Assembly (NCBI RefSeq): GCF_000269865.1
Contig: NZ_AKKV01000024.1
Location: forward strand, 186,001-250,000
DNA: 64,000 nt
Reading direction: 5' to 3'
From: Fictibacillus macauensis ZFHKF-1
Lineage (GTDB): Bacteria; Bacillota; Bacilli; Bacillales; Fictibacillaceae
Part shown: positions 1-64,000 of the stretch, piece by piece
How positions within the stretch are numbered: the first letter of the stretch is position 1
Layout of the letters: each line of letters starts with the position of its first letter
Made by a program: the position numbers and the translations under genes
The notes under the pieces: generated by a model
Databases searched by the model: none
Told to the model about the DNA's origin: nothing
Seen by the model: the letters and a program-made list of their open reading frames with translations, nothing else

Positions 1-1075
1 TCGTATGGGGCCATTTACGATGAGTCCACGTACAAGCAGTGATGGTCGTCGGCTCTTTTCGCGAAATAACAAAGCCTGTACCATTGATGTCTTTTTTCAA
101 TGCTGACTGATCAAATGCCATCGCGACAGTGGCTACGGACGTAGAAGGTGTGGCATGAAAGCCTTCAACAGCTACTTCTTCGGAAAGAAGTTCTTTCATC
201 GTTGTATAAGGAGTGGCCATGATGACTGAATCCCCTTGAATTGAGCGTCCGCTTTCTAGCTCCACTGAATAGCCACCAGACGCAAGTTTTACAAGTTCAG
301 TTACTTTCTCACCCTTTAGGACCGAATCGGCATCTAGCAACTCCTCTAATCGCTTCACGAGTGATGAGAGCCCTGTAGATAACGTTAAAAACTGGCCTTT
401 TTTCTTTTTACCGTACGTACCAGGACGATCAGATGGCTTAGGTAACGTATGCTTCATACCTAAAATTAAACTACGAGACTTCCTTTCAACATCTTGAAAT
501 TGCGGAAACGTAGATTGCAAGCTTAGCCTATCAATATTTCCAGCATAAATGCCCGATAATAATGGCTCTATTAAATTTTCGACGACTTCATTTCCTAATC
601 GTCTTCGAAAAAAATGACCAACCGAGATGTCTTTTTCAGGTTCCGCACGTCTTGGCAAAACTAAATCAAGAGAAGCTCGCGCTTTGCCACCGAGTGAAAA
701 TAATCCTGTTTTCACAAAGGGACCCATTTTCGTTGGAATTCCCATGACAGCTCCTTCAGGAATGGGATGAAGCTTACCGCCAGACAAGACGTATGCTTGT
801 CCCGTTTCATTCGTAACAAGCTGCTCTTTAAGTCCAACATTCTCAATAAGAGTGGTCATACTTTTTTTTCGACCTAAATAAGAATCTGGTCCACGCTCGA
901 TTGTAAAACCATCTCGATAGATGGTTTCAATCTTGCCCCCAAGGCGCTCACTACCTTCAATAAGCGTATAGGTTACCGGTACTCCATTTTCTTTTGCTTC
1001 TTTTTGCAAATAAAAGGCGGCGGTTAATCCTGTGATTCCGCCGCCAATAATCATAACATGCTGATGCTGTGACAA
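1..1075 (-). CDS. hemY: Coproporphyrinogen III oxidase / protoporphyrinogen oxidase HemY (CgoX), 3' end outside window
   Basis: FAD-dependent oxidase of late haem synthesis, acting after HemE. Gram-positive HemY enzymes oxidise coproporphyrinogen III to coproporphyrin III (family knowledge). The frame starts at a TTG (1073-1075) two bases after the hemH stop and stays open to the window edge, about 358 residues of a family length near 470, so the C-terminal FAD-binding end is missing. Seen in the protein: the N-terminal dinucleotide motif IIGGGITGLTAAF, ERGPDSYL, PKGAVMGIPT-like segment, LIEPLLSGIYAG and TACTWTHRKWPH near the cut, all typical of Bacillus HemY. Last gene of the hemE-hemH-hemY operon. 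An ATG at 1052-1054 would remove part of the start of the FAD motif, so TTG is preferred. Confidence 0.93.
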   Translation of the reverse strand, partial: MSQHQHVMIIGGGITGLTAAFYLQKEAKENGVPVTYTLIEGSERLGGKIETIYRDGFTIERGPDSYLGRKKSMTTLIENVGLKEQLVTNETGQAYVLSGGKLHPIPEGAVMGIPTKMGPFVKTGLFSLGGKARASLDLVLPRRAEPEKDISVGHFFRRRLGNEVVENLIEPLLSGIYAGNIDRLSLQSTFPQFQDVERKSRSLILGMKHTLPKPSDRPGTYGKKKKGQFLTLSTGLSSLVKRLEELLDADSVLKGEKVTELVKLASGGYSVELESGRSIQGDSVIMATPYTTMKELLSEEVAVEGFHATPSTSVATVAMAFDQSALKKDINGTGFVISRKEPTTITACTWTHRKWPHT

Positions 1076-1076
1076 A

Positions 1077-2021
1077 TTAATCACTGTCCTTTTGATTGAA
1101 TACTTCTGATACAACGTCAGCTAGTGCATCAATAAATGCTGGCTTTGCATTTGGCATCTCTGGTCGATAATATGAAACACCAAGTTCATCTGTAACCACT
1201 TTACATTCGTAGTCATTATCAAATAATACTTCCAAATGATCGGCAACGAATCCAACTGGACAATAAATATAGGAGGTGTAGCCTTTTTCTTGAAACAAGT
1301 CTCTTGTTAAATCTTGTACGTCAGGACCAATCCATGGTTCTGGTGTATTCCCTGCACTTTGCCAGCCGATTGTATAGTGAGCAATCTCGGCTTTTTCTGC
1401 AATGAGATCTGCCGTTTTTTTGAGTTGATCTGGATAAGGATCACCCATTTTTAAGATACGTTCAGGCAAGCTATGAGCAGAAAAAATGACAACAGCTTTG
1501 TCTCGCTCAGCTTGTGACAGGGAATTCATAATCTGTTTAATCTCATTTGCCCAATAATTTAAAAATTTCTCATTATCGTACCATTGATCAACAGAAGTAA
1601 TCTGCAAGTTCCCAAGTTTTTCAGCTTCCTCTTGCGCTCGTCCATTATAAGATTTTACGCTAAAAGTGGAATAATGAGGAGCTAATACAATAGATACTGC
1701 TTCAGTAATACCGTCTTTTTTCATCGCCATAACAGCATCTTCAATGAAAGGATCAATATGCTTTAAGCCTAGATAGCTTTTAAATTGAACATCTTCATAG
1801 CGCTCGTTTAGAGCTTCTTCTAGGCGTAGGGCTTGTTCCTCTGTAATCTTAGCAAGTGGAGATATTCCCCCAATTTGCTCATATCGACTTTTTAAATCTT
1901 CTAGTTGTTCATCAGAAGGCTTTCTGCCTCTTCGTATATGTGTATAATAAGACTCCACTTCATCAAGACTCCGCGGTGTTCCATAGGCCATTACAAGTAA
2001 TCCAACTTTTCGCTTATCCAT
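1077..2021 (-). CDS. hemH: Coproporphyrin ferrochelatase HemH (CpfC)
   Basis: Inserts ferrous iron into the porphyrin ring, the metal step of the Gram-positive coproporphyrin-dependent haem route; soluble cytoplasmic monomer. With the chosen start the protein has 314 residues, the usual Bacillus size. His183 (in SAHSLPERI) and Glu264 (in ADHLEVLFD) fall exactly where the two catalytic residues of the B. subtilis enzyme lie. The longest frame begins 11 codons upstream inside hemE; I chose the ATG at 2019-2021 because GGGGTG lies just before it and the family N-terminus [12 protein letters not shown] follows. It starts 4 bases after the hemE stop and ends 2 bases before hemY, so the three genes are a tight operon. 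Confidence 0.95.
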
Positions 2022-2025
2022 ACGT

Positions 2026-3060
2026 TCACCCCATCTTTTTCGAAGAATATTCATGAATAAATGCTGTTAAGCGCTGTAACGTTTCAACCTTTACTTCTGG
2101 GAAAATTCCTTTACCTACATTAAAAATGAAACCGGCCTCTTCCATTCCTTCATCTAGAAGTTGCGTTGCTTTCCGTTCTATCACTTCCCATGGAGCAAGT
2201 AATATAGACGGATCTAAATTACCTTGCAATGCCTTTGTAATTCCCATTTCACGTGCCTCTCTCGGTGAAGTACGCCAATCAAGCCCGATGACATCAATCG
2301 GTAATTCATTCCAGTCATTCAACAAATGACGTGCACCGGTTCCATATAAAATAAGGGGAACACCTTCATGCTGAAGCTCTGAAAAAATGTCATGCATCGT
2401 TGGCTTAATGTAGGTTCTAAAGTCATCTACATTTAGTGCGCCTACCCATGAGTCAAAAATTTGAAAAGCTTGAGCGCCAGAAGCAATTTGTGCTTTAGCA
2501 TAGGCTATCGTCATATCCTTTAATTTATCCATTAGCATAAACCAAGCTGTTGGATTAGAATACATGAGCGCTTTTGTCTCATGATACTCTCTTGAAGGAC
2601 CACCTTCAATTAAATAGCTTGCGATCGTAAATGGTGCGCCAGCAAACGTAATCAATGGTACATCTAACTGTTTGCGCAACAATTTAATCGTATCAAGAAC
2701 ATAAGAAACGTCCTTCTCTGGCTGTATCATACCAAGTCGTTCGACAGCTTCTAGCGTGCGAATCGGCTGATCAATTACCGGACCAACACCTGCTTTAATT
2801 TCAACGTTCACACCTAGAGACGGGACGGGTGACATGATGTCTTTATACAATATCGCCGCATCTACACCATGCTGATCTACTGGCAGCTTCGTAACCTGTG
2901 CGCAAAGCTCAGGCTGGTGGGTTATTTCAAACAAAGAATATTTCTCTTTTAATTTCCGGTATTCCGGCTGTGAACGACCAGCCTGTCTCATATACCATAC
3001 CGGCACAAAGCGGTTATTTTCTTTTCGACAGGCTTTTAAAAATTCTTCATTCCACGTCAA
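2026..3060 (-). CDS. hemE: Uroporphyrinogen decarboxylase HemE
   Basis: Removes four acetate carboxylates from uroporphyrinogen III to give coproporphyrinogen III. Seen: the N-terminal signature [41 protein letters not shown] and [13 protein letters not shown], covering the whole TIM-barrel family length of about 344 residues. Start codon is not ATG: candidates are GTG at 3067-3069, TTG at 3064-3066 and TTG at 3058-3060. The AAAGGTGA ribosome site is at good distance (about 9 bases) only for the TTG at 3058-3060, which I chose. First gene of hemEHY; the 200-base gap before it holds no clear terminator for pbpF, so some read-through from pbpF is possible. Confidence 0.95.
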
Positions 3061-3273
3061 AATCAACACTCACCTTTCTCATTTGAAGCAAAGCCCGAAC
3101 CGCTCTTTTAGGTTGTCACGTTCTGACCTCCAATGATTCCGTCACTTTACGATGTAGAATCCCGTTCGCTCCATATCCATAAAACATTGTAAAAGAATTC
3201 ATATGAAATGTATAGTTTCCACTCTGAAATGTCATGAAATCGACAACCCCTGAGGATCGTTCATCACACCCAT

Positions 3274-5406
3274 TTAAAACCATTTAACGCCAACGGTATT
3301 GGAACGCTCACCTTCTTGACCGGTTTGTGGATTCACCGGAACGACGAAAAAGTCAGGGCGGCTAAACAAATAGCGTCCAGAAGCGTCATAACTTCCCTCT
3401 CCTGTTACAGTATCAATATACGTTTCTTCTCCGTCTTTCACTGTATAAATCTTATATTTCAAGCGTCGATCTGAAGAAGGTGTCCATTGTAATTTCACGC
3501 CAGGCAAACCATAATCTCCAAAGTGAAAAAACGCTTCTAAGTCCTGTATTTTCACAAGATCCACCGGCGGCTCTAAATCATTCACACCTTGTGGTTTTTT
3601 AAACTTTTTATCACGCTGTGACGGGATTTGATTAATAACATCTTTAAATAACCGCGTTGGTTGTTCACTAGAAGAATTTAAATAATCACTTTTCGTCGTT
3701 TTATCGTAACCCATCCACACAGCCCCTACAACGTCCGGTGTATAGCCTGTGAACCATACGTCTTTATTGCCATGAGGAACCGCTTCAAAGTTCGTCGTTC
3801 CCGTCTTACCTGCAACCTCAGTATTCGCTGTACCTGCTTGCCCGGTACCTTTAGTCACAACCTGCTGAAGCATGCGCGTCATGTACCAGGCTGTTTGTTT
3901 AGAAAAGACTTTCTTTTCTTCGTGACTAGCTTTACCAGCTAATTCTCCGCTTCGATCATAGATTTTTTCAATTACGTACGGTTGAACGGTACTTCCTTCA
4001 CGAGCAAAGCTACGATAAGCAGCCATCATCTCAAAAGGCGTTACGCCATGGTCAAGGCCTCCTAAAGCAATGCCCAAACCACGATCTGGAATGTCCATTC
4101 CAAGTTCACTTAAATATTTCTTTGACTCATCAACGCCTATTTCATTTAATAACCAAACAGCTGGAGCGTTGATGGAATCCTTAACAGCATCAACCATGGA
4201 AACTTTCCCACGATATCGATTATCATAGTTTTTCGGTTGATAGCCATCATAGCTTTTATTTTCATCCTGTAGCATAGAATACGGTTTATATTCTTTTGAT
4301 TCTAAAGCAGGACCATAGACTGCAAGAGGCTTAAATGATGAGCCTGGTTGACGCTTTACATAAACTCGATTTAGACCCTCTGTCATATAACCTCGTCCAC
4401 CCTGGGCAGCAATGATTCCCCCAGTATCTGCATTCATTAATACCATGGCACCCTCAGGGCTTTTCTTGCCGGCGCCTTTAAAATATTCTGGGTTTAAAAA
4501 GGCTTTATACATCGTATTTTGAGTCGTTTGATCCAATGGAACTACAATTTTATAGCCACCTTTTTGCACCTCTTCTTTAGACAAGTGGTACTTTTCTTGC
4601 GCTTCATGTAATACCATATCAATGTACGTTGTTAACGCAGGATTCTTCTCCTCTTTATTTATATTTAATCCTAGCGTTTTCCCTTTTGCTCGTACCGCTT
4701 TTTCTGCTGATATATAGTTTTGTTCCTCCATAAGATTTAAAACAAGATTTCTACGTTTCTTACTAGCTTCTGGATGAAGTACAGGTGAGTAGTTCGTTGG
4801 GGCCTTTGGAATACCCGCTAACATTGCTCCCTCTTCTAACGTCAGCTCACTTACATTTTTATTAAAATAGGTTTTTGCAGCAGCCTGAATACCATAGGCG
4901 CCACGTCCAAAATAAATTTGGTTTAAATACATTTCTAATATTTTATCTTTGCTATAATTCCGCTCTAAATTAATCGCAATAACTGCCTCTTTTGTTTTTC
5001 GAAAAAACGATTTTTCGCGCGATAAAAAAACATTTTTTGCCAGCTGCTGTGTTATCGTGCTAGCACCTTCTACTTTATGACCACTAATAATATCGCGATA
5101 AATCGCACGCCCAATCGAACGATAGTCAAGCCCACTATGTTCATAGAAACGACTGTCTTCAACGGCTACAAACGCCTTTTTTACATGATCTGGTATATCT
5201 TTCCCAGAAACAAGTTCACGGTTTTCTGAATAAATTCTCGTAATTGTATTTCCTTTTTCATCCACGAGCGTAGATGCAGATTTCATGATGAGATCCTTAT
5301 CATCGACAACGTAGTCTCCTGCCATAATAATAAATAAATAGCCCATAAATCCTAATATAAAGATGCCTACACCGAGACCAGTAAATAACGCACTTCTTTT
5401 CCACAC
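3274..5406 (-). CDS. pbpF: Class A penicillin-binding protein PbpF (PBP1A family)
   Basis: Bifunctional peptidoglycan synthase: glycosyltransferase plus DD-transpeptidase, anchored outside the membrane. One N-terminal membrane segment (about residues 5-29). The GT51 domain (about 45-230) shows AVEDSRFYEH with catalytic Glu83, GASTITQQLAKN and LEMYLNQIYFG. The transpeptidase domain shows S356-S-F-K359, S411-I-N413 and K534-T-G536. The C-terminal 100 residues resemble a fibronectin-like tail. 710 residues, as in B. subtilis PbpF, which also lies next to hemEHY. Start is a GTG with a GAGAGG site somewhat far away. In B. subtilis PbpF works mainly in spore wall formation; that role here is inferred from orthology and synteny. 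Confidence 0.92.
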   Translation of the reverse strand: MWKRSALFTGLGVGIFILGFMGYLFIIMAGDYVVDDKDLIMKSASTLVDEKGNTITRIYSENRELVSGKDIPDHVKKAFVAVEDSRFYEHSGLDYRSIGRAIYRDIISGHKVEGASTITQQLAKNVFLSREKSFFRKTKEAVIAINLERNYSKDKILEMYLNQIYFGRGAYGIQAAAKTYFNKNVSELTLEEGAMLAGIPKAPTNYSPVLHPEASKKRRNLVLNLMEEQNYISAEKAVRAKGKTLGLNINKEEKNPALTTYIDMVLHEAQEKYHLSKEEVQKGGYKIVVPLDQTTQNTMYKAFLNPEYFKGAGKKSPEGAMVLMNADTGGIIAAQGGRGYMTEGLNRVYVKRQPGSSFKPLAVYGPALESKEYKPYSMLQDENKSYDGYQPKNYDNRYRGKVSMVDAVKDSINAPAVWLLNEIGVDESKKYLSELGMDIPDRGLGIALGGLDHGVTPFEMMAAYRSFAREGSTVQPYVIEKIYDRSGELAGKASHEEKKVFSKQTAWYMTRMLQQVVTKGTGQAGTANTEVAGKTGTTNFEAVPHGNKDVWFTGYTPDVVGAVWMGYDKTTKSDYLNSSSEQPTRLFKDVINQIPSQRDKKFKKPQGVNDLEPPVDLVKIQDLEAFFHFGDYGLPGVKLQWTPSSDRRLKYKIYTVKDGEETYIDTVTGEGSYDASGRYLFSRPDFFVVPVNPQTGQEGERSNTVGVKWF

Positions 5407-5637
5407 GGCTGTAATAACCTCTCTTCACTTGTAAAATTTCTACGTAAATTTACAATCTTAACATCATATTTTACTATATAATGACAGATTTCGCTAAAAG
5501 AAGGTTACACTATCTAGTACTATATTGTTATCATAATCATCACGAATCGTTCATTTATCGTTTATTATGAACCGATTTCGGGTATTTATGAATAATCATT
5601 CGTCTTTTCTAGAAGATGAAAAAAGGAGATTGAAAAT

Positions 5638-6135
5638 ATGAAAGTATACCTTACATATGGTACAGAGGACTTCTTATCACACTTAAAAGCAACGATCCAA
5701 GCAACCTCTCTATTACTTGAAAATGGTGAAGATGCCCTTCTACTCGTAGAGAGTGATGAAGGCAATCCTTTTCAGTCTGGCTATACGTATGAGGTATTGA
5801 ATGCAAAAGGCATCGTCACAAACGGAACCTTTGCCGTTTTAAATCATATTCAAGTTACCGACGAAGGAAAATCTCTATTCGAGGAGCGCTTTAGCAAACG
5901 AGCAGGTCTTGTTGAACAAGAACCTGGCTTCGCCGCTATTCGCGTGCTGCGTCCACAAGAAACGCATCCTTATATCGTCCTAACTCTTTGGCAATCAGAA
6001 CAAGCCTTTCTAGACTGGCAAACTTCTTCCGCTTATTCGGAAGCACATAAAAACCGAGGCACCGATAAAGGGCTACCTCAACAACTATTTTCTGGTCCAT
6101 CTTATGTAAAACAATTTCACGTAAAAAGCAATTGA
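5638..6135 (+). CDS. hmoB: Haem-degrading mono-oxygenase HmoB (ABM domain)
   Basis: Small antibiotic-biosynthesis-monooxygenase-fold protein that opens haem and releases iron. 165 residues, same as the Bacillus HmoB (formerly YhgC) family. The N-terminal 65 residues are the family-specific lead; the ABM fold occupies about 66-165, with FAVLNHIQVTDEG, FSKRAGLVEQEPGF and VLTLWQSEQAFLDWQ as the typical strands. Neighbours fit: haem synthesis genes and pbpF on the opposite strand, the same order as in B. subtilis. Preceded by AAAAGGAGA. A weak Fur-box-like dyad lies at 5525-5539, but it matches only partly and I do not rely on it. Confidence 0.88.
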   Translation: MKVYLTYGTEDFLSHLKATIQATSLLLENGEDALLLVESDEGNPFQSGYTYEVLNAKGIVTNGTFAVLNHIQVTDEGKSLFEERFSKRAGLVEQEPGFAAIRVLRPQETHPYIVLTLWQSEQAFLDWQTSSAYSEAHKNRGTDKGLPQQLFSGPSYVKQFHVKSN

Positions 6136-6145
6136 GGGGATTCTA

Positions 6146-7042
6146 ATGAAAAAAGCAGCGATTATTCTTAACCCAAAAGCAGGGAATGAAACACTTGTTC
6201 AAAATATAACGATAATCGCCAAAAAACTTGAAGAAATTTATCCACATGTTCATATTGAACAAACAAAAAAACCGGGAGATGGGAAGGCGTTTCTTACAAC
6301 GCATGGTCAGTCTTACGATTTAATCGTAGGCGCTGGCGGTGATGGTACCATTCATGAGTTAATTAATGGTCTTGCTCCGCTTGCTCAGCGGCCGACGTTC
6401 GCCATTCTTCCCGGAGGAACATGCAATGATTTCTCTCGTGCACTTGGCATCAACCAAGATCCTTTAAAAGCCGTAGAACAAATTCTAGCGCACAAGACAG
6501 CATCAGTCGACGTTGGATGTTGGAATGATGACTACTATTTCTTAAACTTTTGGGGAATCGGTTTAATTACAGATGTATCTGAAAATATTGATGGTGACAT
6601 GAAAGAAAAATTTGGACGGTTATCTTATTACGTATCGGCAGCCCAAACGATTACGAACTATACCCCCTTTTCCATAGAGCTGAGAAGCAAAGAACAAAGC
6701 TATAAAGGAGAAGCAACCATGGTCATTGTTGGGAACGGACCATTCACCGGAGGGATTAAACCATTCTTCCCGCATACAGATATTCAAGATGGTAAATTTG
6801 ATGTTCTCATCGTTAAACAACCGTCCATGAAACTGTTATGGGAAACGATTCAGTCAAAGTTCCGTAATGAAATGCCTGAGCATGATGATATCGAGTATTT
6901 CCAAACCGATTCTTTGGAAATTACGACAACACCTCAACAGCTAATCGATTGTGACGGTGAACGCGGTGAGACGACTCCCGCTTCGCTAAAGAATTTAAAA
7001 CAACATATAGAGGTCATCGTAGGCGACTTTCCATTACAATAA
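6146..7042 (+). CDS. Diacylglycerol/lipid kinase (YegS/BmrU family)
   Basis: Member of the DAGK catalytic-domain family that phosphorylates diacylglycerol or related lipids at the inner membrane face. Seen: N-terminal AAIILNPKAGN, the nucleotide motif VGAGGDGTIHELINGL (about residues 60-75), LPGGTCNDFSRALG and a C-terminal DGE motif (IDCDGERG). 298 residues is the normal length. It follows hmoB by 10 bases with a GAGGGG site, so both probably share a transcript, which ends at the hairpin at 7041-7078. The gene facing it encodes a PAP2 lipid phosphatase, a kinase/phosphatase neighbourhood that may act on the same lipids (inference). The physiological substrate cannot be told from sequence. Confidence 0.88.
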   Translation: MKKAAIILNPKAGNETLVQNITIIAKKLEEIYPHVHIEQTKKPGDGKAFLTTHGQSYDLIVGAGGDGTIHELINGLAPLAQRPTFAILPGGTCNDFSRALGINQDPLKAVEQILAHKTASVDVGCWNDDYYFLNFWGIGLITDVSENIDGDMKEKFGRLSYYVSAAQTITNYTPFSIELRSKEQSYKGEATMVIVGNGPFTGGIKPFFPHTDIQDGKFDVLIVKQPSMKLLWETIQSKFRNEMPEHDDIEYFQTDSLEITTTPQQLIDCDGERGETTPASLKNLKQHIEVIVGDFPLQ

Positions 7043-7078
7043 AAAAAGGCCTGGGCTTTTGCCCTTAGGCCTTTTTTT
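7041..7078. terminator. Bidirectional terminator between lipid kinase and PAP2 genes
   Basis: GGCCT and GGGC arms around a TTTT loop, A-tract before and T-tract after, fitting exactly between the stop codons of two converging genes, so it can serve both. Confidence 0.9.
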
Positions 7079-7772
7079 ATGAAGCAGTCCTGCGCTGTCT
7101 TCGTTTATACCAACCAATTAATTCGAGTGTTCCAACACAAACGAGTAGCCATACTAAGCCCGCACAGTACCCAGCCACCACATCGGAAGGATAATGCACC
7201 CCTAAATAAATCCGACTCACTCCAATGGCCATTATAAAACAAACAAAGAAAATTGCTGATAAAACTTTATGTATCCATTTACGCTCACTGCGAATGATTA
7301 AATACGCAAGAAAACCGTAGTACAACATACTTCCCATTGCATGACCACTCGGAAAGCTAAAGCTAAGCTCTTCAACGACCGGATTGTCGTTTGGACGTTG
7401 TCGTTTGTATTCATGTTTCAAAATACTATTAAGAACCCCACCGCCAGCAACCGTTAGTAAATAGAACAACATACTCCAAATGTCTCTTCTTCTAAACCAA
7501 AGATAGGCTAAGCTTATAAGAAGTAAAAGCCCAAGAACGAGTGTAGAACCAAACTGTGTGAAGATCACTGCGACTTTATTTAAGGCCGGCGAAGCATGAG
7601 AACGGATTTTTTCGATATAAAAAGCATCAAATGATAAATGCTTTTGTCGTTCTATTCCACGCGAAATATAGAAAAAGCCAACAATTGATAATGCAGCCGT
7701 ACAAAAGCCGAGAAGAATACATACAATTGGAACAAGTGGAAAAGCCATCTTATCTAACCATTTACGAATCAT
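7077..7772 (-). CDS. PAP2-family lipid phosphatase (PgpB-like)
   Basis: Integral membrane phosphatase of the PAP2 superfamily, which dephosphorylates phosphatidylglycerophosphate, phosphatidic acid or undecaprenyl pyrophosphate on the outer membrane face. All three signature motifs are present: KHEYKRQRP, FSFPSGHAMG and SRIYLGVHYPSDV. Hydrophobic segments are consistent with five or six membrane passes, and a basic tail ends the protein. 231 residues is usual. The substrate is not decidable here; bacitracin-resistance-type undecaprenyl pyrophosphatase is an alternative. Faces the lipid kinase gene and shares its terminator. Confidence 0.87.
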   Translation of the reverse strand: MIRKWLDKMAFPLVPIVCILLGFCTAALSIVGFFYISRGIERQKHLSFDAFYIEKIRSHASPALNKVAVIFTQFGSTLVLGLLLLISLAYLWFRRRDIWSMLFYLLTVAGGGVLNSILKHEYKRQRPNDNPVVEELSFSFPSGHAMGSMLYYGFLAYLIIRSERKWIHKVLSAIFFVCFIMAIGVSRIYLGVHYPSDVVAGYCAGLVWLLVCVGTLELIGWYKRRQRRTAS

Positions 7773-7803
7773 AACTCACCTCTACAGCAACATTTTTCAA
7801 AAG

Positions 7804-7831
7804 AAAAAGCTGCGAAGCACGCAGCTTTTCT
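7804..7831 (-). terminator. Terminator after the DUF3243 gene
   Basis: AAAGCTGC / GCAGCTTTT inverted repeat with T-tract in the minus direction, 8 bases beyond the stop of the gene ending at 7839. Confidence 0.8.
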
Positions 7832-7838
7832 TCCTCTA

Positions 7839-8177
7839 TTATTGTACAAGTTTTATTAGCATATGAGCGAGTCCTTGTTTTTCTTGTTCATTGCCAACAC
7901 TCCATAACGCTTGAAGCAATTGTTCTTCGGCATTTCGTGGTTGCTCCGTTTGGGCAAGATGATCAGCGACTTTCTTGGCAGCCTTTGCTAACGTCTCTTC
8001 AGAAAGTCCTAACTTTTCACCAAGTGATACACGTGTATGAAGATATTCTTTAAAATGCTCAAAGCTTTCTAAAATAGGCTTCATTTGCTCATCCGTCATG
8101 GCATCCATTGCTTGATCAACGTTCGTTAAATCGACTTGTTCATCTTTGTGAAGAATATGACGATCTTCGGTTCCCAT
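7839..8177 (-). CDS. DUF3243 (YmfJ-like) small protein
   Basis: Function unknown. Residues from about 30 to the end match the small Bacillus YmfJ/DUF3243 fold: an FEHFKEYL segment, KVADHLAQ, EEQLLQALWSVGNEQEKQGLAHMLIKLVQ-type ending (the family ends in MMVKLVQN). An extra acidic N-terminal extension of about 30 residues (DEQVDLTNVDQAMDAM) makes it longer than the 85-residue B. subtilis form. No membrane segment or signal. It lies 15 bases downstream of the DJ-1/PfpI gene and is probably cotranscribed with it, then ends at the hairpin at 7804-7831. Confidence 0.75.
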   Translation of the reverse strand: MGTEDRHILHKDEQVDLTNVDQAMDAMTDEQMKPILESFEHFKEYLHTRVSLGEKLGLSEETLAKAAKKVADHLAQTEQPRNAEEQLLQALWSVGNEQEKQGLAHMLIKLVQ

Positions 8178-8192
8178 AAGAATTCCTCCTAT

Positions 8193-8705
8193 TTATTTAA
8201 GTGTCGCTAATGATTCACGATTAAAAGCTGGAATATCATCAGGTTGACGACTTGTTACAAGGTTTCCACCGCATACGACAACTTCTTCATTTACAACGTT
8301 CGCCCCTGCATTTTTCAAGTCGACCATGATAGAATTATAGCCTGTCACTTTGCGACCTTTTAATACATCCGCTGAAATCAATAGTTGCGGACCATGACAA
8401 ATGGCGAAAATCGGTTTGCCTGCATCAGCAAACTCCTTAGTAAATGCAACAAAACGTTGGTCATCACGAAGTAAATCTGGGGAAAAGCCACCAGGAATAA
8501 ACAACGCGTCATAGTCACTTGGAGATACTTCTCCAATGCCTGCATCCGCTGTTACTTTCTCTTGTTTATGCTTCCCTTCTAGATGATCACCCTTCTCAAA
8601 GCTAATGACTGTAATCTCATGTCCTGCTTCTTTATAAGCTTTCACCGGATCTGTGTATTCAACATCTTCAAATAAATCTGTCATCACTGTAGCTATTTTA
8701 GCCAT
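8193..8705 (-). CDS. DJ-1/PfpI-family protein (YraA/YfkM-like stress protein)
   Basis: Class I glutamine-amidotransferase-like domain over the full 170 residues. The nucleophile elbow AICHGPQLL holds Cys103-His104, and acidic residues near position 14 complete the usual site; ALFIPGGFSPDLLR is the conserved loop. Family members are described as intracellular proteases or deglycases and general stress proteins. The exact activity is uncertain. First gene of a two-gene unit with the DUF3243 protein. The neighbouring ferritin-like gene, transcribed divergently, suggests a stress-related context (inference). Confidence 0.85.
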   Translation of the reverse strand: MAKIATVMTDLFEDVEYTDPVKAYKEAGHEITVISFEKGDHLEGKHKQEKVTADAGIGEVSPSDYDALFIPGGFSPDLLRDDQRFVAFTKEFADAGKPIFAICHGPQLLISADVLKGRKVTGYNSIMVDLKNAGANVVNEEVVVCGGNLVTSRQPDDIPAFNRESLATLK

Positions 8706-8936
8706 GCTTCATCAACACTCCTTATTTCTATACTATCGTCTACACCACCTAACATTTCCGTTCTCTTCTGGAAGTAAACCTCTTTTTACAAAACCTCTAT
8801 TTTTACAAATTACTATGTTCAATATACAACTCCCTTTAATGAATGACATTTCAAAGTTTCCTTAAAAATGCGTTTAGCACGGGACATCGCTGGGTATTCT
8901 AATATGTGTGAAACATTTTTGGGAGGGACACTACAA

Positions 8937-9368
8937 ATGGATAAAGACTTACAAGCATTAATCGATGGATTAAATGAAGATTTAGCAAATGAATATGCAG
9001 CAAGCATTATGTACACAACATACGCAGCTACTGTTTCTGGGCTCTTTAGCCAAGTGTTAAAGCCGTTTTTCGAATCTGAAGTTGCTGATGAACAAGGTCA
9101 TGCCCTATACCTCGCAGAAAAGATTAGTACGCTCGGTGGGACACCAACAACTATACCTGCTGAAGTAAAGGCTGTTACTGAAGTTCGTCAGATGCTAGAA
9201 GAAGCTCGAAACGCTGAAATTGATACGATTCGTCGCTATGAAGAGCGTAAAGAGCAAGCCGCACAATTAAAAATGACAGAATTAGTAATTAAACTTGAAG
9301 ATATGATTGCTGATGAAACCCAACATAAAGAAGAAATGGACCGTTTGTTAAAAGACGGGCGTTTATAA
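8937..9368 (+). CDS. Ferritin-like four-helix protein
   Basis: 143-residue ferritin-like protein with predicted di-iron ligands: LANEYAASIMYTTYAA, FFESEVADEQGHALYLAEKI (an E-x2-DEQGHA helix), and a last helix MIADETQHKEEMD. These ExxH-type pairs fit the bacterioferritin/Dps-like superfamily used for iron storage or oxidant defence; the precise subfamily is not resolved. The longer frame starts at 8868, but GGGAGGG lies at 8921-8927 before the ATG at 8937, and the N-terminal family sequence begins there. Monocistronic: own terminator follows. Confidence 0.82.
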   Translation: MDKDLQALIDGLNEDLANEYAASIMYTTYAATVSGLFSQVLKPFFESEVADEQGHALYLAEKISTLGGTPTTIPAEVKAVTEVRQMLEEARNAEIDTIRRYEERKEQAAQLKMTELVIKLEDMIADETQHKEEMDRLLKDGRL

Positions 9369-9370
9369 GC

Positions 9371-9413
9371 TAAAATCCCCCTTGAGGATTATCTCCTTAG
9401 GGGGATTTTTTTA
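9371..9413. terminator. Terminator between ferritin-like gene and ecsC
   Basis: AAATCCCCC ... GGGGGATTT hairpin followed by a T-run. It lies between converging genes and may act for both. Confidence 0.88.
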
Positions 9414-10166
9414 TTATTCACTAATACGGTTTTGTAGTTCTTGTATAAAACGTAATCGATAACAGTTTTTCGCTAATTTCCCTAAAGATTCAATGAAACG
9501 ATAGTTTACAACACCACCGACAATCGCCCCAAAGCCTGGGATTAACTGTAGCAATTTAGCCAAGTCAATATGATCACGATAATCTTGTTGCAATGCTTGC
9601 CAATCAATTCCTGTTAAATAATCTTCTTTTGAGGGCATGCTTTCTTTGCTTTGATGATAGTCGTTAATTCGTTGGTAAAGCTCTTCTCGTCGAAAGGGAC
9701 TTCCATACGCAAACTGAAAGATATAGAGAATAAATAAACGCTCTCGATAATCACGCACGTCCATTCCATAAGCTGCAGCAATGGCAAACAGAAATTTCAT
9801 TTTGATACTAAGTAAAAGAGGAAAGTCCGCTAAGCTTAATAGCAACCCACCTGCACCCGTTCCTATTCCCTCTAAAGCAGCTGTGCGTTTATAGGTAGTA
9901 ATGAGCACATCTGCTCGCTTGTCACTATCACGTAACGATAAAGATAACCGTTCATTCTTTTTTGACGTGTATTCCGAGCCAAGCAAGGTCGCATGAACCA
10001 TACTTTTTATACTTTTGGTTACGACATCATGAACTTTAGCTGGTATAAAGCCATTCACTTTGTTTTGTATTTTCTTTGAAGAACGATCCCATAAAGAAGG
10101 ACGCTTAAGCAGTTCAACTTGCCAGCTATGAAGTTCTTGTTGCACTTGATTTTCATAAGTGCCCAC
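9414..10166 (-). CDS. ecsC: EcsC family protein
   Basis: Third gene of the ecs operon. Function of EcsC is not established; in B. subtilis its loss has little effect compared with EcsA or EcsB. 250 residues. Visible features: an N-terminal amphipathic charged part (LKRPSLWDRSSKKIQNKVNGF), a glycine-rich hydrophobic core (GIGTGAGGLLLSLADFPLLLSIKMKF), and a C-terminal hydrophobic stretch (LIPGFGAIVGGVVNYRF), all typical of the family. It starts 33 bases after the ecsB stop. No catalytic motif is recognisable. Confidence 0.9.
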   Translation of the reverse strand: MGTYENQVQQELHSWQVELLKRPSLWDRSSKKIQNKVNGFIPAKVHDVVTKSIKSMVHATLLGSEYTSKKNERLSLSLRDSDKRADVLITTYKRTAALEGIGTGAGGLLLSLADFPLLLSIKMKFLFAIAAAYGMDVRDYRERLFILYIFQFAYGSPFRREELYQRINDYHQSKESMPSKEDYLTGIDWQALQQDYRDHIDLAKLLQLIPGFGAIVGGVVNYRFIESLGKLAKNCYRLRFIQELQNRISE

Positions 10167-10199
10167 GTTCTTCCCCCTATCTTGTCCTCATTCTATATG

Positions 10200-11420
10200 T
10201 TACTTTACGTCTCGTAGCTTTGATTTAGTATAGAAATTGACAAAGTAAAGAATAAAAAGAACTGCCCCTACAATGCATAATAAAATAAAGGACCACTTCT
10301 CTTGAAGGATAATTAAAAATAGCAGGAAAATACATAATTGTACTGAGAGTAACGTTTGTAATAAGCCTTTAAAGGCTTGGAAGCGACTGTCTTTTTGCAA
10401 AGGGTATAATTCAAACCATACATTGCCTTTATGATGTTTAAACAATGGTAGCAGCTGAACACCTGTTGCATGCGTAAAAAGTAATAATAGCGCTACATGC
10501 CACCATCCCGATGGAATCCACCATAAAAACAGCAGACCGATGAGCGTAAGTCGTACATATATCCCTAAATAATCATTGCTTCGTATAAAAGTTTTACGAT
10601 ATAAACCATGAAAAGGACGTCTAGGAGCGAATTTAGCATGTGCTAGGAAGGACAACCATTTTCTTGGACGAACTTTTTGCGAAAGTTGAGGAACGTCTGT
10701 AAATAAATTAGCAATTCGATATAATTTCATCATTGCCCGATTTTCTAAATGAATTAAATGCTCCCACTTAATGCTATATTCTCGCTGAATACGCTTATAC
10801 ACAAATTGATGTAACACATACATCACAGCAAACATTGCGATCACAAAGACATACGCTTTTTCAAATAACAAATATAGAAAAACGCCATTTACACAAATCC
10901 GTATGCCACGGTAGCTTCTTCTCGTGACTTCATAGGGAAGACGCTGTTCCTCCCAAGACGTGCGGATATTCCATCCTTTTACGACGATTAGCAAAAGTAA
11001 CGTAATGATTAAGTCGCTCGTACGCAATGAAATAAACCGAGAATATAAAGGACCTAAGGCTAGAGTAACAAGTGTTATTGAAAAAGCTTGAATGAGAAAC
11101 GTGTAATAAAAACTTTTCTTAAAATAGGCTTTCATATAGGGTTCGATTGGTAATAAAAAAACGAGATCCCCAGATTGTAAAAAGGTTCGAAATGGACTTC
11201 TTGTTAATAAATAAAGGAAAACAACAAGTAGTACCCAAACAGCCGGAAACTGATCAGGTAGTTGTTTTAAAATTTGTGCATAATAAAAGCTACCTGTTAC
11301 AAACAAAATATACAGTGAGAGCATAAACCCACTATTTCCAATTAATCTAAAATACTTTAATGCGATGGTTAGATAATGGTCTCTTCGTTTTTTCCATAAC
11401 TGCTCAACAACTTCAATCAT
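10200..11420 (-). CDS. ecsB: ABC transporter membrane subunit EcsB
   Basis: Polytopic membrane partner of EcsA. 406 residues with several hydrophobic segments (about 30-50, 60-85, 105-160, 185-205, 300-330, 350-395) and family sequence YVLHQFVYKRIQREYSIKW. In B. subtilis EcsAB mutants are pleiotropic: reduced secretion, sporulation, competence and intramembrane proteolysis by RasP (family knowledge). The transported substrate is unknown; related systems in firmicutes have been linked to peptide export. Its ATG overlaps the ecsA stop (ATGA), indicating translational coupling and a fixed ratio of the two subunits. Confidence 0.92.
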   Translation of the reverse strand: MIEVVEQLWKKRRDHYLTIALKYFRLIGNSGFMLSLYILFVTGSFYYAQILKQLPDQFPAVWVLLVVFLYLLTRSPFRTFLQSGDLVFLLPIEPYMKAYFKKSFYYTFLIQAFSITLVTLALGPLYSRFISLRTSDLIITLLLLIVVKGWNIRTSWEEQRLPYEVTRRSYRGIRICVNGVFLYLLFEKAYVFVIAMFAVMYVLHQFVYKRIQREYSIKWEHLIHLENRAMMKLYRIANLFTDVPQLSQKVRPRKWLSFLAHAKFAPRRPFHGLYRKTFIRSNDYLGIYVRLTLIGLLFLWWIPSGWWHVALLLLFTHATGVQLLPLFKHHKGNVWFELYPLQKDSRFQAFKGLLQTLLSVQLCIFLLFLIILQEKWSFILLCIVGAVLFILYFVNFYTKSKLRDVK

Positions 11421-12160
11421 ACCTTCTTGCCTCGACTTGCATAAATATAAATATCATCTAAAGTCGCATGAGGATGACCCATTTGCGCTTGTAATTCCTC
11501 CAACGTCCCTTGCATGACGATTTTTCCTTCATGCAAAATAATGAAGCGATCACAGTATTGTTGTGCCGTTGGTAAAATATGCGTAGACATTAAAATACCG
11601 GCTCCGTTATTTTTGCGTGTCTCAATAAGCTCTAATAGTGAATGAATGCCAAGTGGATCAAGTCCTACAAAAGGTTCATCAATAATATAAAGATCAGGTT
11701 CGACTAAAAAAGCACAAAGAATCATGACTTTTTGACGCATCCCCTTGGAAAAATGACTCGGAAACCAAGTGACCTTATTATCCATATTAAATTCTTTTAA
11801 TAAAGGGTGTACACGCGTTTCAAATGTCGTTTCATCAAGGTTGTAGGCCATCGCCATCATTTGCAGATGTTCCCACAGTGTCATTTCCTCATATAAAATA
11901 GGTGTTTCTGGTATGTAAGATAAATGACTCCGATACGTTTCGGGAGCTTCTTTAAACGTAGTGCCATGGATGACCGTCTTGCCTTTAACGGGTTCCATTA
12001 ATCCTAAAATGTGTTTAATGGTTGTACTTTTCCCCGCACCATTAAGGCCGATTAGACCAATCACCTCACGAGCTCGCACTGAAAATGATACATCGTGTAA
12101 GACGGGACGATCATACGTGTAGCCGCCCGTTAAATTTGTAACCTCTAATATATTTTTCAT
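11417..12160 (-). CDS. ecsA: ABC transporter ATP-binding subunit EcsA
   Basis: Nucleotide-binding domain of the Ecs ABC transporter. Walker A GLNGAGKST (about residues 38-46), signature-like HFSKGMRQKVM, Walker B LYIIDEPFVGLD, switch histidine in MSTHILPTA. The first 19 codons of the longest frame are excluded because AAAGGA precedes the ATG at 12158-12160 and the family begins there; this gives 247 residues, matching B. subtilis (248). First gene of ecsABC. The next gene upstream, hit, is divergent, the same arrangement as in B. subtilis. Relevant to protein secretion and hence to prsA and cssRS further along. Confidence 0.95.
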   Translation of the reverse strand: MKNILEVTNLTGGYTYDRPVLHDVSFSVRAREVIGLIGLNGAGKSTTIKHILGLMEPVKGKTVIHGTTFKEAPETYRSHLSYIPETPILYEEMTLWEHLQMMAMAYNLDETTFETRVHPLLKEFNMDNKVTWFPSHFSKGMRQKVMILCAFLVEPDLYIIDEPFVGLDPLGIHSLLELIETRKNNGAGILMSTHILPTAQQYCDRFIILHEGKIVMQGTLEELQAQMGHPHATLDDIYIYASRGKKV

Positions 12161-12527
12161 TGATCCATTCCTTTCTACAGACCATTCTAAATAGCAGAGA
12201 ATTTTTATTTTAATCATACTATGTTTATCTTTGATTTACCAACGATGAAGAAACCGTTTTACCATCCTTATTTTCCTCACAATAAAAACATGTATAAAGT
12301 GAAGAAAAGGTGGTTATTCTATAACTGAAGAAGGCATCCCCCCTTCTTCAAAAGGGAGATTGTTGTACGATTTTGATTTGAACAGTCAATTTAAGGAGAT
12401 GATTCTCTTGGAGGAGTTAGGCTTTCCCTTAAGCTTGTACAAATCCTGTTAGATTGAGGTGTTCGCCAAAAAATCGAAATAGAAGTATCCCAATTTCTCC
12501 TTTCTTCTCTAACCTCTATAAGGAAGA
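12161..12527. other. Non-coding gap between ecsA and hit, possible small transcript
   Basis: No gene over 20 codons is visible here. Contents: a GAAGAAGG / CCTTCTTC hairpin at about 12328-12350; a purine-rich stretch with AAGGAG followed by a 17-codon frame (12402-12455, beginning MILLEELGFPLSLYKS) of doubtful reality; and a pyrimidine-rich stretch at 12494-12517. It ends in a strong plus-strand terminator although no plus-strand gene precedes it, so some RNA probably starts in this gap. Confidence 0.4.
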
Positions 12528-12560
12528 GGGTTCTGCTTAACGCAGAACCCTTTTTCTTTT
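12528..12560 (+). terminator. Orphan terminator upstream of hit
   Basis: GGGTTCTGC / GCAGAACCC perfect 9-bp stem, 5-base loop, then TTTTTCTTTTT. It points in the plus direction with no plus-strand gene before it. Confidence 0.85.
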
Positions 12561-12617
12561 TCCATAGAGATCTTTTCTATGCTACACTAGACGAAAACGA
12601 TTCATGAGGTGATCGCT

Positions 12618-13052
12618 ATGAGCCATGATGAACAATGTATTTTTTGTAAAATTATTAACGGAGAAATTCCTGCTTATAAAGTGTATGAAGATGAGCATGT
12701 TCTCGCCTTTTTAGACATTAGTCAAGTAACGAAAGGACATACACTTGTTATTCCAAAAAAACATCATCAAGATATTTATGCCCTACCTTCAGAAGTAGCG
12801 GGCGCAGTGTTTGCTGCAGTACCAAAAGTCGCAAATGCCCTTAAAGCTGCCTATGAGCCGATTGGGATGAACGTATTAAATAACAATGGGGAAGCCGCTG
12901 GTCAAACCGTTTTCCATTATCATCTACATATATTACCCCGCTATGGCAAAGGAGATGGGTTTGGAGCAGTTTGGGAAACACATGATTGCTCTAAAGAAGA
13001 GTTTCAGAAACGTAGCGAGGAAATTTCCGCTATGGTACAATCACTTTCATAA
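12618..13052 (+). CDS. hit: HIT-family nucleotide-binding protein Hit
   Basis: Histidine-triad hydrolase acting on nucleoside phosphoramidates or adenylated compounds. Triad H100-Y-H102-L-H104 in HYHLHILPR; Cys7 and Cys10 with His49/His50 form the zinc site seen in Bacillus Hit. GAGGTGATCGCT precedes the ATG at 12618, so I discard the GTG three codons upstream; 144 residues, standard. Divergent from ecsA, and probably under the control of whatever reads through the terminator at 12528-12560. Own terminator follows. Confidence 0.93.
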   Translation: MSHDEQCIFCKIINGEIPAYKVYEDEHVLAFLDISQVTKGHTLVIPKKHHQDIYALPSEVAGAVFAAVPKVANALKAAYEPIGMNVLNNNGEAAGQTVFHYHLHILPRYGKGDGFGAVWETHDCSKEEFQKRSEEISAMVQSLS

Positions 13053-13061
13053 CTTGTCTAG

Positions 13062-13099
13062 AAACTACCTGAGTGCATCATGAACAGGTGGTTTTTTTC
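13062..13099 (+). terminator. Terminator after hit
   Basis: AACTACCTG / CAGGTGGTT stem (one G-U pair) followed by TTTTTTT, immediately before the serC ribosome site. Confidence 0.82.
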
Positions 13100-13124
13100 A
13101 TACAATAATGCAGGAGGATGACAA

Positions 13125-14210
13125 ATGAAACAGGTTTTTAACTTTAACGCAGGACCCGCAGCACTTCCGAAAGAAGTGCTACAACAAGCGCAGCAAGAAA
13201 TGCTAAATTTCAAAGACTCCGGAATTTCTGTAATGGAGCATAGTCACCGCGGTAAACTTTATGAAAGTGTACATGAGGAAGCAAAAACATTGTTAAAAGA
13301 ATTACTTTCTATTCCTGATTCGTACGAAGTTCTTTTTTTACAAGGTGGTGCCAGCTTACAGTTTGCTATGTTACCTATGAACTTTTTAAAACAAGGAGAA
13401 CTAGCAGGCTTTATCACAACAGGGGCATGGTCAGAAAAGGCACGTAATGAAGCAGCTAAAATTGGAGCAACCGAAGAAATTGTATCTGGTAAAGAGCAAA
13501 ACTATACGACCATTCCAGCTCTTCCCTCTTTTGCTGAAGATCGTTATAAATATGTACACGTAACATCTAATAATACGATTTTCGGAACACAATGGGAAAA
13601 TTTCAATGCTATTTCTCATCCATTTCTAATTGCAGATATGTCGAGTGACATCTTAAGCCGAAAGATTCCCGTTGAGAAATTCGGGATAATTTATGCCGGT
13701 GCGCAAAAAAATTTAGGTCCAGCTGGTGTAACGGTTGTGATATTACGAAAAGACTTGCTACAGCAAGCGAATAAAGACCTTCCTGCTATTCTTTCTTACG
13801 AAACACATGTAAAAAATCGTTCGCTTTATAATACACCACCGACTTTTTCGATCTATTTATTACATCTCGTTCTTCAGTGGGTAAAGTCTCTTGGCGGGCT
13901 TGACGCGATTGAAAAGAAAAATGAGGAAAAAGCGGCTTTCATTTATGAAGCCATCGATCATAGCAATGGATTTTACAGTGGTCATGCAACAAAGGATAGT
14001 CGTTCTCTTATGAATATTACCTTTACCCTACCGAATGAAGATCTTACAAAAACGTTCCTTGCAGAAGCAGAGCAACGTGGCTTTATCGGTCTCGCTGGTC
14101 ATCGTTCAGTTGGAGGCTGCCGAGCGTCAACGTACAACGCTGTTCCGATGGAAGCATGTAAGGCACTGCGTAACTTTATGGATGAATTCTACTTAAATTA
14201 TGGAAATTAG
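13125..14210 (+). CDS. serC: Phosphoserine aminotransferase SerC
   Basis: PLP enzyme converting 3-phosphohydroxypyruvate and glutamate to phosphoserine, second step of serine synthesis. N-terminal FNFNAGPAALPKEV, PLP lysine K195 in YAGAQKNLGPAGV, and C-terminal GHRSVGGCRASTYNA, the phosphoserine-binding signature. 361 residues, full length. GGAGGATGACAA precedes the ATG. Gene order hit-serC-trpP is as in B. subtilis (in mirror image). A leader-like gap upstream is short, so regulation is not visible. Confidence 0.95.
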   Translation: MKQVFNFNAGPAALPKEVLQQAQQEMLNFKDSGISVMEHSHRGKLYESVHEEAKTLLKELLSIPDSYEVLFLQGGASLQFAMLPMNFLKQGELAGFITTGAWSEKARNEAAKIGATEEIVSGKEQNYTTIPALPSFAEDRYKYVHVTSNNTIFGTQWENFNAISHPFLIADMSSDILSRKIPVEKFGIIYAGAQKNLGPAGVTVVILRKDLLQQANKDLPAILSYETHVKNRSLYNTPPTFSIYLLHLVLQWVKSLGGLDAIEKKNEEKAAFIYEAIDHSNGFYSGHATKDSRSLMNITFTLPNEDLTKTFLAEAEQRGFIGLAGHRSVGGCRASTYNAVPMEACKALRNFMDEFYLNYGN

Positions 14211-14291
14211 GGCTATGTGACTGTTCACTTTCCCGGAATTTTGTTAAAATAATGTATACCATCCTCGCAAAAGGCGAAGAGCGCACTTTTG

Positions 14292-14322
14292 GAGGAAGAA
14301 GATTTAGTTGAGGAGAGATGAG
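14292..14322 (+). promoter_or_regulatory. TRAP (MtrB) RNA-binding site on the trpP ribosome binding region
   Basis: NAG triplets: GAG 14292, AAG 14296/14299, TAG 14305, GAG 14310, GAG 14315, GAG 14320. The last four are spaced exactly five bases apart (NAGNN register), and the series covers the Shine-Dalgarno region just before the trpP ATG at 14325. In B. subtilis TRAP binds such (G/U)AG repeats over the trpP start and blocks translation when tryptophan is plentiful. Binding here is inferred. Confidence 0.75.
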
Positions 14323-14324
14323 AA

Positions 14325-14861
14325 ATGAAAACAAAGTCATTAGCATTAACAGGTGTTCTTTTAGCATTAGGATATATTTTACATGTGATTGTCCCACCGT
14401 TCTTTTTAGGGATGCGTCCTGATATGATGCTTACGATGCTCTTTTTAGTCATTATTCTTGTTCCAAACATGTCAAATGTCATCACTGCCGCCATCGTCAC
14501 AGGTGTCATTGCTGCTTTAACAACAACATTCCCTGGCGGACAAATAGCAAACTTAGTCGACAAACCTGTAACGGCATTTGTCTTCTTCGGTCTATATGTC
14601 CTCGTTTCTCGGTACAAAATGAACAATGTTATGGCTACAGCGTTAACGTTTGTTGGAACGTTAGTTAGTGGTTCGATCTTTTTAACAACTGCACTTGCAG
14701 TGGCCGGATTACCTGGTACGTTTCTAGCGATCTTTACAGCTGTTGTAGTACCTACTGCCGCAGTTAACAGTATTGTTATGTTTGTCGTGTATCCTGTTGC
14801 TGATCGCATTCGCAAACGGACACTCAGTACGTCTCAAACAGTAGCAACAAAAAAAGCCTAA
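14325..14861 (+). CDS. trpP: Tryptophan transporter TrpP
   Basis: Membrane protein of the TrpP/ECF S-component-like group, the probable tryptophan uptake protein of Bacillus (formerly YhaG). 178 residues with about five hydrophobic segments; conserved blocks PPFFLGMRPDMMLTMLF, VTGVIAALTTTFPGGQIANLVDKPV and GTLVSGSIFL match the family. The ribosome site lies inside the TRAP-type repeat described at 14292-14322, so it is likely repressed at translation by tryptophan-bound TRAP. Followed by a strong terminator, thus a single-gene unit or the tail of serC read-through. Confidence 0.92.
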   Translation: MKTKSLALTGVLLALGYILHVIVPPFFLGMRPDMMLTMLFLVIILVPNMSNVITAAIVTGVIAALTTTFPGGQIANLVDKPVTAFVFFGLYVLVSRYKMNNVMATALTFVGTLVSGSIFLTTALAVAGLPGTFLAIFTAVVVPTAAVNSIVMFVVYPVADRIRKRTLSTSQTVATKKA

Positions 14862-14868
14862 CCATTGC

Positions 14869-14912
14869 GAACAGGATAAAGGAGCTTATCTCCTTTATCC
14901 TGTTCTTTTTTT
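14869..14912 (+). terminator. Terminator after trpP
   Basis: GAACAGGATAAAGGAG / CTCCTTTATCCTGTTC-type 15-bp stem with TTTTTTT. Confidence 0.92.
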
Positions 14913-14926
14913 AAGTCGGCATAACA

Positions 14927-14960
14927 AAAAAGCCGACTTCCGCTATGGAGTCGACTTTAC
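14927..14960 (-). terminator. Terminator of the DUF1232 gene, overlapping its stop codon
   Basis: In the minus direction AAGTCGACTCC pairs with GGAAGTCGGCTT (one bulge, one G-U pair) and is followed by TTTTTT. The stop codon of the gene lies in the upstream arm. Confidence 0.7.
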
Positions 14961-15356
14961 TAGCATCTCTTCTTCCCACTCTCTATACTGTTCGATTTCT
15001 CGCTTAATGGTTTTGTACAGAAATGCCAGAACCGCTGCATCATCAAGCAAACCAATGCCAACAATAAAGTCAGGAACTGCGTCAATCGGACTGACAAAAT
15101 AGAGGAGTGCTGCCACAATTAATAACATTGATTTTTTGGAAATGTTTCGATAAGAACCATCCCTGTAATGTTTCATCATGCGAATTAAACCTTTTACTTG
15201 AGCGGTTAGCTCTCGTAAAGTTGAACTTCCTTCAGCTGACGCTGTCTTCTTTTCTGCATTTAAGATTAGCTCATCTGAGCGTTTGTGATCTTCTAAAATA
15301 TCTGAAGCTTTATTTTTCATGCGGTTAAAATAATTTCCAATCGTATGTCGTTCCAT
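14943..15356 (-). CDS. DUF1232 (YkvA-like) membrane protein
   Basis: 137-residue protein with the YkvA/DUF1232 core: KKSMLLIVAALLYFVSPIDAVPDFIVG followed in part by GLLDDAAVLAFLYKTI. The YFxSPIDxVPD motif and two hydrophobic segments (about residues 75-95 and 100-118) mark the family; function is unknown. The N-terminal 65 residues are charged and probably helical. GAAGGAGGG precedes the start. It is not part of the conserved yhaH-scoC order in B. subtilis and is transcribed alone. Confidence 0.85.
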   Translation of the reverse strand: MERHTIGNYFNRMKNKASDILEDHKRSDELILNAEKKTASAEGSSTLRELTAQVKGLIRMMKHYRDGSYRNISKKSMLLIVAALLYFVSPIDAVPDFIVGIGLLDDAAVLAFLYKTIKREIEQYREWEEEMLVKSTP

Positions 15357-15720
15357 TGGACCCTCCTTCTAAATTTTTTCCATCTACTCTATTTCTAACA
15401 TAAAAATACAGATTCAAAAAGAAGCATCTTTCGCTGATTTTCGTTATAATGTGACAAAAAGATGCACAAGTATTTAAACATACTAATGACAAACAAAAAA
15501 GGCGTTTTTTCATTATTTATGCTTAATTATTTCGAATAACGTAAGAATGTGTCGCACTACATATAGCTTTTACCCAAAAAGCAAATCATTGAAAAAAGAG
15601 CTCTAACAAAAGGAAAGATTGTATTCATTCTTTGATTCGCTTGTGAGATCATGTCCAAACATGACGAAACCCATCGGTAAATATTTATGAATTCGGGAAA
15701 TTTCTTAATAGGAGTTTCCA
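15357..15720. other. Intergenic region upstream of yhaH
   Basis: About 360 bases without a supported gene. A possible weak promoter for the DUF1232 gene lies near 15400; otherwise I see nothing in it. A 62-codon minus-strand frame here lacks a ribosome site and family resemblance. Confidence 0.5.
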
Positions 15721-15749
15721 TTCACTAGCAAGAATACAGTTAGTACAAT
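15721..15749 (+). promoter_or_regulatory. Sigma-A-type promoter of yhaH
   Basis: TTCACT (15721-15726), 17-base spacer, TACAAT (15744-15749); GAGGAGG and the yhaH ATG follow within 20 bases. Confidence 0.6.
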
Positions 15750-15768
15750 AATAGAGGAGGAATAAACG

Positions 15769-16128
15769 ATGGCTAAAATGAAATCTGCATTATACGGTTT
15801 TGCAATAGGGACAATTGTAACAGGAGTTGCAACACTCCTCTCCGCTCCCAAATCAGGGAAAGCTGTTCGTCAAGATATTAAGGATAGCGCGAGTAAGTTA
15901 AAGCAATCTGTTGCGAAAATGAAACTTGATACCATTACACTAAAAGAAAAGATTAAATTTGTATCTAAAGAAGGAAAAGATGCCTTTAAACAAGCTTCTG
16001 CTGATCTTAAAGAAGATATCAGTCAGTGGAAGGAAGAGATTAAGCCGAATATGGCAACCATTCAAGAAAGCATGAAAGAAATTCAAGATACGCTTGAAGA
16101 AAGCAAAGCCACTTCAGTTAAAAAATAA
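15769..16128 (+). CDS. yhaH: YtxH-domain protein YhaH
   Basis: Small membrane-anchored protein of the YtxH family (general-stress type in Bacillus; molecular role unknown). One N-terminal glycine-rich membrane segment (about residues 6-26, FAIGTIVTGVATLLSAPKSG), the SAPKSGK motif typical of YtxH, then a long lysine/glutamate-rich coiled-coil region to residue 119. Length equals B. subtilis YhaH (118). Sits between trpP and scoC as in B. subtilis. Followed by a terminator. Confidence 0.85.
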   Translation: MAKMKSALYGFAIGTIVTGVATLLSAPKSGKAVRQDIKDSASKLKQSVAKMKLDTITLKEKIKFVSKEGKDAFKQASADLKEDISQWKEEIKPNMATIQESMKEIQDTLEESKATSVKK

Positions 16129-16141
16129 ATAGCCGTATACG

Positions 16142-16184
16142 AATAGGAACCTCTTGCTAGTAAAGAGGTTCCTATTTTATTTTA
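16142..16184 (+). terminator. Terminator after yhaH
   Basis: AATAGGAACCTCTT / AAGAGGTTCCTATT 14-bp stem followed by TTATTTTAT. Confidence 0.88.
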
Positions 16185-16425
16185 TAGATTACACTATTTT
16201 CCGTCCGTCTAAAGTCATATAAACGCCTTCTAACTTCTATATTTTGGTACTTTTTACAGTCTTGCTTCGCTTTCAACACTATTTTTTTGTCTAATACTTA
16301 AGTTTCATGCCTTTTTGACTAATTTTTCTGCTACTTTGCAAAAATTTTACTTTCTTATTATAGGAAATACTGGCATAATGAGGTTTAGATTGATGTTCTT
16401 ATTAGTAGCAATGGAGGGCATAAAA

Positions 16426-17007
16426 ATGGAAAAGGACAAGTTAGATCTGAAGCAGGCGATCGTATTCAGTCATACGTTCGCACAAATTAGCAAAGCGCTA
16501 TGGAAGAGCGTGGAAAAAGACTGGCAAAATTGGATTAAGGATTTTGGCCTTAATATTAATGAACACCATATTTTATGGATTGCACATCACTTAGGAGGCG
16601 CTAGCATTTCTGATATCGCTAAATTTGGGGTAATGCATGTTTCAACCGCTTTCAACTTTTCGAAAAAGTTAGAAGAGCATGGCTACCTATCATTTTCTAA
16701 AAAAGAAAATGATAAACGTAATACATATATTCAGCTCACTGACCAAGGGGAAGAGCTTCTTCTAGAAACGCTGCAAACATATGATCCAGAAAACTTTAGC
16801 ATTTATTCAGCGGCTCTTCCGATTAAAGACCTATTTGGGAAATTCCCTGAATTCCCTGAAATTATGAGTATGATTCGGAACCTATATGGTGAAGACTTTA
16901 TGACCATCTTCGAAAAGCTAGAAGAGAAAGTTGAATACAGCATGGAAGACACTGTACCTGATAATGTCATTCCACTCACACCTGAGCTGGCAGGCGCTCA
17001 CTCATAA
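16426..17007 (+). CDS. scoC: MarR-family transition-state regulator ScoC (Hpr)
   Basis: DNA-binding repressor of exoprotease genes (aprE, nprE), peptide uptake and sporulation-linked genes in Bacillus. Winged-helix core about residues 20-130: [24 protein letters not shown] then [23 protein letters not shown] and the wing [14 protein letters not shown]. Length 193 after choosing the ATG at 16426, which has GGAGGG seven bases upstream; the longer frame begins 37 codons earlier without a ribosome site. Its 3' end overlaps yhaI on the other strand by 10 bases and no terminator is seen before 17387, so the mRNA should run antisense to all of yhaI. Confidence 0.94.
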
Positions 17008-17339
17008 CGCTGAGCCAACTCGTCCAACGTTAGCATAAGATCTCTATAGAGGTCCTGCGCTAACAATGCTTGAATTGTAGCCTTTGGTTTTAATTTAGGA
17101 GAAAGCATACCAGCAAAATGTAGCAGAAGGGGTAGAAACTGCGTATAACCTCGATCGACATACACTTCGTAGTGTTGTTGAAGGACATCACATAAAGAAA
17201 GAACCCCTTCTACTTCTTCTTCAGTAAGGTGTTTCTCCATTACTAAAGAGTAAAAAGGATAGGATCTTAAGTTAATCGATTGTACCGTTAAACGGTTGTA
17301 GTATTCTAACCGTGCGACTCGTTCTTCAATCGTTTCCAT
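16998..17339 (-). CDS. yhaI: DUF1878 protein YhaI
   Basis: 113-residue cytoplasmic protein of unknown function, same length as B. subtilis YhaI. Conserved N-terminus ([13 protein letters not shown]) and [17 protein letters not shown]-type segment, then helical sequence to the end. Convergent and overlapping with scoC by 10 bases at the 3' ends. No catalytic or membrane features. The upstream gap holds a terminator pointing to the plus direction. Confidence 0.85.
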
Positions 17340-17386
17340 CTTTAACCTGCTTTCTAGAAAGTAAAAATTGATACTTTATATTTTAA

Positions 17387-17426
17387 AACAAAGCTGCCTT
17401 TAATGTAAGGGAGCTTTGTTTTTTTA
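17387..17426 (+). terminator. Terminator upstream of yhaI, probably ending the scoC transcript
   Basis: AACAAAGCT-G-CCTT / AAGG-G-AGCTTTGTT stem with one mismatch, then TTTTTTT. It lies between the divergent starts of yhaI and the DUF3267 gene, so the only plus-strand gene it can serve is scoC. Confidence 0.75.
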
Positions 17427-17576
17427 TTGCATCCTTTGATTTCTTAATTATACATTTATTTACAAGATTATGACGATTTCTCATAAAAAAATTTCTATTG
17501 ATTTCTTCTTCAATTCGCAGTAAAGTAGGTGAGTATGTTTGGAATTACATTGACATTATTATTAAAGGTGGTCCCT

Positions 17577-18116
17577 ATGAACTGTTGGAAATCCGTTAAT
17601 TTATATCGCCAATATGGCACACAACGAATCTATATAACTGCGTGTGCAGTGGCTCTTTTTTCATTTATGGTATTTACAAATCTTTATGAACGTTTATTTC
17701 CGTCTATTTATCATTATGAATACGGATTATTACCGTTATTGTTTACCCTAATTACCGTACTTCCGATCCATAAAGTGTTACATTGTTTGCCTCTGTGGCT
17801 TACGGGAAAAAAAGCGAAAATTATACTGCTTAAAAAAAATAAAACACCTTATTTATATTGCCAGTTTTCACAAACTGTTTCACGAGCCATGATGATTGTA
17901 TCCGTCATGACGCCACTTTTTATGGTTATTGCCTTATCACATATTAGTGCGTTTGCCTTTCCGCATCTCACTATATTTTTTATCACTTTTTCAGCCATCC
18001 ACACAGGTATTTGTAGCCTTGATGTCCTTTACTTAGGTCATTTGCTGAAAGCGCCAAAATCATCCTACGTGGAAGATGTACCATCTGGCTTTCACATATT
18101 AGTGAAGCAATCATAA
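17577..18116 (+). CDS. DUF3267 membrane protein (putative zincin-like)
   Basis: 179-residue polytopic membrane protein with four hydrophobic segments. The family block LPIHKVLHCLPLWLTGKKAKI contains HxxxH but with Lys in place of the glutamate of a HExxH zinc-protease site, so protease activity is doubtful. The C-terminus (LYLGHLLKAPKSSYVED) is typical of the Bacillus DUF3267 group. Start chosen at 17577 because AAAGGTGG lies 7 bases upstream; an ATG at 17535 has a poorer site. Its place next to yhaI suggests it may stand where yhaJ lies in B. subtilis, but I cannot confirm orthology. Confidence 0.75.
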   Translation: MNCWKSVNLYRQYGTQRIYITACAVALFSFMVFTNLYERLFPSIYHYEYGLLPLLFTLITVLPIHKVLHCLPLWLTGKKAKIILLKKNKTPYLYCQFSQTVSRAMMIVSVMTPLFMVIALSHISAFAFPHLTIFFITFSAIHTGICSLDVLYLGHLLKAPKSSYVEDVPSGFHILVKQS

Positions 18117-18121
18117 ATCAT

Positions 18122-18162
18122 AGCAAACGAGGCTTTCGTTCATCGAAAAGCCTCGTTTGCTG
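18122..18162. terminator. Bidirectional terminator between DUF3267 and YpmS-like genes
   Basis: AGCAAACGAGGCTTT / AAAGCCTCGTTTGCT long stem between converging genes. Confidence 0.85.
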
Positions 18163-18173
18163 TTTCTCTTCTG

Positions 18174-18737
18174 TTATTTAGCATACACATCTGCTTTAAT
18201 TTCATTGTTACGCAAATTAACTGATCGCGCTTTAATTCGAATCGATCCCTTATGATCAATTTTACTTAAATGCACTGTAATCGTTTGATCAGCTGCATTA
18301 ATATCGACATACGATGGTACATCCGTCGTTGCAGCCACTACTTGAAGTACTTGCTGACCAGGCAAGTGAAGTGCCCCGACTTTTACTTCTTTCTCGTGTA
18401 GCACAAGATCACCATTCTTAAGAACTTCAGGCTCCATCATCATTTCAAAATGAACCTTTTTACCGAAAATGTTCGCTGAGCCATCAAGCTCTACTTGCTC
18501 TTTCAAAGAAACATGCAAGTCAATATTTTTTTGTTTTTTTAACTCTTCATTCATTAAATACGCGGCTTGTTGATTCCCCGTATTAATGGTAAATAATTTT
18601 TTTCCAGAAAGAGAGGCTCCACTCTCGGAATGCTTGGTCGCTTGCCCATCAGAAAAAAGAAAAACAGCAAGTATAACAATGCCAGCAAGTAATAACCCGA
18701 TCAATGTAAAAAATGCAATTTTCCAACCATTCTTCAT
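18174..18737 (-). CDS. YpmS-family (DUF2140) membrane-anchored protein
   Basis: 187 residues: one N-terminal membrane anchor (about 5-27), then an extracytoplasmic beta-rich domain of the YpmS/DUF2140 type, with FGKKVHFEMMMEPEVLKNGDL, LHEKEVKVGALHLPGQQVLQ and PSYVDINAADQTITVHLSKI as the recognisable blocks. Molecular function is unknown. Start at 18735-18737 preferred because GGAGGT lies at the right distance; the ATG four codons earlier overlaps that site. It lies between spore- and secretion-related genes but its own role cannot be inferred. Confidence 0.75.
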   Translation of the reverse strand: MKNGWKIAFFTLIGLLLAGIVILAVFLFSDGQATKHSESGASLSGKKLFTINTGNQQAAYLMNEELKKQKNIDLHVSLKEQVELDGSANIFGKKVHFEMMMEPEVLKNGDLVLHEKEVKVGALHLPGQQVLQVVAATTDVPSYVDINAADQTITVHLSKIDHKGSIRIKARSVNLRNNEIKADVYAK

Positions 18738-18823
18738 GCTAACCTCCAAATGTTCTTTTTTCTATCCTTATCGCCTACTATTTGGTACAGTAAAAAGGTA
18801 GCTTTTTATGGAGGTATTGTAAC

Positions 18824-19009
18824 ATGCCCGCTCTAATAATAGTAATTTTAGCACCAATTCTTTTAATTCTTTTCAATCTCTTAACACTTGCCTTTTGTTC
18901 TCAAAAGGAAATTCCTACAGAAGCTCAACCATTCTTCTTCCGAATGATTAACATCTGTGTGACGCTTCTGTTAATTAGTGCTTATGTAGAAAATGTCTTT
19001 ACGCATTAA
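18824..19009 (+). CDS. Small two-helix membrane protein, hypothetical
   Basis: 61 residues, almost wholly two hydrophobic helices (about 2-24 and 41-56) joined by a polar loop CSQKEIPTEAQPFF. Not recognised. Supported by GGAGGT nine bases before the ATG, by the lack of competing frames, and by the palindromic terminator just after its stop. Lies head-to-head with the YpmS-like gene. Confidence 0.6.
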   Translation: MPALIIVILAPILLILFNLLTLAFCSQKEIPTEAQPFFFRMINICVTLLLISAYVENVFTH

Positions 19010-19012
19010 AGG

Positions 19013-19052
19013 ATGAGAGGGACAGCCCCCCGGCTGTCCCCCCTGTCTCTCA
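19013..19052. terminator. Long GC-rich palindrome, probably a bidirectional terminator
   Basis: ATGAGAG-GGACAGCC / GGCTGTCC-CTCTCAT nested arms between the stop of the plus-strand small protein and the stop of a minus-strand YjcZ-type gene. T-tracts are poor, so action as a terminator is inferred. Confidence 0.6.
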
Positions 19053-19136
19053 TTAACCGAAGCAAATACAGCCAATAATAATGAGCAATATAATTAATAC
19101 AACAATTAATTCAAAGCCAAACGCATTGCCGCCCAT
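19053..19136 (-). CDS. YjcZ-family sporulation micropeptide 1
   Basis: 27 codons. Gly-rich start MGGNAFGFE followed by one hydrophobic helix (LIVVLIILLIIIGCI) and a short CFG tail, the typical YjcZ layout. GGGGAGGT ribosome site 8 bases upstream. YjcZ-type peptides are known in Bacillus spores and their function is unclear. First of three similar genes in tandem, all too short for standard calling. Confidence 0.8.
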   Translation of the reverse strand: MGGNAFGFELIVVLIILLIIIGCICFG

Positions 19137-19181
19137 TTTTTCTATTACCTCCCCAAAACAAAGCAGGTTCACAAGGACTGA

Positions 19182-19286
19182 TTAGCACCAGCCGCCCCAG
19201 CAAACACAGCCAACGATGATTAACAGAATGAACAAAACTACAATTAACGCAAAGCCTCTCCCATGTCCATATGAGTAACCCACCAT
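19182..19286 (-). CDS. YjcZ-family sporulation micropeptide 2
   Basis: 34 codons: [17 protein letters not shown] then [17 protein letters not shown]. The single helix and the Cys/Gly/Trp tail match the YjcZ type. AAAGGAGGT precedes the ATG closely. Clearly related to the peptides at 19053-19136 and 19389-19484, so a local gene duplication is likely. Confidence 0.82.
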
Positions 19287-19388
19287 GCCACCTCCTTTTA
19301 TTGTTATCGTATCGTATGCAGCCCATCGAAAAGAGGGCATAGGCACTGATCACACAATCCTATTTTTCTTTTATTTCTTTTGTAGTGA

Positions 19389-19484
19389 CTAGCCCGTGAA
19401 ACAGGTGCATCCGATAATAATTAGAAGAATAAACAAAATTATGAGTAGTAAATAACTGTTACCGAAACCTTGAGTGTAACCCAT
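19389..19484 (-). CDS. YjcZ-family sporulation micropeptide 3
   Basis: 31 codons: MGYTQGFGNSYLLLII then LFILLIIIGCTCFTG. Same one-helix design as the two preceding micropeptides. AAGGAGG lies 7 bases before the ATG. All three genes are separately preceded by good ribosome sites; spaces of 45 to 100 bases between them leave room for separate promoters. Confidence 0.8.
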   Translation of the reverse strand: MGYTQGFGNSYLLLIILFILLIIIGCTCFTG

Positions 19485-19630
19485 TTCGCAACTCCTCCTT
19501 TTTTCCTCACAACAATATATAGATAAATGTCATGATTGGCATGGGCGTTTGTCACGACTTTTAAAAATAACTTTCAAAGGGCTAGCAAATATGTGTATTT
19601 TTTCTCATAATTTCACAAGGAGCATAGGAA

Positions 19631-19659
19631 TTGTACGAGCCTTTATGCTATAGTATTAA
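19631..19659 (+). promoter_or_regulatory. Possible prsA promoter
   Basis: TTGTAC (19631-19636), 17 bases, TATTAA (19654-19659), 32 bases before the prsA start. A second -10-like TATAAT lies at 19665-19670. Confidence 0.4.
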
Positions 19660-19693
19660 CAGCGCTATAATACTGACTACGGGAGTGTATATG

Positions 19694-20581
19694 ATGAAAA
19701 AGTGGTTACTATCAATCGGACTAGCTGCAACAGTTGCTTCACTTGGAGCATGCAGTAACAGCGGCTCTGATTCTGATAAGGTTGCAGAATCTAAAGTTGG
19801 GGACATTACCAAAGAAGACTTCTACAAAGAAATGAAAAAACAAGCCGGTAAACAAATTATTAAGCAAATGATCGATATCAAGCTGTTAGAAGATAAATAC
19901 AAAGTTAGCGACAAAGAAATTGATAAGCGAATTGAAGAACTAGAACAAAAATCAGGTGGGAAAGCTCAATTCAAAGAAAAAATCAAAAGTTCTGGCATTA
20001 ATACAGAAAAGGAACTTAAAGAACAAATCAAAATTGGTCTTCTTCAAGAAAAAGCAACGCAAGACGGTGTAACCGTTTCTGATGCTGATATTAAAAAAGC
20101 CTTTGATGAGCAATATAAAGGAAAAGAAGAAGTAAAAGCTCGTCACATTCTTGTTAAAGAGAAGAAGCTTGCTGATGAAATTAAAGCCAAGCTTGATAAA
20201 GGAGCAGACTTCGCCGAACTCGTTAAAAAATATTCGACGGATACAGGTACAAAAAATAATGGCGGAGACTTAGGCTACAATCCAAAAGGCAAAATGGTGC
20301 CGGAGTTTGATAAAGCTCAATTCTCACTCAAGAAAAATGAAATCAGTAAACCAATTAAAACAAATTATGGTTACCACATCATTCAAGTTCTTGATAAAAG
20401 AGAACCTTCTTTAGAAGATAAAAAGAAAGAACTTACTGACGCTTTAAAACAACAAAAACAAAAACCAATTACAGAAATTCTTGAAAATCTTGAGAAAAAA
20501 GCAAACGTTAAATTTAACGATAAAGATTTAAAAGATGCGCTTAAACCACAACCACAACCAGCTATGCCTGGCCAAGGTTAA
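19694..20581 (+). CDS. prsA: Extracytoplasmic foldase lipoprotein PrsA (parvulin)
   Basis: Peptidyl-prolyl isomerase that folds secreted proteins at the outer membrane face; essential in B. subtilis. Signal peptide with lipobox SLGAC (Cys about residue 19), charged N-domain, then the parvulin domain (about 130-225) with ARHILVKEKKLADEI, GADFAELVKKYSTD, GGDLGYNPKGKMVPEFDKA and TNYGYHIIQVLDKR. Ends in a proline-rich PQPQPAMPGQG tail. 295-296 residues; two adjacent ATGs (19691, 19694), the second better spaced from GGGAG. Sits near scoC, ecs and cssRS, all linked to secretion. Confidence 0.94.
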   Translation: MKKWLLSIGLAATVASLGACSNSGSDSDKVAESKVGDITKEDFYKEMKKQAGKQIIKQMIDIKLLEDKYKVSDKEIDKRIEELEQKSGGKAQFKEKIKSSGINTEKELKEQIKIGLLQEKATQDGVTVSDADIKKAFDEQYKGKEEVKARHILVKEKKLADEIKAKLDKGADFAELVKKYSTDTGTKNNGGDLGYNPKGKMVPEFDKAQFSLKKNEISKPIKTNYGYHIIQVLDKREPSLEDKKKELTDALKQQKQKPITEILENLEKKANVKFNDKDLKDALKPQPQPAMPGQG

Positions 20582-20597
20582 TAGTATAAGCTTACAC

Positions 20598-20634
20598 AAC
20601 TCCGAAGAATGTGTTCTTTGGAGTTTCTTTTTTT
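20598..20634 (+). terminator. Terminator after prsA
   Basis: AACTCC-GAAGAA / TTCTT-TGGAGTT stem, then TTCTTTTTTT. Confidence 0.85.
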
Positions 20635-20643
20635 GTAACCTAA

Positions 20644-20680
20644 AACAAGGCCCATCCTCACTTACAGGATAGGCCTTGTT
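20644..20680 (-). terminator. Terminator after yhaL
   Basis: AACAAGGCC-ATCCT arms (AACAAGGCC / GGCCTTGTT, ATCCT / AGGAT) immediately after the yhaL stop, read in the minus direction. Confidence 0.75.
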
Positions 20681-20683
20681 TCC

Positions 20684-20950
20684 TTATTGTACTTTACTTC
20701 TTCGTTCCCGCTCCGCTGCAATTCGCTGCATGAATACTTCCCCTTCTTGCTCAATCACCTTTAAATTGATCTGCTTTTGCTCTGATCCATAGTGATAACT
20801 ACGTGTACCACTAAAAAGAATACCTGCAAAAACAAGATAAACCCAAAACGGTGTGATATCAAAAAAAGCTTGTAATGGTGCGAAAAACCCTTTTAAAACA
20901 AATAATAAAATAACGAGTACACCTAGTATAAGCGTCAGATAACCTTTCAT
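20684..20950 (-). CDS. yhaL: Sporulation protein YhaL
   Basis: 88 residues. Two hydrophobic segments (about 4-22 and 33-48), with the family block PFWVYLVFAGILFSG, then EQEGEVFMQRIAAERERRS, which matches the YhaL C-terminus. Somewhat longer at the N-terminus than the B. subtilis protein (about 70), with an extra membrane segment. Known as a sporulation-related membrane protein; mechanism unknown. Convergent with prsA, the same pairing as in B. subtilis. Confidence 0.8.
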   Translation of the reverse strand: MKGYLTLILGVLVILLFVLKGFFAPLQAFFDITPFWVYLVFAGILFSGTRSYHYGSEQKQINLKVIEQEGEVFMQRIAAERERRSKVQ

Positions 20951-21021
20951 TCTTTCATTCCTCCTAAGACAAGCTTATAATTCAGCTTATGAGGTTAAGA
21001 GAGCGATTATGACCTTTACTA

Positions 21022-22344
21022 TTACTTCATCACTACTTCTTCTTTCATTGTAGAAGTAACTTCTCTACCTTGTTGTTGTCCTTTATAGCGATCCATCATT
21101 TTAAACATCAGGCGATATAAATATGCTGCTACAATCGTTAACAAGAATAATATGAAAAATGTCCATTGATAGCCAATCCATATCGTTAATGGAATCGCAA
21201 GTGGCGCAATGGCTCGCCCAATGGAAAAACGAAGCCCAGCTGCTGCAAAATATTGACCGCGCATATGCTCAGGAGCAAGCTGAGAAATAAAGCTTTCTTG
21301 AATACCAACAACCATTAATTCAGCAATTGTAAATATGACAATTCCCATAAACAATAGCCAAATGAGCGTTGTATTCCCATAAAGAAGAATACCAACTCCA
21401 TACAATAAGGACGAAATGACAAAAACATTGCCTTCCTTGTACTTATTGATCCATTTCGACATAAATACGGTTAAAAGAGCAACAAGTAGGCCATTCGCCG
21501 ACACAATATAACCAAACAGTTCTTTACCGCTAAGCATTAATGACCAATTACCAAAAGAAAATAATGATTGCGTTGGTACTTGCTCGGTCGTATAAACAGC
21601 AATTAACAAATCAAGCTGCATAAATGTTTGTGCAACAAGAATTCCAGCTAAAATAAATAATAAAAACTTTCGATCTGTAGCAATTACTCGATAATCTTGT
21701 AACTGTCCACCAATAACCGTGCGCCATGTTTTCTTTTGCAGCTGTTTCTTTTCAACTTCCGGCGCTCTTTTTGGAACCGTTTCCCGAATATATTTCTTTA
21801 AGACAATTGTAAGTATAAAGCTTACAATCATACATGCGAGAAGAAGTTCAAAACGATTGTTAAAAAAGAAAATACTCCCTAGAGCTGGTCCAAATACGAC
21901 CGAAATATTAATACTCGTATAAAAAACAGCAAAAACTTCATTACGATTTTTTTCACTAACAACGTCGGCGACCATAGCATGACTTGCTGGCCAATAAAGA
22001 GAGCCAAACAAGCCTAGTGCCGTAAAACCAATAAAGGTTAATACAGGCGAATCGAGCCACGGTGAGTTAGCAAGCGCAAACACACCAAATGCCACTGTTT
22101 GCCCAGCTGCGGCAATAAACATCATTTTTTTGCGACCATATTGATCGGCACAATAACCACCTATAAGGTTTGTAAGCACCCCTACCAGCTGAGAAATCAC
22201 GAGCAATATTCCTGCTTGTTCTTTCCCTAATGAATCCGCAAAATAAATGGCCATATACGGGAAAAACATCCAAAATAACAAATTAATCATAAACTCGCCT
22301 AACAACCGAACTTTAAGATTTCGATCCCAATCTTTCCACTTCAT
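21022..22344 (-). CDS. MFS transporter (DHA1-type, probable multidrug exporter)
   Basis: 440 residues, 12 membrane segments in two bundles. Seen: the loop 2-3 motif GGYCADQYGRKKMM (the GxxxDRxGRR-type motif A), a first helix LLGEFMINLLFWMFFPYMAIYF, and a long central basic loop (about 190-215). Matches YttB-like and other proton-coupled efflux proteins; substrate unknown. Monocistronic, with the terminator at 22513-22552 separating it from the yhaM operon upstream. Not part of the B. subtilis prsA-yhaM order, so it is a lineage-specific insertion. Confidence 0.82.
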   Translation of the reverse strand: MKWKDWDRNLKVRLLGEFMINLLFWMFFPYMAIYFADSLGKEQAGILLVISQLVGVLTNLIGGYCADQYGRKKMMFIAAAGQTVAFGVFALANSPWLDSPVLTFIGFTALGLFGSLYWPASHAMVADVVSEKNRNEVFAVFYTSINISVVFGPALGSIFFFNNRFELLLACMIVSFILTIVLKKYIRETVPKRAPEVEKKQLQKKTWRTVIGGQLQDYRVIATDRKFLLFILAGILVAQTFMQLDLLIAVYTTEQVPTQSLFSFGNWSLMLSGKELFGYIVSANGLLVALLTVFMSKWINKYKEGNVFVISSLLYGVGILLYGNTTLIWLLFMGIVIFTIAELMVVGIQESFISQLAPEHMRGQYFAAAGLRFSIGRAIAPLAIPLTIWIGYQWTFFILFLLTIVAAYLYRLMFKMMDRYKGQQQGREVTSTMKEEVVMK

Positions 22345-22512
22345 ACGCTCACACTCTTTTCTAGTTAGTCCGACACTACCTTTCTCTATGCCCTACCTCA
22401 TCCATGGCAAGCTACAATTTAAAAAAAACTCACCGGGTTGGCGAGCTTTAAGCGAAGAATGCACATTTTGCTAACTGACAGTAGTTGGTCATCGTTAGTA
22501 AAATAATGCAAA

Positions 22513-22552
22513 AAAAGCCTATAGCTGCGCCGCTTGCGTCAGCTATAGGCTT
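22513..22552 (-). terminator. Terminator of the yhaM operon
   Basis: AAGCCTATAGCTG / CAGCTATAGGCTT 13-bp perfect stem with T-run in the minus direction, 240 bases after the yhaM stop. Confidence 0.88.
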
Positions 22553-22792
22553 CTATATACGACTAGAAGGCCATAGCATGACAGAGTAAATCATCATTCA
22601 AGAGAAAGGTATCATGAGTAATTAATCCTACTTTTCAATACCGACTGAAGCAGTCCACTTCAGCGGTACGAAGCGAAAAGCATACTTATTTAATTACTGG
22701 CACCTTTACTTGAACATTGATTTTCATCTGTCATAACCTCCATCACTTTTTAATATCTTTTATATCTTACCTTATTTAGTCATTTTATTCAA
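22553..22792 (-). other. 3' region of the yhaM transcript with possible micro-ORF
   Basis: Transcribed (minus) between the yhaM stop and its terminator. It holds a GGAGG site followed at 8 bases by a 13-codon frame at 22686-22727 (MKINVQVKVPVIK); an overlapping 17-codon frame at 22690-22743 starts with MEVMTDENQ. Next comes an inverted repeat near 22648-22675 (ACCG-CTGAAG / CTTCAG-CGGT). Neither frame is recognised; expression is unproven. Confidence 0.35.
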
Positions 22793-23761
22793 TTACTTTT
22801 TTATCCATTCTTTCTCAAAAGATGGCTTGTATAAGCTACGATTTTCTAAAGCGAATACTTTTTCGGTAAATTCACCAGGTTCGGTTTTGCTTAACACACG
22901 ATCCATCATAATAATTTTAGCGTCAAAGTTATCGATCATATGAAGCACCTCTGCTTCTCGAACCATTGGTGCTTTAGGGCTTCCCCATTCTGGTTTACTA
23001 TGGTGACTTAAAACAAGATGAGAAAGAATGGTTACTTCTTCTCCTTCAATTCCTAACTCCTTTGCCGCGATCCCAATTTCATTCACCATAATAGAAATAT
23101 GACCTAATAGTTTTCCTTCAAGTGTATAATTAGCCGCTACTGGTCCTGAAAGCTCAATAACTTTACCAAGATCATGCAAGATAATGCCTGCGTATAACAA
23201 GTCTGTATTGAGCGTTGGATAGAGCCGCGCAATGCTTTTTGCTAAGTGAAGCATCGATACAACATGATAGGCAAGGCCTGATACGAACTCATGATGATTC
23301 TTAACGGCTGCCGGATACGTAAAAAATGGCTCTTGATACTTTTTAAGGAGATGACGCGTTAAGCGTTGAATAGCAGGATTTTGCATTTCAAAAATATATT
23401 TTGTAATTTCCTCTACCATCGTTTCTTGCGATAGAGGTGCTGTTTCAATGAAATCACTAATGCGAACACCATCAAGCTCTGATGTTGGACGAATTTGCTT
23501 AATTTTTAATTGCAGCTTGCCTCGATAACTATTCACTTCTCCCGTTACTTTTAACAATGTTTGTGGCGTATATACTTGTTCATCTTCAGGTGAACAATCC
23601 CATAACTTTGCTTCAATATCTCCTGTTTGATCTTGTAACGTTAAATTTAAAAACGGTTTTCCATTACTAGCCATTGATTTTGAAGAAGCTTTTACCATTA
23701 AATATGCATCAAATACATCGCCTACTTTATAATGAGCCAATCCCTTTTTCAATCGTTCCAC
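22793..23761 (-). CDS. yhaM: 3'-5' exoribonuclease YhaM
   Basis: Exonuclease of Gram-positives acting on single-stranded RNA ends and also ssDNA. OB-fold nucleic-acid-binding domain (about residues 13-90, [27 protein letters not shown]) followed by an HD phosphohydrolase domain (about 160-300) with [11 protein letters not shown] and [10 protein letters not shown] (His196-Asp197). 322 residues, near the 314 of B. subtilis. One base separates the gene from cssS (end 23763), so it seems to be cotranscribed with cssRS and possibly with yhaO-yhaN further upstream. Confidence 0.93.
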
Positions 23762-23762
23762 C

Positions 23763-25136
23763 TCACCTTTTTGTCGTTTTCTTCTCTAAAATCATCTGGT
23801 CTTTTGGCAGAATGATTTCAAATAAGATACCATCTTCTGTATTTGTTACCCGTGGTGCGCCGCCATGAAGCTCTGCAATTCGTTTGACGATCGCTAATCC
23901 GAGTCCGAATTGGCCTTTATTACCTTTTCGGAAAGGAATAAATAAGTTTTCAAGATCACCTTCTGATAGCTGTTCGCCATCGTTCCACACACCAAGGATT
24001 GTGTTGTTACCTTCTTCTCGTGCGGATAGAACGATCTGAGACTTCGCATAGCGCAGTGCATTCTGAATTAAATTTTCAAAGGCAATCGAAATTTGTTCTC
24101 GATCACCCCAGAAGAGGACTTCATCACCATGAATTCCAAAGCCCACATCATCTCGTTGAAACCGAAAGCGACTTATTACTTCTTCGGACAATACGCCGAA
24201 ATAAAGCAATTCCCATTGTAATGTTTGTTGATGAAGCGTATCAAGCTTCGTGTAGTACAACATATTTTTCACGCGATTTTCCATGCGATCTGCTTCTTTT
24301 AAAATTACGTCCATCATATCTTCCACATTGTTTTTAGGCATAATGCCGTCTTTTACAGATTGCGCATAACTTTTAATCGTCATAACAGGTGTCTTAAGCT
24401 CATGAGAGGCGTGCTGTATAAATGTTTTTTGGGCTTCATCATAACGAATTAAATTCCGCCTCATCGACTCAAATTGACCGGATAGACGCTGAAATTCATC
24501 ATCGCCTTCCCATTTAAAAGGCTCTTTCCAGTTTCGTTTGGCAATTTGTTCAAACTTCTTACCGAGCAACCGTAACGGTGCTCGTAAGTAGCGCGCCATC
24601 CAAAGAGCCGGTAAAACAGCGATCACACCCGTAAAGAACAATAACCATAAAAGGCGTGTCCACAAGCGATCTACCATTCGATCTCGATACGTGTCCCACA
24701 TATACGAGATAAAATAAGCATCAGAACCTTTCACATTAATAATGCGCGTAACATAAAACAACGTTTGCCCTTTATATTGCAGCTCATAGTTGTGTTGAGG
24801 GGCGCGCTGCTTATGCGCATGATTCGTCATTTCCGATAGTACTTTAGCAGGTACATAGTCTCCCTGCAAAAAATCTTTTTGTAAAATAACATGACCGACC
24901 GAACGTTCGGCATTCTGACGGTCGATAAAATCCTTTGATTGTGGTGGAGTTGACGGTATTTTTTTGCTAGTAGGATCAATTAACTTCGTTTGTTCTTCTT
25001 CAATAATATTATACGTTTCATCTGTTAACGTCTTTTTAATAGATAAAGGGAAAATAATAGCAAGTACAAAACCAATGATTAAGATGAGCACCGCAAACGA
25101 CATCCAAATGCGTTGCGTTAAATTTAAACGAATCAT
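23763..25136 (-). CDS. cssS: Secretion-stress sensor histidine kinase CssS
   Basis: Membrane kinase sensing misfolded exported proteins at the membrane-wall interface (CssS role in B. subtilis). Two membrane segments (about 11-31 and 158-180) bracket an extracellular domain of about 125 residues that carries the Css-type [10 protein letters not shown] start and [15 protein letters not shown] end. HAMP about 181-233; phospho-acceptor His245 in [13 protein letters not shown]-box [13 protein letters not shown]-box [12 protein letters not shown]. 457 residues. Overlaps cssR by 4 bases. Unlike B. subtilis, where cssRS neighbours htrB, here it lies with yhaM. Confidence 0.85.
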
Positions 25137-25804
25137 GAAGTAACAATCCGATAGCCATTGCCATACACCGTTTCTAAGTTCAAACGTGGCATTTTCTTGC
25201 GAACACGACGAATCACATCATCTACCGCACGTTCAGATCCGAAGTAGTCTTCTCCCCAAACGTGAGTTAGTATTTCCTCACGTGATTTTGATGTTCCGAG
25301 GTTTTCTATTAAATAGAGAAGCACATCCATCTCTTTAGATGTTAAGCTAATTGCCTCTTCTTCAAATGAGATCTTACGCGCGACTTGATCAATAACATAG
25401 CCGGTAATTTCAATTTTCTTCGGTATACTTGTTGTATTTTCATAGATTCGATTTAATAGTTTCTTTGCTCGAATCACAAGCTCTCTTGGCATGAATGGTT
25501 TTGCGATATAGTCATCACTACCAAGTTCTAAGCCAACAATTCGATCTAAATCTTGATCGCGTGCCGAAATGAAAATAATAGGTGTATCTGAAGCTTGTTT
25601 GATTTTACGCAACACTTCATAACCGTCGATACCAGGTAGCATAATATCTAAAATCCATAAATGTGGAGCCTCATGAATATGTTTTACGGCGTCCTCACCG
25701 TTATTAAAAATCGAAACGTGCCAACCCTCTTGCTCCATATAGGCTTTTAGTACTTGGGCAAGATCGGCTTCGTCTTCTACGAGATGTATGTTGTAAGAAG
25801 TCAT
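25133..25804 (-). CDS. cssR: Secretion-stress response regulator CssR (OmpR family)
   Basis: Receiver domain (1-120) with acidic pocket Glu10-Asp11, phospho-acceptor Asp53 in WILDIMLP and Lys in AKPFMPREL, and an OmpR-type winged-helix domain (about 130-223) with LTSKEMDVLLYLIENLG and RAVDDVIRRVRKKMP. Close resemblance to B. subtilis CssR along the whole length, including PHLWILDIMLP and WGEDYFGSERAVDD. CssR activates htrA and htrB in B. subtilis; neither is in this window, so its targets are elsewhere. TTCCTCC-complement ribosome site upstream. Confidence 0.88.
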   Translation of the reverse strand: MTSYNIHLVEDEADLAQVLKAYMEQEGWHVSIFNNGEDAVKHIHEAPHLWILDIMLPGIDGYEVLRKIKQASDTPIIFISARDQDLDRIVGLELGSDDYIAKPFMPRELVIRAKKLLNRIYENTTSIPKKIEITGYVIDQVARKISFEEEAISLTSKEMDVLLYLIENLGTSKSREEILTHVWGEDYFGSERAVDDVIRRVRKKMPRLNLETVYGNGYRIVTS

Positions 25805-25863
25805 TCTTTTTTTCCTCCTTGTGAAACGTTGGATGCTCTCTCTTTTTTATACCATACTTTGCT

Positions 25864-28674
25864 CTAATTATAAAAAGGAGCTTCTTGTTTTTTTAAAGAC
25901 ACTGTATTCGGTTGGGCTAAGTGTTGAAGAACGTGACGATGACAGGTGAAAAATAGAATTTGCCGTTCAGTGCTCAGCATGTTTAACAGCTTTAACACAC
26001 TTTTTGTACGGTCCGCATCGAAGTTAACGGTAACATCATCCATGATTAATGGCAGATCGTCACTTTGTTCATGAAGAGCAAGCGCAAGGCGAATACATAA
26101 ATAAAGTTGTTCTGCTGTACCACGACTTACTTCAGAAGGATCATACCAAAAGCCATCAGCGCCTTCTAGAACGAGACGGGCTCCATCTAAGTGAATTTTA
26201 CAATAGGATTGCTTTGTAATCTGTATGAAATAGCGCTCAGCAAGGGACAGGATCGCTGGTAATTTTTCTTCATAATAGTGCTTTTTCGTTGTTTGTAGCA
26301 TCCAATTAGCTACTTTATACACACTCCACTGCTTTGCGTAATTTTGCAAGGTAGCTTTCGCCGTTTCGAAGCGCTGTAAGCAGCTCGTATAGCCACCATC
26401 TTCCTGAAGTTCACGCAATTGATGCTGATATTCTGCACGTTTATTTTGCAACTGGCGATATGCCGTTTCACGCTTTTGCGCTTGTTCCTTCCACTTTTGT
26501 TGTTGGAGATCTACGTTAAACGTTTGATGAAGCAATCGCTCTGCAAGTGGTAGTAGTTCCTCGCTTGTATAGCCAAATGACTGAATATACGCTACAGCTT
26601 TCTCTAGTTGCTCTTGTGCCTTTTGTAGGCGTTTTGCTTGCTCGCCACGTTTGCGAAAAGAGGATTCATCTTTTACGAAGGCAGCGTCATATAAATCCTC
26701 CATTTTCTGATTACAAAGCATCTGTTCCGCTTCAACTTCCTTTATACTTTCACGAAGCTCTCGCTCACTTTCCATAATCATTGCTCGCTTTGCTTCTTTT
26801 TGTCGCTCTGTAGCTAGAAGAGATTGAAGCATAGTAACTGTCTCAATATAAGATCGCCCGGCAGGCGTTTGCAGTGTTTCTGCTAACAAAGCCGCTTCTT
26901 CATCCAACTGCTTTCGTTCTTCTTCAATCTGTTGCTGTCTTTTTTGACAGCGTTGTTTTTCATAAATCATTTCCTTCAATCGCTCTACTTGTTCTACATA
27001 GCCACGCATCGATAAGGCATCTACATTGCCTACAAAGCCATTGTCACTCCACCATTGCTTGAGAGCTTCTTTATTTTGATACCCTTCAAGCTCTACCGTA
27101 TCACACGCAGTCGCAGCTGCTTGATAGCTTGTTTCAAGTCGTTGTACTTCCGCCTCTAGCTTGCGTAAGCTGTTTTCCTGCTGCTCGATCACTTGTTGAC
27201 GTGCTTGTGCGGCCACTTTTGTACCATCAACTTTTCTCGTTAACACTACTAAAGCCACGCCAAGTAACATGACACTTAGCACGCCAAATAGCCAATCTTC
27301 TCGCCAAATTGAAAAAAGCAAAAAGACGAAGGTACACAGTAACAACATAAAGCCGAACTTACGATAAGGTTGTTGATCCTGAAGGTTAACCGGTTGTTCT
27401 TTTGGTTTTGAAGCGAGCTCTTTCTTCTCAATACTCACACGTTCTTCAGCACGTTCAAGTTCTTGAAGAGCCCGTTTCCATTCATGTGTTACCCATTCTT
27501 TTTTTTGATCTAATTGCTCATCCTGCTTCCGTAGCTGGGCGAGCGCATGCTTAGCTGCTAAACTATGATTCGTTGCTAATACAGCGCTCTCTGTCCATGG
27601 TTCACCAAGTTCTACTAGTAGCTGATTACACGAAGTTGATTGCTCTTCTAGCTTTTGACGAAGAGCCCACTCTTCTGACTGCAACTGATCATAATAGGCA
27701 TTTCTTTGCAAACATTGTTCGATAACATGCGCGTGTGATAGAACCTCTTCCCTCACTGCTAATTGCTGTTTTTCTTCTAATCGACTGCGAAGTTTGACAG
27801 TATAGCGCGCTTGTCTTTGCTGTAAATCTTGTAGTTGTATAGCTAAGCGATCCGAGACCTCTAATCCATGCTCTGGAAAAGGTACATTCTGTTCTCCCTT
27901 GAGTAGTAAGCGATTTTCTTGCCACTGGCGTAAAGAAGGTAAAATGGCCTGAGCACGTTGGAGCTCGCTTCCTTCATATTGAAAAGCTTTTTGTTCCTCT
28001 TCCCATGTTGCGATGGCAGCTTCAATCTTATGCAATTCATCTGAAAGTGGTTGAAACGTCGCGTTTTTTTCCTGCCATCGTTCTACCTCTTTTCGCGCCA
28101 CGTCTAACTCGCTTATTAATTCATTCATAAGCGGTTTTCTTCCGCCAGGTTTGTATAATGCTGCCGCTTTCTTTTCTAAAGAAAGCTCTAATGACGTAAG
28201 CTCCTTGCTTCCCGTCATCGCAGCACCAAGTAAATAGCGTCCAAGAAGCTCTTTATCTAGCTTCTGTACGTTCTGCAAACCATCAAGATCAACAGAATAT
28301 ACACCTTCATAAAGAGAGCGATCTACACGTTGTAGTATTTCCGATAGCCATTGTTCACCACCCTTTTTTCCATTGGCACCGGTAAGCGTAAGCAGACCGC
28401 CTGACTTGCCATCAATACGCTCAATGGTAACCTCTCCATGCGTTGCTGTTTCAATGGTCATAGAGCCGCCCATCACATTGCCATCTTTCGGATCAAAGCG
28501 TTGTTCACTAGATTGTTTCGCAGGAAATCCATAGAGCATACACGCGATAAATCGCATGACAGTCGACTTACCTGCTTCATTTTCTCCTGTAATAAACAAT
28601 AGTCCACGCTGAAATTGAATGTGTTGATTTTGAAACTTCCCAAAATGGTACATGTGCAATTTTTTTATCCACAA
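25864..28674 (-). CDS. yhaN: SbcC-like ATPase YhaN
   Basis: 936-residue SMC/Rad50-like ATPase. Walker A in FITGENEAGKSTVMRF (about residues 28-43), long coiled coils rich in Gln/Glu (about 170-440 and 490-810), two adjacent hydrophobic segments in the middle (about 445-485) and a C-terminal SRGTAEQLYLCIRLALAL signature with Walker B LPLIMDDVTVNFD. Same architecture as B. subtilis YhaN, including the central membrane pair, which is unusual for a Rad50-like protein. Works presumably with YhaO, 13 bases upstream, in DNA end processing at the membrane (inference). Confidence 0.88.
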   Translation of the reverse strand: MWIKKLHMYHFGKFQNQHIQFQRGLLFITGENEAGKSTVMRFIACMLYGFPAKQSSEQRFDPKDGNVMGGSMTIETATHGEVTIERIDGKSGGLLTLTGANGKKGGEQWLSEILQRVDRSLYEGVYSVDLDGLQNVQKLDKELLGRYLLGAAMTGSKELTSLELSLEKKAAALYKPGGRKPLMNELISELDVARKEVERWQEKNATFQPLSDELHKIEAAIATWEEEQKAFQYEGSELQRAQAILPSLRQWQENRLLLKGEQNVPFPEHGLEVSDRLAIQLQDLQQRQARYTVKLRSRLEEKQQLAVREEVLSHAHVIEQCLQRNAYYDQLQSEEWALRQKLEEQSTSCNQLLVELGEPWTESAVLATNHSLAAKHALAQLRKQDEQLDQKKEWVTHEWKRALQELERAEERVSIEKKELASKPKEQPVNLQDQQPYRKFGFMLLLCTFVFLLFSIWREDWLFGVLSVMLLGVALVVLTRKVDGTKVAAQARQQVIEQQENSLRKLEAEVQRLETSYQAAATACDTVELEGYQNKEALKQWWSDNGFVGNVDALSMRGYVEQVERLKEMIYEKQRCQKRQQQIEEERKQLDEEAALLAETLQTPAGRSYIETVTMLQSLLATERQKEAKRAMIMESERELRESIKEVEAEQMLCNQKMEDLYDAAFVKDESSFRKRGEQAKRLQKAQEQLEKAVAYIQSFGYTSEELLPLAERLLHQTFNVDLQQQKWKEQAQKRETAYRQLQNKRAEYQHQLRELQEDGGYTSCLQRFETAKATLQNYAKQWSVYKVANWMLQTTKKHYYEEKLPAILSLAERYFIQITKQSYCKIHLDGARLVLEGADGFWYDPSEVSRGTAEQLYLCIRLALALHEQSDDLPLIMDDVTVNFDADRTKSVLKLLNMLSTERQILFFTCHRHVLQHLAQPNTVSLKKQEAPFYN

Positions 28675-28687
28675 GGAAAGCGCCCCC

Positions 28688-29911
28688 CTACTTCTTCAAT
28701 AAAAAGTGAAGTAACAATGTCTCCGCTTCTTCAATCGTTTGCTTTTCTTCTTCTTCGGTGAAGGTCGTTAAATAGGATCGTGCTTTTTTTTGATGAAACA
28801 ATTCCTTCATCACTTCTTGAAAATCAGCTCGTTCCATTTCCTCACCCTTTTTAAGCAAGTCACTAATAAAGCCGCTATCTTCACGCAAATATTTTTCATA
28901 GGAAGGTGAGGTCGTTTCATTTCGTATCGCATATGGATATACGAATGCTTCTCGATCCAGTTCTTGTTCTTGTAAATTCTCAAGCAGTTCCTCTAAAAAT
29001 AAAGAGTCAGTCTCATCCAATATGGAGGTTGAGCCTCTAAGAATAAAACGAACAAAGGTAGCACGTTCCTGGTCTCGACATCGCTCCTTCACTTCTTCAC
29101 AAACCTGAATAAATTCAGGCATTTGTAAAGAATCTGTGAGCGTAATCGTCTCTTCTAACCAGCACACATCATCGCTGCGATAAAAGGTATGTTGCATTCT
29201 ACCATGCTTCCATTCCACGATTTCGCATCCTTTTGGACCTGTTTCTTTAGGATTTCTTCCTTGAATATTTCCAGCATAAACAACAGGCGGAAAATCATGA
29301 AGCACACTACGTTTGTGGATGTGACCTAGTGCCCAATAATCATACTGTTTGTGAAATAGATCTTGAATCGCAAAAGGGGCATAAGCTTCATGCTCACGTC
29401 CTCCCTCAACGCTGCCGTGCAGAATCCCGATATGAGGATCATCCCCTTCTTTGCTAGGAAATAAAGGTAAGCGATTTTCAGTAATCACACGTTGTTCATA
29501 ACTAAAACCATGAATGGTAGCAAGCTTAAAACCGTTAGAATCTATGACGTCATAAGAGGACGGAGCCCCTCCGGCAAACACATGAACATTAGGAGGCCAC
29601 TGAAGATGAGCCCATCGACCTTGAAGGTGATCATGATTGCCGTGCACAATATATACCGCAATCTCGTGATTATACAATCTTTGAAACTCATTTTGTAGAA
29701 ACGATTGTGCTCTAAGACTGCGCTGCTCCCCATCGAATAAATCTCCAGCTATAATGATAAAGTTAACGTTTTCTACAATGGCTTTCGTTACAATTTTTCG
29801 AAAAGAAACGAAGGTGCTCTCTTGAATGCGCTTCAATATTGGTTCTGGTAAATAGCGTAAGCCTTTATACGGGCTGTCTAAATGCAGATCAGCACAATGA
29901 ATAAATTTCAT
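28688..29911 (-). CDS. yhaO: SbcD/Mre11-like metallophosphoesterase YhaO
   Basis: 407-residue calcineurin-type phosphoesterase. Metal ligands: FIHCADLHLDSPYKG (motif I), IIAGDLFDGEQRSL (II), VYIVHGNHDHLQGRW (III), GILHGSVEG and ALGHIHKRSVL (IV, V). C-terminal 120 residues are helical, as in nuclease partner-binding domains. Probable DNA exonuclease partner of YhaN. First gene of the yhaO-yhaN set; the CssRS-yhaM genes follow 60 bases after yhaN, perhaps on the same transcript. Confidence 0.9.
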   Translation of the reverse strand: MKFIHCADLHLDSPYKGLRYLPEPILKRIQESTFVSFRKIVTKAIVENVNFIIIAGDLFDGEQRSLRAQSFLQNEFQRLYNHEIAVYIVHGNHDHLQGRWAHLQWPPNVHVFAGGAPSSYDVIDSNGFKLATIHGFSYEQRVITENRLPLFPSKEGDDPHIGILHGSVEGGREHEAYAPFAIQDLFHKQYDYWALGHIHKRSVLHDFPPVVYAGNIQGRNPKETGPKGCEIVEWKHGRMQHTFYRSDDVCWLEETITLTDSLQMPEFIQVCEEVKERCRDQERATFVRFILRGSTSILDETDSLFLEELLENLQEQELDREAFVYPYAIRNETTSPSYEKYLREDSGFISDLLKKGEEMERADFQEVMKELFHQKKARSYLTTFTEEEEKQTIEEAETLLLHFLLKK

Positions 29912-30098
29912 GTGACATCGTCCTTTTTCTACAATCTATGATTTAGTATTCTCTATTAATTTTGTCCTTTATTTTACCATATATACGAAAACATGTTCTC
30001 TGCTTTGGGAAAATACACATATTTTCACTCAAAAAAAGAGGAAAAATGACGAATGATAAAGAAATAGTTTCACAGTATCAGAAAGGAGCTTTTTCATC

Positions 30099-30284
30099 AT
30101 GAAAAAATACTTTTTAACCGTCTATGCTAAAAATGGGGAAAAATTGCTCGATGAGGCAATTGAAGCAGCTACCGATCAAGAAGCGAAAGCATTCGGTACA
30201 GCGCGCCTCACTGAGAAAGAATTTTCGGAGCATACCCATCGCCTGATTTCACCAGCAGGAAGTTTATTATTATTTCATCGTTAA
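30099..30284 (+). CDS. YhzD-like small protein
   Basis: 61 residues: a beta-rich start KKYFLTVYAKNGEKLLDE and a conserved ending EHTHRLISPAGSLLLFHR. This matches my recollection of the Bacillus YhzD-like family, also 61 residues long; function unknown. GAAAGGAGC ribosome site. Divergent from yhaO, followed after 37 bases by the GNAT gene, with which it may be cotranscribed. Confidence 0.7.
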   Translation: MKKYFLTVYAKNGEKLLDEAIEAATDQEAKAFGTARLTEKEFSEHTHRLISPAGSLLLFHR

Positions 30285-30321
30285 ATGAGGTTCATGAGAA
30301 CGGAGATTGGAGGAAATGATA

Positions 30322-30759
30322 GTGGAAGACGTAACCATTCGACGAGGAACCATCGAAGATAGTGAAGCTTTCGCCTATTTAATGGCTGATCTCGGCTATC
30401 CTACGACTTCGGAAGAGATGCGCGAACGACTTACCTATCTTCTTCAAGATCCGGCCTATGTTTGCTTTGCTGCCTGTCATTCACATGAGGTTATTGGCAT
30501 GATTGGCTTAATGAAAAATTACTTTTTCGAGCGAAATGGCACCTATATTCAAATCCTTTTACTTACCGTAAGCGAGCACTATCGAGGCAATGGAATAGGA
30601 AAAGCACTCGTTGAATATGCTGAAGAATGGGCCATTGGCCAAGGGTGTACAGCAGTTGTTCTTCAAATTGGCAAACAACAACATGCGCTACATAGCTTTT
30701 ATCGAAATATAAACTATGATGATACTGGTCTGCGCTTCATAAAAGTTCTTCTATCATGA
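30322..30759 (+). CDS. GNAT-family N-acetyltransferase
   Basis: 145 residues with the GNAT fold: N-terminal VTIRRGTIEDSEAFAYLM, strand 4 ILLLTVSEHYRGNGIGKALVEYAEEWA holding the acetyl-CoA pyrophosphate loop RGNGIG, and C-terminal HSFYRNINYDDTGLRFIK. Substrate unknown. I place the start at the GTG at 30322, eight bases after GGAGG, instead of the TTG at 30307 that overlaps it. Terminator immediately downstream. Confidence 0.85.
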   Translation: MEDVTIRRGTIEDSEAFAYLMADLGYPTTSEEMRERLTYLLQDPAYVCFAACHSHEVIGMIGLMKNYFFERNGTYIQILLLTVSEHYRGNGIGKALVEYAEEWAIGQGCTAVVLQIGKQQHALHSFYRNINYDDTGLRFIKVLLS

Positions 30760-30779
30760 CGAAAGACAGTATACGAAAT

Positions 30780-30802
30780 GACCTCTTTTTGAGGTCTTTT
30801 TT
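30780..30802 (+). terminator. Terminator after the GNAT gene
   Basis: GACCTC-TTTTT-GAGGTC followed by TTTTTT. Confidence 0.85.
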
Positions 30803-30827
30803 AAATGAAGAGAGCGAGGGATATATA

Positions 30828-31673
30828 ATGCATGGAAAAACGGTTCTAATCACAGGCGCGAATGCAGGTATGGGACTTGCTTCAACCATTAAATTAGCTG
30901 CTGAAGGTGCGAAGGTTATCATGCTTTGTCGCAATTTAGAACGAGGAAATGAGGCGCGTAAAGAAGCACAACAACAAAGCGGTTCTACTGCGATCGAGCT
31001 TATGCAGTGTGATCTCGGTGACATAGCAAGCATCAAAAATTTCGCACAAGAATTTTTAAAGAAGTACGACACGCTTGATATTCTTCTCAACAACGCAGGC
31101 GTTGTTACAATCCGCAGGCAAGAGACAAAAGACGGGTTTGAACGCGTACTCGGTGTCAATCACCTCGGTCATTTTCTACTTACTAATTTATTACTTCCTT
31201 CCTTACAAGCTGCTGAGCAAGGCCGAATCGTCACTGTTGCCTCTGGCGCCTATAAAGCCGGTCGTATTCACTTTGATGATTTGTTTCTTAAACAATCGTT
31301 TAATCCAGCAAAAGCATATGCTCAGTCGAAGCTAGCCAATATTTTGTTTACAAAAGAGCTTGCCCGACAACTTTCCAACACAAAAGTAACCGCCAATTGT
31401 GTTCATCCTGGAGCCGTTGCTACACAAATTGGTGTAAATCGTGATACAGGATTTGGTAAACGAATTGTAGCCTTATTAAAACCTTTCTTTCTTACGCCAG
31501 AAAAAGGCGCAGAAACCGCACTCTATGTTGCCACCGAACCTTCTCTGCATAACGTCTCCGGCCAATATTTCTATAAAAAACAACAGCAACTGCTCCCTGC
31601 AAAAGCAACCAATGATTATGATGCCCTGCGACTCTGGGGTTGGAGTAGCGAACTTACCGGTTTAGAAACGTAA
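30828..31673 (+). CDS. Short-chain dehydrogenase/reductase (retinol-dehydrogenase-like)
   Basis: 281-residue classical SDR. NAD(P) loop TGANAGMG at residues 8-15, DLGDIASIKNFAQ, NNAGVV (NAG motif), catalytic Ser in VASGAYKAG and Tyr-x3-Lys in AYAQSKLANILF, and a PGAVATQIG substrate loop. The NAGxxxxxRRQETKDGFERVLGVNHLGHFLLT stretch in part is typical of retinol-dehydrogenase-like SDRs; the true substrate is unknown. Start at 30828 with GAGGG upstream; the longer frame runs through the preceding terminator and is rejected. Confidence 0.87.
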   Translation: MHGKTVLITGANAGMGLASTIKLAAEGAKVIMLCRNLERGNEARKEAQQQSGSTAIELMQCDLGDIASIKNFAQEFLKKYDTLDILLNNAGVVTIRRQETKDGFERVLGVNHLGHFLLTNLLLPSLQAAEQGRIVTVASGAYKAGRIHFDDLFLKQSFNPAKAYAQSKLANILFTKELARQLSNTKVTANCVHPGAVATQIGVNRDTGFGKRIVALLKPFFLTPEKGAETALYVATEPSLHNVSGQYFYKKQQQLLPAKATNDYDALRLWGWSSELTGLET

Positions 31674-31849
31674 CCAATTAATGAACAAAGTATTTTAGGC
31701 CCTGTCATAGAGTTGGAGAAATGGTGAAATGAAAGCTGAACAGGTAAGACGCGAATGGCAAGGGTTTCCTGCCATTCATCGCTATAAAAAGTATCAATCA
31801 TTTGGATAGTTGGCTAAAGCAGAGACAGTGACAAGAATTCGGAATACTG
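31674..31849 (+). other. Gap after the SDR gene
   Basis: No supported gene. A 26-codon frame at about 31729-31809 (starting MKAEQVRREWQGF) has a moderate GGAG site but is not recognised and could be a decayed remnant. It leads directly into the first 21-bp repeat array. Confidence 0.3.
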
Positions 31850-31954
31850 TTTTTGTGGCGCATTCGGGGGCTCTCGTGTGAAAACCAATCTGATCTGCGC
31901 ACGAACCGTGGGCTCTTGCGCGCGACTCGGAATCTCTTGTGCACTTTAATTCTT
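31850..31954. repeat. Degenerate 21-bp tandem array A (about 5 units)
   Basis: Units begin at 31850, 31871, 31892, 31913 and 31934. Best units: GATCTGCGCACGAACCGTGG(G) and CTCTTGCGCGCGACTCGGAA(T). They are clearly of the same sequence family as array B but more decayed. The array is GC-rich against AT-rich flanks, and lies in a non-coding gap. Confidence 0.7.
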
Positions 31955-32074
31955 TCCGCCATCATTGAAGAGCTTTTAGGCTATTTCATCTCATTTTTGA
32001 GCGTATTTACGAGAGGAGCTCTTCATTTTCTCTATTTTTCATCCCTTACCTACGTTGTCGGAAGCCATTTACCT

Positions 32075-32221
32075 GGTCTGCGCGTGAACGGACCTTGTCT
32101 GCGCGCGAACGAACCTGGTCTGCGCTCGAATCAGGGGCTTCTGCGCGCGAACGGAACTGGTCTGCGCTCGAATCAAGGGCTCCTGCGCGCGAACAGAATT
32201 GGTCTGCGCGCGTTTACAGAA
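32075..32221. repeat. 21-bp tandem array B (7 units) with 42-bp higher-order period
   Basis: Units begin at 32075, 32096, 32117, 32138, 32159, 32180 and 32201. Core CTGCGCGCGAACGGAACTGG. Units alternate between a CTGCGCTCGAATCA-GGGG type and a CTGCGCGCGAACGGAACT type, so the pairs 32117-32158 and 32159-32200 are near copies of 42 bp. Because 21 is divisible by three, frames stay open on both strands (for example 31853-32338 plus and 32069-32347 minus), but I regard those as artefacts. Confidence 0.88.
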
Positions 32222-32307
32222 GAGCTTGCTCTCTACTCCAATTTTTGGTGCATTCAATGGCTGCTTATATACACAAGACAATCTAAAATCAAACGAACGA
32301 ACGACAT

Positions 32308-32352
32308 AAAAAAATGGCTTGATCACCGAAACGGATGATGAAGCCATTTTTT
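32308..32352. terminator. Terminator downstream of dhaS
   Basis: AAAAATGGCTT / AAGCCATTTTT stem with ATC-CCG inner pairs; A- and T-tracts on both sides allow action in both directions. It follows the dhaS stop by 40 bases. Confidence 0.82.
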
Positions 32353-32392
32353 ATGTGCGAAGGCTGTTTATGACCCAGCCTCTTTCTTGTTA

Positions 32393-33877
32393 TTATTTAA
32401 GATTTACCCAAACGCTTTTCACTTCTGTGTAGTTATTCAATGCGTAAGAGCCCATTTCGCGACCCATACCAGATTGTTTATATCCACCGAACGGTGATGC
32501 TGCATCAAAGGCATTATAGCAGTTTACCCATACTGTTCCTGCTTTAAGGTGACCCGCTACATAATGTGCAGTCTTTAAGTTTTCTGTCCAAAGTCCTGCT
32601 GCCAATCCATATTCAGATTGGTTAGCACGGTTAATCACTTCATCGATATCATCAAACGGCATAGCCGCTACAACTGGTCCAAAGATCTCTTCTTTTGCAA
32701 TGGTCATTTTGTCATCTACATCTGCAAAGATCGTTGGTTCTACGAAGTACCCTTGTTCAAAAGGTTGGCTTCCACCGTGTAAAAGCTCTGCCCCTTCTTC
32801 TTGTCCTTTAGAAATGTAGCTCATGACACGTTGATGTTGTTCTTCCGAAACAAGTGGCCCCATTGTTGTTTCTGGATCCAATCCTGGTCCTTGCTTAATC
32901 TTTTTCGCATGTGAAACCATATCAGCCATCACATTATCAAACGATTTCTTTTGAATAAATAGACGGGAACCCGCACAGCATACTTGTCCTTGGTTAAACA
33001 TAATTCCGCTTAGTGCCCCAGGAATTGCTCGCGTCATATCTGCATCAGGAAGAATAATATTTGGTGATTTCCCACCAAGCTCTAACGTCACGCGCTTCAA
33101 TGAATCAGCCGCTGTACGCATAATTCTCTTCCCAACTTCTGTGGAACCCGTAAAGGCAATCTTGTTCACGTCTTGATGGTCAACAAGCGCCGCTCCTGTT
33201 TCACCTGCACCCGGTACAACGTTAAGTACGCCTTCTGGGAAACCTGCTTCATGCGCAAGTTGTGCGAGGTATAAAGCAGATAGCGGTGTTTGTTCCGCAG
33301 GCTTTAAGATGACCGTACAGCCTGTTGCTAAGGCTGCCCCAAGTTTCCAAGCTGCCATTAATAATGGGAAGTTCCAAGGAATAATTTGTCCGACAACACC
33401 CACTGGTTCATGACGCGTATAGTTAAAGAAGCTTCCTGCTACTGGAATGGTTTGTCCGACAATTTTTGTAGACCATCCAGCATAATAACGGAAATGTTCA
33501 ATAGCAAGTGGCACATCAGCATGAAGCGTCTCACGAATTGGTTTTCCGTTATCTAATGTATCAAGCTGAGCAAGCTCTTCTTTATGCTGTTCCATAAGAT
33601 CGGCAAGCTTGTAAATTAAATGACTGCGCTTTGCTGCGCTCATTTTAGACCAGTAGCCAGAGTCAAAGGCTTTACGAGCCGCTTTCACTGCAAGATCAAT
33701 ATCTTCCTTGCCACCTTCAGCTACAACTGCAAGCACTTCTCCTGTTGAAGGATTGAGCGTTTCAAACGTTTTCCCTGATTTTGCCGTTACCCATTCTCCG
33801 TTGATAAATAGCTTTTTTGTCCCATTTAGGAATTCGGCCACACGAGGCTTCAAATTCAGGCTCATAGTTTTTTCCAT
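32393..33877 (-). CDS. dhaS: NAD-dependent aldehyde dehydrogenase DhaS
   Basis: 494 residues, full-length ALDH. Cofactor-binding PWNFPLLMAAWKLG and FTGSTEVGKRIM, general base Glu in ELGGKSPNIILPD, catalytic Cys in FNQGQVCCAGSR, and C-terminal SPFGGYKQSGMGREMGSYAL. Very close to B. subtilis DhaS over the whole length (for example the RYYAGW and YTEVKSVWVNL blocks). AAGGAGG eight bases before the ATG. A TGAAA-ACCC-TTTCA dyad upstream at 33935-33950 could relate to catabolite control. Monocistronic. Confidence 0.9.
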   Translation of the reverse strand: MEKTMSLNLKPRVAEFLNGTKKLFINGEWVTAKSGKTFETLNPSTGEVLAVVAEGGKEDIDLAVKAARKAFDSGYWSKMSAAKRSHLIYKLADLMEQHKEELAQLDTLDNGKPIRETLHADVPLAIEHFRYYAGWSTKIVGQTIPVAGSFFNYTRHEPVGVVGQIIPWNFPLLMAAWKLGAALATGCTVILKPAEQTPLSALYLAQLAHEAGFPEGVLNVVPGAGETGAALVDHQDVNKIAFTGSTEVGKRIMRTAADSLKRVTLELGGKSPNIILPDADMTRAIPGALSGIMFNQGQVCCAGSRLFIQKKSFDNVMADMVSHAKKIKQGPGLDPETTMGPLVSEEQHQRVMSYISKGQEEGAELLHGGSQPFEQGYFVEPTIFADVDDKMTIAKEEIFGPVVAAMPFDDIDEVINRANQSEYGLAAGLWTENLKTAHYVAGHLKAGTVWVNCYNAFDAASPFGGYKQSGMGREMGSYALNNYTEVKSVWVNLK

Positions 33878-33934
33878 CGTAATCCTCCTTAAAAAAATAC
33901 ATTTCTCTAACAGACAACCTATTCGACATTATTT

Positions 33935-33950
33935 TTGAAAACCCTTTCAA
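33935..33950 (-). promoter_or_regulatory. Cre-like dyad upstream of dhaS
   Basis: TTGAAA-ACCC-TTTCAA perfect inverted repeat 57 bases before the dhaS start. It resembles a CcpA site but lacks the central CG normally required, so the assignment is weak. Confidence 0.25.
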
Positions 33951-34012
33951 AATTGCCAAAATTCTTAATTTGTAACCTAATTGTAACCTTACCCTGTTAT
34001 AAACCAAAATAA

Positions 34013-34040
34013 ACCGATGCGCACATTTACGCATCGGTCC
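34013..34040 (-). terminator. Terminator after the HAD phosphatase gene
   Basis: ACCGATGCG / CGCATCGGT 9-bp perfect stem followed in the minus direction by TTATTTTGG. Confidence 0.75.
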
Positions 34041-34061
34041 TACTCTTATTTACCTCAGTGT

Positions 34062-34910
34062 TTATAAATAATAACTCGCGCGCAATTGCTTTCGAAAAAC
34101 TTCTTTAATCATATACGATACACCTAATTGATCATTCGTTCGCGTTACCCAATTTGCTGCACATCTTACTTGTTCAGGAGCATTCCCCATCGCTACCCCA
34201 AGTCCTGCCATTTCTATCATTTCCAAATCGTTATGTGAATCTCCAACTGTCACCATCTCTTCAGGGGTTATATCTAACTTTAACCCTAGCATTCGAAGCG
34301 CATTTGCTTTCGTCACATTCGGTGCATTAATTTCAAAGTTACATTTTGTTGAAGAGGTAAATTCAAAGCCACCATAATGGGCTTTTAAATGCTTTTCTGC
34401 AGATTCCTTTTCCTTTTCATCGAAAAATTGCACATCAATTTTTGAAGGTGTAATTTCTTTTTCAAGCACATGACTGCTTAAACTCTCCGTAAACGTAACA
34501 GGATAAAAAAGCGGATCGCCGGCACCAAGTGTCATTTTGGCTACTAACTGATTTTTTTGTTGGACCTGATTACCGATAGAATACCGCTCATGGACGAGAC
34601 GAATATGGCAATTGTAGTTTTCTAATATGTTCACCATTCGATAGGTGTCTTCGCGTGATAAATGAGATTCAAAAAACGGATGATCGACACTGGAGGCAAC
34701 ATACCCGCCATTTTGACTAATTAAATAGCCGTCTAGCTTTAACGCTTTTGCTACTTTTTTCGTTGACGGGAAATTGCGTCCCGTTGCGAGCGTCACATAC
34801 ACTCCTTTTTTCTTAACATAATCAATCGCTTCCCTTGTTTCCTTATCTAATCGAAAATTACTGCGTAATAGGGTACCATCGATGTCGAGTACTAACATCC
34901 GATAAACCAA
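34062..34910 (-). CDS. HAD-superfamily Cof-type phosphatase (YhaX-like)
   Basis: 282 residues. HAD motifs: MLVLDIDGTLLRSN (nucleophile Asp), TLATGRNFPS (motif II), Lys around 200 and VTVGDSHNDLEMIEMAGLGVAMGNA (motifs III/IV). The C2-type cap marks the Cof group, which dephosphorylates small metabolites such as sugar phosphates or FMN. YhaX of B. subtilis lies in the same genomic neighbourhood and is a likely counterpart, but several paralogues exist. TTG start with GGGGGGA upstream; an ATG four codons later is possible. Confidence 0.83.
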   Translation of the reverse strand: MVYRMLVLDIDGTLLRSNFRLDKETREAIDYVKKKGVYVTLATGRNFPSTKKVAKALKLDGYLISQNGGYVASSVDHPFFESHLSREDTYRMVNILENYNCHIRLVHERYSIGNQVQQKNQLVAKMTLGAGDPLFYPVTFTESLSSHVLEKEITPSKIDVQFFDEKEKESAEKHLKAHYGGFEFTSSTKCNFEINAPNVTKANALRMLGLKLDITPEEMVTVGDSHNDLEMIEMAGLGVAMGNAPEQVRCAANWVTRTNDQLGVSYMIKEVFRKQLRASYYL

Positions 34911-35009
34911 GGCAATCCCCCCTCATAGTAAAAAACCTCTCTGTCAAAAATGTATTCTCTAAGAAAATGAGCTAGAACTTAAAATTAAGATTGTAGCGCT
35001 TCGCAATAA

Positions 35010-35058
35010 AAAAACCCAAACGTTTGCGGTAACTGCTATCCGCAAGCGTTTGGGTTTC
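35010..35058 (-). terminator. Terminator after yheA
   Basis: AAACCCAAACG-TTTGCGG / CCGCAA-CGTTTGGGTTT, an 18-bp stem ending just after the yheA stop. Confidence 0.9.
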
Positions 35059-35067
35059 TAGAAATGC

Positions 35068-35430
35068 TTATTCTTCCTCTTGTTCAACCATTGGGCCATA
35101 AAGTTCTTCAAGTGGTTTCGTAATAATACGGTTGATGTCATTAATAATCATGCTCATACGTTGTTCTGTATTCATCAAGTTACTAATGATCGCATTTGCT
35201 TGTACATCTTGGAACATTTTTTGCGCTTTTTCCATCTCTTCAGGAGATACTTCTTCTCCCGTCATTTGCTTTTGTTGCAAGGATAGTTGAAGGTCGCGGA
35301 ATGAAGCAAATAGTGCTTGAGCTTCAGGATTTGCATTTACTTCATCGTAACATTTTTTTAGCGTTAGAAACTCTTCGCTTTCACGAAGACCTTTCTCTAG
35401 GCTGTATGCTAAATCATACATATTTGACAT
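35068..35430 (-). CDS. yheA: YlbF/YmcA-family protein YheA
   Basis: 120-residue all-helical protein (DUF964, YlbF/YmcA fold). MYDLAYSLEKGLRESEEF, FRDLQLSLQQKQMTGE and EQRMSMIINDINRIITKPLEELYG match YheA closely. Relatives YlbF and YmcA form part of the Y-complex for RNase Y-linked RNA processing; YheA itself has no assigned role. Lies downstream of yheB with a 47-base gap, as in B. subtilis. GAGGAAT-type ribosome site. Confidence 0.9.
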   Translation of the reverse strand: MSNMYDLAYSLEKGLRESEEFLTLKKCYDEVNANPEAQALFASFRDLQLSLQQKQMTGEEVSPEEMEKAQKMFQDVQANAIISNLMNTEQRMSMIINDINRIITKPLEELYGPMVEQEEE

Positions 35431-35477
35431 AATAATTCCTCCTTGTATTTAAAAATCCTTTACCACTATAACAGACG

Positions 35478-36614
35478 TTATAGAACTTGCACAATGAATG
35501 CTTGTAAAAACCCGATTGCTCCTCCAAGAATTGCACCAAGCCATGTAATCATTTTCAACTCTTTCTTAGCAACAGAAATAATAATTTCTTCTAATGTTTG
35601 TAAAGAAAACGTTTCTACTTGTTCCTCGACGATTTTTGCAAGCTGCAGCTTCTCTAATAATTCTGGTAACCGTTCAGTTAGCACCCCTAGTAAGCGCAGA
35701 ACCAACTGCGGAATATAGTTCTCGACAATTCTCTCTTTATATGGAGAGGGCATCGTATGAATCGGACGATGAAACAAATCATCAATAGGAAGCTGTTCCA
35801 TTATTTTTTCAGAAGCAAGAACGACGAGTTTCTCCGTTGCCACTAAATGATCGATGACAGCCATGTTTCCTGATTTTACTGCTTCCCATTCTTGAACTAA
35901 TAAATGGCTGACCGTTTCTTTAGTTTGTGGTTGCTGCAGAAGCTTAATTAACTCTGGTTGCAGCTTCTCTACAATGCTCGTGTTTCCAAGAAACATAGAT
36001 AGCATATTAACTAGCATGCCTCGCTCGGCAAGAAAAGCGTCTACTCCTTTAGATAACGTTTGCTTCCCTACTTCACTTTGTAAAAAAACAACGCCTTTAT
36101 GTAAAATATAGCTAGAAAGCTCCTTCACTTTATCATCAAGTGAATGGAGGACGTGATCTGGTAAAACATCGCTTACTTTTTGCGTTTTTACACGTTGAAT
36201 ATAATCGGTCAGTTTTTCCGTTAAAAACGCGCGTGCCTTATTGCTTACGGTTTCCGAGCCATTCGTTAGCTGCGCGTGCTTGGCTAAAAACTGATGTAAT
36301 GTCAATTCACTATCTAGTAGCTTCTTAACTTCTAGCTGACTAAACTGCGTCATTTCCTTCACAAATGTTGGGTCCGTTAACTTCTTTTGCAATCCTTGAG
36401 GAGTGATTAAGTGTTTATTTACTGTTTCCCCTAATTGAACCGCAATTTGGTTTCGGCGTTTCGGAATCAGGCCCGGCGTAAACGGAACATGAAACTTTCC
36501 GATGCGCCATGGGTTATAAGGCCGAAATAACATTCGAATCGCAATTAAATTTGTTAATCCACCGATCACCGCTCCTACGACGACCAAAAATAATAGTTCA
36601 ATCCACATATTCAT
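35478..36614 (-). CDS. yheB: DUF445 membrane protein YheB
   Basis: 378 residues from the ATG at 36612-36614 (GGAGA site); an upstream extension of 25 codons has no ribosome site. N-terminal membrane helix with the DUF445 motif GAVIGGLTNLIAIRMLFRPY and FTPGLIPKRRNQIA, a long helical middle (about 80-340), and a C-terminal membrane helix GAILGGAIGFLQAFIVQVL. Typical YheB layout with both ends in the membrane. Function unknown. Divergent from the YheD-like gene. Confidence 0.88.
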   Translation of the reverse strand: MNMWIELLFLVVVGAVIGGLTNLIAIRMLFRPYNPWRIGKFHVPFTPGLIPKRRNQIAVQLGETVNKHLITPQGLQKKLTDPTFVKEMTQFSQLEVKKLLDSELTLHQFLAKHAQLTNGSETVSNKARAFLTEKLTDYIQRVKTQKVSDVLPDHVLHSLDDKVKELSSYILHKGVVFLQSEVGKQTLSKGVDAFLAERGMLVNMLSMFLGNTSIVEKLQPELIKLLQQPQTKETVSHLLVQEWEAVKSGNMAVIDHLVATEKLVVLASEKIMEQLPIDDLFHRPIHTMPSPYKERIVENYIPQLVLRLLGVLTERLPELLEKLQLAKIVEEQVETFSLQTLEEIIISVAKKELKMITWLGAILGGAIGFLQAFIVQVL

Positions 36615-36709
36615 TGTTTTGTCTCCTATTTTTAGGCACTTTTTTCTCTTTGCTTTCATAGTATACGATATTGACTCTTTTCTAATCAAACGTAACAGAG
36701 GAGGAAGTT

Positions 36710-38059
36710 ATGTCGCTTATTCCTTTAAAGGTTACAGATGCTACATCTCACACGCTCTTCATTCCACAATGGCTTTCTGTTGATGTGACAAAAACGGTTT
36801 CCGTTTCCTTTGGATTAGCCGTTGTCTCTTGCTCCATTCGCTATCATTCTTACAATGAAATTCACCTGTCTCGCTCATTATGGCACAAACTAGCCATTCC
36901 ATATGAAACGACAATCTCAGTTCACGTAAAAGATTCCACACTGCAGCTTGGACCGTTAATCGGCATTTACACGACAGGAGTGGGTCGCTCTGCTGTTCGT
37001 CCTGCTGGAGAACGATCTGAACACTTTAAAAAATTATTACAAGCAGGCCACTCTCTTGGCGGCTATTATTTCTTATTCGGGCCTGAACAGGTGGATGAAG
37101 TTTCCCAAAAAATTAAAGGGTACTTTTATCATAATAACAAATGGCAAGATTATAGCGTTCCTTTCCCTGTAGTCCTGTACAATCAAGTACCTACACGACG
37201 TGCTGAGCAAAGTGATAAATGTCAACAGATGATGAAACAATTAACGCAGCAGTGGCATATTCCAATGTTCAATCCTTCTTTTTTTAATAAATGGGATGTA
37301 CATGAATGTTTGTCATCTCACGCACAAGCCGCTCCTTATTTACCTTATACCGTCTTAAATCCTGATAAGTCTACTCTGGATCAGATGTTATCACGCTTTG
37401 GTACCCTCTTTCTTAAGCCGACAACTGGCAGTCGAGGACGTGGTGTCCTCTCAATCTCGAAAGAAAGCAATGGAGAGTACCACTGTAGACGACAAATTCA
37501 CAATACAACACATCTCCATACGTATGATAACTTAGCGACGCTTACTTCTGAAATTCAAAATACTGCACTCATTGTGCAGCAAGGTATTCAATTACTTTCT
37601 CACGACAATGGGCCACTTGATTTTCGTGTTCATACAAATAAAGATGGGCAAGGTCGATGGATCATTAGTGCGATTGGTGCAAAGCTCGCTGGCACCCATG
37701 CTATTACAACGCATTTAACCTACGGTGGAAAAGCGCTAAAAATTCATCAGCTATTTTCAAGCTATCGAACAAAATCTGTGTTATTTGCCTTAAAGGAAGC
37801 CGCGCTCACGTTAAGTAAAGCGCTTGATGATTGCACCTCTGGAATCATAGGCGAAATTGGTTTTGACTTAGGAATGGATCAACAAGGAAAAGTATGGATG
37901 ATTGAAGCAAATTCTAAGCCTGGTAGACATTTATTTGCACACGCTTCTTTTCGAGAAGAAGAATATGCGACCCGTTGCCTCCCTTTACAATTTGCACAAT
38001 ACTTAGCCTCTACTCAATCAGAACTCAGAAGTCGTTTTCAAGCACCTTATCTTTTATGA
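36710..38059 (+). CDS. YheC/YheD-family ATP-grasp protein (spore-coat associated)
   Basis: 449 residues, close to YheD (453). N-terminal beta domain with LGPLIGIYTTG (about 80-95), then an ATP-grasp domain (about 190-440) with LFLKPTTGSRGRGVLSI, IVQQGIQLLS, FRVHTNKDGQGRW and GEIGFDLGMDQQGKVWMIEANSKPGR (metal-binding Glu/Asn). Family members are endospore coat proteins in B. subtilis; a ligase reaction is expected from the fold but not known. GAGGAGG six bases before the ATG. Head-to-head with yheB. Confidence 0.85.
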   Translation: MSLIPLKVTDATSHTLFIPQWLSVDVTKTVSVSFGLAVVSCSIRYHSYNEIHLSRSLWHKLAIPYETTISVHVKDSTLQLGPLIGIYTTGVGRSAVRPAGERSEHFKKLLQAGHSLGGYYFLFGPEQVDEVSQKIKGYFYHNNKWQDYSVPFPVVLYNQVPTRRAEQSDKCQQMMKQLTQQWHIPMFNPSFFNKWDVHECLSSHAQAAPYLPYTVLNPDKSTLDQMLSRFGTLFLKPTTGSRGRGVLSISKESNGEYHCRRQIHNTTHLHTYDNLATLTSEIQNTALIVQQGIQLLSHDNGPLDFRVHTNKDGQGRWIISAIGAKLAGTHAITTHLTYGGKALKIHQLFSSYRTKSVLFALKEAALTLSKALDDCTSGIIGEIGFDLGMDQQGKVWMIEANSKPGRHLFAHASFREEEYATRCLPLQFAQYLASTQSELRSRFQAPYLL

Positions 38060-38107
38060 TGACGTTTCTTCACGTATACTATAGAAAACACTTGTACGGA
38101 GGAAGCC

Positions 38108-38971
38108 ATGTGGAATCAACTTCAAGCGTATTACGGTCAGCATTTCGTAACCTCATCTGATACTCCTGAACACTTTGACTGGTTTGTAACAGAGAATCAA
38201 GAACGATTTGGGATCAAAAAAAGTGTGTTATCAGAAAAAGAGCACGCGTTACTGAAAGCGCTTTTTAAAGAATGTGGCGATGAAACGTTATCATCAGTTC
38301 AACAACAATGGAAGCAGCTCTTAGGTGGAGAACCTTTAACTTTTGATACGCCCCCGTCCTATCGTTTTCTTTATTTTTTCTTAAAAGGCGCAGTTAAAGA
38401 TCAGCACGCACTCATGGAAGCCATCAGCAGCTTCTTTTCAGAACAGGCCATCATTTTACTACTCTCACCAACAGAAGGAATTATTATTGAAAGCATGTAC
38501 GAACAGGACGTTCCTTATGAGGAAATAAAAACGACACTTACAGCGGACTTCTACGTAGAACTTGACCTTTTCATCGGAAAATGGCAACAGGAGTTAGCTA
38601 CAAGTAAAAGGATTTATGAGCAGGAGCGCGCTCTTTTTTTTCAAGCGCGTCCTCACTTAGTAGCGCAGAATGTTTATTTTCAAGAAGACTTACTTCCCGC
38701 CCTCCTATTATCACAGGTCGAGCCGGTAATCGACTCTTTTCTTACAGAGTTGATTCCTCAAGACTTATCCAATGACCGCGAGCTGATGCATAGTATTCAC
38801 GTTTACTTAGAAAGTAATAGGAACATATCGGCAGCTGCAAAAACGTTATATATCCATCGCAATAGTCTGCAATATCGTGTAGATAAATTCATCGATAAAA
38901 GTGGACTAGATGTAAAACAATTCAAACAAGCCGTTGCTGTTTATTTTGCTTTATTACGTCAAATGAGATAA
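38108..38971 (+). CDS. PucR/CdaR-type helix-turn-helix regulator
   Basis: 287 residues. The C-terminal 60 residues carry the PucR-type HTH: YLESNRNISAAAKTLYIHRN followed by SLQYRVDKFIDKSGLD. The first 220 residues are helical and not a recognised ligand domain. Often such regulators respond to metabolites and control neighbouring transport or catabolic genes; the next gene, msmX, encodes the shared ATPase of sugar importers, so control of msmX is possible but unproven, especially as a strong terminator separates them. GGAGGAAGCC precedes the ATG. Confidence 0.75.
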   Translation: MWNQLQAYYGQHFVTSSDTPEHFDWFVTENQERFGIKKSVLSEKEHALLKALFKECGDETLSSVQQQWKQLLGGEPLTFDTPPSYRFLYFFLKGAVKDQHALMEAISSFFSEQAIILLLSPTEGIIIESMYEQDVPYEEIKTTLTADFYVELDLFIGKWQQELATSKRIYEQERALFFQARPHLVAQNVYFQEDLLPALLLSQVEPVIDSFLTELIPQDLSNDRELMHSIHVYLESNRNISAAAKTLYIHRNSLQYRVDKFIDKSGLDVKQFKQAVAVYFALLRQMR

Positions 38972-38976
38972 AACGA

Positions 38977-39017
38977 GGACAGATTTGTGCAGTTTGCACA
39001 AATCTGTCCCTTATTTT
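38977..39017 (+). terminator. Terminator after the PucR-type gene
   Basis: GGACAGATTTGTGCA / TGCACAAATCTGTCC 15-bp perfect stem followed by TTATTTTT. Confidence 0.9.
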
Positions 39018-39095
39018 TGTAAGCGATTCCACTATACGTAATCCTTTACGTTTTATACAATAACACTAGACATTTACATCAGGGAGGAATACTTA

Positions 39096-40193
39096 ATGGC
39101 TAGCATTTCTTTAAAAAAAGTAGTAAAACGCTATGATAATAACGTAACAGCCGTACACGGCTTCGATCTCGATATACAAGATAAAGAATTTATTGTTTTC
39201 GTTGGACCATCTGGTTGTGGTAAATCAACAACGCTTCGCATGATTGCTGGTCTTGAAGAAATTTCTGATGGAAAATTAATGATTGATAGCGTTGTAGTGA
39301 ATGACGTGGCACCTAAAGACAGAGATATTGCCATGGTTTTTCAGAACTATGCGCTTTATCCTCACATGAACGTATACGATAACATGGCGTTCGGCTTAAA
39401 GCTCCGTAAATTTTCAAAAGATGAAATTAAAAAGCGTGTAACCGATGCTGCTCGTATTCTCGGGCTTGAACAATATCTGGATCGTAAACCAAAAGCATTA
39501 TCAGGCGGACAACGTCAGCGCGTCGCACTAGGACGAGCCATTGTTCGTGATGCAAAAGTATTTTTAATGGATGAACCTCTGTCAAATTTAGATGCAAAGC
39601 TGCGTGTACAAATGCGAGCGGAAATTACGAAGTTACACCAGCGTCTGCAAACAACGACGATCTATGTAACACATGACCAAACCGAGGCCATGACGATGGC
39701 TTCTCGTATCGTTGTTATGAAAGACGGTCACATCCAACAAGTTGGCACACCGAAAGAAGTATACGATGCACCACAAAACATATTTGTCGGTGGGTTTATC
39801 GGTAGCCCTGCTATGAACTTTTTAAATGGAAAGATTGAAGAAGGATTTTTCGTTATTGGTGATGTGAGAATCGCCATTCCAGGTGGAAAAATGAAAATGC
39901 TTCAAGACCGTGGCTATTTTAATAAGGAAGTTGTTCTTGGCATTCGTCCTGAAGATCTTCACGATGAACCATTATTTCTAGCGTCTTCTGCCAATACAAA
40001 AGTAAGTACGACGATTGAATTGGCAGAAATGATGGGAGCGGAAACATATCTCCATACCTCCATTGATCAACAAACCTATATCGCTCGTGTAGATTCCAGA
40101 ACACATGTGCAAAATGGACAAACCATTGAACTTGCTTTTGATATGAATAAAGCACATTTCTTTGACCGAGAATCTGAACTTCGCATTCAATAG
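39096..40193 (+). CDS. msmX: Multi-sugar ABC importer ATPase MsmX
   Basis: 365 residues, the exact length of B. subtilis MsmX. Walker A GPSGCGKST (37-45), Q-loop FQNYALYPHM, signature LSGGQRQRVALGRA, Walker B VFLMDEPLSNLDAKL, H-loop VTHDQTEAMT, and a C-terminal OB-type regulatory domain (about 240-365) with LGIRPEDLHDE. MsmX energises several CUT1 sugar importers (maltodextrin, arabinan, galactan oligomers) in trans. No permease genes of that type are nearby, in line with an orphan, shared ATPase. Own terminator. Confidence 0.92.
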   Translation: MASISLKKVVKRYDNNVTAVHGFDLDIQDKEFIVFVGPSGCGKSTTLRMIAGLEEISDGKLMIDSVVVNDVAPKDRDIAMVFQNYALYPHMNVYDNMAFGLKLRKFSKDEIKKRVTDAARILGLEQYLDRKPKALSGGQRQRVALGRAIVRDAKVFLMDEPLSNLDAKLRVQMRAEITKLHQRLQTTTIYVTHDQTEAMTMASRIVVMKDGHIQQVGTPKEVYDAPQNIFVGGFIGSPAMNFLNGKIEEGFFVIGDVRIAIPGGKMKMLQDRGYFNKEVVLGIRPEDLHDEPLFLASSANTKVSTTIELAEMMGAETYLHTSIDQQTYIARVDSRTHVQNGQTIELAFDMNKAHFFDRESELRIQ

Positions 40194-40202
40194 CTTTCAT
40201 GC

Positions 40203-40252
40203 AAAAGGATGAAGACAGTAATCAGCATTTTAACCTGTCTTCATCCTTTTTT
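40203..40252 (+). terminator. Terminator after msmX
   Basis: AAAAGGATGAAGACAG / CTGTCTTCATCCTTTT 16-bp perfect stem with T-run. Confidence 0.92.
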
Positions 40253-40409
40253 GTCGTAAAAGAGGTTTGCTTAGGTTGCAAAAGTGGAAAAGCTAGTTCG
40301 AAGTCAAGAAATCCCTCTTTTTTTCATCTTTTCGCCTCGTCACACATTTTTTATTTTTTTCATGATTTAAGGTCAACTTTCTTCTATTTTAGGGAATAAT
40401 GTTTTATCA

Positions 40410-40438
40410 TTGACATCGTTCCAATTACTGATTAAAAT
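40410..40438 (+). promoter_or_regulatory. Sigma-A promoter of the amino-acid transporter pair
   Basis: TTGACA (40410-40415), 17-base spacer, TAAAAT (40433-40438), 79 bases before the lipoprotein start. Confidence 0.75.
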
Positions 40439-40516
40439 AACTAAAGAATTCATACCTGTTTTATCGGTTTAAATTACAAAAATAATCCAATACAGGATAT
40501 TTACGGAGGTACTAAA

Positions 40517-41281
40517 ATGAAAAAGCTATGGGCTACTCTCATGGTTTCTGCTTTAATCGTAGGAGTTCTTGCTGCTTGCGGCGGGAAGAATGATTCCAAC
40601 AAAAAAGAACTTACGATTGGAACGGAAGCTACATATCCCCCATTCTCATATCGTGATACAAAAACAAACGAAGTTGTAGGGTTTGATGTTGACGTTGCTA
40701 AAGAAGTAGCGAAACGTTTAGACATGGAGCCAAAAGTCGTTCCAACTGAATTTAAAGATTTATTTAACTCTCTTGGTAGCCGCTTTGACATGATTGCCAA
40801 CCAAATTGCAGTGAAGCCAGATCGCGAAAAGAAATACGGTCTCTCTGACATTTATACGTATTCTAGTGGTAAACTCATCGTAAATAAAGACAACACAGAC
40901 ATTAAAGAATTAAGCGATTTAAAAGGAAAAACGGTCGGAACAACTCAAGGAAGTAACTATGCCGTTCAAGCCGAGAAAGCTGGAGCTAAGCTAAAATACT
41001 ATCCTGGAATTGCCCAAGTGTTAGCTGATTTAGATGCACACCGAGTTGATGCAGCCTTAAACGATAAATTATTTATTCTGAACCAATTAAAAGATTCCAA
41101 ATACAACGTGAAGGCAGTTGGCAAAGATTTTGATCCAAGCAAAATTGCGTTTACGTTCGCAAAAGATAACAAAGACTTAAAAGAAAAAGTAAATAAGGCG
41201 TTAGCTGAAATGAAAAAGGACGGCACTCTTGCGAAAATTTCCAAAAAGTACTTTGGAGCAGACGTAACTCGTGAGCAGTGA
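40517..41281 (+). CDS. Amino-acid ABC transporter substrate-binding lipoprotein (cystine-type)
   Basis: 254 residues. Signal peptide with lipobox LAAC (Cys about 21) and family 3 solute-binding core: LTIGTEATYPPFSYRD, GFDVDVAKEVAKRL, FDMIANQIAVKPDREKKY, LKGKTVGTTQGSNYA and C-terminal GTLAKISKKYFG. It resembles cystine-binding TcyA/TcyK proteins most; polar amino-acid specificity in general is safe. Strong promoter and GGAGGT site. Overlaps the permease gene by 11 bases, indicating coupling. Confidence 0.88.
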   Translation: MKKLWATLMVSALIVGVLAACGGKNDSNKKELTIGTEATYPPFSYRDTKTNEVVGFDVDVAKEVAKRLDMEPKVVPTEFKDLFNSLGSRFDMIANQIAVKPDREKKYGLSDIYTYSSGKLIVNKDNTDIKELSDLKGKTVGTTQGSNYAVQAEKAGAKLKYYPGIAQVLADLDAHRVDAALNDKLFILNQLKDSKYNVKAVGKDFDPSKIAFTFAKDNKDLKEKVNKALAEMKKDGTLAKISKKYFGADVTREQ

Positions 41282-41927
41282 TTGGCAATATATGCTCGAC
41301 TCCCTTCCCTTTCTACTGCAAGCCGCTATCATTACGGTCTTGCTTAGTGCGGGAGGGATTGTCGGATCTCTTATATTTGCACTTATCATTGCACTGTGTC
41401 GCATGTCGACCAATCGAGTTCTTTCTTGGATTGCTCGTACGTATATTTCCTTTTTCCGAGGAACGCCCTTATTAATTCAATTATTTATCATCTATTATGG
41501 TTTCCGTTTCTTAATTAATTTTGAAGGCTGGCAAGCAGCCTTAATTGGTTTAATTCTTCACTTTAGTGCCTACATCGCTGAAACGTATCGAGGAGCGATT
41601 CAATCAATTCCAAAAGGACAGTGGGAAGCTGCAAACTCTCTTGGAATGAGTTACTTGCAAACCTTTCGAGAGGTTATTTTCCCACAAGCATGGCGGATTG
41701 CCATTCCTGCTGTATGGAATTCATTAATTGATATCGTAAAATCCTCCTCACTCGCTTCTGCTATTGCTGTAGATGAACTTACAGCGATTGCTAATCAGCG
41801 AAGTGCAGCTAGTCTAATCATCCTTCCCGTGTTGATGGAAGCAGCCGTTATGTATTGGCTTTTCTCCGTCATTTTAGAATGGGCGAGAGAACGAATTGAA
41901 AGAAAACTTCGGTTACCAAACGAATGA
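41271..41927 (+). CDS. Amino-acid ABC transporter permease (cystine-type, HisM/TcyB family)
   Basis: 218 residues, about five membrane segments, with the EAA loop ETYRGAIQSIPKGQWEAANSLGMS and the family 3 permease motif FFRGTPLLIQLFIIYYG. GTG start inside the lipoprotein gene (GGAG 12 bases upstream); an ATG at 41292 is an alternative. The usual third gene, the ATP-binding subunit, is absent: a terminator follows directly. The transporter must borrow an ATPase encoded elsewhere. Confidence 0.88.
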   Translation: MSSDWQYMLDSLPFLLQAAIITVLLSAGGIVGSLIFALIIALCRMSTNRVLSWIARTYISFFRGTPLLIQLFIIYYGFRFLINFEGWQAALIGLILHFSAYIAETYRGAIQSIPKGQWEAANSLGMSYLQTFREVIFPQAWRIAIPAVWNSLIDIVKSSSLASAIAVDELTAIANQRSAASLIILPVLMEAAVMYWLFSVILEWARERIERKLRLPNE

Positions 41928-41930
41928 TAA

Positions 41931-41958
41931 AAACCACCTTGCCGGTGGTTTTTTTTTG
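41931..41958 (+). terminator. Terminator after the permease gene
   Basis: AAACCACC-TTGCC-GGTGGTTT followed by TTTTTTT. Confidence 0.9.
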
Positions 41959-41964
41959 CATAAG

Positions 41965-41989
41965 AAAGAGGAGGATTTCTCCTCCTCTT
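41965..41989 (-). terminator. Terminator after the SASP gene
   Basis: AAGAGGAGG / CCTCCTCTT stem with TTTCTT in the minus direction. Confidence 0.7.
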
Positions 41990-42007
41990 ACAGCCATGAA
42001 TATAGAG

Positions 42008-42208
42008 TTATCGAGCTGATCCGCTAATTTGCTGTTGAGCCATCGCTACAAGACGCTTAGTGATTTCTCCACCAACAGATCCGTTTTGACGAGCTGTTGT
42101 GTCAGCACCTAATTGTACACCAAATTCAGAAGCGATTTCGTACTTCATTTGGTCAAGAGCTTGTTGTGCTCCTGGCACTACTAATTGGTTGTTTGAGTTG
42201 TTTGCCAT
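42008..42208 (-). CDS. Alpha/beta-type small acid-soluble spore protein
   Basis: 66 residues. The germination protease site is visible in [14 protein letters not shown] and the DNA-binding block in [16 protein letters not shown], both hallmarks of alpha/beta SASPs that coat spore DNA. Position matches sspB of B. subtilis (next to the yhe genes), but the family has several near-identical members. Start at 42206-42208 with GAGGAGGTGAT before it. The upstream dyad at 42231-42259 fits a sigma-G promoter, so expression in the forespore is expected. Confidence 0.95.
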
Positions 42209-42230
42209 TGATATCACCTCCTCTTGAATC

Positions 42231-42259
42231 TATTGTGCTTCATTTCGAAAATGATATAC
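42231..42259 (-). promoter_or_regulatory. Sigma-G-type promoter of the SASP gene
   Basis: In the minus direction GTATA (-35), 17 bases, CACAATA (-10), ending 22 bases before the start codon. Close to the G(A/C/T)AT(A/G)-N17/18-CATNNTA consensus. Confidence 0.6.
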
Positions 42260-42355
42260 GTACGATTTTTTCCAATTACACCCTGATTTAAAAAACGCGT
42301 TCATAACGGTTTAGGTAGTAGAAAGAAGGGTACATTGAAGATGAGGTGATTAACA

Positions 42356-42691
42356 ATGGATTCATTACAAATAGTTGAACTAAAAAAGACGTTAAACAAC
42401 TGGATTCCAGCTCATATTTCAATAAAAAAAGAAGAACAAGACGACATTGATTATATTCACATCTCATTAGAAAAAGCTACGTTTGAACAGCGACAAACGA
42501 TTGACGACTATGTTTCCGATCATGTTCTTTTTTTACACGGTACAGCTTTTAATGAAGATCATGGCCAAGAAACACAACTCCCTTCCCTGCGCTATGAAAT
42601 ACCGCTCGACGGAATCGACCATATTCAAATCGCTGAAAGTAAACTAACCTTTACAACCGATCGAGGGAACTATACAATCACAAACGCTTAA
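42356..42691 (+). CDS. Hypothetical 111-residue protein
   Basis: Not recognised. An acidic soluble protein with no signal or membrane segment; predicted alternating helix and strands, with the polar C-terminus TFTTDRGNYTITNA. GATGAGGTGATT precedes the ATG and a terminator shared with hemAT follows, so it looks like a genuine single gene. Divergent from the SASP gene. Confidence 0.65.
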   Translation: MDSLQIVELKKTLNNWIPAHISIKKEEQDDIDYIHISLEKATFEQRQTIDDYVSDHVLFLHGTAFNEDHGQETQLPSLRYEIPLDGIDHIQIAESKLTFTTDRGNYTITNA

Positions 42692-42698
42692 CAACAAA

Positions 42699-42728
42699 AA
42701 GGTCCACTCCCAGAGGGTTGTGGACCTT
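42699..42728. terminator. Terminator between the hypothetical gene and hemAT
   Basis: AAGGTCCAC / GTGGACCTT 9-bp perfect stem between converging genes. Confidence 0.8.
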
Positions 42729-42734
42729 ACATAT

Positions 42735-44039
42735 TTAGAGCTGATCAAGTGTTTGCGCTAACTGAGTGGCTGAACCTGCAATTTGAGCAATAGCTCGTTC
42801 CATTTCTTCAATGACTTGAGAAATCTCATACACCTTTTCACCAACTAATTGACTTTCATGCTGACTTCCATCAACCTTTTCCATAATTTCTTCAAAAAAC
42901 GTATGAAGCTTTCCTACCTCTGTCGTATTCTGTTCAAACCATGTTTTTATCTCTTGTACTGACGTCGATGCAAAATCCATACGGATGCTTGTTCGATCTA
43001 TATATTGAGCTACTCCTGCCACCGATTGTTTCGTTTGTTCAGCAAGTTTGCGCACTTCACCCGCTACAACAGCAAAGCCTTTCCCAAGTTCTCCTGCTCG
43101 CGCCGCTTCAATTGCTGCATTTAACGCCAACAAATTCGTCTGTTCAGCAATCCCTTTTACAAGATCTACAATTTCAATCATTCCTATAGCATCTTCTTTT
43201 AGCAACTTAATTTCATCGGCAATTTGCGTCATTTTTTCTTCAATTTGCTGAACAGATTGAAGATGTTGCTTAATTTGTTGTTCTCCCTCTTTTGCCTTCG
43301 TAGCTACTACAGAACTATAGTCAGCACTTTCGCGTGCATAGTGTGAGACAGAAGAGGACTGATGATGAAGCTGTTCAATAGAAGCACTCGTCTCTTGGGC
43401 TATTGCTGCTAATTGCTCAGAAGCGTCTGTGACGTGCAAGGCGATTTTATTCTTTATATGCTCTTTCTCTATCCTTTCATTTGCTACTTCGAGCGCAAAT
43501 GCATCTAAGACAAGCTGTTGTTCAATATTAATAATTTTCGTAACAGCTTCCATCACCTTTTGACGCAACTCATCAGTCACCGCTTCCGAAATCACTTCAA
43601 AAAGAGATAGCTGTAACACTTGAAAAGAAGATATATACCATTTAGGTTCTAATCCAATTTTAAAGTGCATAGCGGCAATCTTTTTTCTTTTTTCTAAATA
43701 AGCATCATCAAGAACACCATTAAACATCTCAATAAGATGCACTTCAAATGTTTTTTGTAACTGTTCTAGGGAACTATGGTGCTCAATCATTGATCGTAAC
43801 GGAGGAACTGCTACAATCGCTCCATAAAAGGGTGTTACAATCTTCGTCACATGCTGAGCAATGATAGGTTGCACTTGGCGAAGAACCGTAAGATCACGTA
43901 GTTCCAAAGAAATCATGTGTAACTGTTGTTGAATGACCTCATCCGTTATAGATAAGCTTACAGATTGTTCTTCTGACATTTCCACAGTGATGGTTGAATT
44001 CATAGGATTCTTTTTGTTATTTCTTAAAAATCGAAGCAC
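42735..44039 (-). CDS. hemAT: Haem-based aerotactic transducer HemAT
   Basis: 434-residue soluble chemoreceptor that binds oxygen by a globin-coupled sensor and signals to CheA. Sensor domain about residues 30-190, with proximal His in [16 protein letters not shown], the segment conserved in B. subtilis HemAT. Signalling domain about 200-434, with the hairpin tip [28 protein letters not shown]-type sequence in part and [13 protein letters not shown]. No membrane segments. Indicates a motile, oxygen-responsive organism. Monocistronic. Confidence 0.92.
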
Positions 44040-44115
44040 GTTCTCTCTCCTCTATGTAAATCCTTTTTACTATATATCGTCACTCATGCTTCTTTTTTCA
44101 TAGAGGAGAGAAGAT

Positions 44116-46125
44116 TTAGCGTTTAACGCCGTGTTGTAATTGATACATTTGATAATAATACCCTTGATCTTGCATTAATTCTTCATGCGTTCCTTGCTCA
44201 GAAATGATCCCATTTTTCAAAACTAGAATTTGATTCGCTTCTTTAATTGTAGAAAGTCGATGGGCAATAACGAAAGTCGTTCTATTTTTTTGTACGACTC
44301 GCAACGCATGTTGGATGATGCTTTCCGTCTCTGTATCGATATTCGCTGTCGCTTCATCTAAAACAAGAATGGCTGGATTAATAACGAGCGCACGTGCAAA
44401 AGAAAGCAGCTGTCGCTCTCCAGCCGATAACGTACTTCCTTTTTCTAATACTGGTTCATCTAACCCCATTGGCAATGCTTCCACAAAAGCTAAAGCTCCT
44501 ACATCTGCTAAAGCTTGGACAATTTGTTCCCGCGAGATGTCAGGGTTACCTAACGAAACATTGGAAGCAATCGTCCCTGTAAATAAATACGGCTCTTGTA
44601 ATACAATCCCGACTTGTGAACGAACTTGTTGTGCTGACATAGCTCGCATGTCTTGGCCATCAAGAAAAATTTGTCCATCGTACTGCTCATAATATCGCAG
44701 CAACACGTTCAATATGGAACTTTTCCCAGAACCGGTGTGACCAACTAAAGCAATTGTTTCACCTGACTTAGCGTGAAAAGAAAGATTTTTTAACACGGGC
44801 TCCTCTGGTTGGTAACTAAAGTTAACGTTTTGGAAAACAACGTCTCCACGTAAACGAGATGTAGCTGCGCTACCCACTTTTGTTCCTTTTTCATCTAACA
44901 ATGCAAATACACGCTCCGCTGCCGTCAGTGATTGCTCCATGCGTGATAACTGTTCTACCATCCCTGTTATAGGCTCAAAAAGGCGGGTTAAATAGTCTAC
45001 GAATGCATACAACACACCTGCTGAAATGAGCAGTTGATGATTCAACAGATTGCTACCGAAATACCATATTACAGCGACAAACGATAAATTTCGTAATACG
45101 CCAACCAAATTATGCGACGTGAAACTATCTAAATTCAATAATTTCTTTTGATACGTAAAATAAGCTTTATTTTCTTGTTCAAATTGTGCCTGAACCCTTT
45201 TTCCTGCTGTAAACGTACGAATGATAGGTAGCCCTTGAATACTTTCATATATCATTCCATTAATGACACCATACAGCTCTCTAAGCTTACGATTATAGCG
45301 CGAAGCTAGTTTTCGATAAAATCGAATCCATAGCACCATAATGGGAATGAGTATTAAACAAATACATGCTAGTCGGACATCTAAAAGAAATAATGCAATA
45401 AATATACCCACCATATACACAATGCCTGTAAAGAAATGAGCTAATACATTTACAAATAATTCTTTAATCGCTTCTGTATCATTTGTAACCTTTGAGACGA
45501 TCGTTCCTGCTTGCTGGGAGTCAAAAAATGAAACAGGCAATTGCTGTAGACGCTTAAAGACATCTTGGCGCAATTTTTTCACAACAAGATTGGAGGATCG
45601 CAACAATAAGTAGCGTTGTCCATAATGAAACACACCAGCTAACAACAGCAGCACAGCATACAAACTAATCAACGCAATCACACCCGGAACTTCCGGTTGA
45701 TAAAATGCCCAAATTTGTTTATTAGAGAGTGCTATTGCGTTATATTCTGTTTGTTTTTTTCCGTTTTTTATGATTAATTTTCCGTTTTGATAGGATTTTT
45801 CTCCTTTATGTTGTATGGCTCCTTTTACAAAATAATAATCATGTCCGGTTTGAACAATGGATACTTGTTCCCTCTGTTTGCGAGCAGATGAAACGTGGTC
45901 ACCACGAATATATGCCTTTCCACCGTATAATACGGCGTGATTTTCTTTCGGAGAACCTTCATACCACGTTTGTTCTATTCCGAGTATATGACGATCAATG
46001 AGTGCTTTACCGATAAATGGACCGGTTAACTCCGTTCCAACGGCAAGTGCTAATAACAATAGGGCAAGACTAAATGTTTTCTTGTACTGTGCTGCATAGT
46101 GATACAGCCGTTTCATACTATTCAT
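44116..46125 (-). CDS. bmrD: Heterodimeric ABC multidrug exporter subunit BmrD (YheH)
   Basis: 669-residue half-transporter: six membrane helices with a large extracellular insertion of about 90 residues between the first two (about 45-140), as in B. subtilis YheH. ATPase: Walker A GHTGSGKSS, signature LSAGERQLLSFARAL, Walker B ILVLDEATANID with a canonical catalytic Glu. Pairs with BmrC, whose site is degenerate. Start at 46123-46125 (GAGGTTGAT site) overlaps bmrC by 8 bases; the frame extends 35 codons further inside bmrC but without cause. Second gene of the attenuated operon. Confidence 0.92.
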   Translation of the reverse strand: MNSMKRLYHYAAQYKKTFSLALLLLALAVGTELTGPFIGKALIDRHILGIEQTWYEGSPKENHAVLYGGKAYIRGDHVSSARKQREQVSIVQTGHDYYFVKGAIQHKGEKSYQNGKLIIKNGKKQTEYNAIALSNKQIWAFYQPEVPGVIALISLYAVLLLLAGVFHYGQRYLLLRSSNLVVKKLRQDVFKRLQQLPVSFFDSQQAGTIVSKVTNDTEAIKELFVNVLAHFFTGIVYMVGIFIALFLLDVRLACICLILIPIMVLWIRFYRKLASRYNRKLRELYGVINGMIYESIQGLPIIRTFTAGKRVQAQFEQENKAYFTYQKKLLNLDSFTSHNLVGVLRNLSFVAVIWYFGSNLLNHQLLISAGVLYAFVDYLTRLFEPITGMVEQLSRMEQSLTAAERVFALLDEKGTKVGSAATSRLRGDVVFQNVNFSYQPEEPVLKNLSFHAKSGETIALVGHTGSGKSSILNVLLRYYEQYDGQIFLDGQDMRAMSAQQVRSQVGIVLQEPYLFTGTIASNVSLGNPDISREQIVQALADVGALAFVEALPMGLDEPVLEKGSTLSAGERQLLSFARALVINPAILVLDEATANIDTETESIIQHALRVVQKNRTTFVIAHRLSTIKEANQILVLKNGIISEQGTHEELMQDQGYYYQMYQLQHGVKR

Positions 46126-47863
46126 TTTTATCAACCTCAATACTCTGTCGATCATACTGCTCTTTATACCAACCATTTTGTTGTAACAATTGTTCATGTG
46201 TTCCTTGTTCGACAATCGCGCCCTTCTCAAGAACGATAATATGATTTGCGTGCATAACTGCCGACAAGCGATGGGTGGCGATTAAGTTTGTTTTGTCCTT
46301 ACGCTCTTCACGAAGGTGCTTAATAATGGTTGCCTCCGTTTTTGCATCTACTGCAGACAGTGCATCATCTAGAAGGAGAATTTCAGGTTGAACGTATAGT
46401 GCACGTGCAATGGCAATTCGCTGCTTTTGACCTCCTGATAATGATACACCGCGTTCCCCAACCTCCGTTTGCAATCCATGGGAAAATTGCTGTACATCTT
46501 TTTCAAACGCCGCCATCGCTATTACGTGGTGTAATCGTTGTTCATTGATCTCCTCACTACCAAACGTAATATTTTCTTGTAGTGTTTTAGAAAATAACAT
46601 GACTTCCTGCGAAACATAACCAAGCATTTGATGCAAAGCTTCCAATGAGTAGCAATCAATGGAATGACCAGATAGTCTAATTTTTCCCGATTGTAGGGGA
46701 TATTCTCGAAGGATTTGCTTTAGAAACGTTGATTTTCCTGAGCCTGTTTTTCCAACAATACCAAGTGTTTCTCCTTTTTTTAGAACAATTGACACATCCT
46801 TCAATTGTGGTTCTTGCGCGGTTGGATAACGAAACGTTACATGTTCAAAGGAGAGATCTGTAGCCTCCGGTAATGGAAGAGGATGGCGCGGCTCTTCTAC
46901 ATCGACAGGATAGTTCATCGTTTCATTGACACGATCTAACGAAGCATTACCTTGCTGCATAATATTAATGAGTTCTCCTACCGCAAACATTGGCCAAATC
47001 ATAAGACCAAGATACACGTTAAACGTTACAAGCTCACCTAACGTCACTTCGTTATGAAAAACGAGATACGCGCCATAGCCAAGACCAATTACATAGCTAA
47101 AGCCCGCTAATATTTTTATCGTCGGTTCAAACAAAGCATCAATTTTGGCAAGCTTCATATTTTTTTGAAATACGTCTTCTGTTTTTTGGAAAAATGACTG
47201 CATGTCTTCTTGTTCTTTAACATACGCACGGATTACACGAACACCGGTAACACTTTCTAATACTTGATTGTTCATCGCACCAAACGCAGCTTGTGATTCT
47301 GTGAAACGATGATGAACTTTTCCACCATATATGCTCATTGCTACAGCCATTAATGGCAAAGGAATCATGGCAGCAAGCGTAAGCTTCCAACTAATAAGAA
47401 AGCCCATTGTACAAAACAATACAAGCGTATAAATACTTGAATCTACAAGTGTCATGATGCCAAATCCAGCTGTTACAGAAATGCTGCGCAAATCATTCGT
47501 TCCCCTCGCCATTAAATCTCCCGAAGGAAACAGTTCATAAAATCGTGGCGTCATGCTTAACAACTTCTTCATATAACTTGAGCGTAAAGACCGCTCCACT
47601 AAAAAAGCACCACCGAATAATTGATAATTCATCACATACGTTAACAAAAAAATGACGACTAACAATCCACTATAAAACCATAACGTTGTCGTTAATGATT
47701 CCAAACTTAACGTCTCAGAAGCAATCTCATCGACGACATTGCCTAACAATTTTGGCGGAATCACTTCTAAGACACCAAGAAGAATTAACGTTCCGATGGC
47801 TATGCTGTATCTCTTCCATTCTTTTTTAAAGAACCATCGTAAATTGTACAGTACCGAAAACAT
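46118..47863 (-). CDS. bmrC: Heterodimeric ABC multidrug exporter subunit BmrC (YheI)
   Basis: 581-residue half-transporter, six membrane helices (about 15-300) plus ATPase domain: Walker A GKTGSGKST, signature VSLSGGQKQRIAIARAL, Walker B EILLLDDALSAVDAKTE. Asp replaces the catalytic Glu after the Walker B Asp, as expected for the degenerate site of BmrC. BmrCD exports drugs such as Hoechst 33342 and doxorubicin and is induced by ribosome-targeting antibiotics in B. subtilis. Preceded by a leader peptide and terminator (47899-48072) that fit this control. Confidence 0.93.
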   Translation of the reverse strand: MFSVLYNLRWFFKKEWKRYSIAIGTLILLGVLEVIPPKLLGNVVDEIASETLSLESLTTTLWFYSGLLVVIFLLTYVMNYQLFGGAFLVERSLRSSYMKKLLSMTPRFYELFPSGDLMARGTNDLRSISVTAGFGIMTLVDSSIYTLVLFCTMGFLISWKLTLAAMIPLPLMAVAMSIYGGKVHHRFTESQAAFGAMNNQVLESVTGVRVIRAYVKEQEDMQSFFQKTEDVFQKNMKLAKIDALFEPTIKILAGFSYVIGLGYGAYLVFHNEVTLGELVTFNVYLGLMIWPMFAVGELINIMQQGNASLDRVNETMNYPVDVEEPRHPLPLPEATDLSFEHVTFRYPTAQEPQLKDVSIVLKKGETLGIVGKTGSGKSTFLKQILREYPLQSGKIRLSGHSIDCYSLEALHQMLGYVSQEVMLFSKTLQENITFGSEEINEQRLHHVIAMAAFEKDVQQFSHGLQTEVGERGVSLSGGQKQRIAIARALYVQPEILLLDDALSAVDAKTEATIIKHLREERKDKTNLIATHRLSAVMHANHIIVLEKGAIVEQGTHEQLLQQNGWYKEQYDRQSIEVDKNE

Positions 47864-47898
47864 TCTTTAATCCTCTTTTCTCTCTTTTCTACTATGCA

Positions 47899-47931
47899 AA
47901 AAAGCATACCTCCCTTGTTGGAGATATGCTT
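47899..47931 (-). terminator. Attenuator terminator in the bmrCD leader
   Basis: AAGCATATCTCC / GGAGGTATGCTT stem followed by TTTTTTG in the minus direction, between the leader peptide and bmrC. A second hairpin (ACATC-CACAA / TTGTG-GATGT) at 47947-47973 precedes it and could compete in an antitermination fold. Confidence 0.82.
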
Positions 47932-48000
47932 CCATTAACATCTTTCACATCCACAAGCGATTGTGACTGATGTTTTTATACGAACGCAAAAAATGTTGAA

Positions 48001-48072
48001 TTAAAACATGCGATTACGGGACGAACAATCAGTCATAAGTTTGTTGTTTTGTTTCATGATGTACTTGTTCAT
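48001..48072 (-). CDS. BmrB-like leader peptide of the bmrCD operon
   Basis: 23-codon frame starting MNKYIMKQNNKLMTDCSS and ending in RMF, with AAAGGA 9-10 bases upstream and a clear promoter (48113-48142). It precedes two hairpins, the second a terminator. In B. subtilis, bmrB (yheJ) encodes a leader peptide upstream of bmrCD whose translation controls a terminator, so ribosome stalling by antibiotics switches the exporter on. The peptide here is shorter than the 54 codons known there; role inferred from position and structure. Confidence 0.75.
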   Translation of the reverse strand: MNKYIMKQNNKLMTDCSSRNRMF

Positions 48073-48112
48073 CTTCTTATCCGTCCTTTCTTTTTCTAGA
48101 GAATGTAAAATA

Positions 48113-48142
48113 ATCGTACCACTAGTAGAAAGATTTTGTCAA
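48113..48142 (-). promoter_or_regulatory. Promoter of the bmr leader
   Basis: In the minus direction TTGACA (48142-48137), 18 bases, TACGAT (48118-48113), with the leader peptide start 41 bases on. Confidence 0.75.
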
Positions 48143-48242
48143 AACGAGCTAAACTAGATAAAAAATAAATCCCATAATCTATTCATAACGAAAATGATTT
48201 ATAATGTAAATATCTACAATGTAATACTGTAAAGGAGATTAC

Positions 48243-48577
48243 ATGCAAAACAAGCACTCATTACACTTATTCCCTGTCATGGACGGCCTGACCAAAGTTT
48301 AAAATGGAATGGTAAACCTTTACCGTTATGCGCTCGTTGTACAGCCATGTACGGCGCCTATCTTTCTCTTCCTTTGATCGGTTTTTTTCCATTCATGCAT
48401 TCCATCATACTTGCTTTCTGTTTACAACTACCGATGATGGTAGACGGTTTCACGCAACTGTGGAAATGGCGAGAAAGCAACAATGGATTACGAGTAGTTA
48501 CAGGATGCCTAAGTGGTTTTGGACAATGCTTGTTAATCTGGTATTTAGCTGACGTATTATTCACCTTATTAAACTAA
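48243..48577 (+). pseudogene. DUF2085 membrane protein, frameshifted near its start
   Basis: An ATG with perfect AAAGGAG site at 48243 opens MQNKHSLHLFP, but that frame stops at 48300. From 48275 another frame continues with the DUF2085 signature CHGRPDQSLKWNGKPLPLC then ARCTAMYGAY and two to three membrane segments up to 48577. That second frame has no start codon before 48275 downstream of its own stop at 48230. Restoring one T in the TTCCC run at 48270-48274 joins them into one 111-residue protein of normal family length. Either a recent inactivating mutation or a sequencing error. Function of the family is unknown; two CxxC-like Cys motifs suggest metal binding. Confidence 0.75.
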
Positions 48578-48603
48578 TTATTACATACGAAAGGAAGGGA
48601 ACC

Positions 48604-48834
48604 ATGTTTATTGCTCTTATAATAACCGTTATGGCCCAATTGATTGCCAGTATTAACTTTTTTATATCTGGTAGTGTGCTCACGGGTGTTGCTCTTCTTG
48701 GAACCAGCTCCACCATTGGTGCAGGTACCTTTGTGTATTATCAACATTTAGAAGAAAAAAAGACCAGATTGCAAAAGGCCAAAACGTGTGTAGATGATAC
48801 CATCGCTTCAATCCCATGTATTGAGCTTGACTGA
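48604..48834 (+). CDS. Hypothetical membrane protein, 76 residues
   Basis: Not recognised. Two hydrophobic helices (about 2-22 and 26-46) and a charged C-terminal tail with two cysteines. AAAGGAAGGG before the ATG and a terminator after the stop support it. It lies 26 bases after the DUF2085 frame and may be its operon partner. Confidence 0.55.
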   Translation: MFIALIITVMAQLIASINFFISGSVLTGVALLGTSSTIGAGTFVYYQHLEEKKTRLQKAKTCVDDTIASIPCIELD

Positions 48835-48878
48835 TGCAGCATTAAATTCGATTGTTGTGATTAATACATATAAAAAAG

Positions 48879-48912
48879 AAGAGTTGTTCTCAGCTATGAA
48901 GAACAACTCTTT
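48879..48912 (+). terminator. Terminator after the 76-residue gene
   Basis: AAGAGTTGTTC / GAACAACTCTT 11-bp perfect stem followed by TATTATATTT. Confidence 0.8.
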
Positions 48913-48973
48913 ATTATATTTCTATACGACTTCGCTTTCGAGCTCGTTTTTTTAATACTGTACGCCACGAAGC

Positions 48974-49528
48974 CTAACTTATAGAAGAAAGCACTCTATG
49001 TTCCCATGCCACTTTACAATCATCGGCTACATTCGGAATGATATACTGTTCTACTACTTGCACGATCACCTTTTCGGAAACAATATTATAAAAGGAAATA
49101 GCCTCCCATGTTTGATCGCTCTTAAGAATAGATAGCTGCTTAAAGACCATCCCCGTGCTCGATCGCGTATGCCAATCTGTGCTAAGCACTCTCATTTGCT
49201 GAAAAGGCACAACCTCTCCTTTTCGATTTATAATCCCTTCATGTGTTACCGTCATCAATACTTTGTTTTTTGAAAACAAAAGCGTCATGAAGGTAAACAA
49301 AGCAAATCCAAAAAAAAGGATTCCCAGACTACAAACGAATATTCCAATCACCATTTTAAAAGAAACATCCGTATCTAAGGCTAACCAAATGCCCACCATA
49401 CCAACGATCACCATGAGTGAAGCGAGAAACATAAAACGTCCCGCATCTCTAGATCGATACACGACGCGTATACCTTCTTTCGTTTTTTCCGTATTCATCG
49501 TTCCATCTTCGCCTCCATATCTGCTCAT
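48974..49528 (-). CDS. Hypothetical membrane protein with PH-like C-terminal domain
   Basis: 184 residues (174 if the ATG at 49496-49498 is used; neither start has an ideal ribosome site). Two membrane helices (about 30-50 and 58-85) followed by a cytosolic beta-rich region (VLMTVTHEGIINRKGEVVPF, MRVLSTDW, EAISFYNIVSEKVIVQV) resembling bacterial PH-like domains of unknown function. No firm family name. Lies alone between the exporter region and the riboflavin operon. Confidence 0.6.
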   Translation of the reverse strand: MSRYGGEDGTMNTEKTKEGIRVVYRSRDAGRFMFLASLMVIVGMVGIWLALDTDVSFKMVIGIFVCSLGILFFGFALFTFMTLLFSKNKVLMTVTHEGIINRKGEVVPFQQMRVLSTDWHTRSSTGMVFKQLSILKSDQTWEAISFYNIVSEKVIVQVVEQYIIPNVADDCKVAWEHRVLSSIS

Positions 49529-49613
49529 TCTGTAAGGAAAACATATCCAACTTTATTATCTAAAGAACCTTCTTCCTATTCAATAGGTCCATTTACACTT
49601 TATCCTTTGAAAA

Positions 49614-49660
49614 CAAAAAAAGATGAAACCAGTATACTAAAAAACTGGCTTCACCTTTTT
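49614..49660 (-). terminator. Terminator of the riboflavin operon
   Basis: AAAAGGTGAAGCCAGT / ACTGGTTTCATCTTTT stem (G-U and mismatch tolerated) with T-run, just after the ribH stop. Confidence 0.8.
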
Positions 49661-49668
49661 ATTAAAAA

Positions 49669-50133
49669 TTAAAACTGTTTATTTAAATTGGCCATTTCAA
49701 TTGCTGCCGCTGCCGCTTCCCAGCCTTTATTTCCAGCTTTCGTACCAGCACGCTCAATTGCTTGTTCAATGGAGTCTGTTGTTAATACACCGAAGATAAC
49801 GGGTACTCCTGATTGAAGAGATGCTTGTGATACACCTTTTGCCGCCTCATTACAAACATAATCAAAGTGTGGCGTAGATCCACGAATGACCGTTCCAAGC
49901 GTAATGACGGCATCATACTTACCAGAGTCGGCCATTTTTTTAGCAATTAGAGGGATTTCAAACGCTCCAGGTACCCAGGCAATGTCCACATTTTCTTCTT
50001 CAACGCCGTGGCGTTTTAACGCATCTTGTGCACCGCTTAATAATTTACCTGTAATGAATTCATTAAACCGTCCTACGATAATTCCTACCTTTAACCCTGA
50101 TCCTACTAAGTTTCCTTCAAAGATATTTGCCAT
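49669..50133 (-). CDS. ribH: 6,7-dimethyl-8-ribityllumazine synthase RibH
   Basis: 154 residues, normal length. Condenses the ribitylamino-uracil with dihydroxybutanone phosphate; forms a 60-mer icosahedral capsid in Bacillus. Seen: [32 protein letters not shown], catalytic His in [12 protein letters not shown] and [16 protein letters not shown]. Last gene of the operon, 15 bases after ribBA, with GAGGAGG site. Confidence 0.95.
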
Positions 50134-50148
50134 TCTTTGTTCCTCCTC

Positions 50149-51342
50149 TTAAAACTTCAGCATGTGGCCTAGTTTTGATTGTTTTGTTTTTAAATAGTTT
50201 TCATTGTCTTTTAGCGTTGGCATTTGAATAGGCACGCGCTCTGTAACCTCAAGTCCATAACCGCTTAAACCTGTTATTTTACGTGGATTATTTGTTAATA
50301 AACGCATTTTTTTAATGCCTAGTTCTTTTAAAATTTGCGCGCCAATTCCATAGTTGCGCAAATCGGGTGCAAAGCCTAACTTCTCATTGGCTTCCACTGT
50401 GTCGTATCCTTCTTCTTGCAGCTTGTAGGCACGCATTTTATTTAACAAGCCGATGCCGCGCCCTTCCTGTCTCATATATAAAAGTACACCATTGTCAGCT
50501 TCTTGTATTTGTTTGAGCGCAGCATGTAGCTGAGGCCCACAATCACAACGATGGGAACCGAAAACATCACCTGTTAAACATTCGGAATGAACACGAACGA
50601 GAATCGGCTGCTCAGGATCAATCGTACCTTTTACAAGGGCGATATGCTCCTTGTCATCAACAAGATTTGTAAATCCGACCGCAGTAAACTCGCCAAAATC
50701 GGTTGGTAATTGAATCGCCACTTCTTTCGTAACTAGTTTTTCTTTTTGATTGCGGTAATGAATAAGATCTTTAATCGTAATGAGCTTTACGTTATGTTCT
50801 TTTGCCAATTCACGTAATTCTGGCACTCGCGCCATCGTTCCATCTTCATTCATAATTTCACAAATCATGCCTGCGGGCTTTGCACCTGCTAATACTGCAA
50901 GATCAACGGCAGCTTCTGTATGACCTGCACGTTGCAGTACACCACCGCCTTTAGCAATCAGTGGAAAGATGTGGCCGGGTCTTTTGAAATCTTGGCTTTT
51001 CGCTCCATCTTCCACTAGTTTTTGAATCGTTAAGGCACGTTCAGCTGCCGATATACCCGTAGTCGTTAATTTATGATCAATACTAATTGTAAAGGCGGTG
51101 CCGTGAGAGTCTGTATTATGTGTAACCATTGGTGATAGTTCTAATTTAGTCGCTAAATTTTCATCAATTGGTGTACAAATAAGCCCCCGTCCATGACGCG
51201 CCATAAAGTTCACACTCTCAGCCGTGACTTTTTCGGCAATCGCCACGAAATCACCTTCATTTTCACGATCCTCATCATCTACTACAATGACTGGTTTCCC
51301 CGCCTTTAAATCTTCAATTGCTTCTTCGATTGAATGAAACAT
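50149..51342 (-). CDS. ribBA: Bifunctional GTP cyclohydrolase II / dihydroxybutanone phosphate synthase RibBA
   Basis: 397 residues (called ribA in B. subtilis). N-terminal RibB domain (1-200) with [26 protein letters not shown] and [13 protein letters not shown]-terminal RibA domain (about 205-397) with the zinc motif [20 protein letters not shown] and [16 protein letters not shown]. Makes both precursors of riboflavin from GTP and ribulose 5-phosphate. AAAGGAGGG site. Middle gene of ribE-ribBA-ribH. Confidence 0.95.
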
Positions 51343-51360
51343 ATGACACCCTCCTTTTCT

Positions 51361-52008
51361 TTAAAATCCATGTTCTGTTAAATATTCTAAGGAAATTCCT
51401 TGTTTTTTCTCGTTGCCTTGCTTTCCTGTGACAAACTTCTCAACATATTTACCGAGTAGATCGCACTCAATATTAACGGTATCGCCAGCCCCTTTATACC
51501 CTAAGACGGTATGTTCAACCGTATGAGGAATGAGGGAAATCGTAAACGAGTAATCGGTCAAACCGAAAATCGTTAAGCTCGTTCCATCTACTGTAATCGA
51601 GCCTTTTAATAGCATATAATGGCTTAGTTCCTGCTCAACACCAATCTCATAATAGATAGCATTTTTTTCTGAACGCTTGTTCAGAATTTGTCCAGTTCCG
51701 TCCACATGACCACTAACAAAGTGGCCACCGAATCTACCCTGAGCGGACATCGCTCTCTCTAAATTAACCTTCGAACGAAGGGATAGGCGTGTTAGCCCTG
51801 TGCTTCGATACGTTTCCGGCATCACATCCACAGTAAATTCTTGAGCTGTAAAAGAAGTAACGGTTAAACAAACACCGTTTACAGCAATGCTATCTCCGAG
51901 TTGCACATCCTTTAAAATGTTAGAAGCGGCAATGGTTAACACAATGGTCTCATTGCCTTTTGCAATCTTCGCAATGGAGCCAATTTCTTCAATAATCCCT
52001 GTAAACAT
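51361..52008 (-). CDS. ribE: Riboflavin synthase alpha subunit RibE
   Basis: 215 residues in two similar beta-barrel halves: MFTGIIEEIGSI and FVSGHVDGTGQI as paired starts, NGVCLTV and DGTSLTIFGL as the paired substrate loops. Disproportionates two lumazines to riboflavin. First gene after the FMN riboswitch; ribD, which opens the operon in B. subtilis, is not present between riboswitch and ribE. GAGGAGG site upstream. Confidence 0.94.
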   Translation of the reverse strand: MFTGIIEEIGSIAKIAKGNETIVLTIAASNILKDVQLGDSIAVNGVCLTVTSFTAQEFTVDVMPETYRSTGLTRLSLRSKVNLERAMSAQGRFGGHFVSGHVDGTGQILNKRSEKNAIYYEIGVEQELSHYMLLKGSITVDGTSLTIFGLTDYSFTISLIPHTVEHTVLGYKGAGDTVNIECDLLGKYVEKFVTGKQGNEKKQGISLEYLTEHGF

Positions 52009-52090
52009 TTCTGTTCCTCCTCTCCACCTGTCATTGTTTATTTAGCGTTCCTTAGGAATGTTCATAGTTTTAAAGTGTTCAGAAGCATGC

Positions 52091-52126
52091 AAAAAACCCC
52101 GGAAGACATACTTCTCCCGGGGTTTG
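52091..52126 (-). terminator. Riboswitch-controlled terminator of the rib operon
   Basis: AACCCCGGGAGAAG / CTTCCGGGGTT stem followed by TTTTTTGC, lying between the FMN aptamer and ribE. Confidence 0.88.
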
Positions 52127-52229
52127 GATGATCATTTTTTCTGAACAATCTCATCACACTAATTGTTAGCATTGCCAAACAAGCCTTTAGTAGTGTCTTT
52201 TTTGACACACTAAAAAGCAATGCTACATT

Positions 52230-52372
52230 CCTTCTCCCATCCAGACTATACTGTCGGCTCTGGAGTTGCACCAGATCCACCGTCTATGCGAATGCACAGC
52301 CGGGTCACGGACTAAGAGGCACTTTGCCTCATCACCGCCGGTTGGGAATTTCACCCGACCCCGAAGACGGCC
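52230..52372 (-). ncRNA. FMN riboswitch (RFN element)
   Basis: In the minus direction the aptamer reads CTTCGGGGTCGGGTGAAATT, CCGGCGGTGATGAGG, AGTCCGTGACCCGGC, GGTGGATCTGGTGCAACTCC and GAGCCGACAGTATAGTCTGG, then ATGGGAGAAGG closing P1. All conserved RFN blocks are present. FMN binding is expected to favour the terminator at 52091-52126 and stop rib transcription. Confidence 0.96.
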
Positions 52373-52413
52373 GTTAAGAAACGGCACGAGTAGTGTTATT
52401 AAGTTTGGTTCTT

Positions 52414-52442
52414 ATTATACACTAGATGCCCATATACAGCAA
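52414..52442 (-). promoter_or_regulatory. Sigma-A promoter of the riboflavin operon
   Basis: In the minus direction TTGCTG (52442-52437), 17 bases, TATAAT (52419-52414), 42 bases before the aptamer. The -35 box touches the T-tract of the next terminator. Confidence 0.75.
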
Positions 52443-52468
52443 AAAGAGCCGTTTAATGGCTCTTTTTT
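52441..52468. terminator. Terminator at the prophage/rib boundary
   Basis: AAAAAGAGCC-GTTTAAT-GGCTCTTTTTT. It ends minus-strand transcripts of the prophage trio just before the rib promoter. Confidence 0.85.
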
Positions 52469-52480
52469 GCTTATAAAATC

Positions 52481-52930
52481 TTAATGTACTGCCTTCCCTA
52501 GCTCCTGTAAGATATCCAAGAAAAACGGTGACAGCTGAATCAATACATAAGCAATGGATACTTTCGCAATTCCGTTCCAGCACTCTTCAGTTTTGCCAAA
52601 CATCAATAGGAATATCTTCGCCAGGATCATGACGGATGCAACAGGTAACGATAACCCTTTTAACAACTCCAAAATAGGGTGCAGCATATGCGTAAACATT
52701 TCAGTCATTTTATCTGCTGTCCAATCGGTAACGGCATTAACTGGCATTGCTTGTGGCATCGTCATCCCATCACTCGCAAAAGCCATTGGTGCTCCAACAA
52801 ACGGCACTGCTGCCAACCCAACACTCGCACCCTTTAATAACGTTTTTAAGCGACGTTTTTCCTTGCGATTAGTTTTATACTCTCCGCTCATAAACTCACT
52901 AAATTTAATGGATTCTGTACGTCTCATCAT
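52481..52930 (-). CDS. Prophage membrane protein, hypothetical
   Basis: 149 residues from the ATG at 52928-52930 (AAGGGAGC upstream; a second ATG follows at once). N-terminal basic part (KTNRKEKRRLKTLLKGAS), a signal-like helix ending in APMAFASDG, then two hydrophobic segments (about 85-105 and 118-140). It resembles the small pilin/TrbC-like or VirB6-like membrane proteins seen near transfer ATPases, but I cannot name the family. Last gene of the trio with the FtsK-like and replication-relaxation genes. Confidence 0.6.
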   Translation of the reverse strand: MMRRTESIKFSEFMSGEYKTNRKEKRRLKTLLKGASVGLAAVPFVGAPMAFASDGMTMPQAMPVNAVTDWTADKMTEMFTHMLHPILELLKGLSLPVASVMILAKIFLLMFGKTEECWNGIAKVSIAYVLIQLSPFFLDILQELGKAVH

Positions 52931-52944
52931 GGTGTCAGCTCCCT

Positions 52945-53526
52945 TTAGATAATGTCTTCCAAACAAAATGCGTTACATGGTATATCCTTGCAAAGTTCTA
53001 ATAACTTCTTTTGGCGTGCTTCGCTTCTCGTGACCCATAACAACGTTGGAAAGTACCCATAATCCTTATGATTTTGAAAAGCACCGCTCTCGTATAAAGC
53101 CTTATACTTTGCTATTTTAACCTTGTTGGCGCTCATGGCGTTTTGATTATCTACCTCTAACAAGTGCCATTTACCGCCCTTTTTAAAGATGGCATCCGCT
53201 ATAACCTTACCGCCTACTTTCATTTCGTTCTGCCACTGCTGCGGTTGGCTCGCAAAGATGTAAAACCAGTTACGCATAACATGATGATAAGCCTGTGGTG
53301 TCTTTTTACGTACAATTTCACTGCCGATCTGTTCGCGCCCTTCTTTTGATAAGTAATAAATCACATCGTTGCCTTCGCGGAAACTTGAGATATACGGCTT
53401 TAATAATTGAAGAATACGATTGGCGTTACGCTTGCTTTTAAGGTCATTTAAAATCCGTAATTGCTCCCTGGTCAGATAACCCCGTTTGTTCAAACATGAC
53501 AAAATCATTTCGTGTCTTGGATTCAT
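52945..53526 (-). CDS. Replication-relaxation family protein
   Basis: 193 residues. N-terminal winged-helix-like region (EMILSCLNKRGYLTREQLRIL, LLKPYISSFREGNDVIYYLS) and a C-terminal nuclease-like part (GKVIADAIFKKGGKWHLLEVDNQNAM) with the E-V-D core seen in the replication-relaxation family of Bacillus phages and plasmids. Biochemical role unproven. The ATG at 53524-53526, eight bases after GGAGG, is preferred to the GTG at 53532. Its first 83 bases overlap the 3' end of the FtsK-like gene, in another frame. Confidence 0.75.
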   Translation of the reverse strand: MNPRHEMILSCLNKRGYLTREQLRILNDLKSKRNANRILQLLKPYISSFREGNDVIYYLSKEGREQIGSEIVRKKTPQAYHHVMRNWFYIFASQPQQWQNEMKVGGKVIADAIFKKGGKWHLLEVDNQNAMSANKVKIAKYKALYESGAFQNHKDYGYFPTLLWVTRSEARQKKLLELCKDIPCNAFCLEDII

Positions 53527-54781
53527 TTGCACTTTCCTCCTGTTGTGGTTTTGATCTAATCACGATGTTAGGGCCTATAATCTGTTCCATTTCTTTGTCT
53601 GGCAGCCATGGTGTTTGTAAGGTGTATTTGTCGGCACCGCGTTTATAAATGGCTCTCCCTTTAATGTCAGGCAGTTTATCAGCACCGGGCGCATCTAATA
53701 TCGTCATACTGGCACTTGTGCCATCTACCCTAAAGCAAAGACGCGCATCGCTATTACGCTTGACTTGCACAGGCACTACATCAACGGTTGGATGCTGTGT
53801 AGCTGTTACAAGCTTGATTCCCTGTGATCTACCAAGACGCGCAATGTTAGAGAGCAGATATTCGCATTCCTCTTTTATTTTTTTAGTTTCCTTACACACT
53901 TCTTTTGCACTGGCCAGCTCTCCAATTTCATCAATCACAATAAAGTGGCGTTCCTTTATGCCTGCATCAATGACGTTTCTAGCGCCTTTTTCTTTCAATG
54001 TGGCTAGGGTTTCTTTCATCATGGCAACCACGTTTCGCAACGCTTCTAATGCTTCTTCTGGATGCTCTGCATAATCAACCACTTGCTTACAATTTCTAAA
54101 CCGGTCAAACTCAATGCCACCCTTTAAATCGATTAATGTAAACTTTGCATGTTCTGGCTGCGTGTATATAAAGTGACTGATAAACATATCTAAAAAGGAT
54201 GACTTACCGCCCCCTGTAGCTCCACCAACAAGCATATGAGGGATGGTGTCAAAGTCGTGGTATATGGTTTCATACCTTTCCGCACCAACTGGCACGCTCC
54301 AAGCTTTCTGGCCATCTAAATCTCTATACAGTACCTTTGTCGGTATTGCTGTGTTGTAGATCCGTATCTTCAATGTGCCATCATAAAGCAACTCAATTTC
54401 TTTTCGTGGCTTGTTGTTAATAAAGATTTTTTTAAGCTGCGGTCCTAACTTCTTTTTAAAATCCAGTTCTTTGAGCGCGCTGTAATTAAATGTGTACAGC
54501 TTGCTCTTGGCGTTTAAGCCATCCTCAATGACCTTTATTTTTTCTTCGTAATCTCCAAAACTGCGTCCTAATGGTATCCGATACACGTACTCTGTACCCC
54601 ATTTTTTTTTACGTTTTTTAAGTAATTGAGTGGTAAAGGTTTTTCCGCTCTTTGTAATGTTGAGCCCACTGTTCGTAAAAATCTGCTGTAATTTTTGAGA
54701 GTCAGCCGTTACCCCTCCCCCGCTTGATTTTACTTTTGCATAGATAGCAATGCTCCCCAACGCAATGGTCGAAACGATCAT
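53444..54781 (-). CDS. FtsK/SpoIIIE-type DNA translocase
   Basis: 445 residues. One short N-terminal hydrophobic segment (1-16), a linker domain (about 25-170), then a RecA-like motor: Walker A VGGATGGGKSS (about 185-195), LIDLKGGIEFDRF, Walker B FIVIDEIGEL (about 280-289) and RSQGIKLVTATQHPTVDVVP. It lacks the four-helix anchor and the C-terminal winged-helix (gamma) domain of chromosomal FtsK, so it resembles the coupling or transfer ATPases of conjugative elements and those of temperate Bacillus phages. TTAGGAGC before the ATG. First gene of the trio; divergent from the HTH gene. Confidence 0.85.
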   Translation of the reverse strand: MIVSTIALGSIAIYAKVKSSGGGVTADSQKLQQIFTNSGLNITKSGKTFTTQLLKKRKKKWGTEYVYRIPLGRSFGDYEEKIKVIEDGLNAKSKLYTFNYSALKELDFKKKLGPQLKKIFINNKPRKEIELLYDGTLKIRIYNTAIPTKVLYRDLDGQKAWSVPVGAERYETIYHDFDTIPHMLVGGATGGGKSSFLDMFISHFIYTQPEHAKFTLIDLKGGIEFDRFRNCKQVVDYAEHPEEALEALRNVVAMMKETLATLKEKGARNVIDAGIKERHFIVIDEIGELASAKEVCKETKKIKEECEYLLSNIARLGRSQGIKLVTATQHPTVDVVPVQVKRNSDARLCFRVDGTSASMTILDAPGADKLPDIKGRAIYKRGADKYTLQTPWLPDKEMEQIIGPNIVIRSKPQQEESANESKTRNDFVMFEQTGLSDQGAITDFK

Positions 54782-55023
54782 TTTATCAGCTCCTAAGTTG
54801 TGATGTTACGCCACCGCCTTTAGGTATTTATAAGGATAAATAAGTGCGACAATTGGGAAGAGTGGAGGATAAGCTTAAGGCGTTGGTGCTATTGATGTCC
54901 TGCACTTCCCACCACTATGTATAGGTGGGAAACTTGGCGTGCACCGTAATGGGCTATAACATAGGAATATAATAGGACAAGAATAATGATGTCTGTCCAC
55001 TAAAAAAATATTTTGAGCAGGAT
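54782..55023. other. Divergent control region between FtsK-like and HTH genes
   Basis: Contains a TCCCACC / GGTGGGA inverted repeat at 54907-54931, and a TATAAT at 54968-54973 that lacks a good -35 box. No gene seen. Likely holds the promoter of the minus-strand trio, which I cannot place. Confidence 0.35.
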
Positions 55024-55055
55024 TTGACATTTTTTAAAAGAAACCCTAATAGGGT
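55024..55055 (+). promoter_or_regulatory. Promoter with operator dyad before the HTH gene
   Basis: TTGACA (55024-55029), 17 bases, TAATAG (55047-55052). The -10 box lies inside a perfect dyad ACCCT-AAT-AGGGT (55043-55055), so binding there would block the promoter. Self-repression by the HTH protein is inferred. Confidence 0.65.
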
Positions 55056-55063
55056 GATGTGAA

Positions 55064-55276
55064 ATGGTAAAATTCAGATGCAATCTTGAGCACGTACTAA
55101 AAGATAGAGGAATTAAAAAAAGTTACGTTGCTGAGAAAGCCAAAATTAGTCGTTCTGGATTCAGTTTAATTGTTCAAGGTAAATCACTCCCTACACTTCC
55201 TGTTGCTATAAGGATAGGGAAAGTTTTGAATTTACCCATTGAGAAGATTTGGATTATTGAGGAGGAAGAAGATTGA
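55064..55276 (+). CDS. Cro/CI-type (XRE) helix-turn-helix protein
   Basis: 70 residues, a bare HTH_3 domain: LKDRGIKKSYVAEKAKISRS followed by GFSLIVQGKSLPTLPVAIRIG. Belongs to the small XRE regulators of phages. Stop overlaps the start of the lipoprotein gene (TTGA), so both are translated together. Probable local regulator of this pair and perhaps of the divergent trio. Whether it is the main phage repressor is unlikely, given its distance from the expected lysogeny region. Confidence 0.85.
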   Translation: MVKFRCNLEHVLKDRGIKKSYVAEKAKISRSGFSLIVQGKSLPTLPVAIRIGKVLNLPIEKIWIIEEEED

Positions 55277-56004
55277 AGATCATCAAGGGATTGTTCACAG
55301 GAGTATTGGCGCTTTCGTTACTTACAGCATGTAGTGAGTCAGCGTCTGAGAAAAAGGAAAGAGAAGAGCAGGAAGCTATTTCTGCAAGGCTGAAAAAGGT
55401 ATCCTATAATACGTTCCCAGACGAAAAGGATAAATGTATGGTGAGCGTACAAGCGAATACCAAAGACATTTCAGATTTAGCAGAACGTATGAAAGAGGAC
55501 TACTTAGATAATGGCAAGAATGGAGATTGCACAACAATGTATGTTATTGTTGGAGACGAATTTGATATGAATGATCAACCCAAAAAGAAGTTAGGATTTA
55601 TTCGAATAGCATTTAATGAAATGGCTGCAAAGAGATGGGGCATTCCTTGGAAAGATTATTATAAAGCTTCATGGGATGCAAAAAAATTCAATAATCCAGT
55701 GGTAAAAAAAGAAGAGCCGATATTGAATAATGACAAGGTAGAATTATCCTTACAATACACACCAGACAAACCATTTAAAAACCATCGTGACTCATTGCTT
55801 GTCTCTGGTGTAACAAATCCAAAAGCTACTGCAACGGTAAATGGTGAAGATGTTACTAAAACAATGAAAAATGGATACTTTTTTAAAGATGTTCCACTTA
55901 AAGTAGGGGATAACACCATTGTTATTAAAGCCATGTTAAAGGGCAAAGAAAAAACCATTAAGCTGAATGTTCATAGGAATACAAAAGAGGAAGATAATAA
56001 ATAA
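55273..56004 (+). CDS. Prophage-borne lipoprotein, unknown function
   Basis: 243 residues, TTG start coupled to the HTH gene (GGAGGAAGA site). Signal peptide with lipobox LLTAC (Cys about 20), a highly charged linker, a mixed region with two cysteines, and a C-terminal beta-sandwich-like region (LLVSGVTNPKATATVNGEDV, NGYFFKDVPLKVGDNTIVIK) resembling Ig-like or bacillopeptidase-type repeats. Expressed from a lysogeny-type promoter, it may be a lysogenic-conversion factor such as a superinfection-exclusion lipoprotein; this is inference only. Confidence 0.7.
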   Translation: MKIIKGLFTGVLALSLLTACSESASEKKEREEQEAISARLKKVSYNTFPDEKDKCMVSVQANTKDISDLAERMKEDYLDNGKNGDCTTMYVIVGDEFDMNDQPKKKLGFIRIAFNEMAAKRWGIPWKDYYKASWDAKKFNNPVVKKEEPILNNDKVELSLQYTPDKPFKNHRDSLLVSGVTNPKATATVNGEDVTKTMKNGYFFKDVPLKVGDNTIVIKAMLKGKEKTIKLNVHRNTKEEDNK

Positions 56005-56010
56005 TAGCGT

Positions 56011-56048
56011 AAAAGCTGGTGTCATTTCAAATGACGTCAGCTTTTTTT
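56011..56048 (+). terminator. Terminator after the lipoprotein gene, containing palindrome copy 1
   Basis: AAGCTG / CAGCTT outer arms around GTCATTTCAAATGAC (56021-56035), then TTTTTTT. Confidence 0.85.
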
Positions 56049-56050
56049 AA

Positions 56051-56312
56051 TCTGATACAAACATTGTTTGGGTCAGATATTGATGGTGTCGGTTTAAGCG
56101 ACGTCAGCTTATAGGGTGTCGGTAATAACTACACCCTATCAACAATGGCGAATGACGGCGTCATTTTAAATGCGTCATCAAAGGTGTTGTATTAAATACA
56201 GACCCTTGATTTTGTGTGTCCGTATTTCGGACGCACAAACCTATTAATTGAACTCGGGATGAATTTCGCCCCGAGTTCATTTTTCTTACTCCGTACGAAT
56301 TTCGTACAGAGT
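56051..56312. repeat. Run of adjacent inverted repeats between converging prophage operons
   Basis: Separate hairpins at 56051-56077 (TCTGA/TCAGA, CAAAC/GTTTG), 56111-56139 (ATAGGGTGT/ACACCCTAT), 56152-56178 (ATGACG/CGTCAT), 56213-56237 (GTCCG/CGGAC with TGTG/CACA), 56250-56278 (GAACTCGGG/CCCGAGTTC) and 56288-56312 (GTACGAA/TTCGTAC). A weaker one lies at 56179-56209. The fifth and sixth are followed by T-rich stretches and could be plus-strand terminators. No gene lies here. Confidence 0.75.
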
Positions 56313-56333
56313 TATTTTTAGTTTGGACAAAAG

Positions 56334-56370
56334 CAAAAAAGGCCCCCTCCAATTAAGGAGAGGGCTTTTT
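56334..56370 (-). terminator. Terminator of the prophage late operon
   Basis: AAAAAGCCCTCTCC / GGAGGGGGCCTTTTTT stem in the minus direction, 109 bases after the holin stop. Confidence 0.85.
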
Positions 56371-56434
56371 ACGTTCAATGGAGCTGGAATAGGGTTGGTA
56401 TTCATTATAACCAATTTGTAGAAAGAATAATACC

Positions 56435-56449
56435 GTCATTTGAAATGAC
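56435..56449. repeat. Palindrome GTCATTTGAAATGAC, copy 3
   Basis: Perfect 7+7 dyad identical in arms to the one at 56021-56035; a half-degenerate copy is GTCATTTTAAATGCGTC at 56160-56176. It lies between the holin stop and the late terminator, so it is transcribed. Confidence 0.7.
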
Positions 56450-56478
56450 TGTACGTTGTTTTGCTTTCCTACCAGCTT

Positions 56479-56757
56479 TTATAATTTTTTCTGTAGTGGC
56501 TCTTCTCGATCTAATGCCCTTTGGCTGTCACCTAATCCTTTAACGGTCGGGTCCTGCACAATGCCGAGCGACGCAAGTACGACAAAGACAGCATTGACCA
56601 CCGCAATCACCCAATCTTTAATGGCATCCGATAAAACAAAATCCGTTATGCCCACAGCGTGTGCACCAGTTAAAAGAAGCTCAACTAAAATAAAGACCTG
56701 CGCAATAAAGGCAGCTCTCCAAAGAGGGTTCTTAAATCTAATTTTCCAGTTAATCAT
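56479..56757 (-). CDS. Phage holin (phi LC3 type)
   Basis: 92 residues from the ATG at 56755-56757, whose A and T overlap the preceding stop (TAATG); GGAGAG upstream. Family sequence MINWKIRFKNPLWRAAFIAQ, a first hydrophobic helix and a second one (WVIAVVNAVFVVLASLGIVQDPTVKG), then a short charged tail. LC3-type holins permeabilise the membrane and release the endolysin. Last gene of the late operon. Confidence 0.85.
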   Translation of the reverse strand: MINWKIRFKNPLWRAAFIAQVFILVELLLTGAHAVGITDFVLSDAIKDWVIAVVNAVFVVLASLGIVQDPTVKGLGDSQRALDREEPLQKKL

Positions 56758-57335
56758 TATTTGTTCTCTCCTTCCGCTTGTTTGTAAACTTCCCAATCGT
56801 TCACATCACTTAAGATTTGGTCAATGCTGAAAACTGTATAACTAACCGTCTTCAATGTATCTTTGTTGAGTATGGCCACCATTGTTTTTTCATCTTCTTT
56901 TTTGCAACTACCGAATGATTCTTTTTTCAACTGATAAAGCTTTCCAGTCGATTTTTCCAATAGAATTTCATTTACTTTCAGTAAAGTGACCATATCAACG
57001 AATTTCATTTTTACACTCTCCCCTTTCTTTTCTCCTGCCTTTTCATCATCGGAAGGTTGTTTCCCTTGATTTTCCCACGCCGCTTTCATTGCAAGATTTT
57101 GTTTTGTTTGCGGGCTTAGAAGATTTTCAATCAACTTTTCTTTTGTGATTTTGCCATCTACAAATGATATTAACCACGTTATTAGCCCTACTTGGCCAAT
57201 TTCAATATGATTTAAAATATCTGCTTGTTCTTCCGTTAGAAAACCATGCTTTACTTCGCTATCGTTTGTTTTCATGTCATCTACGTTGTTTGTCATTAAC
57301 TCCACTAACAACTCTTTTGTGATTACATTACCCAT
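56757..57335 (-). CDS. Prophage protein of unknown function between endolysin and holin
   Basis: 192 residues, not recognised. Acidic and largely helical: N-terminal helices (ITKELLVELMTNNVDDM, TEEQADILNHIEIGQVG) then a lysine/glutamate linker (about 100-112) and a C-terminal domain beginning MKFVDMVTLLKVNEILLEKSTG. No signal or membrane segment. GGGAGGT site. Position in the lysis cassette could mean a role in lysis timing, or it may be a moron gene. Confidence 0.65.
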   Translation of the reverse strand: MGNVITKELLVELMTNNVDDMKTNDSEVKHGFLTEEQADILNHIEIGQVGLITWLISFVDGKITKEKLIENLLSPQTKQNLAMKAAWENQGKQPSDDEKAGEKKGESVKMKFVDMVTLLKVNEILLEKSTGKLYQLKKESFGSCKKEDEKTMVAILNKDTLKTVSYTVFSIDQILSDVNDWEVYKQAEGENK

Positions 57336-57359
57336 AAATAAAAACCTCCCAATTTTTAT

Positions 57360-58109
57360 TTAAAACATCATGTTCCAAGTGTCTAAACCGACAACGCCAT
57401 CAACGGCAAGGTTATGCGCTTTTTGATAAGCCATAACTGCTTTTTTCGTTTTTTCGCCAAACTCGCCATCGTCTTTTACACCTACAGCGTTTTGGATACG
57501 GCGAACGTCAATCCCTTTAGATCCAACTTTGAGCACCTTGCCTGGATATGGCACAATTGCAACGCCATCGCCTTTCATGCCACTTGGCTTTGGATGTGGT
57601 GTTTTCTTTACATTCGATACAGGCGTCCCGTCATATACAGATTCGAGAAATCCTTGCCAAGTAGGGCCCTTTTCCCCGCTTCGAAGATAACGAGGACAGT
57701 TTTTACCTGATGCCTTGTTATGTTGGATTACACCATCTTTTACCGTTTTGTACTTAGGGCGTAGGTACTTAACCAACTCAATGGCATTTGCCACCGCTTT
57801 TTTGTAATCCACCCCGTCATTTACGCAAATTTCAATACCGATAGCGTTGTTGTTATAAAAAGAGTTAGCAGCGTGCCAGCAGCGTGTACGATCATCAAAT
57901 GATTGAATAACTTCTTTGTCGTCCACTTGATAATGCCAAGATGCTTGACGGCTGTTACCATTCTTTTGCAAGTTCGCATGAGCCATGGCGTTAGCACCAC
58001 GTGCTGTATTGTCTGTTTCGTGAATAACAATATAGTCGCAAGTGTTATAACCATCAGACGTGACCTTTGCTTTCACATCAGCAGATACCAAAATCTTCTT
58101 AATTTCCAT
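57360..58109 (-). CDS. Endolysin, N-acetylmuramoyl-L-alanine amidase
   Basis: 249 residues. Amidase_2 domain (about 15-150): zinc ligand His in DYIVIHETDNTARGANAMAH, SWHYQVDDKEV, AIGIEICVN, and IQHNKASGKNCPRYL with His and Cys. Linker with prolines (about 170-182) and C-terminal peptidoglycan-binding domain 1 (about 190-249, IDVRRIQNAVGVKDDGEFG, VDGVVGLDTWNMMF). Cuts the amide bond between muramic acid and the stem peptide. GGGAGAG site. No signal peptide, so release depends on a holin. Confidence 0.93.
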   Translation of the reverse strand: MEIKKILVSADVKAKVTSDGYNTCDYIVIHETDNTARGANAMAHANLQKNGNSRQASWHYQVDDKEVIQSFDDRTRCWHAANSFYNNNAIGIEICVNDGVDYKKAVANAIELVKYLRPKYKTVKDGVIQHNKASGKNCPRYLRSGEKGPTWQGFLESVYDGTPVSNVKKTPHPKPSGMKGDGVAIVPYPGKVLKVGSKGIDVRRIQNAVGVKDDGEFGEKTKKAVMAYQKAHNLAVDGVVGLDTWNMMF

Positions 58110-58128
58110 AATCGACTCTCTCCCTTTA

Positions 58129-58491
58129 TTAAATTTTACCTGTCACAAATAGACCGATTAACGCAACAACTGCACCAACTACCACCTGCACTATAGATAC
58201 AACAAGGTTTTTCTTTGAGTCCCTGCGGTCTTTAGAGTTGATAAACGCATCAATCTTTTGATTTTGTTTGTCCGTTTTGTCATTAAACGTCTCAACTACC
58301 GTTTTAATATCGGTCATGGTTTGTGACATAAAGCCGATAGTTTGGTCTATCCGCTGTGTCATGTTTTCCGTCATCATGATCCGTCGCTCCAAATCCTTCA
58401 ATTCTTCCCGCATTTCCGCTTTAAATTCATTGAAGTCTCGCCGATTGTTTTTGATTTGCTCACTTAAGACTGCGTTTGTCGGCTCCCCCAT
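58129..58491 (-). CDS. XhlA-like (haemolysin XhlA) membrane-associated protein
   Basis: 120 residues from the ATG at 58489-58491; AAAGGAAG lies 12 bases before. Charged coiled coil (about 10-75, NRRDFNEFKAEMREELKDLERR) and one C-terminal membrane helix (LVVSIVQVVVGAVVALIGLFV). Same design as XhlA of B. subtilis PBSX, which works with holin and amidase in lysis. Overlaps the preceding membrane gene by 32 bases. Confidence 0.82.
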   Translation of the reverse strand: MGEPTNAVLSEQIKNNRRDFNEFKAEMREELKDLERRIMMTENMTQRIDQTIGFMSQTMTDIKTVVETFNDKTDKQNQKIDAFINSKDRRDSKKNLVVSIVQVVVGAVVALIGLFVTGKI

Positions 58492-58858
58492 TTTTTGCAC
58501 CCACTTCCTTTGACATCCACAGGCATAATATCCCGTATCCGCTGTAAGCAACGGCGCCAGTGTTCCAATTGATGTGGTCATTACCTACAAGCAGGCATAC
58601 AGATACAAACACCCAAAAAACAGCTGACAGGATTAAGCCCATTTTTCTGATTTTTATATTGTCCAAGGCGATCCCTACGATTTTGATTAATGCCAAAGTT
58701 AAGGTGATCACTCCAAATATCCACTCATCGGCAACGGAATCCATAACGCCCCAAGATCCTGTGTTACCGCTAAATAGTCGGGGATTGGAAAACAAAGCTA
58801 CCGCCCACCCGAGACTGACATAAGTCACAATAATTTCTACTGCTGTTATTTGGCGCAC
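58460..58858 (-). CDS. Prophage membrane protein, possible holin or antiholin
   Basis: 132 residues with four hydrophobic helices (about 8-25, 45-65, 72-92, 100-118). GTG start with AAGGGAG nine bases upstream. Not assigned to a holin family, but it heads the lysis genes and overlaps the XhlA-like gene. An alternative is an unrelated membrane moron. Confidence 0.6.
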   Translation of the reverse strand: MRQITAVEIIVTYVSLGWAVALFSNPRLFSGNTGSWGVMDSVADEWIFGVITLTLALIKIVGIALDNIKIRKMGLILSAVFWVFVSVCLLVGNDHINWNTGAVAYSGYGILCLWMSKEVGAKNGGADKRSLK

Positions 58859-58937
58859 CGATAAAAACTCCCTTCTAATTGCCCCCTATACACCCGTCGT
58901 TCTCTACACGCTCCCCACCTCCTTTCAGTGAAAGTAC

Positions 58938-59513
58938 TTACCAAGTTATAGCTCGTACCTCTTCCACAGTTGTAGCTGCTTGAAGGATTGGATAAAGAAC
59001 ATCGCGATACTTCGCAATTTTTTCCTCTTTGTGGTCAGCGATAACAACAAGAAGATCGTCCATGATTGATAGAGTAATAGGAATACGTGTGTAATTGCCC
59101 AGACCCAATGCCCCTGTACCGCTTGATACAATTTGCACCGTCCACATGATTGATTTTTTTAATCCCTTGCTAAGTAAGCGTTCTGCCGCTTGGAAGTTAA
59201 ATTGTGCATCCATGTCAAAAGCAAAGTGATATTCAACGCCATTGATGGTGTGATTAAAGCCTGCGGTGATTTCCGCATTACATGCATCATTAATTTCTCT
59301 GTCCTTCGCTTCTTTTTCGTTTTGCAAATAAAACTCATAATCAAAAACAAGCTTGCCATCCTCCATTTTGTAGTTGTACGGATCCGTCCGCAAAAACAAA
59401 TCATCAGCTGGCATATCGTAAGGAATCGTGGTTTCTTGTGGTGTCGATGACCATCCACCGATACGGCCATTTTCTCTTACCCATAAATGAATTGTAATGA
59501 TGTTGTTATCCAT
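58938..59513 (-). CDS. Phage tail-associated protein with DUF4376-like C-terminus
   Basis: 191 residues. The N-terminal 60 residues resemble tail-fibre accessory segments (DNNIITIHLWVRENGRIGG). The C-terminal half (about 85-190) has INGVEYHFAFDMDAQFNFQA and MDDLLVVIADHKEEKIAKYR, typical of DUF4376 domains at the ends of tail-fibre proteins or chaperones. AAAGGAGA site. Between the DUF859 tail protein and the lysis genes. Confidence 0.65.
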   Translation of the reverse strand: MDNNIITIHLWVRENGRIGGWSSTPQETTIPYDMPADDLFLRTDPYNYKMEDGKLVFDYEFYLQNEKEAKDREINDACNAEITAGFNHTINGVEYHFAFDMDAQFNFQAAERLLSKGLKKSIMWTVQIVSSGTGALGLGNYTRIPITLSIMDDLLVVIADHKEEKIAKYRDVLYPILQAATTVEEVRAITW

Positions 59514-59526
59514 TGGTTAATCTCCT

Positions 59527-61788
59527 TTAATAGGCCCATACTTGGCGTAATATGACCGCTTTTTTATCTACTGTCGCTTCGTTATTGTCATTACCTCTTA
59601 CTGTTGTTTCATCGATGTACACATATTTTTGAGCTATTCCTGTTGCGGTGTTGGTTGCAGGAGCCACACTATAAACACCTACACCATTCGTATTCGAGCT
59701 TAAAACATGCAGTTTAGGAATGAATGTGTAAGTAACATCGTACCAGCCATCTTTATCTGTCCACACAAGCACCCATCCATTTGGACAGTCTGTTATTTTT
59801 TTCTTTGGCGTGATGGTTTGTGCCGCGGTCATAGTGTTTGTGCCATCCCAAAGAACCTCTACTCCTGATTGGAATAAAGGTTTGTTGTTTAAAAGTAGAT
59901 TGTTGTTTACTGCGCGCAGCGTACCCCCCAAAAGATCTATACTTTCACTGGTTACTTTTTTCGCTTCAACCTCTCCATCAATTTGAAGAGCATTCTTTTT
60001 TGTAGCAAACTTCCCAATGCCCACACTATTTAAATCTGGATTTAGATCAACAAGCGGTTTACCAGCTTGAATGGTTGCTATTTTCGTAATGTCTGTCTTA
60101 CTAATGTTGTCCTTGATAACAAACTGGATTTCATAAGCCTTATCGCTTGCCAGTCCATCCAAGTTAGCCACGTTCGTTTGCACGCTTGCTTCATTGGTAA
60201 CAAACGTCATTAAAGTTTCTGGTGACCAAGGCGGTATGTCCGCGCTAGATGCCATAGCATTGCGCCATCGATATGCCACTTTAATAATCGTGTTTTTAGG
60301 CACACCATTGATCACAACCGGATTATAAGCAGCATTAAAAGAGAGCACGCCCGTTTCGCCAAATCCGTTTATCCTGCGTGTGCTTGTGGCCATAATGACA
60401 GGCGGTGTATATGGGATGACATTAACGGATTTATTTAACGTTGTACTCTGTCCTCTACTGTCGATTGCTGTTACTTTTAACGTACCTTGTCCACCCATAG
60501 GAACAGTGCCAAGGTTGATAACAATGTCACCCGAACCATTTGGCGTAAAGTCCCGAGACAGCGAACCAAAAGAAGCGGTGTACTTGGCGATTGTAGCCCC
60601 GTTTTGAGCTTGAGCAAGCTGTGATGATGGAATGCTTACCGTAAGCTGTGAAAGTCCTTGTATGAGCTGTTGTGAGCTTCCAGTGATGAGTACACTGGAT
60701 GAATTGCTGTCATAATGATTCAAGATACCTGTAAAAACAGGTGGATCACTTGGAGCATAAATCTTCGCGTATTTGATTAATGGACCATCTAATAAATAAG
60801 CATTGCTGTCATTCAAATAATACGAAGTGAGTTCATAACGAATCTCTGCACTTGCATTACTAGCGCCCATCGCATTCAAGATGGCATCTTTATACTTGGC
60901 ACTATCCAATGTGGCTTGATACCCAATGTTTCGAAATGTGGTGATTAGCTTATCCGCTACGTATACCGCGATATTTGTAACATAAAACTCTGTGAGGTTT
61001 GTTAGGTAAAGAGACACCGTTTCGCCCACTGTTAAGCTTGGGATGTCGGACATGGTTTGCCGACCATTGACATACAGCAATCCAGTCTTTTCCGTATCAC
61101 TGCCAACCGTATCAGATCCGCTATAAGTCGTGAGGACAATCTTAACCTCACCGTCTCCCCTATATCCTTGCATCCGATTAAACACCTTGATGTGCTCATC
61201 CTCTGAAAACTTAACGAGCTTTGATGTACCGATTCCCTCCACTGTTTTAATAAGCAACCACGAATCACTGCTATTCTTACGAATATAAAACTTCGCGCGG
61301 TGTTTAAAACTGGATGAAGCTGCGGCAATACTTAAACTGTAATCTTCACCCGCTACCCACCGAATACCACCGCTTACTTTTGATTCGCGCGGGATTGTGT
61401 TCAGACGGAATGTTTCTTGGTCAAGGTTTACGCTGCCATAATACTTGCCGCTCAATGTGACCTTTGGCTCAAAATAACCGTCAATAGAAAAAGAACACTT
61501 GCCCTCTGAATCATGAGTAAGTGTTTTGGTATACGTATGAATTAACTTTTTTTGATTACCGCTCAAGCTTGGTGATGCTGTATCTGTTGACCAGGCGCCG
61601 TCATTAATTTGAATTGCGCTTTCCCCTCTTGATCCAGAAGAAATAGCACCATAACCATCTAATGCTTCCCAGTACAGTTTTGCGGTAATGGTACTTTTAT
61701 TTGCATCCTCATCTTGTGTAGCGGACCATGACAAACTTAATCGCCAATGACTGCCCACGTTTGTATATAAACTGCCACTCAGTGCCAT
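59527..61788 (-). CDS. Siphovirus tail protein with DUF859 domain
   Basis: 753 residues. N-terminal SGSLYTNVGSHWRLSLSWSA and the following 550 residues match the DUF859 group of Gram-positive siphophage tail proteins, with repeated beta-sandwich segments (PPVFTGILNHYDSNSSSVL, YTPPVIMATSTRRINGFGET). A C-terminal portion (about 640-753) ends in VDKKAVILRQVWAY, likely the exposed or receptor-facing part. Structural component of the tail tip or fibre. Confidence 0.8.
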   Translation of the reverse strand: MALSGSLYTNVGSHWRLSLSWSATQDEDANKSTITAKLYWEALDGYGAISSGSRGESAIQINDGAWSTDTASPSLSGNQKKLIHTYTKTLTHDSEGKCSFSIDGYFEPKVTLSGKYYGSVNLDQETFRLNTIPRESKVSGGIRWVAGEDYSLSIAAASSSFKHRAKFYIRKNSSDSWLLIKTVEGIGTSKLVKFSEDEHIKVFNRMQGYRGDGEVKIVLTTYSGSDTVGSDTEKTGLLYVNGRQTMSDIPSLTVGETVSLYLTNLTEFYVTNIAVYVADKLITTFRNIGYQATLDSAKYKDAILNAMGASNASAEIRYELTSYYLNDSNAYLLDGPLIKYAKIYAPSDPPVFTGILNHYDSNSSSVLITGSSQQLIQGLSQLTVSIPSSQLAQAQNGATIAKYTASFGSLSRDFTPNGSGDIVINLGTVPMGGQGTLKVTAIDSRGQSTTLNKSVNVIPYTPPVIMATSTRRINGFGETGVLSFNAAYNPVVINGVPKNTIIKVAYRWRNAMASSADIPPWSPETLMTFVTNEASVQTNVANLDGLASDKAYEIQFVIKDNISKTDITKIATIQAGKPLVDLNPDLNSVGIGKFATKKNALQIDGEVEAKKVTSESIDLLGGTLRAVNNNLLLNNKPLFQSGVEVLWDGTNTMTAAQTITPKKKITDCPNGWVLVWTDKDGWYDVTYTFIPKLHVLSSNTNGVGVYSVAPATNTATGIAQKYVYIDETTVRGNDNNEATVDKKAVILRQVWAY

Positions 61789-61798
61789 CTAATCACTC

Positions 61799-63391
61799 CT
61801 AACCATTTCTAACAAATGCCCATCCGTTCGCTGTTGGCAGTATGGCCATTAATCCCATAGCGATGCCACGCTTCGCTTGTATTTTGTTTACTTCTGTCGT
61901 ATCTCCATTGAGCGTAAAAATGCGCTCCATTGTCATTTTGTTCGTTTCCTCATTCAATACAGGATAATATCCAGCAAACTCACTTGGAGACATGATTGTA
62001 TAACCGCCGTCAGAACCTTTGATTTTCATACCATTTAAGTTCATTTGAATATTGGTATTTGCGATTTCTTCCGAATGTGAAGACCACTGCAAAGCGGTCG
62101 GTCCTTCGTTTAACATCGTGCCTGCGAAAAAGCCCTCCACGTTTAAATCACACTCAAAGCTGACAGTAAGCTGCGTTTGAGAAGCATTGGTTTTAAAGTT
62201 AGCGATACGCAAGCCATAGCCTTGACTGTTGCCGTTATCAGTCCCTAACCCTATCTCGTATCGCTTGATATTGTTTTGGTCATAGATGCACACTAAGGCG
62301 TTTCCAGTGCCGTTCGGTTTCTTTAGAAAGGTGGACAAGGAATAGAATGTATCGGGCTTTACTTGCACCACCTGTTTGGCAATCAATCTTGAATCTTTTG
62401 GCGAATAAATAGCGTGACCAATACCAAGGTTTTCGAGCTCCAGATCACCAAGGTTTCGCATGACTCCTGTCACTTCATAAAAATCAGTGCCAAACCAACC
62501 TGTGCTGTTTCTAAGTAAGTTAACCCCTTTGGCAAGCTTAAACTTTGCCTGTATGTCTAACACACTTCGCTCGAGCGATGAGGACACCACGTTTACTTTT
62601 TCGGTGACTCCTGCCACTTGCGTATCGATGTATTGTTTGTTCTCACTAATCTTTGTATCAACATCCGTAACAGTTGCCATGTCCTCTACATCTTCAATGT
62701 CTACCTTTTGGTTAAAGACAGATATAAACGACGGATCCAGTAAGACTGTTTGAACAATTCGTTCTGGCTGTGTGGCATCTTTTAAGCCTGTAACATCATC
62801 GCTAAGCCCACCTAATATGTTAGATATGTCCTCTGGCGCAGGTGACCAGTTTGCTTCCATCGTGCCCTCAACCATCATTAGTCCGCTAAAATCAATGGTC
62901 GCAATCGTTGCTAATCCAATGTTTGGTTGCAATAAAATAACGCCATTTGTAGTGGCGTCCTTTGGTGCAGCTGTCCGTATTAACTTGATAACTACCTTGT
63001 GGATGTTCATGTCATCTGGCACAAATACACCGCTTGTTAAAGATGGTTGCAGCATGCCATCCACATAAAACTCTGTGCATTTCCACTGCGGTTCTAAAAA
63101 CCCACCAAAGCTTGTGATTGTGCCATCTACTTTCTTATAACTAAAACTCAAAACAAATTCTGTTCCTTCTTTTACAGCAGTTATGTCTTTTAATGTAATT
63201 CCCAACCCTGCACCGATACCCGTATTCTTAAACGTGACGGATCCGCTCGAAAGAAATTCATCCAGTTCAAACGTTTCATAGGATAGGCCGAATAAATTTG
63301 ATTGCAAAATTAAGTTCCTTGAACCTGCCTTGAGTCGGTCAATTAGCGACTTATTTTGAGTAAAAGAAATATCGATAGAGCCGAGCAGCAT
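61799..63391 (-). CDS. Phage minor structural / tail-tip protein
   Basis: 530 residues. Two beta-rich lectin-like regions (about 25-195 and 285-440: ELENLGIGHAIYSPKDS, KPDTFYSLSTFLKKPNGTGN) separated by a helical coiled-coil zone (about 215-290, DVDTKISENKQYIDTQVAG). Carbohydrate-binding-module-like pattern with phrases such as ANWSPAPEDI and LQWSSHSEEI that recur in Bacillus and Listeria phage tail proteins. Probably part of host recognition. AAAGGAGG site 7 bases upstream. Confidence 0.75.
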   Translation of the reverse strand: MLLGSIDISFTQNKSLIDRLKAGSRNLILQSNLFGLSYETFELDEFLSSGSVTFKNTGIGAGLGITLKDITAVKEGTEFVLSFSYKKVDGTITSFGGFLEPQWKCTEFYVDGMLQPSLTSGVFVPDDMNIHKVVIKLIRTAAPKDATTNGVILLQPNIGLATIATIDFSGLMMVEGTMEANWSPAPEDISNILGGLSDDVTGLKDATQPERIVQTVLLDPSFISVFNQKVDIEDVEDMATVTDVDTKISENKQYIDTQVAGVTEKVNVVSSSLERSVLDIQAKFKLAKGVNLLRNSTGWFGTDFYEVTGVMRNLGDLELENLGIGHAIYSPKDSRLIAKQVVQVKPDTFYSLSTFLKKPNGTGNALVCIYDQNNIKRYEIGLGTDNGNSQGYGLRIANFKTNASQTQLTVSFECDLNVEGFFAGTMLNEGPTALQWSSHSEEIANTNIQMNLNGMKIKGSDGGYTIMSPSEFAGYYPVLNEETNKMTMERIFTLNGDTTEVNKIQAKRGIAMGLMAILPTANGWAFVRNG

Positions 63392-63420
63392 AAGCGTTCC
63401 TCCTTTCTTTTCAAGAGGGT

Positions 63421-64000
63421 TTACGTGTCTGCCCTCTTATATTCTTTTGCCTTATATAGTGAGTTGTTTGCCCGAGCATAGTTAGGGTTTTCGTGACGTG
63501 TAGCAAAGCCCTGTAGCATCCATTTCACGCCGTCTTTGTCATAGTAATAGTTAATGGTTTCCGCTTCGTGCAAATCATCCAGCGGGCGAATACCTGCGTT
63601 AAATGCAAAGTCAATCTTGTAGACGAGTGCCTTAGTTCGTACATCGATACAATACGTAGTTGGTCTATCCTTGCTATCATCCTCTCCGTTGCCATAACCA
63701 TAACCATATGTGGTGTACAGGTATGGAAAGTCCAAGCAAGATGACTGATACGTTTGCGTCGATTTGATACCAATATCAGATGCTTTCATCGAGTATTTGA
63801 CATCTAGTTTGTTTTTCTCGAAATCTTCTCTCGTTACAATGCGATGTGTGGCTTTTTCGCGCTGTCCTGCTACAAAGAGTACATAGCCATTACGCGTATC
63901 CAGATTAAAACGACCGTAACTGTAGTCCTTTTCATTAGCGATAACTTTTACAATTGGATCACCGAACAAAAGCACCTTGTTAGGCGTGTATGGGAACTTA
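63421..64000 (-). CDS. Phage receptor-binding/baseplate protein, C-terminal part only
   Basis: The frame is open to the window edge, so the GTG at 63973-63975 is not a real start. At least 193 residues: repeated strand-turn units (YSYGRFNLDTRNGYVLFVAG, TYCIDVRTKALVYKIDF, NYYYDKDGVKWMLQGFA) resemble beta-propeller blades of the TagC/P68-type receptor-binding domains. Upstream gene of the tail cluster on the same strand. Confidence 0.6.
   Translation of the reverse strand, partial: KFPYTPNKVLLFGDPIVKVIANEKDYSYGRFNLDTRNGYVLFVAGQREKATHRIVTREDFEKNKLDVKYSMKASDIGIKSTQTYQSSCLDFPYLYTTYGYGYGNGEDDSKDRPTTYCIDVRTKALVYKIDFAFNAGIRPLDDLHEAETINYYYDKDGVKWMLQGFATRHENPNYARANNSLYKAKEYKRADT

Follow-up and report, generated by a model that had tools for sequence, protein, structure and literature searches.

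The closest described system to the element reported here is the leader of bmrBCD in Bacillus subtilis (Reilman et al. 2014, PMC4191407). To the knowledge of its authors, no multidrug ABC exporter before bmrCD had been shown to be under ribosome-mediated attenuation. According to that article, lincomycin, erythromycin and chloramphenicol induce a bmrC reporter, kanamycin and gentamicin do not, and induction by lincomycin requires both translation of the leader and the terminator. In Bacillus cereus, BC0870 is reported to be induced approximately 30-fold by tetracycline, more than 10-fold by chloramphenicol and approximately 3-fold by erythromycin, with no strong induction by kanamycin (PMC5417439). 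In B. subtilis, the level of bmrCD mRNA also rises when a tRNA maturase is depleted, an effect that may act via mRNA stability (PMC10100781).

Here we analyzed the corresponding locus of Fictibacillus macauensis within a stretch of 64,000 nucleotides (the window), in which all parts of the leader lie on the minus strand. The element is probably a compact form of the bmrBCD attenuator. It shares with the B. subtilis leader (PMC4191407) the orthologous exporter genes, a promoter, a leader ORF led by a Shine-Dalgarno sequence, an intrinsic terminator, a pairing between the Shine-Dalgarno region and the leader and, on the present reading, a leader of 23 codons. The two differ: bmrB as annotated in B. 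subtilis is a GTG frame of 53 codons that overlaps the terminator, and B. subtilis has retained an additional leader ORF, with EGG-stop at its end, which the window lacks. Leader and hairpin sequences also differ, and the candidate antiterminator of the window begins in the last leader codons.

The trp attenuator of Escherichia coli responds to tryptophan shortage at specific codons and not to inhibitors of the ribosome. It is alike in that the position of a ribosome on a leader ORF selects alternative hairpins (also described in PMC4191407). The B. subtilis vmlR leader resembles the element in having a uORF within an anti-antiterminator stem, an antiterminator and an intrinsic terminator, and in that the antiterminator is released when a ribosome stalls right at the beginning of the uORF; it differs in its three-codon uORF (MIN) and in controlling an ABCF gene, and we claim no homology between the leaders (PMC9226507). 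In the toiL uORF of E. coli topAI-yjhQ, a single uORF similarly reports several antibiotic classes through different stall positions, but it controls translation and Rho-dependent termination, with no intrinsic terminator, and serves other genes (PMC12121999).

Exporter genes and leader parts in the window

The half-transporter genes bmrC (yheI; 46118..47863, minus strand, ATG at 47863) and bmrD (yheH; 44116..46230, minus strand) are adjacent and both match their B. subtilis orthologues, with E values of 3e-227 to the YheI chain 8t1p_C and 1.8e-231 to the YheH chain 8t1p_D of the PDB. The bmrD ORF as listed begins at a TTG inside bmrC (46118-46230) and the PDB match starts only at residue 40; bmrD probably starts from an ATG located at the bmrC stop or overlapping it, and translational coupling between the two genes is possible. 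Among the matches listed, the closest BmrC outside the same genome is 64% identical, so that the window leader is without a close comparison. The genome also carries another BmrCD-like half-transporter pair (G000:C20:363158-366657), 43% and 30% identical to window BmrC. Elsewhere in the window, an FMN riboswitch (52225-52372, minus strand; Rfam RF00050, 105.4 bits) probably belongs to the riboflavin genes downstream of it.

A preliminary description of this DNA had listed a promoter, a 23-codon frame with a ribosome site, a hairpin and a terminator ahead of bmrC, and all of these can be read directly. The sigma-A type promoter (48113..48142; TTGACA-18-TACGAT, 10 of 12 matches) has its TTGACA box at 48142-48137 and an extended -10 box carrying TG, TGGTACGAT, at 48121-48113. 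The Shine-Dalgarno region, GGACGGATAA (segment 1; 48077..48086, with AAAGGA at 48089-48084), precedes the leader ORF (uORF1; 48001..48072), which runs from ATG to TAA over 23 codons and reads MNKYIMKQNNKLMTDCSSRNRMF. Further downstream lie hairpin T1 (segments 3 and 4; 47937..47974, -11.7 kcal), which has no U-run, and the intrinsic terminator T2, GGAAGCATATCTCC..GGGAGGTATGCTTTTTT (47898..47933, -19.1 kcal plus a U-run). The hairpin originally placed at 47973-47947 (ACATC..GATGT) does exist, but in a weaker register (-7.2 versus -11.7 kcal for 47974-47937), and the terminator first called perfect is nearly so, with one G-U pair.

The region 47890-48000 folds with a z-score of -4.37, which none of 200 shuffles equalled. 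A generic scan found one promoter-like site, compared to a mean of 2.3 in shuffles; the window promoter is by itself not beyond chance, and the evidence is the combination of parts together with their conservation. T2 was absent from the list that this generic scan produced on the minus strand; our guess is that its rule counts part of the U-run as stem. A hairpin resembling T2, AAGCATATC..GGTATGCTTTTTT, is found upstream of bmrC in Fictibacillus relatives. We note that a TTG ORF of 10 codons (MHSRKERKED), with a ribosome site within the 3' arm of T2, was set aside as probably incidental.

Conservation of the layout and the B. subtilis reading frame

We compared 176 bmrC loci, the window included, which are related to each other. 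They derive from sets of 26, 30, 26 new and 12 loci, together with 80 hand-picked from the matches listed and 20 more that were picked; one homologue search matched 269 of 397 genomes, and the hand-picked loci come from the matches listed. We left out the other copies and other transporters of the window genome (L002-L008), L009 and L017 (contigs shared with L040 and L039), the duplicates L106, L111 and L130, L178 (the same locus as L126, which was kept), the distant L026-L029, L119 (114 nt upstream only), and L031, L033 and L034 (partial or not orthologous). The Paenibacillus loci L022-L025 were excluded together with further distant loci, though a leader-like ORF and a terminator were seen there.

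A single pipeline, which required a Shine-Dalgarno-led ORF of 12-45 codons followed by an intrinsic terminator within 190 nt, identified leader and terminator in 167 of the 176 loci versus 4 of 528 dinucleotide shuffles. Of the 167 leader-bearing loci, 140 also have, ahead of the leader, a promoter that matches at 10/12 positions or more, compared to 0 of 528 shuffles. The length of uORF1 is 20-34 codons in 159/167 loci. No leader was returned by the pipeline in nine loci (L018, L037, L038, L089, L107, L132, L161, L164 and L185), some of which have candidates in other lists. At least two terminators follow the leader in 98/167 loci (e.g. L044, -257..-183 relative to bmrC), and thus the first of them (T1) has its own U-run there, whereas T1 of the window has none. 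For the preliminary description, a small frame not conserved among relatives would have counted against its reading; the presence of such a frame is conserved, and its sequence is not.

The comparison also bears on the reference system. BmrC of the B. subtilis locus (L170) is identical over 574 residues to the YheI chain of the PDB. The annotated bmrB of this locus has 53 codons and a GTG start, ends 119 bp before bmrC and carries C at nucleotides 136 and 140, features that agree with those given in PMC4191407. A 23-codon ATG ORF, MPRNLRVYQTVSYWRGKPFVLFS, lies behind GGAAGGAGGG, 16 nt upstream of annotated bmrB and in another frame; relative to bmrC, the two span -297..-225 (23-codon ORF) and -281..-119 (annotated bmrB), and the pairing between Shine-Dalgarno region and leader reaches -20.3 kcal. 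Within the B. subtilis clade (L170-L180), the ATG and ribosome site of the 23-codon ORF are kept in 11/11 loci and its length is exactly 23 codons in 7/11; the GTG of bmrB is kept in 7/11, and at least 52 codons are open in 5/11. Sequence comparison suggests that annotated BmrB (YheJ) is the wrong frame and that the leader is the 23-codon ATG ORF.

The bmrB start mutant in PMC4191407 is reported to have also borne four 5'-UTR changes that removed alternative starts or ribosome sites, and the mutant therefore does not separate the two frames. The earlier statement that the window leader is much shorter than the known bmrB holds only against the annotated 53-codon frame, since on our reading B. 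subtilis has a 23-codon leader. No resemblance between MNKYIMKQNNKLMTDCSSRNRMF and the annotated 53-residue BmrB frame was seen by eye; likeness to BmrB was not counted as defining, because no more than five of the 11 clade loci carry the annotated frame at full length. A wrong BmrB frame could also explain why the authors working on B. cereus observed strong drug induction, yet describe no clear BmrB homologue (PMC5417439). For finding such leaders, the comparison gives a rule based not on peptide similarity but on pairing of the leader with its own Shine-Dalgarno region.

RNA pairings and ribosome position

Pairings were tested in 90 representatives of the 176 loci, 87 of which were used for the test of the T1 3' arm against the T2 5' arm. 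Pairing between the Shine-Dalgarno region and the 3' portion of the leader (1:2) reaches p<=0.05 in 57/90 representatives (mean z -2.43), and 0 of 5000 random re-pairings between loci matched the mean energy of the own partners. This is covariation-like evidence; a base composition common to one genome could inflate the re-pairing result, and the shuffle z-scores control for composition. Where the pairing is -13 kcal or lower (74/90 representatives), the partner begins, at the median, 47 nt past the ATG and ends 8 nt ahead of the stop. Given this geometry, a ribosome at the start of the leader leaves the partner free, and a ribosome at its end covers it. In the window, GGACGGATAA pairs with TTGTTCGTCC (segment 2; 48019..48028, codons 15-18) at -15.4 kcal; 2 of 100 shuffles were as good, and 0 of 100 when the limits were slightly shifted.

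The pairing between the leader and the T1 5' arm (2:3) was evaluated in 56 loci, namely 55 representatives with at least two terminators plus the window. It reached p<=0.05 in 42/56, and its nucleotides overlap the 1:2 partner in 55/56. The window segments, TGACTGATTGTT (48024..48035, codons 13-17) and AACATCAGTCA (47974-47964), form 11 bp at -12.0 kcal (shuffle p = 0.018); when the test is extended to everything downstream, the window 2:3 pairing is at chance level (p=0.47), whereas 1:2 holds in the wide-region test. Sequence and comparison are what establish the parts, the conserved layout and the 1:2 and 2:3 complementarities of the family. As the antiterminator of the window, 2:3 was discarded: the segments are complementary, yet their pairing was the lowest structure in no state tested. 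A T1 3' arm:T2 5' arm (4:5) antiterminator, attractive by eye in several relatives, was also rejected, with only 6/87 loci at p<=0.05, a mean z of -0.36 and own partners that were on average worse than swapped ones.

The preliminary description had proposed folding the leader for mutually exclusive hairpins. This yielded a candidate antiterminator in which a 5' arm reaching from the last leader codons to beyond the stop (47979..48009) pairs with a 3' arm that overlaps both the T1 3' arm and the T2 5' arm (47926..47955). The 29 bp, mostly A-U and G-U, amount to -20.4 kcal, which is marginal with respect to shuffles (z = -1.87, 53 of 1000 as good). Pairing of the T2 5' arm with upstream sequence was only slightly above shuffles in the 90 representatives (0.52 versus 0.47), and in the window it fell short of them (0.30 versus 0.43). 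Unconstrained folds of the full leader formed T2 in 7/7 ribosome states tried, and the minimum free energy of the full leader thus cannot decide.

Alternative structures were then forced in the window for 15 ribosome positions and for a state with no ribosome, and their energies compared. Once the T2 5' arm has been made, the antiterminator lies 0.9-2.9 kcal below T1 with a ribosome at codons 2-12, is within 0.3 kcal of T1 at codons 14 and 16, and is sterically blocked at codon 18 or later. With a ribosome on codon 1, T1 has an advantage of 0.8 kcal at this late stage and the antiterminator one of 0.7 just after T1 is made; in every other state, T1 is better just after it is made. With no ribosome, the antiterminator is favoured by 3.1 kcal late, so that an off default in the untranslated state would depend on T1 and 1:2 forming first. 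In this model, early stalls would favour read-through and completed translation would favour termination, the decision being kinetic.

We consider it probable that the window carries a ribosome-controlled transcription attenuator of bmrCD that senses the position of the ribosome and not the sequence of the peptide. Ribosome-mediated attenuation of a BmrC/BmrD-type exporter, the class assigned in the preliminary description, is the best-supported reading, with orthologous genes and a layout found in 167/176 loci. Translation of the leader, stalling, the antiterminator, the off default and the inducing drugs are elements that we infer. An undisturbed ribosome would complete the 23-codon leader and cover, with its last codons, the 5' arm of the antiterminator; T1 and then T2 would form, and transcription would stop before bmrC. 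An inhibitor that holds the ribosome within the first dozen or so codons would leave 48009-47979 free to pair with 47955-47926, which would disrupt T1, tie up the T2 5' arm and allow RNA polymerase to enter bmrCD. The 1:2 pairing may keep the default off when the leader is untranslated. The breadth of drugs that induce the homologous systems fits a sensor of position or rate.

It is also conceivable, though rather unlikely, that the window copy is a decayed attenuator, in which uORF2 (see below) and the U-run of T1 have been lost and T2 only lowers bmrCD expression constitutively. The missing uORF2 and the T1 without a U-run, unlike those of many relatives, and the marginal antiterminator speak for decay. 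The promoter, Shine-Dalgarno region, ORF, 1:2 pairing, T1 stem and a clean T2 are nevertheless all present, and uORF2 is lacking in 24/176 loci, including L041, which is of the same family and has the same compact layout.

A nascent peptide that stalls the drug-bound ribosome at one codon could set the switch in an erm-like manner, and arrest leaders of this kind are known for other resistance genes (tlrB, RYR motif; PMC9226507). The preliminary description had pointed to Cys-Ser-Ser-Arg as a possibly distinctive stall site. We find this explanation unlikely, and we reject Cys-Ser-Ser-Arg as an arrest motif. Window codons 15-18 (Asp-Cys-Ser-Ser) are complementary to the Shine-Dalgarno region, and their residues are thus what RNA pairing demands. 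No motif common to the 167 leaders was seen by eye, and the peptide appears hardly constrained in three of four clades of relatives, the leader pN/pS being 0.92 (15 sequences), 1.11 (7), 1.06 (10) and 0.53 (8); the last value is the one that would suit an arrest peptide. In the window model, moreover, ribosome occupancy of codon 16 favours neither structure and that of codon 18 blocks the antiterminator, so that a stall there would not favour read-through.

Attenuators that respond to a ligand or an RNA-binding protein are common. That the hairpins answer to such a factor here, with the leader ORF incidental, is nonetheless very improbable, given that Rfam returned no match at gathering score in the leader region or in 15 loci (that of the window and 14 relatives), that a Shine-Dalgarno-led ORF, its 3' end set against the pairing segment, is present in 167/176 loci, and that lincomycin induction of the B. 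subtilis homologue is reported to need translation (PMC4191407).

A second leader ORF between T2 and bmrC

Most of the loci (152 of 176) have a further ORF led by a ribosome site and ending in Gly (uORF2) in the stretch from T2 to bmrC, and its length is 18 or 19 codons in 94/152. When a final Gly was not required, the best such ORF still ended in Gly in 148 of the 167 loci having one, versus 12 of 307 shuffled. The final codons are GGC (74), GGG (36), GGT (25) and GGA (17), and all three stops occur. The residues ahead of the Gly are mostly [D/E]-[G/S], with E/D at the first of the two positions in 121/152 loci and G/S at the second in 122/152. The use of all four Gly codons and all stops, together with the preference for E/D and G/S, indicates that selection seems to act on the uORF2 peptide. 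The window is one of the 24 loci without uORF2, and no ORF that combines a ribosome site with Gly as its last residue was found in it.

A broader reading, to which we would give even chances, is that leaders throughout the order carry two ORFs with different jobs. uORF1 would be a sequence-free sensor of ribosome position, whose 3' codons are set by pairing with the Shine-Dalgarno region; the BmrB of B. subtilis would be the wrong frame, its real leader having 23 codons. uORF2 would be selected as a peptide for [D/E]-[G/S]-Gly-stop and would provide a second, peptide-level control of pump translation not previously reported, and the window would be a compact variant that lost it. Among the papers listed in the literature searches, mostly freely accessible texts, we found no description of the frame question, the second leader ORF or the order-wide layout. 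Relative to bmrC, uORF2 lies for example at -110..-50 (L044), -93..-36 (L013) and -98..-17 (L170, B. subtilis), and it might be translationally coupled to bmrC or serve as an additional point of arrest.
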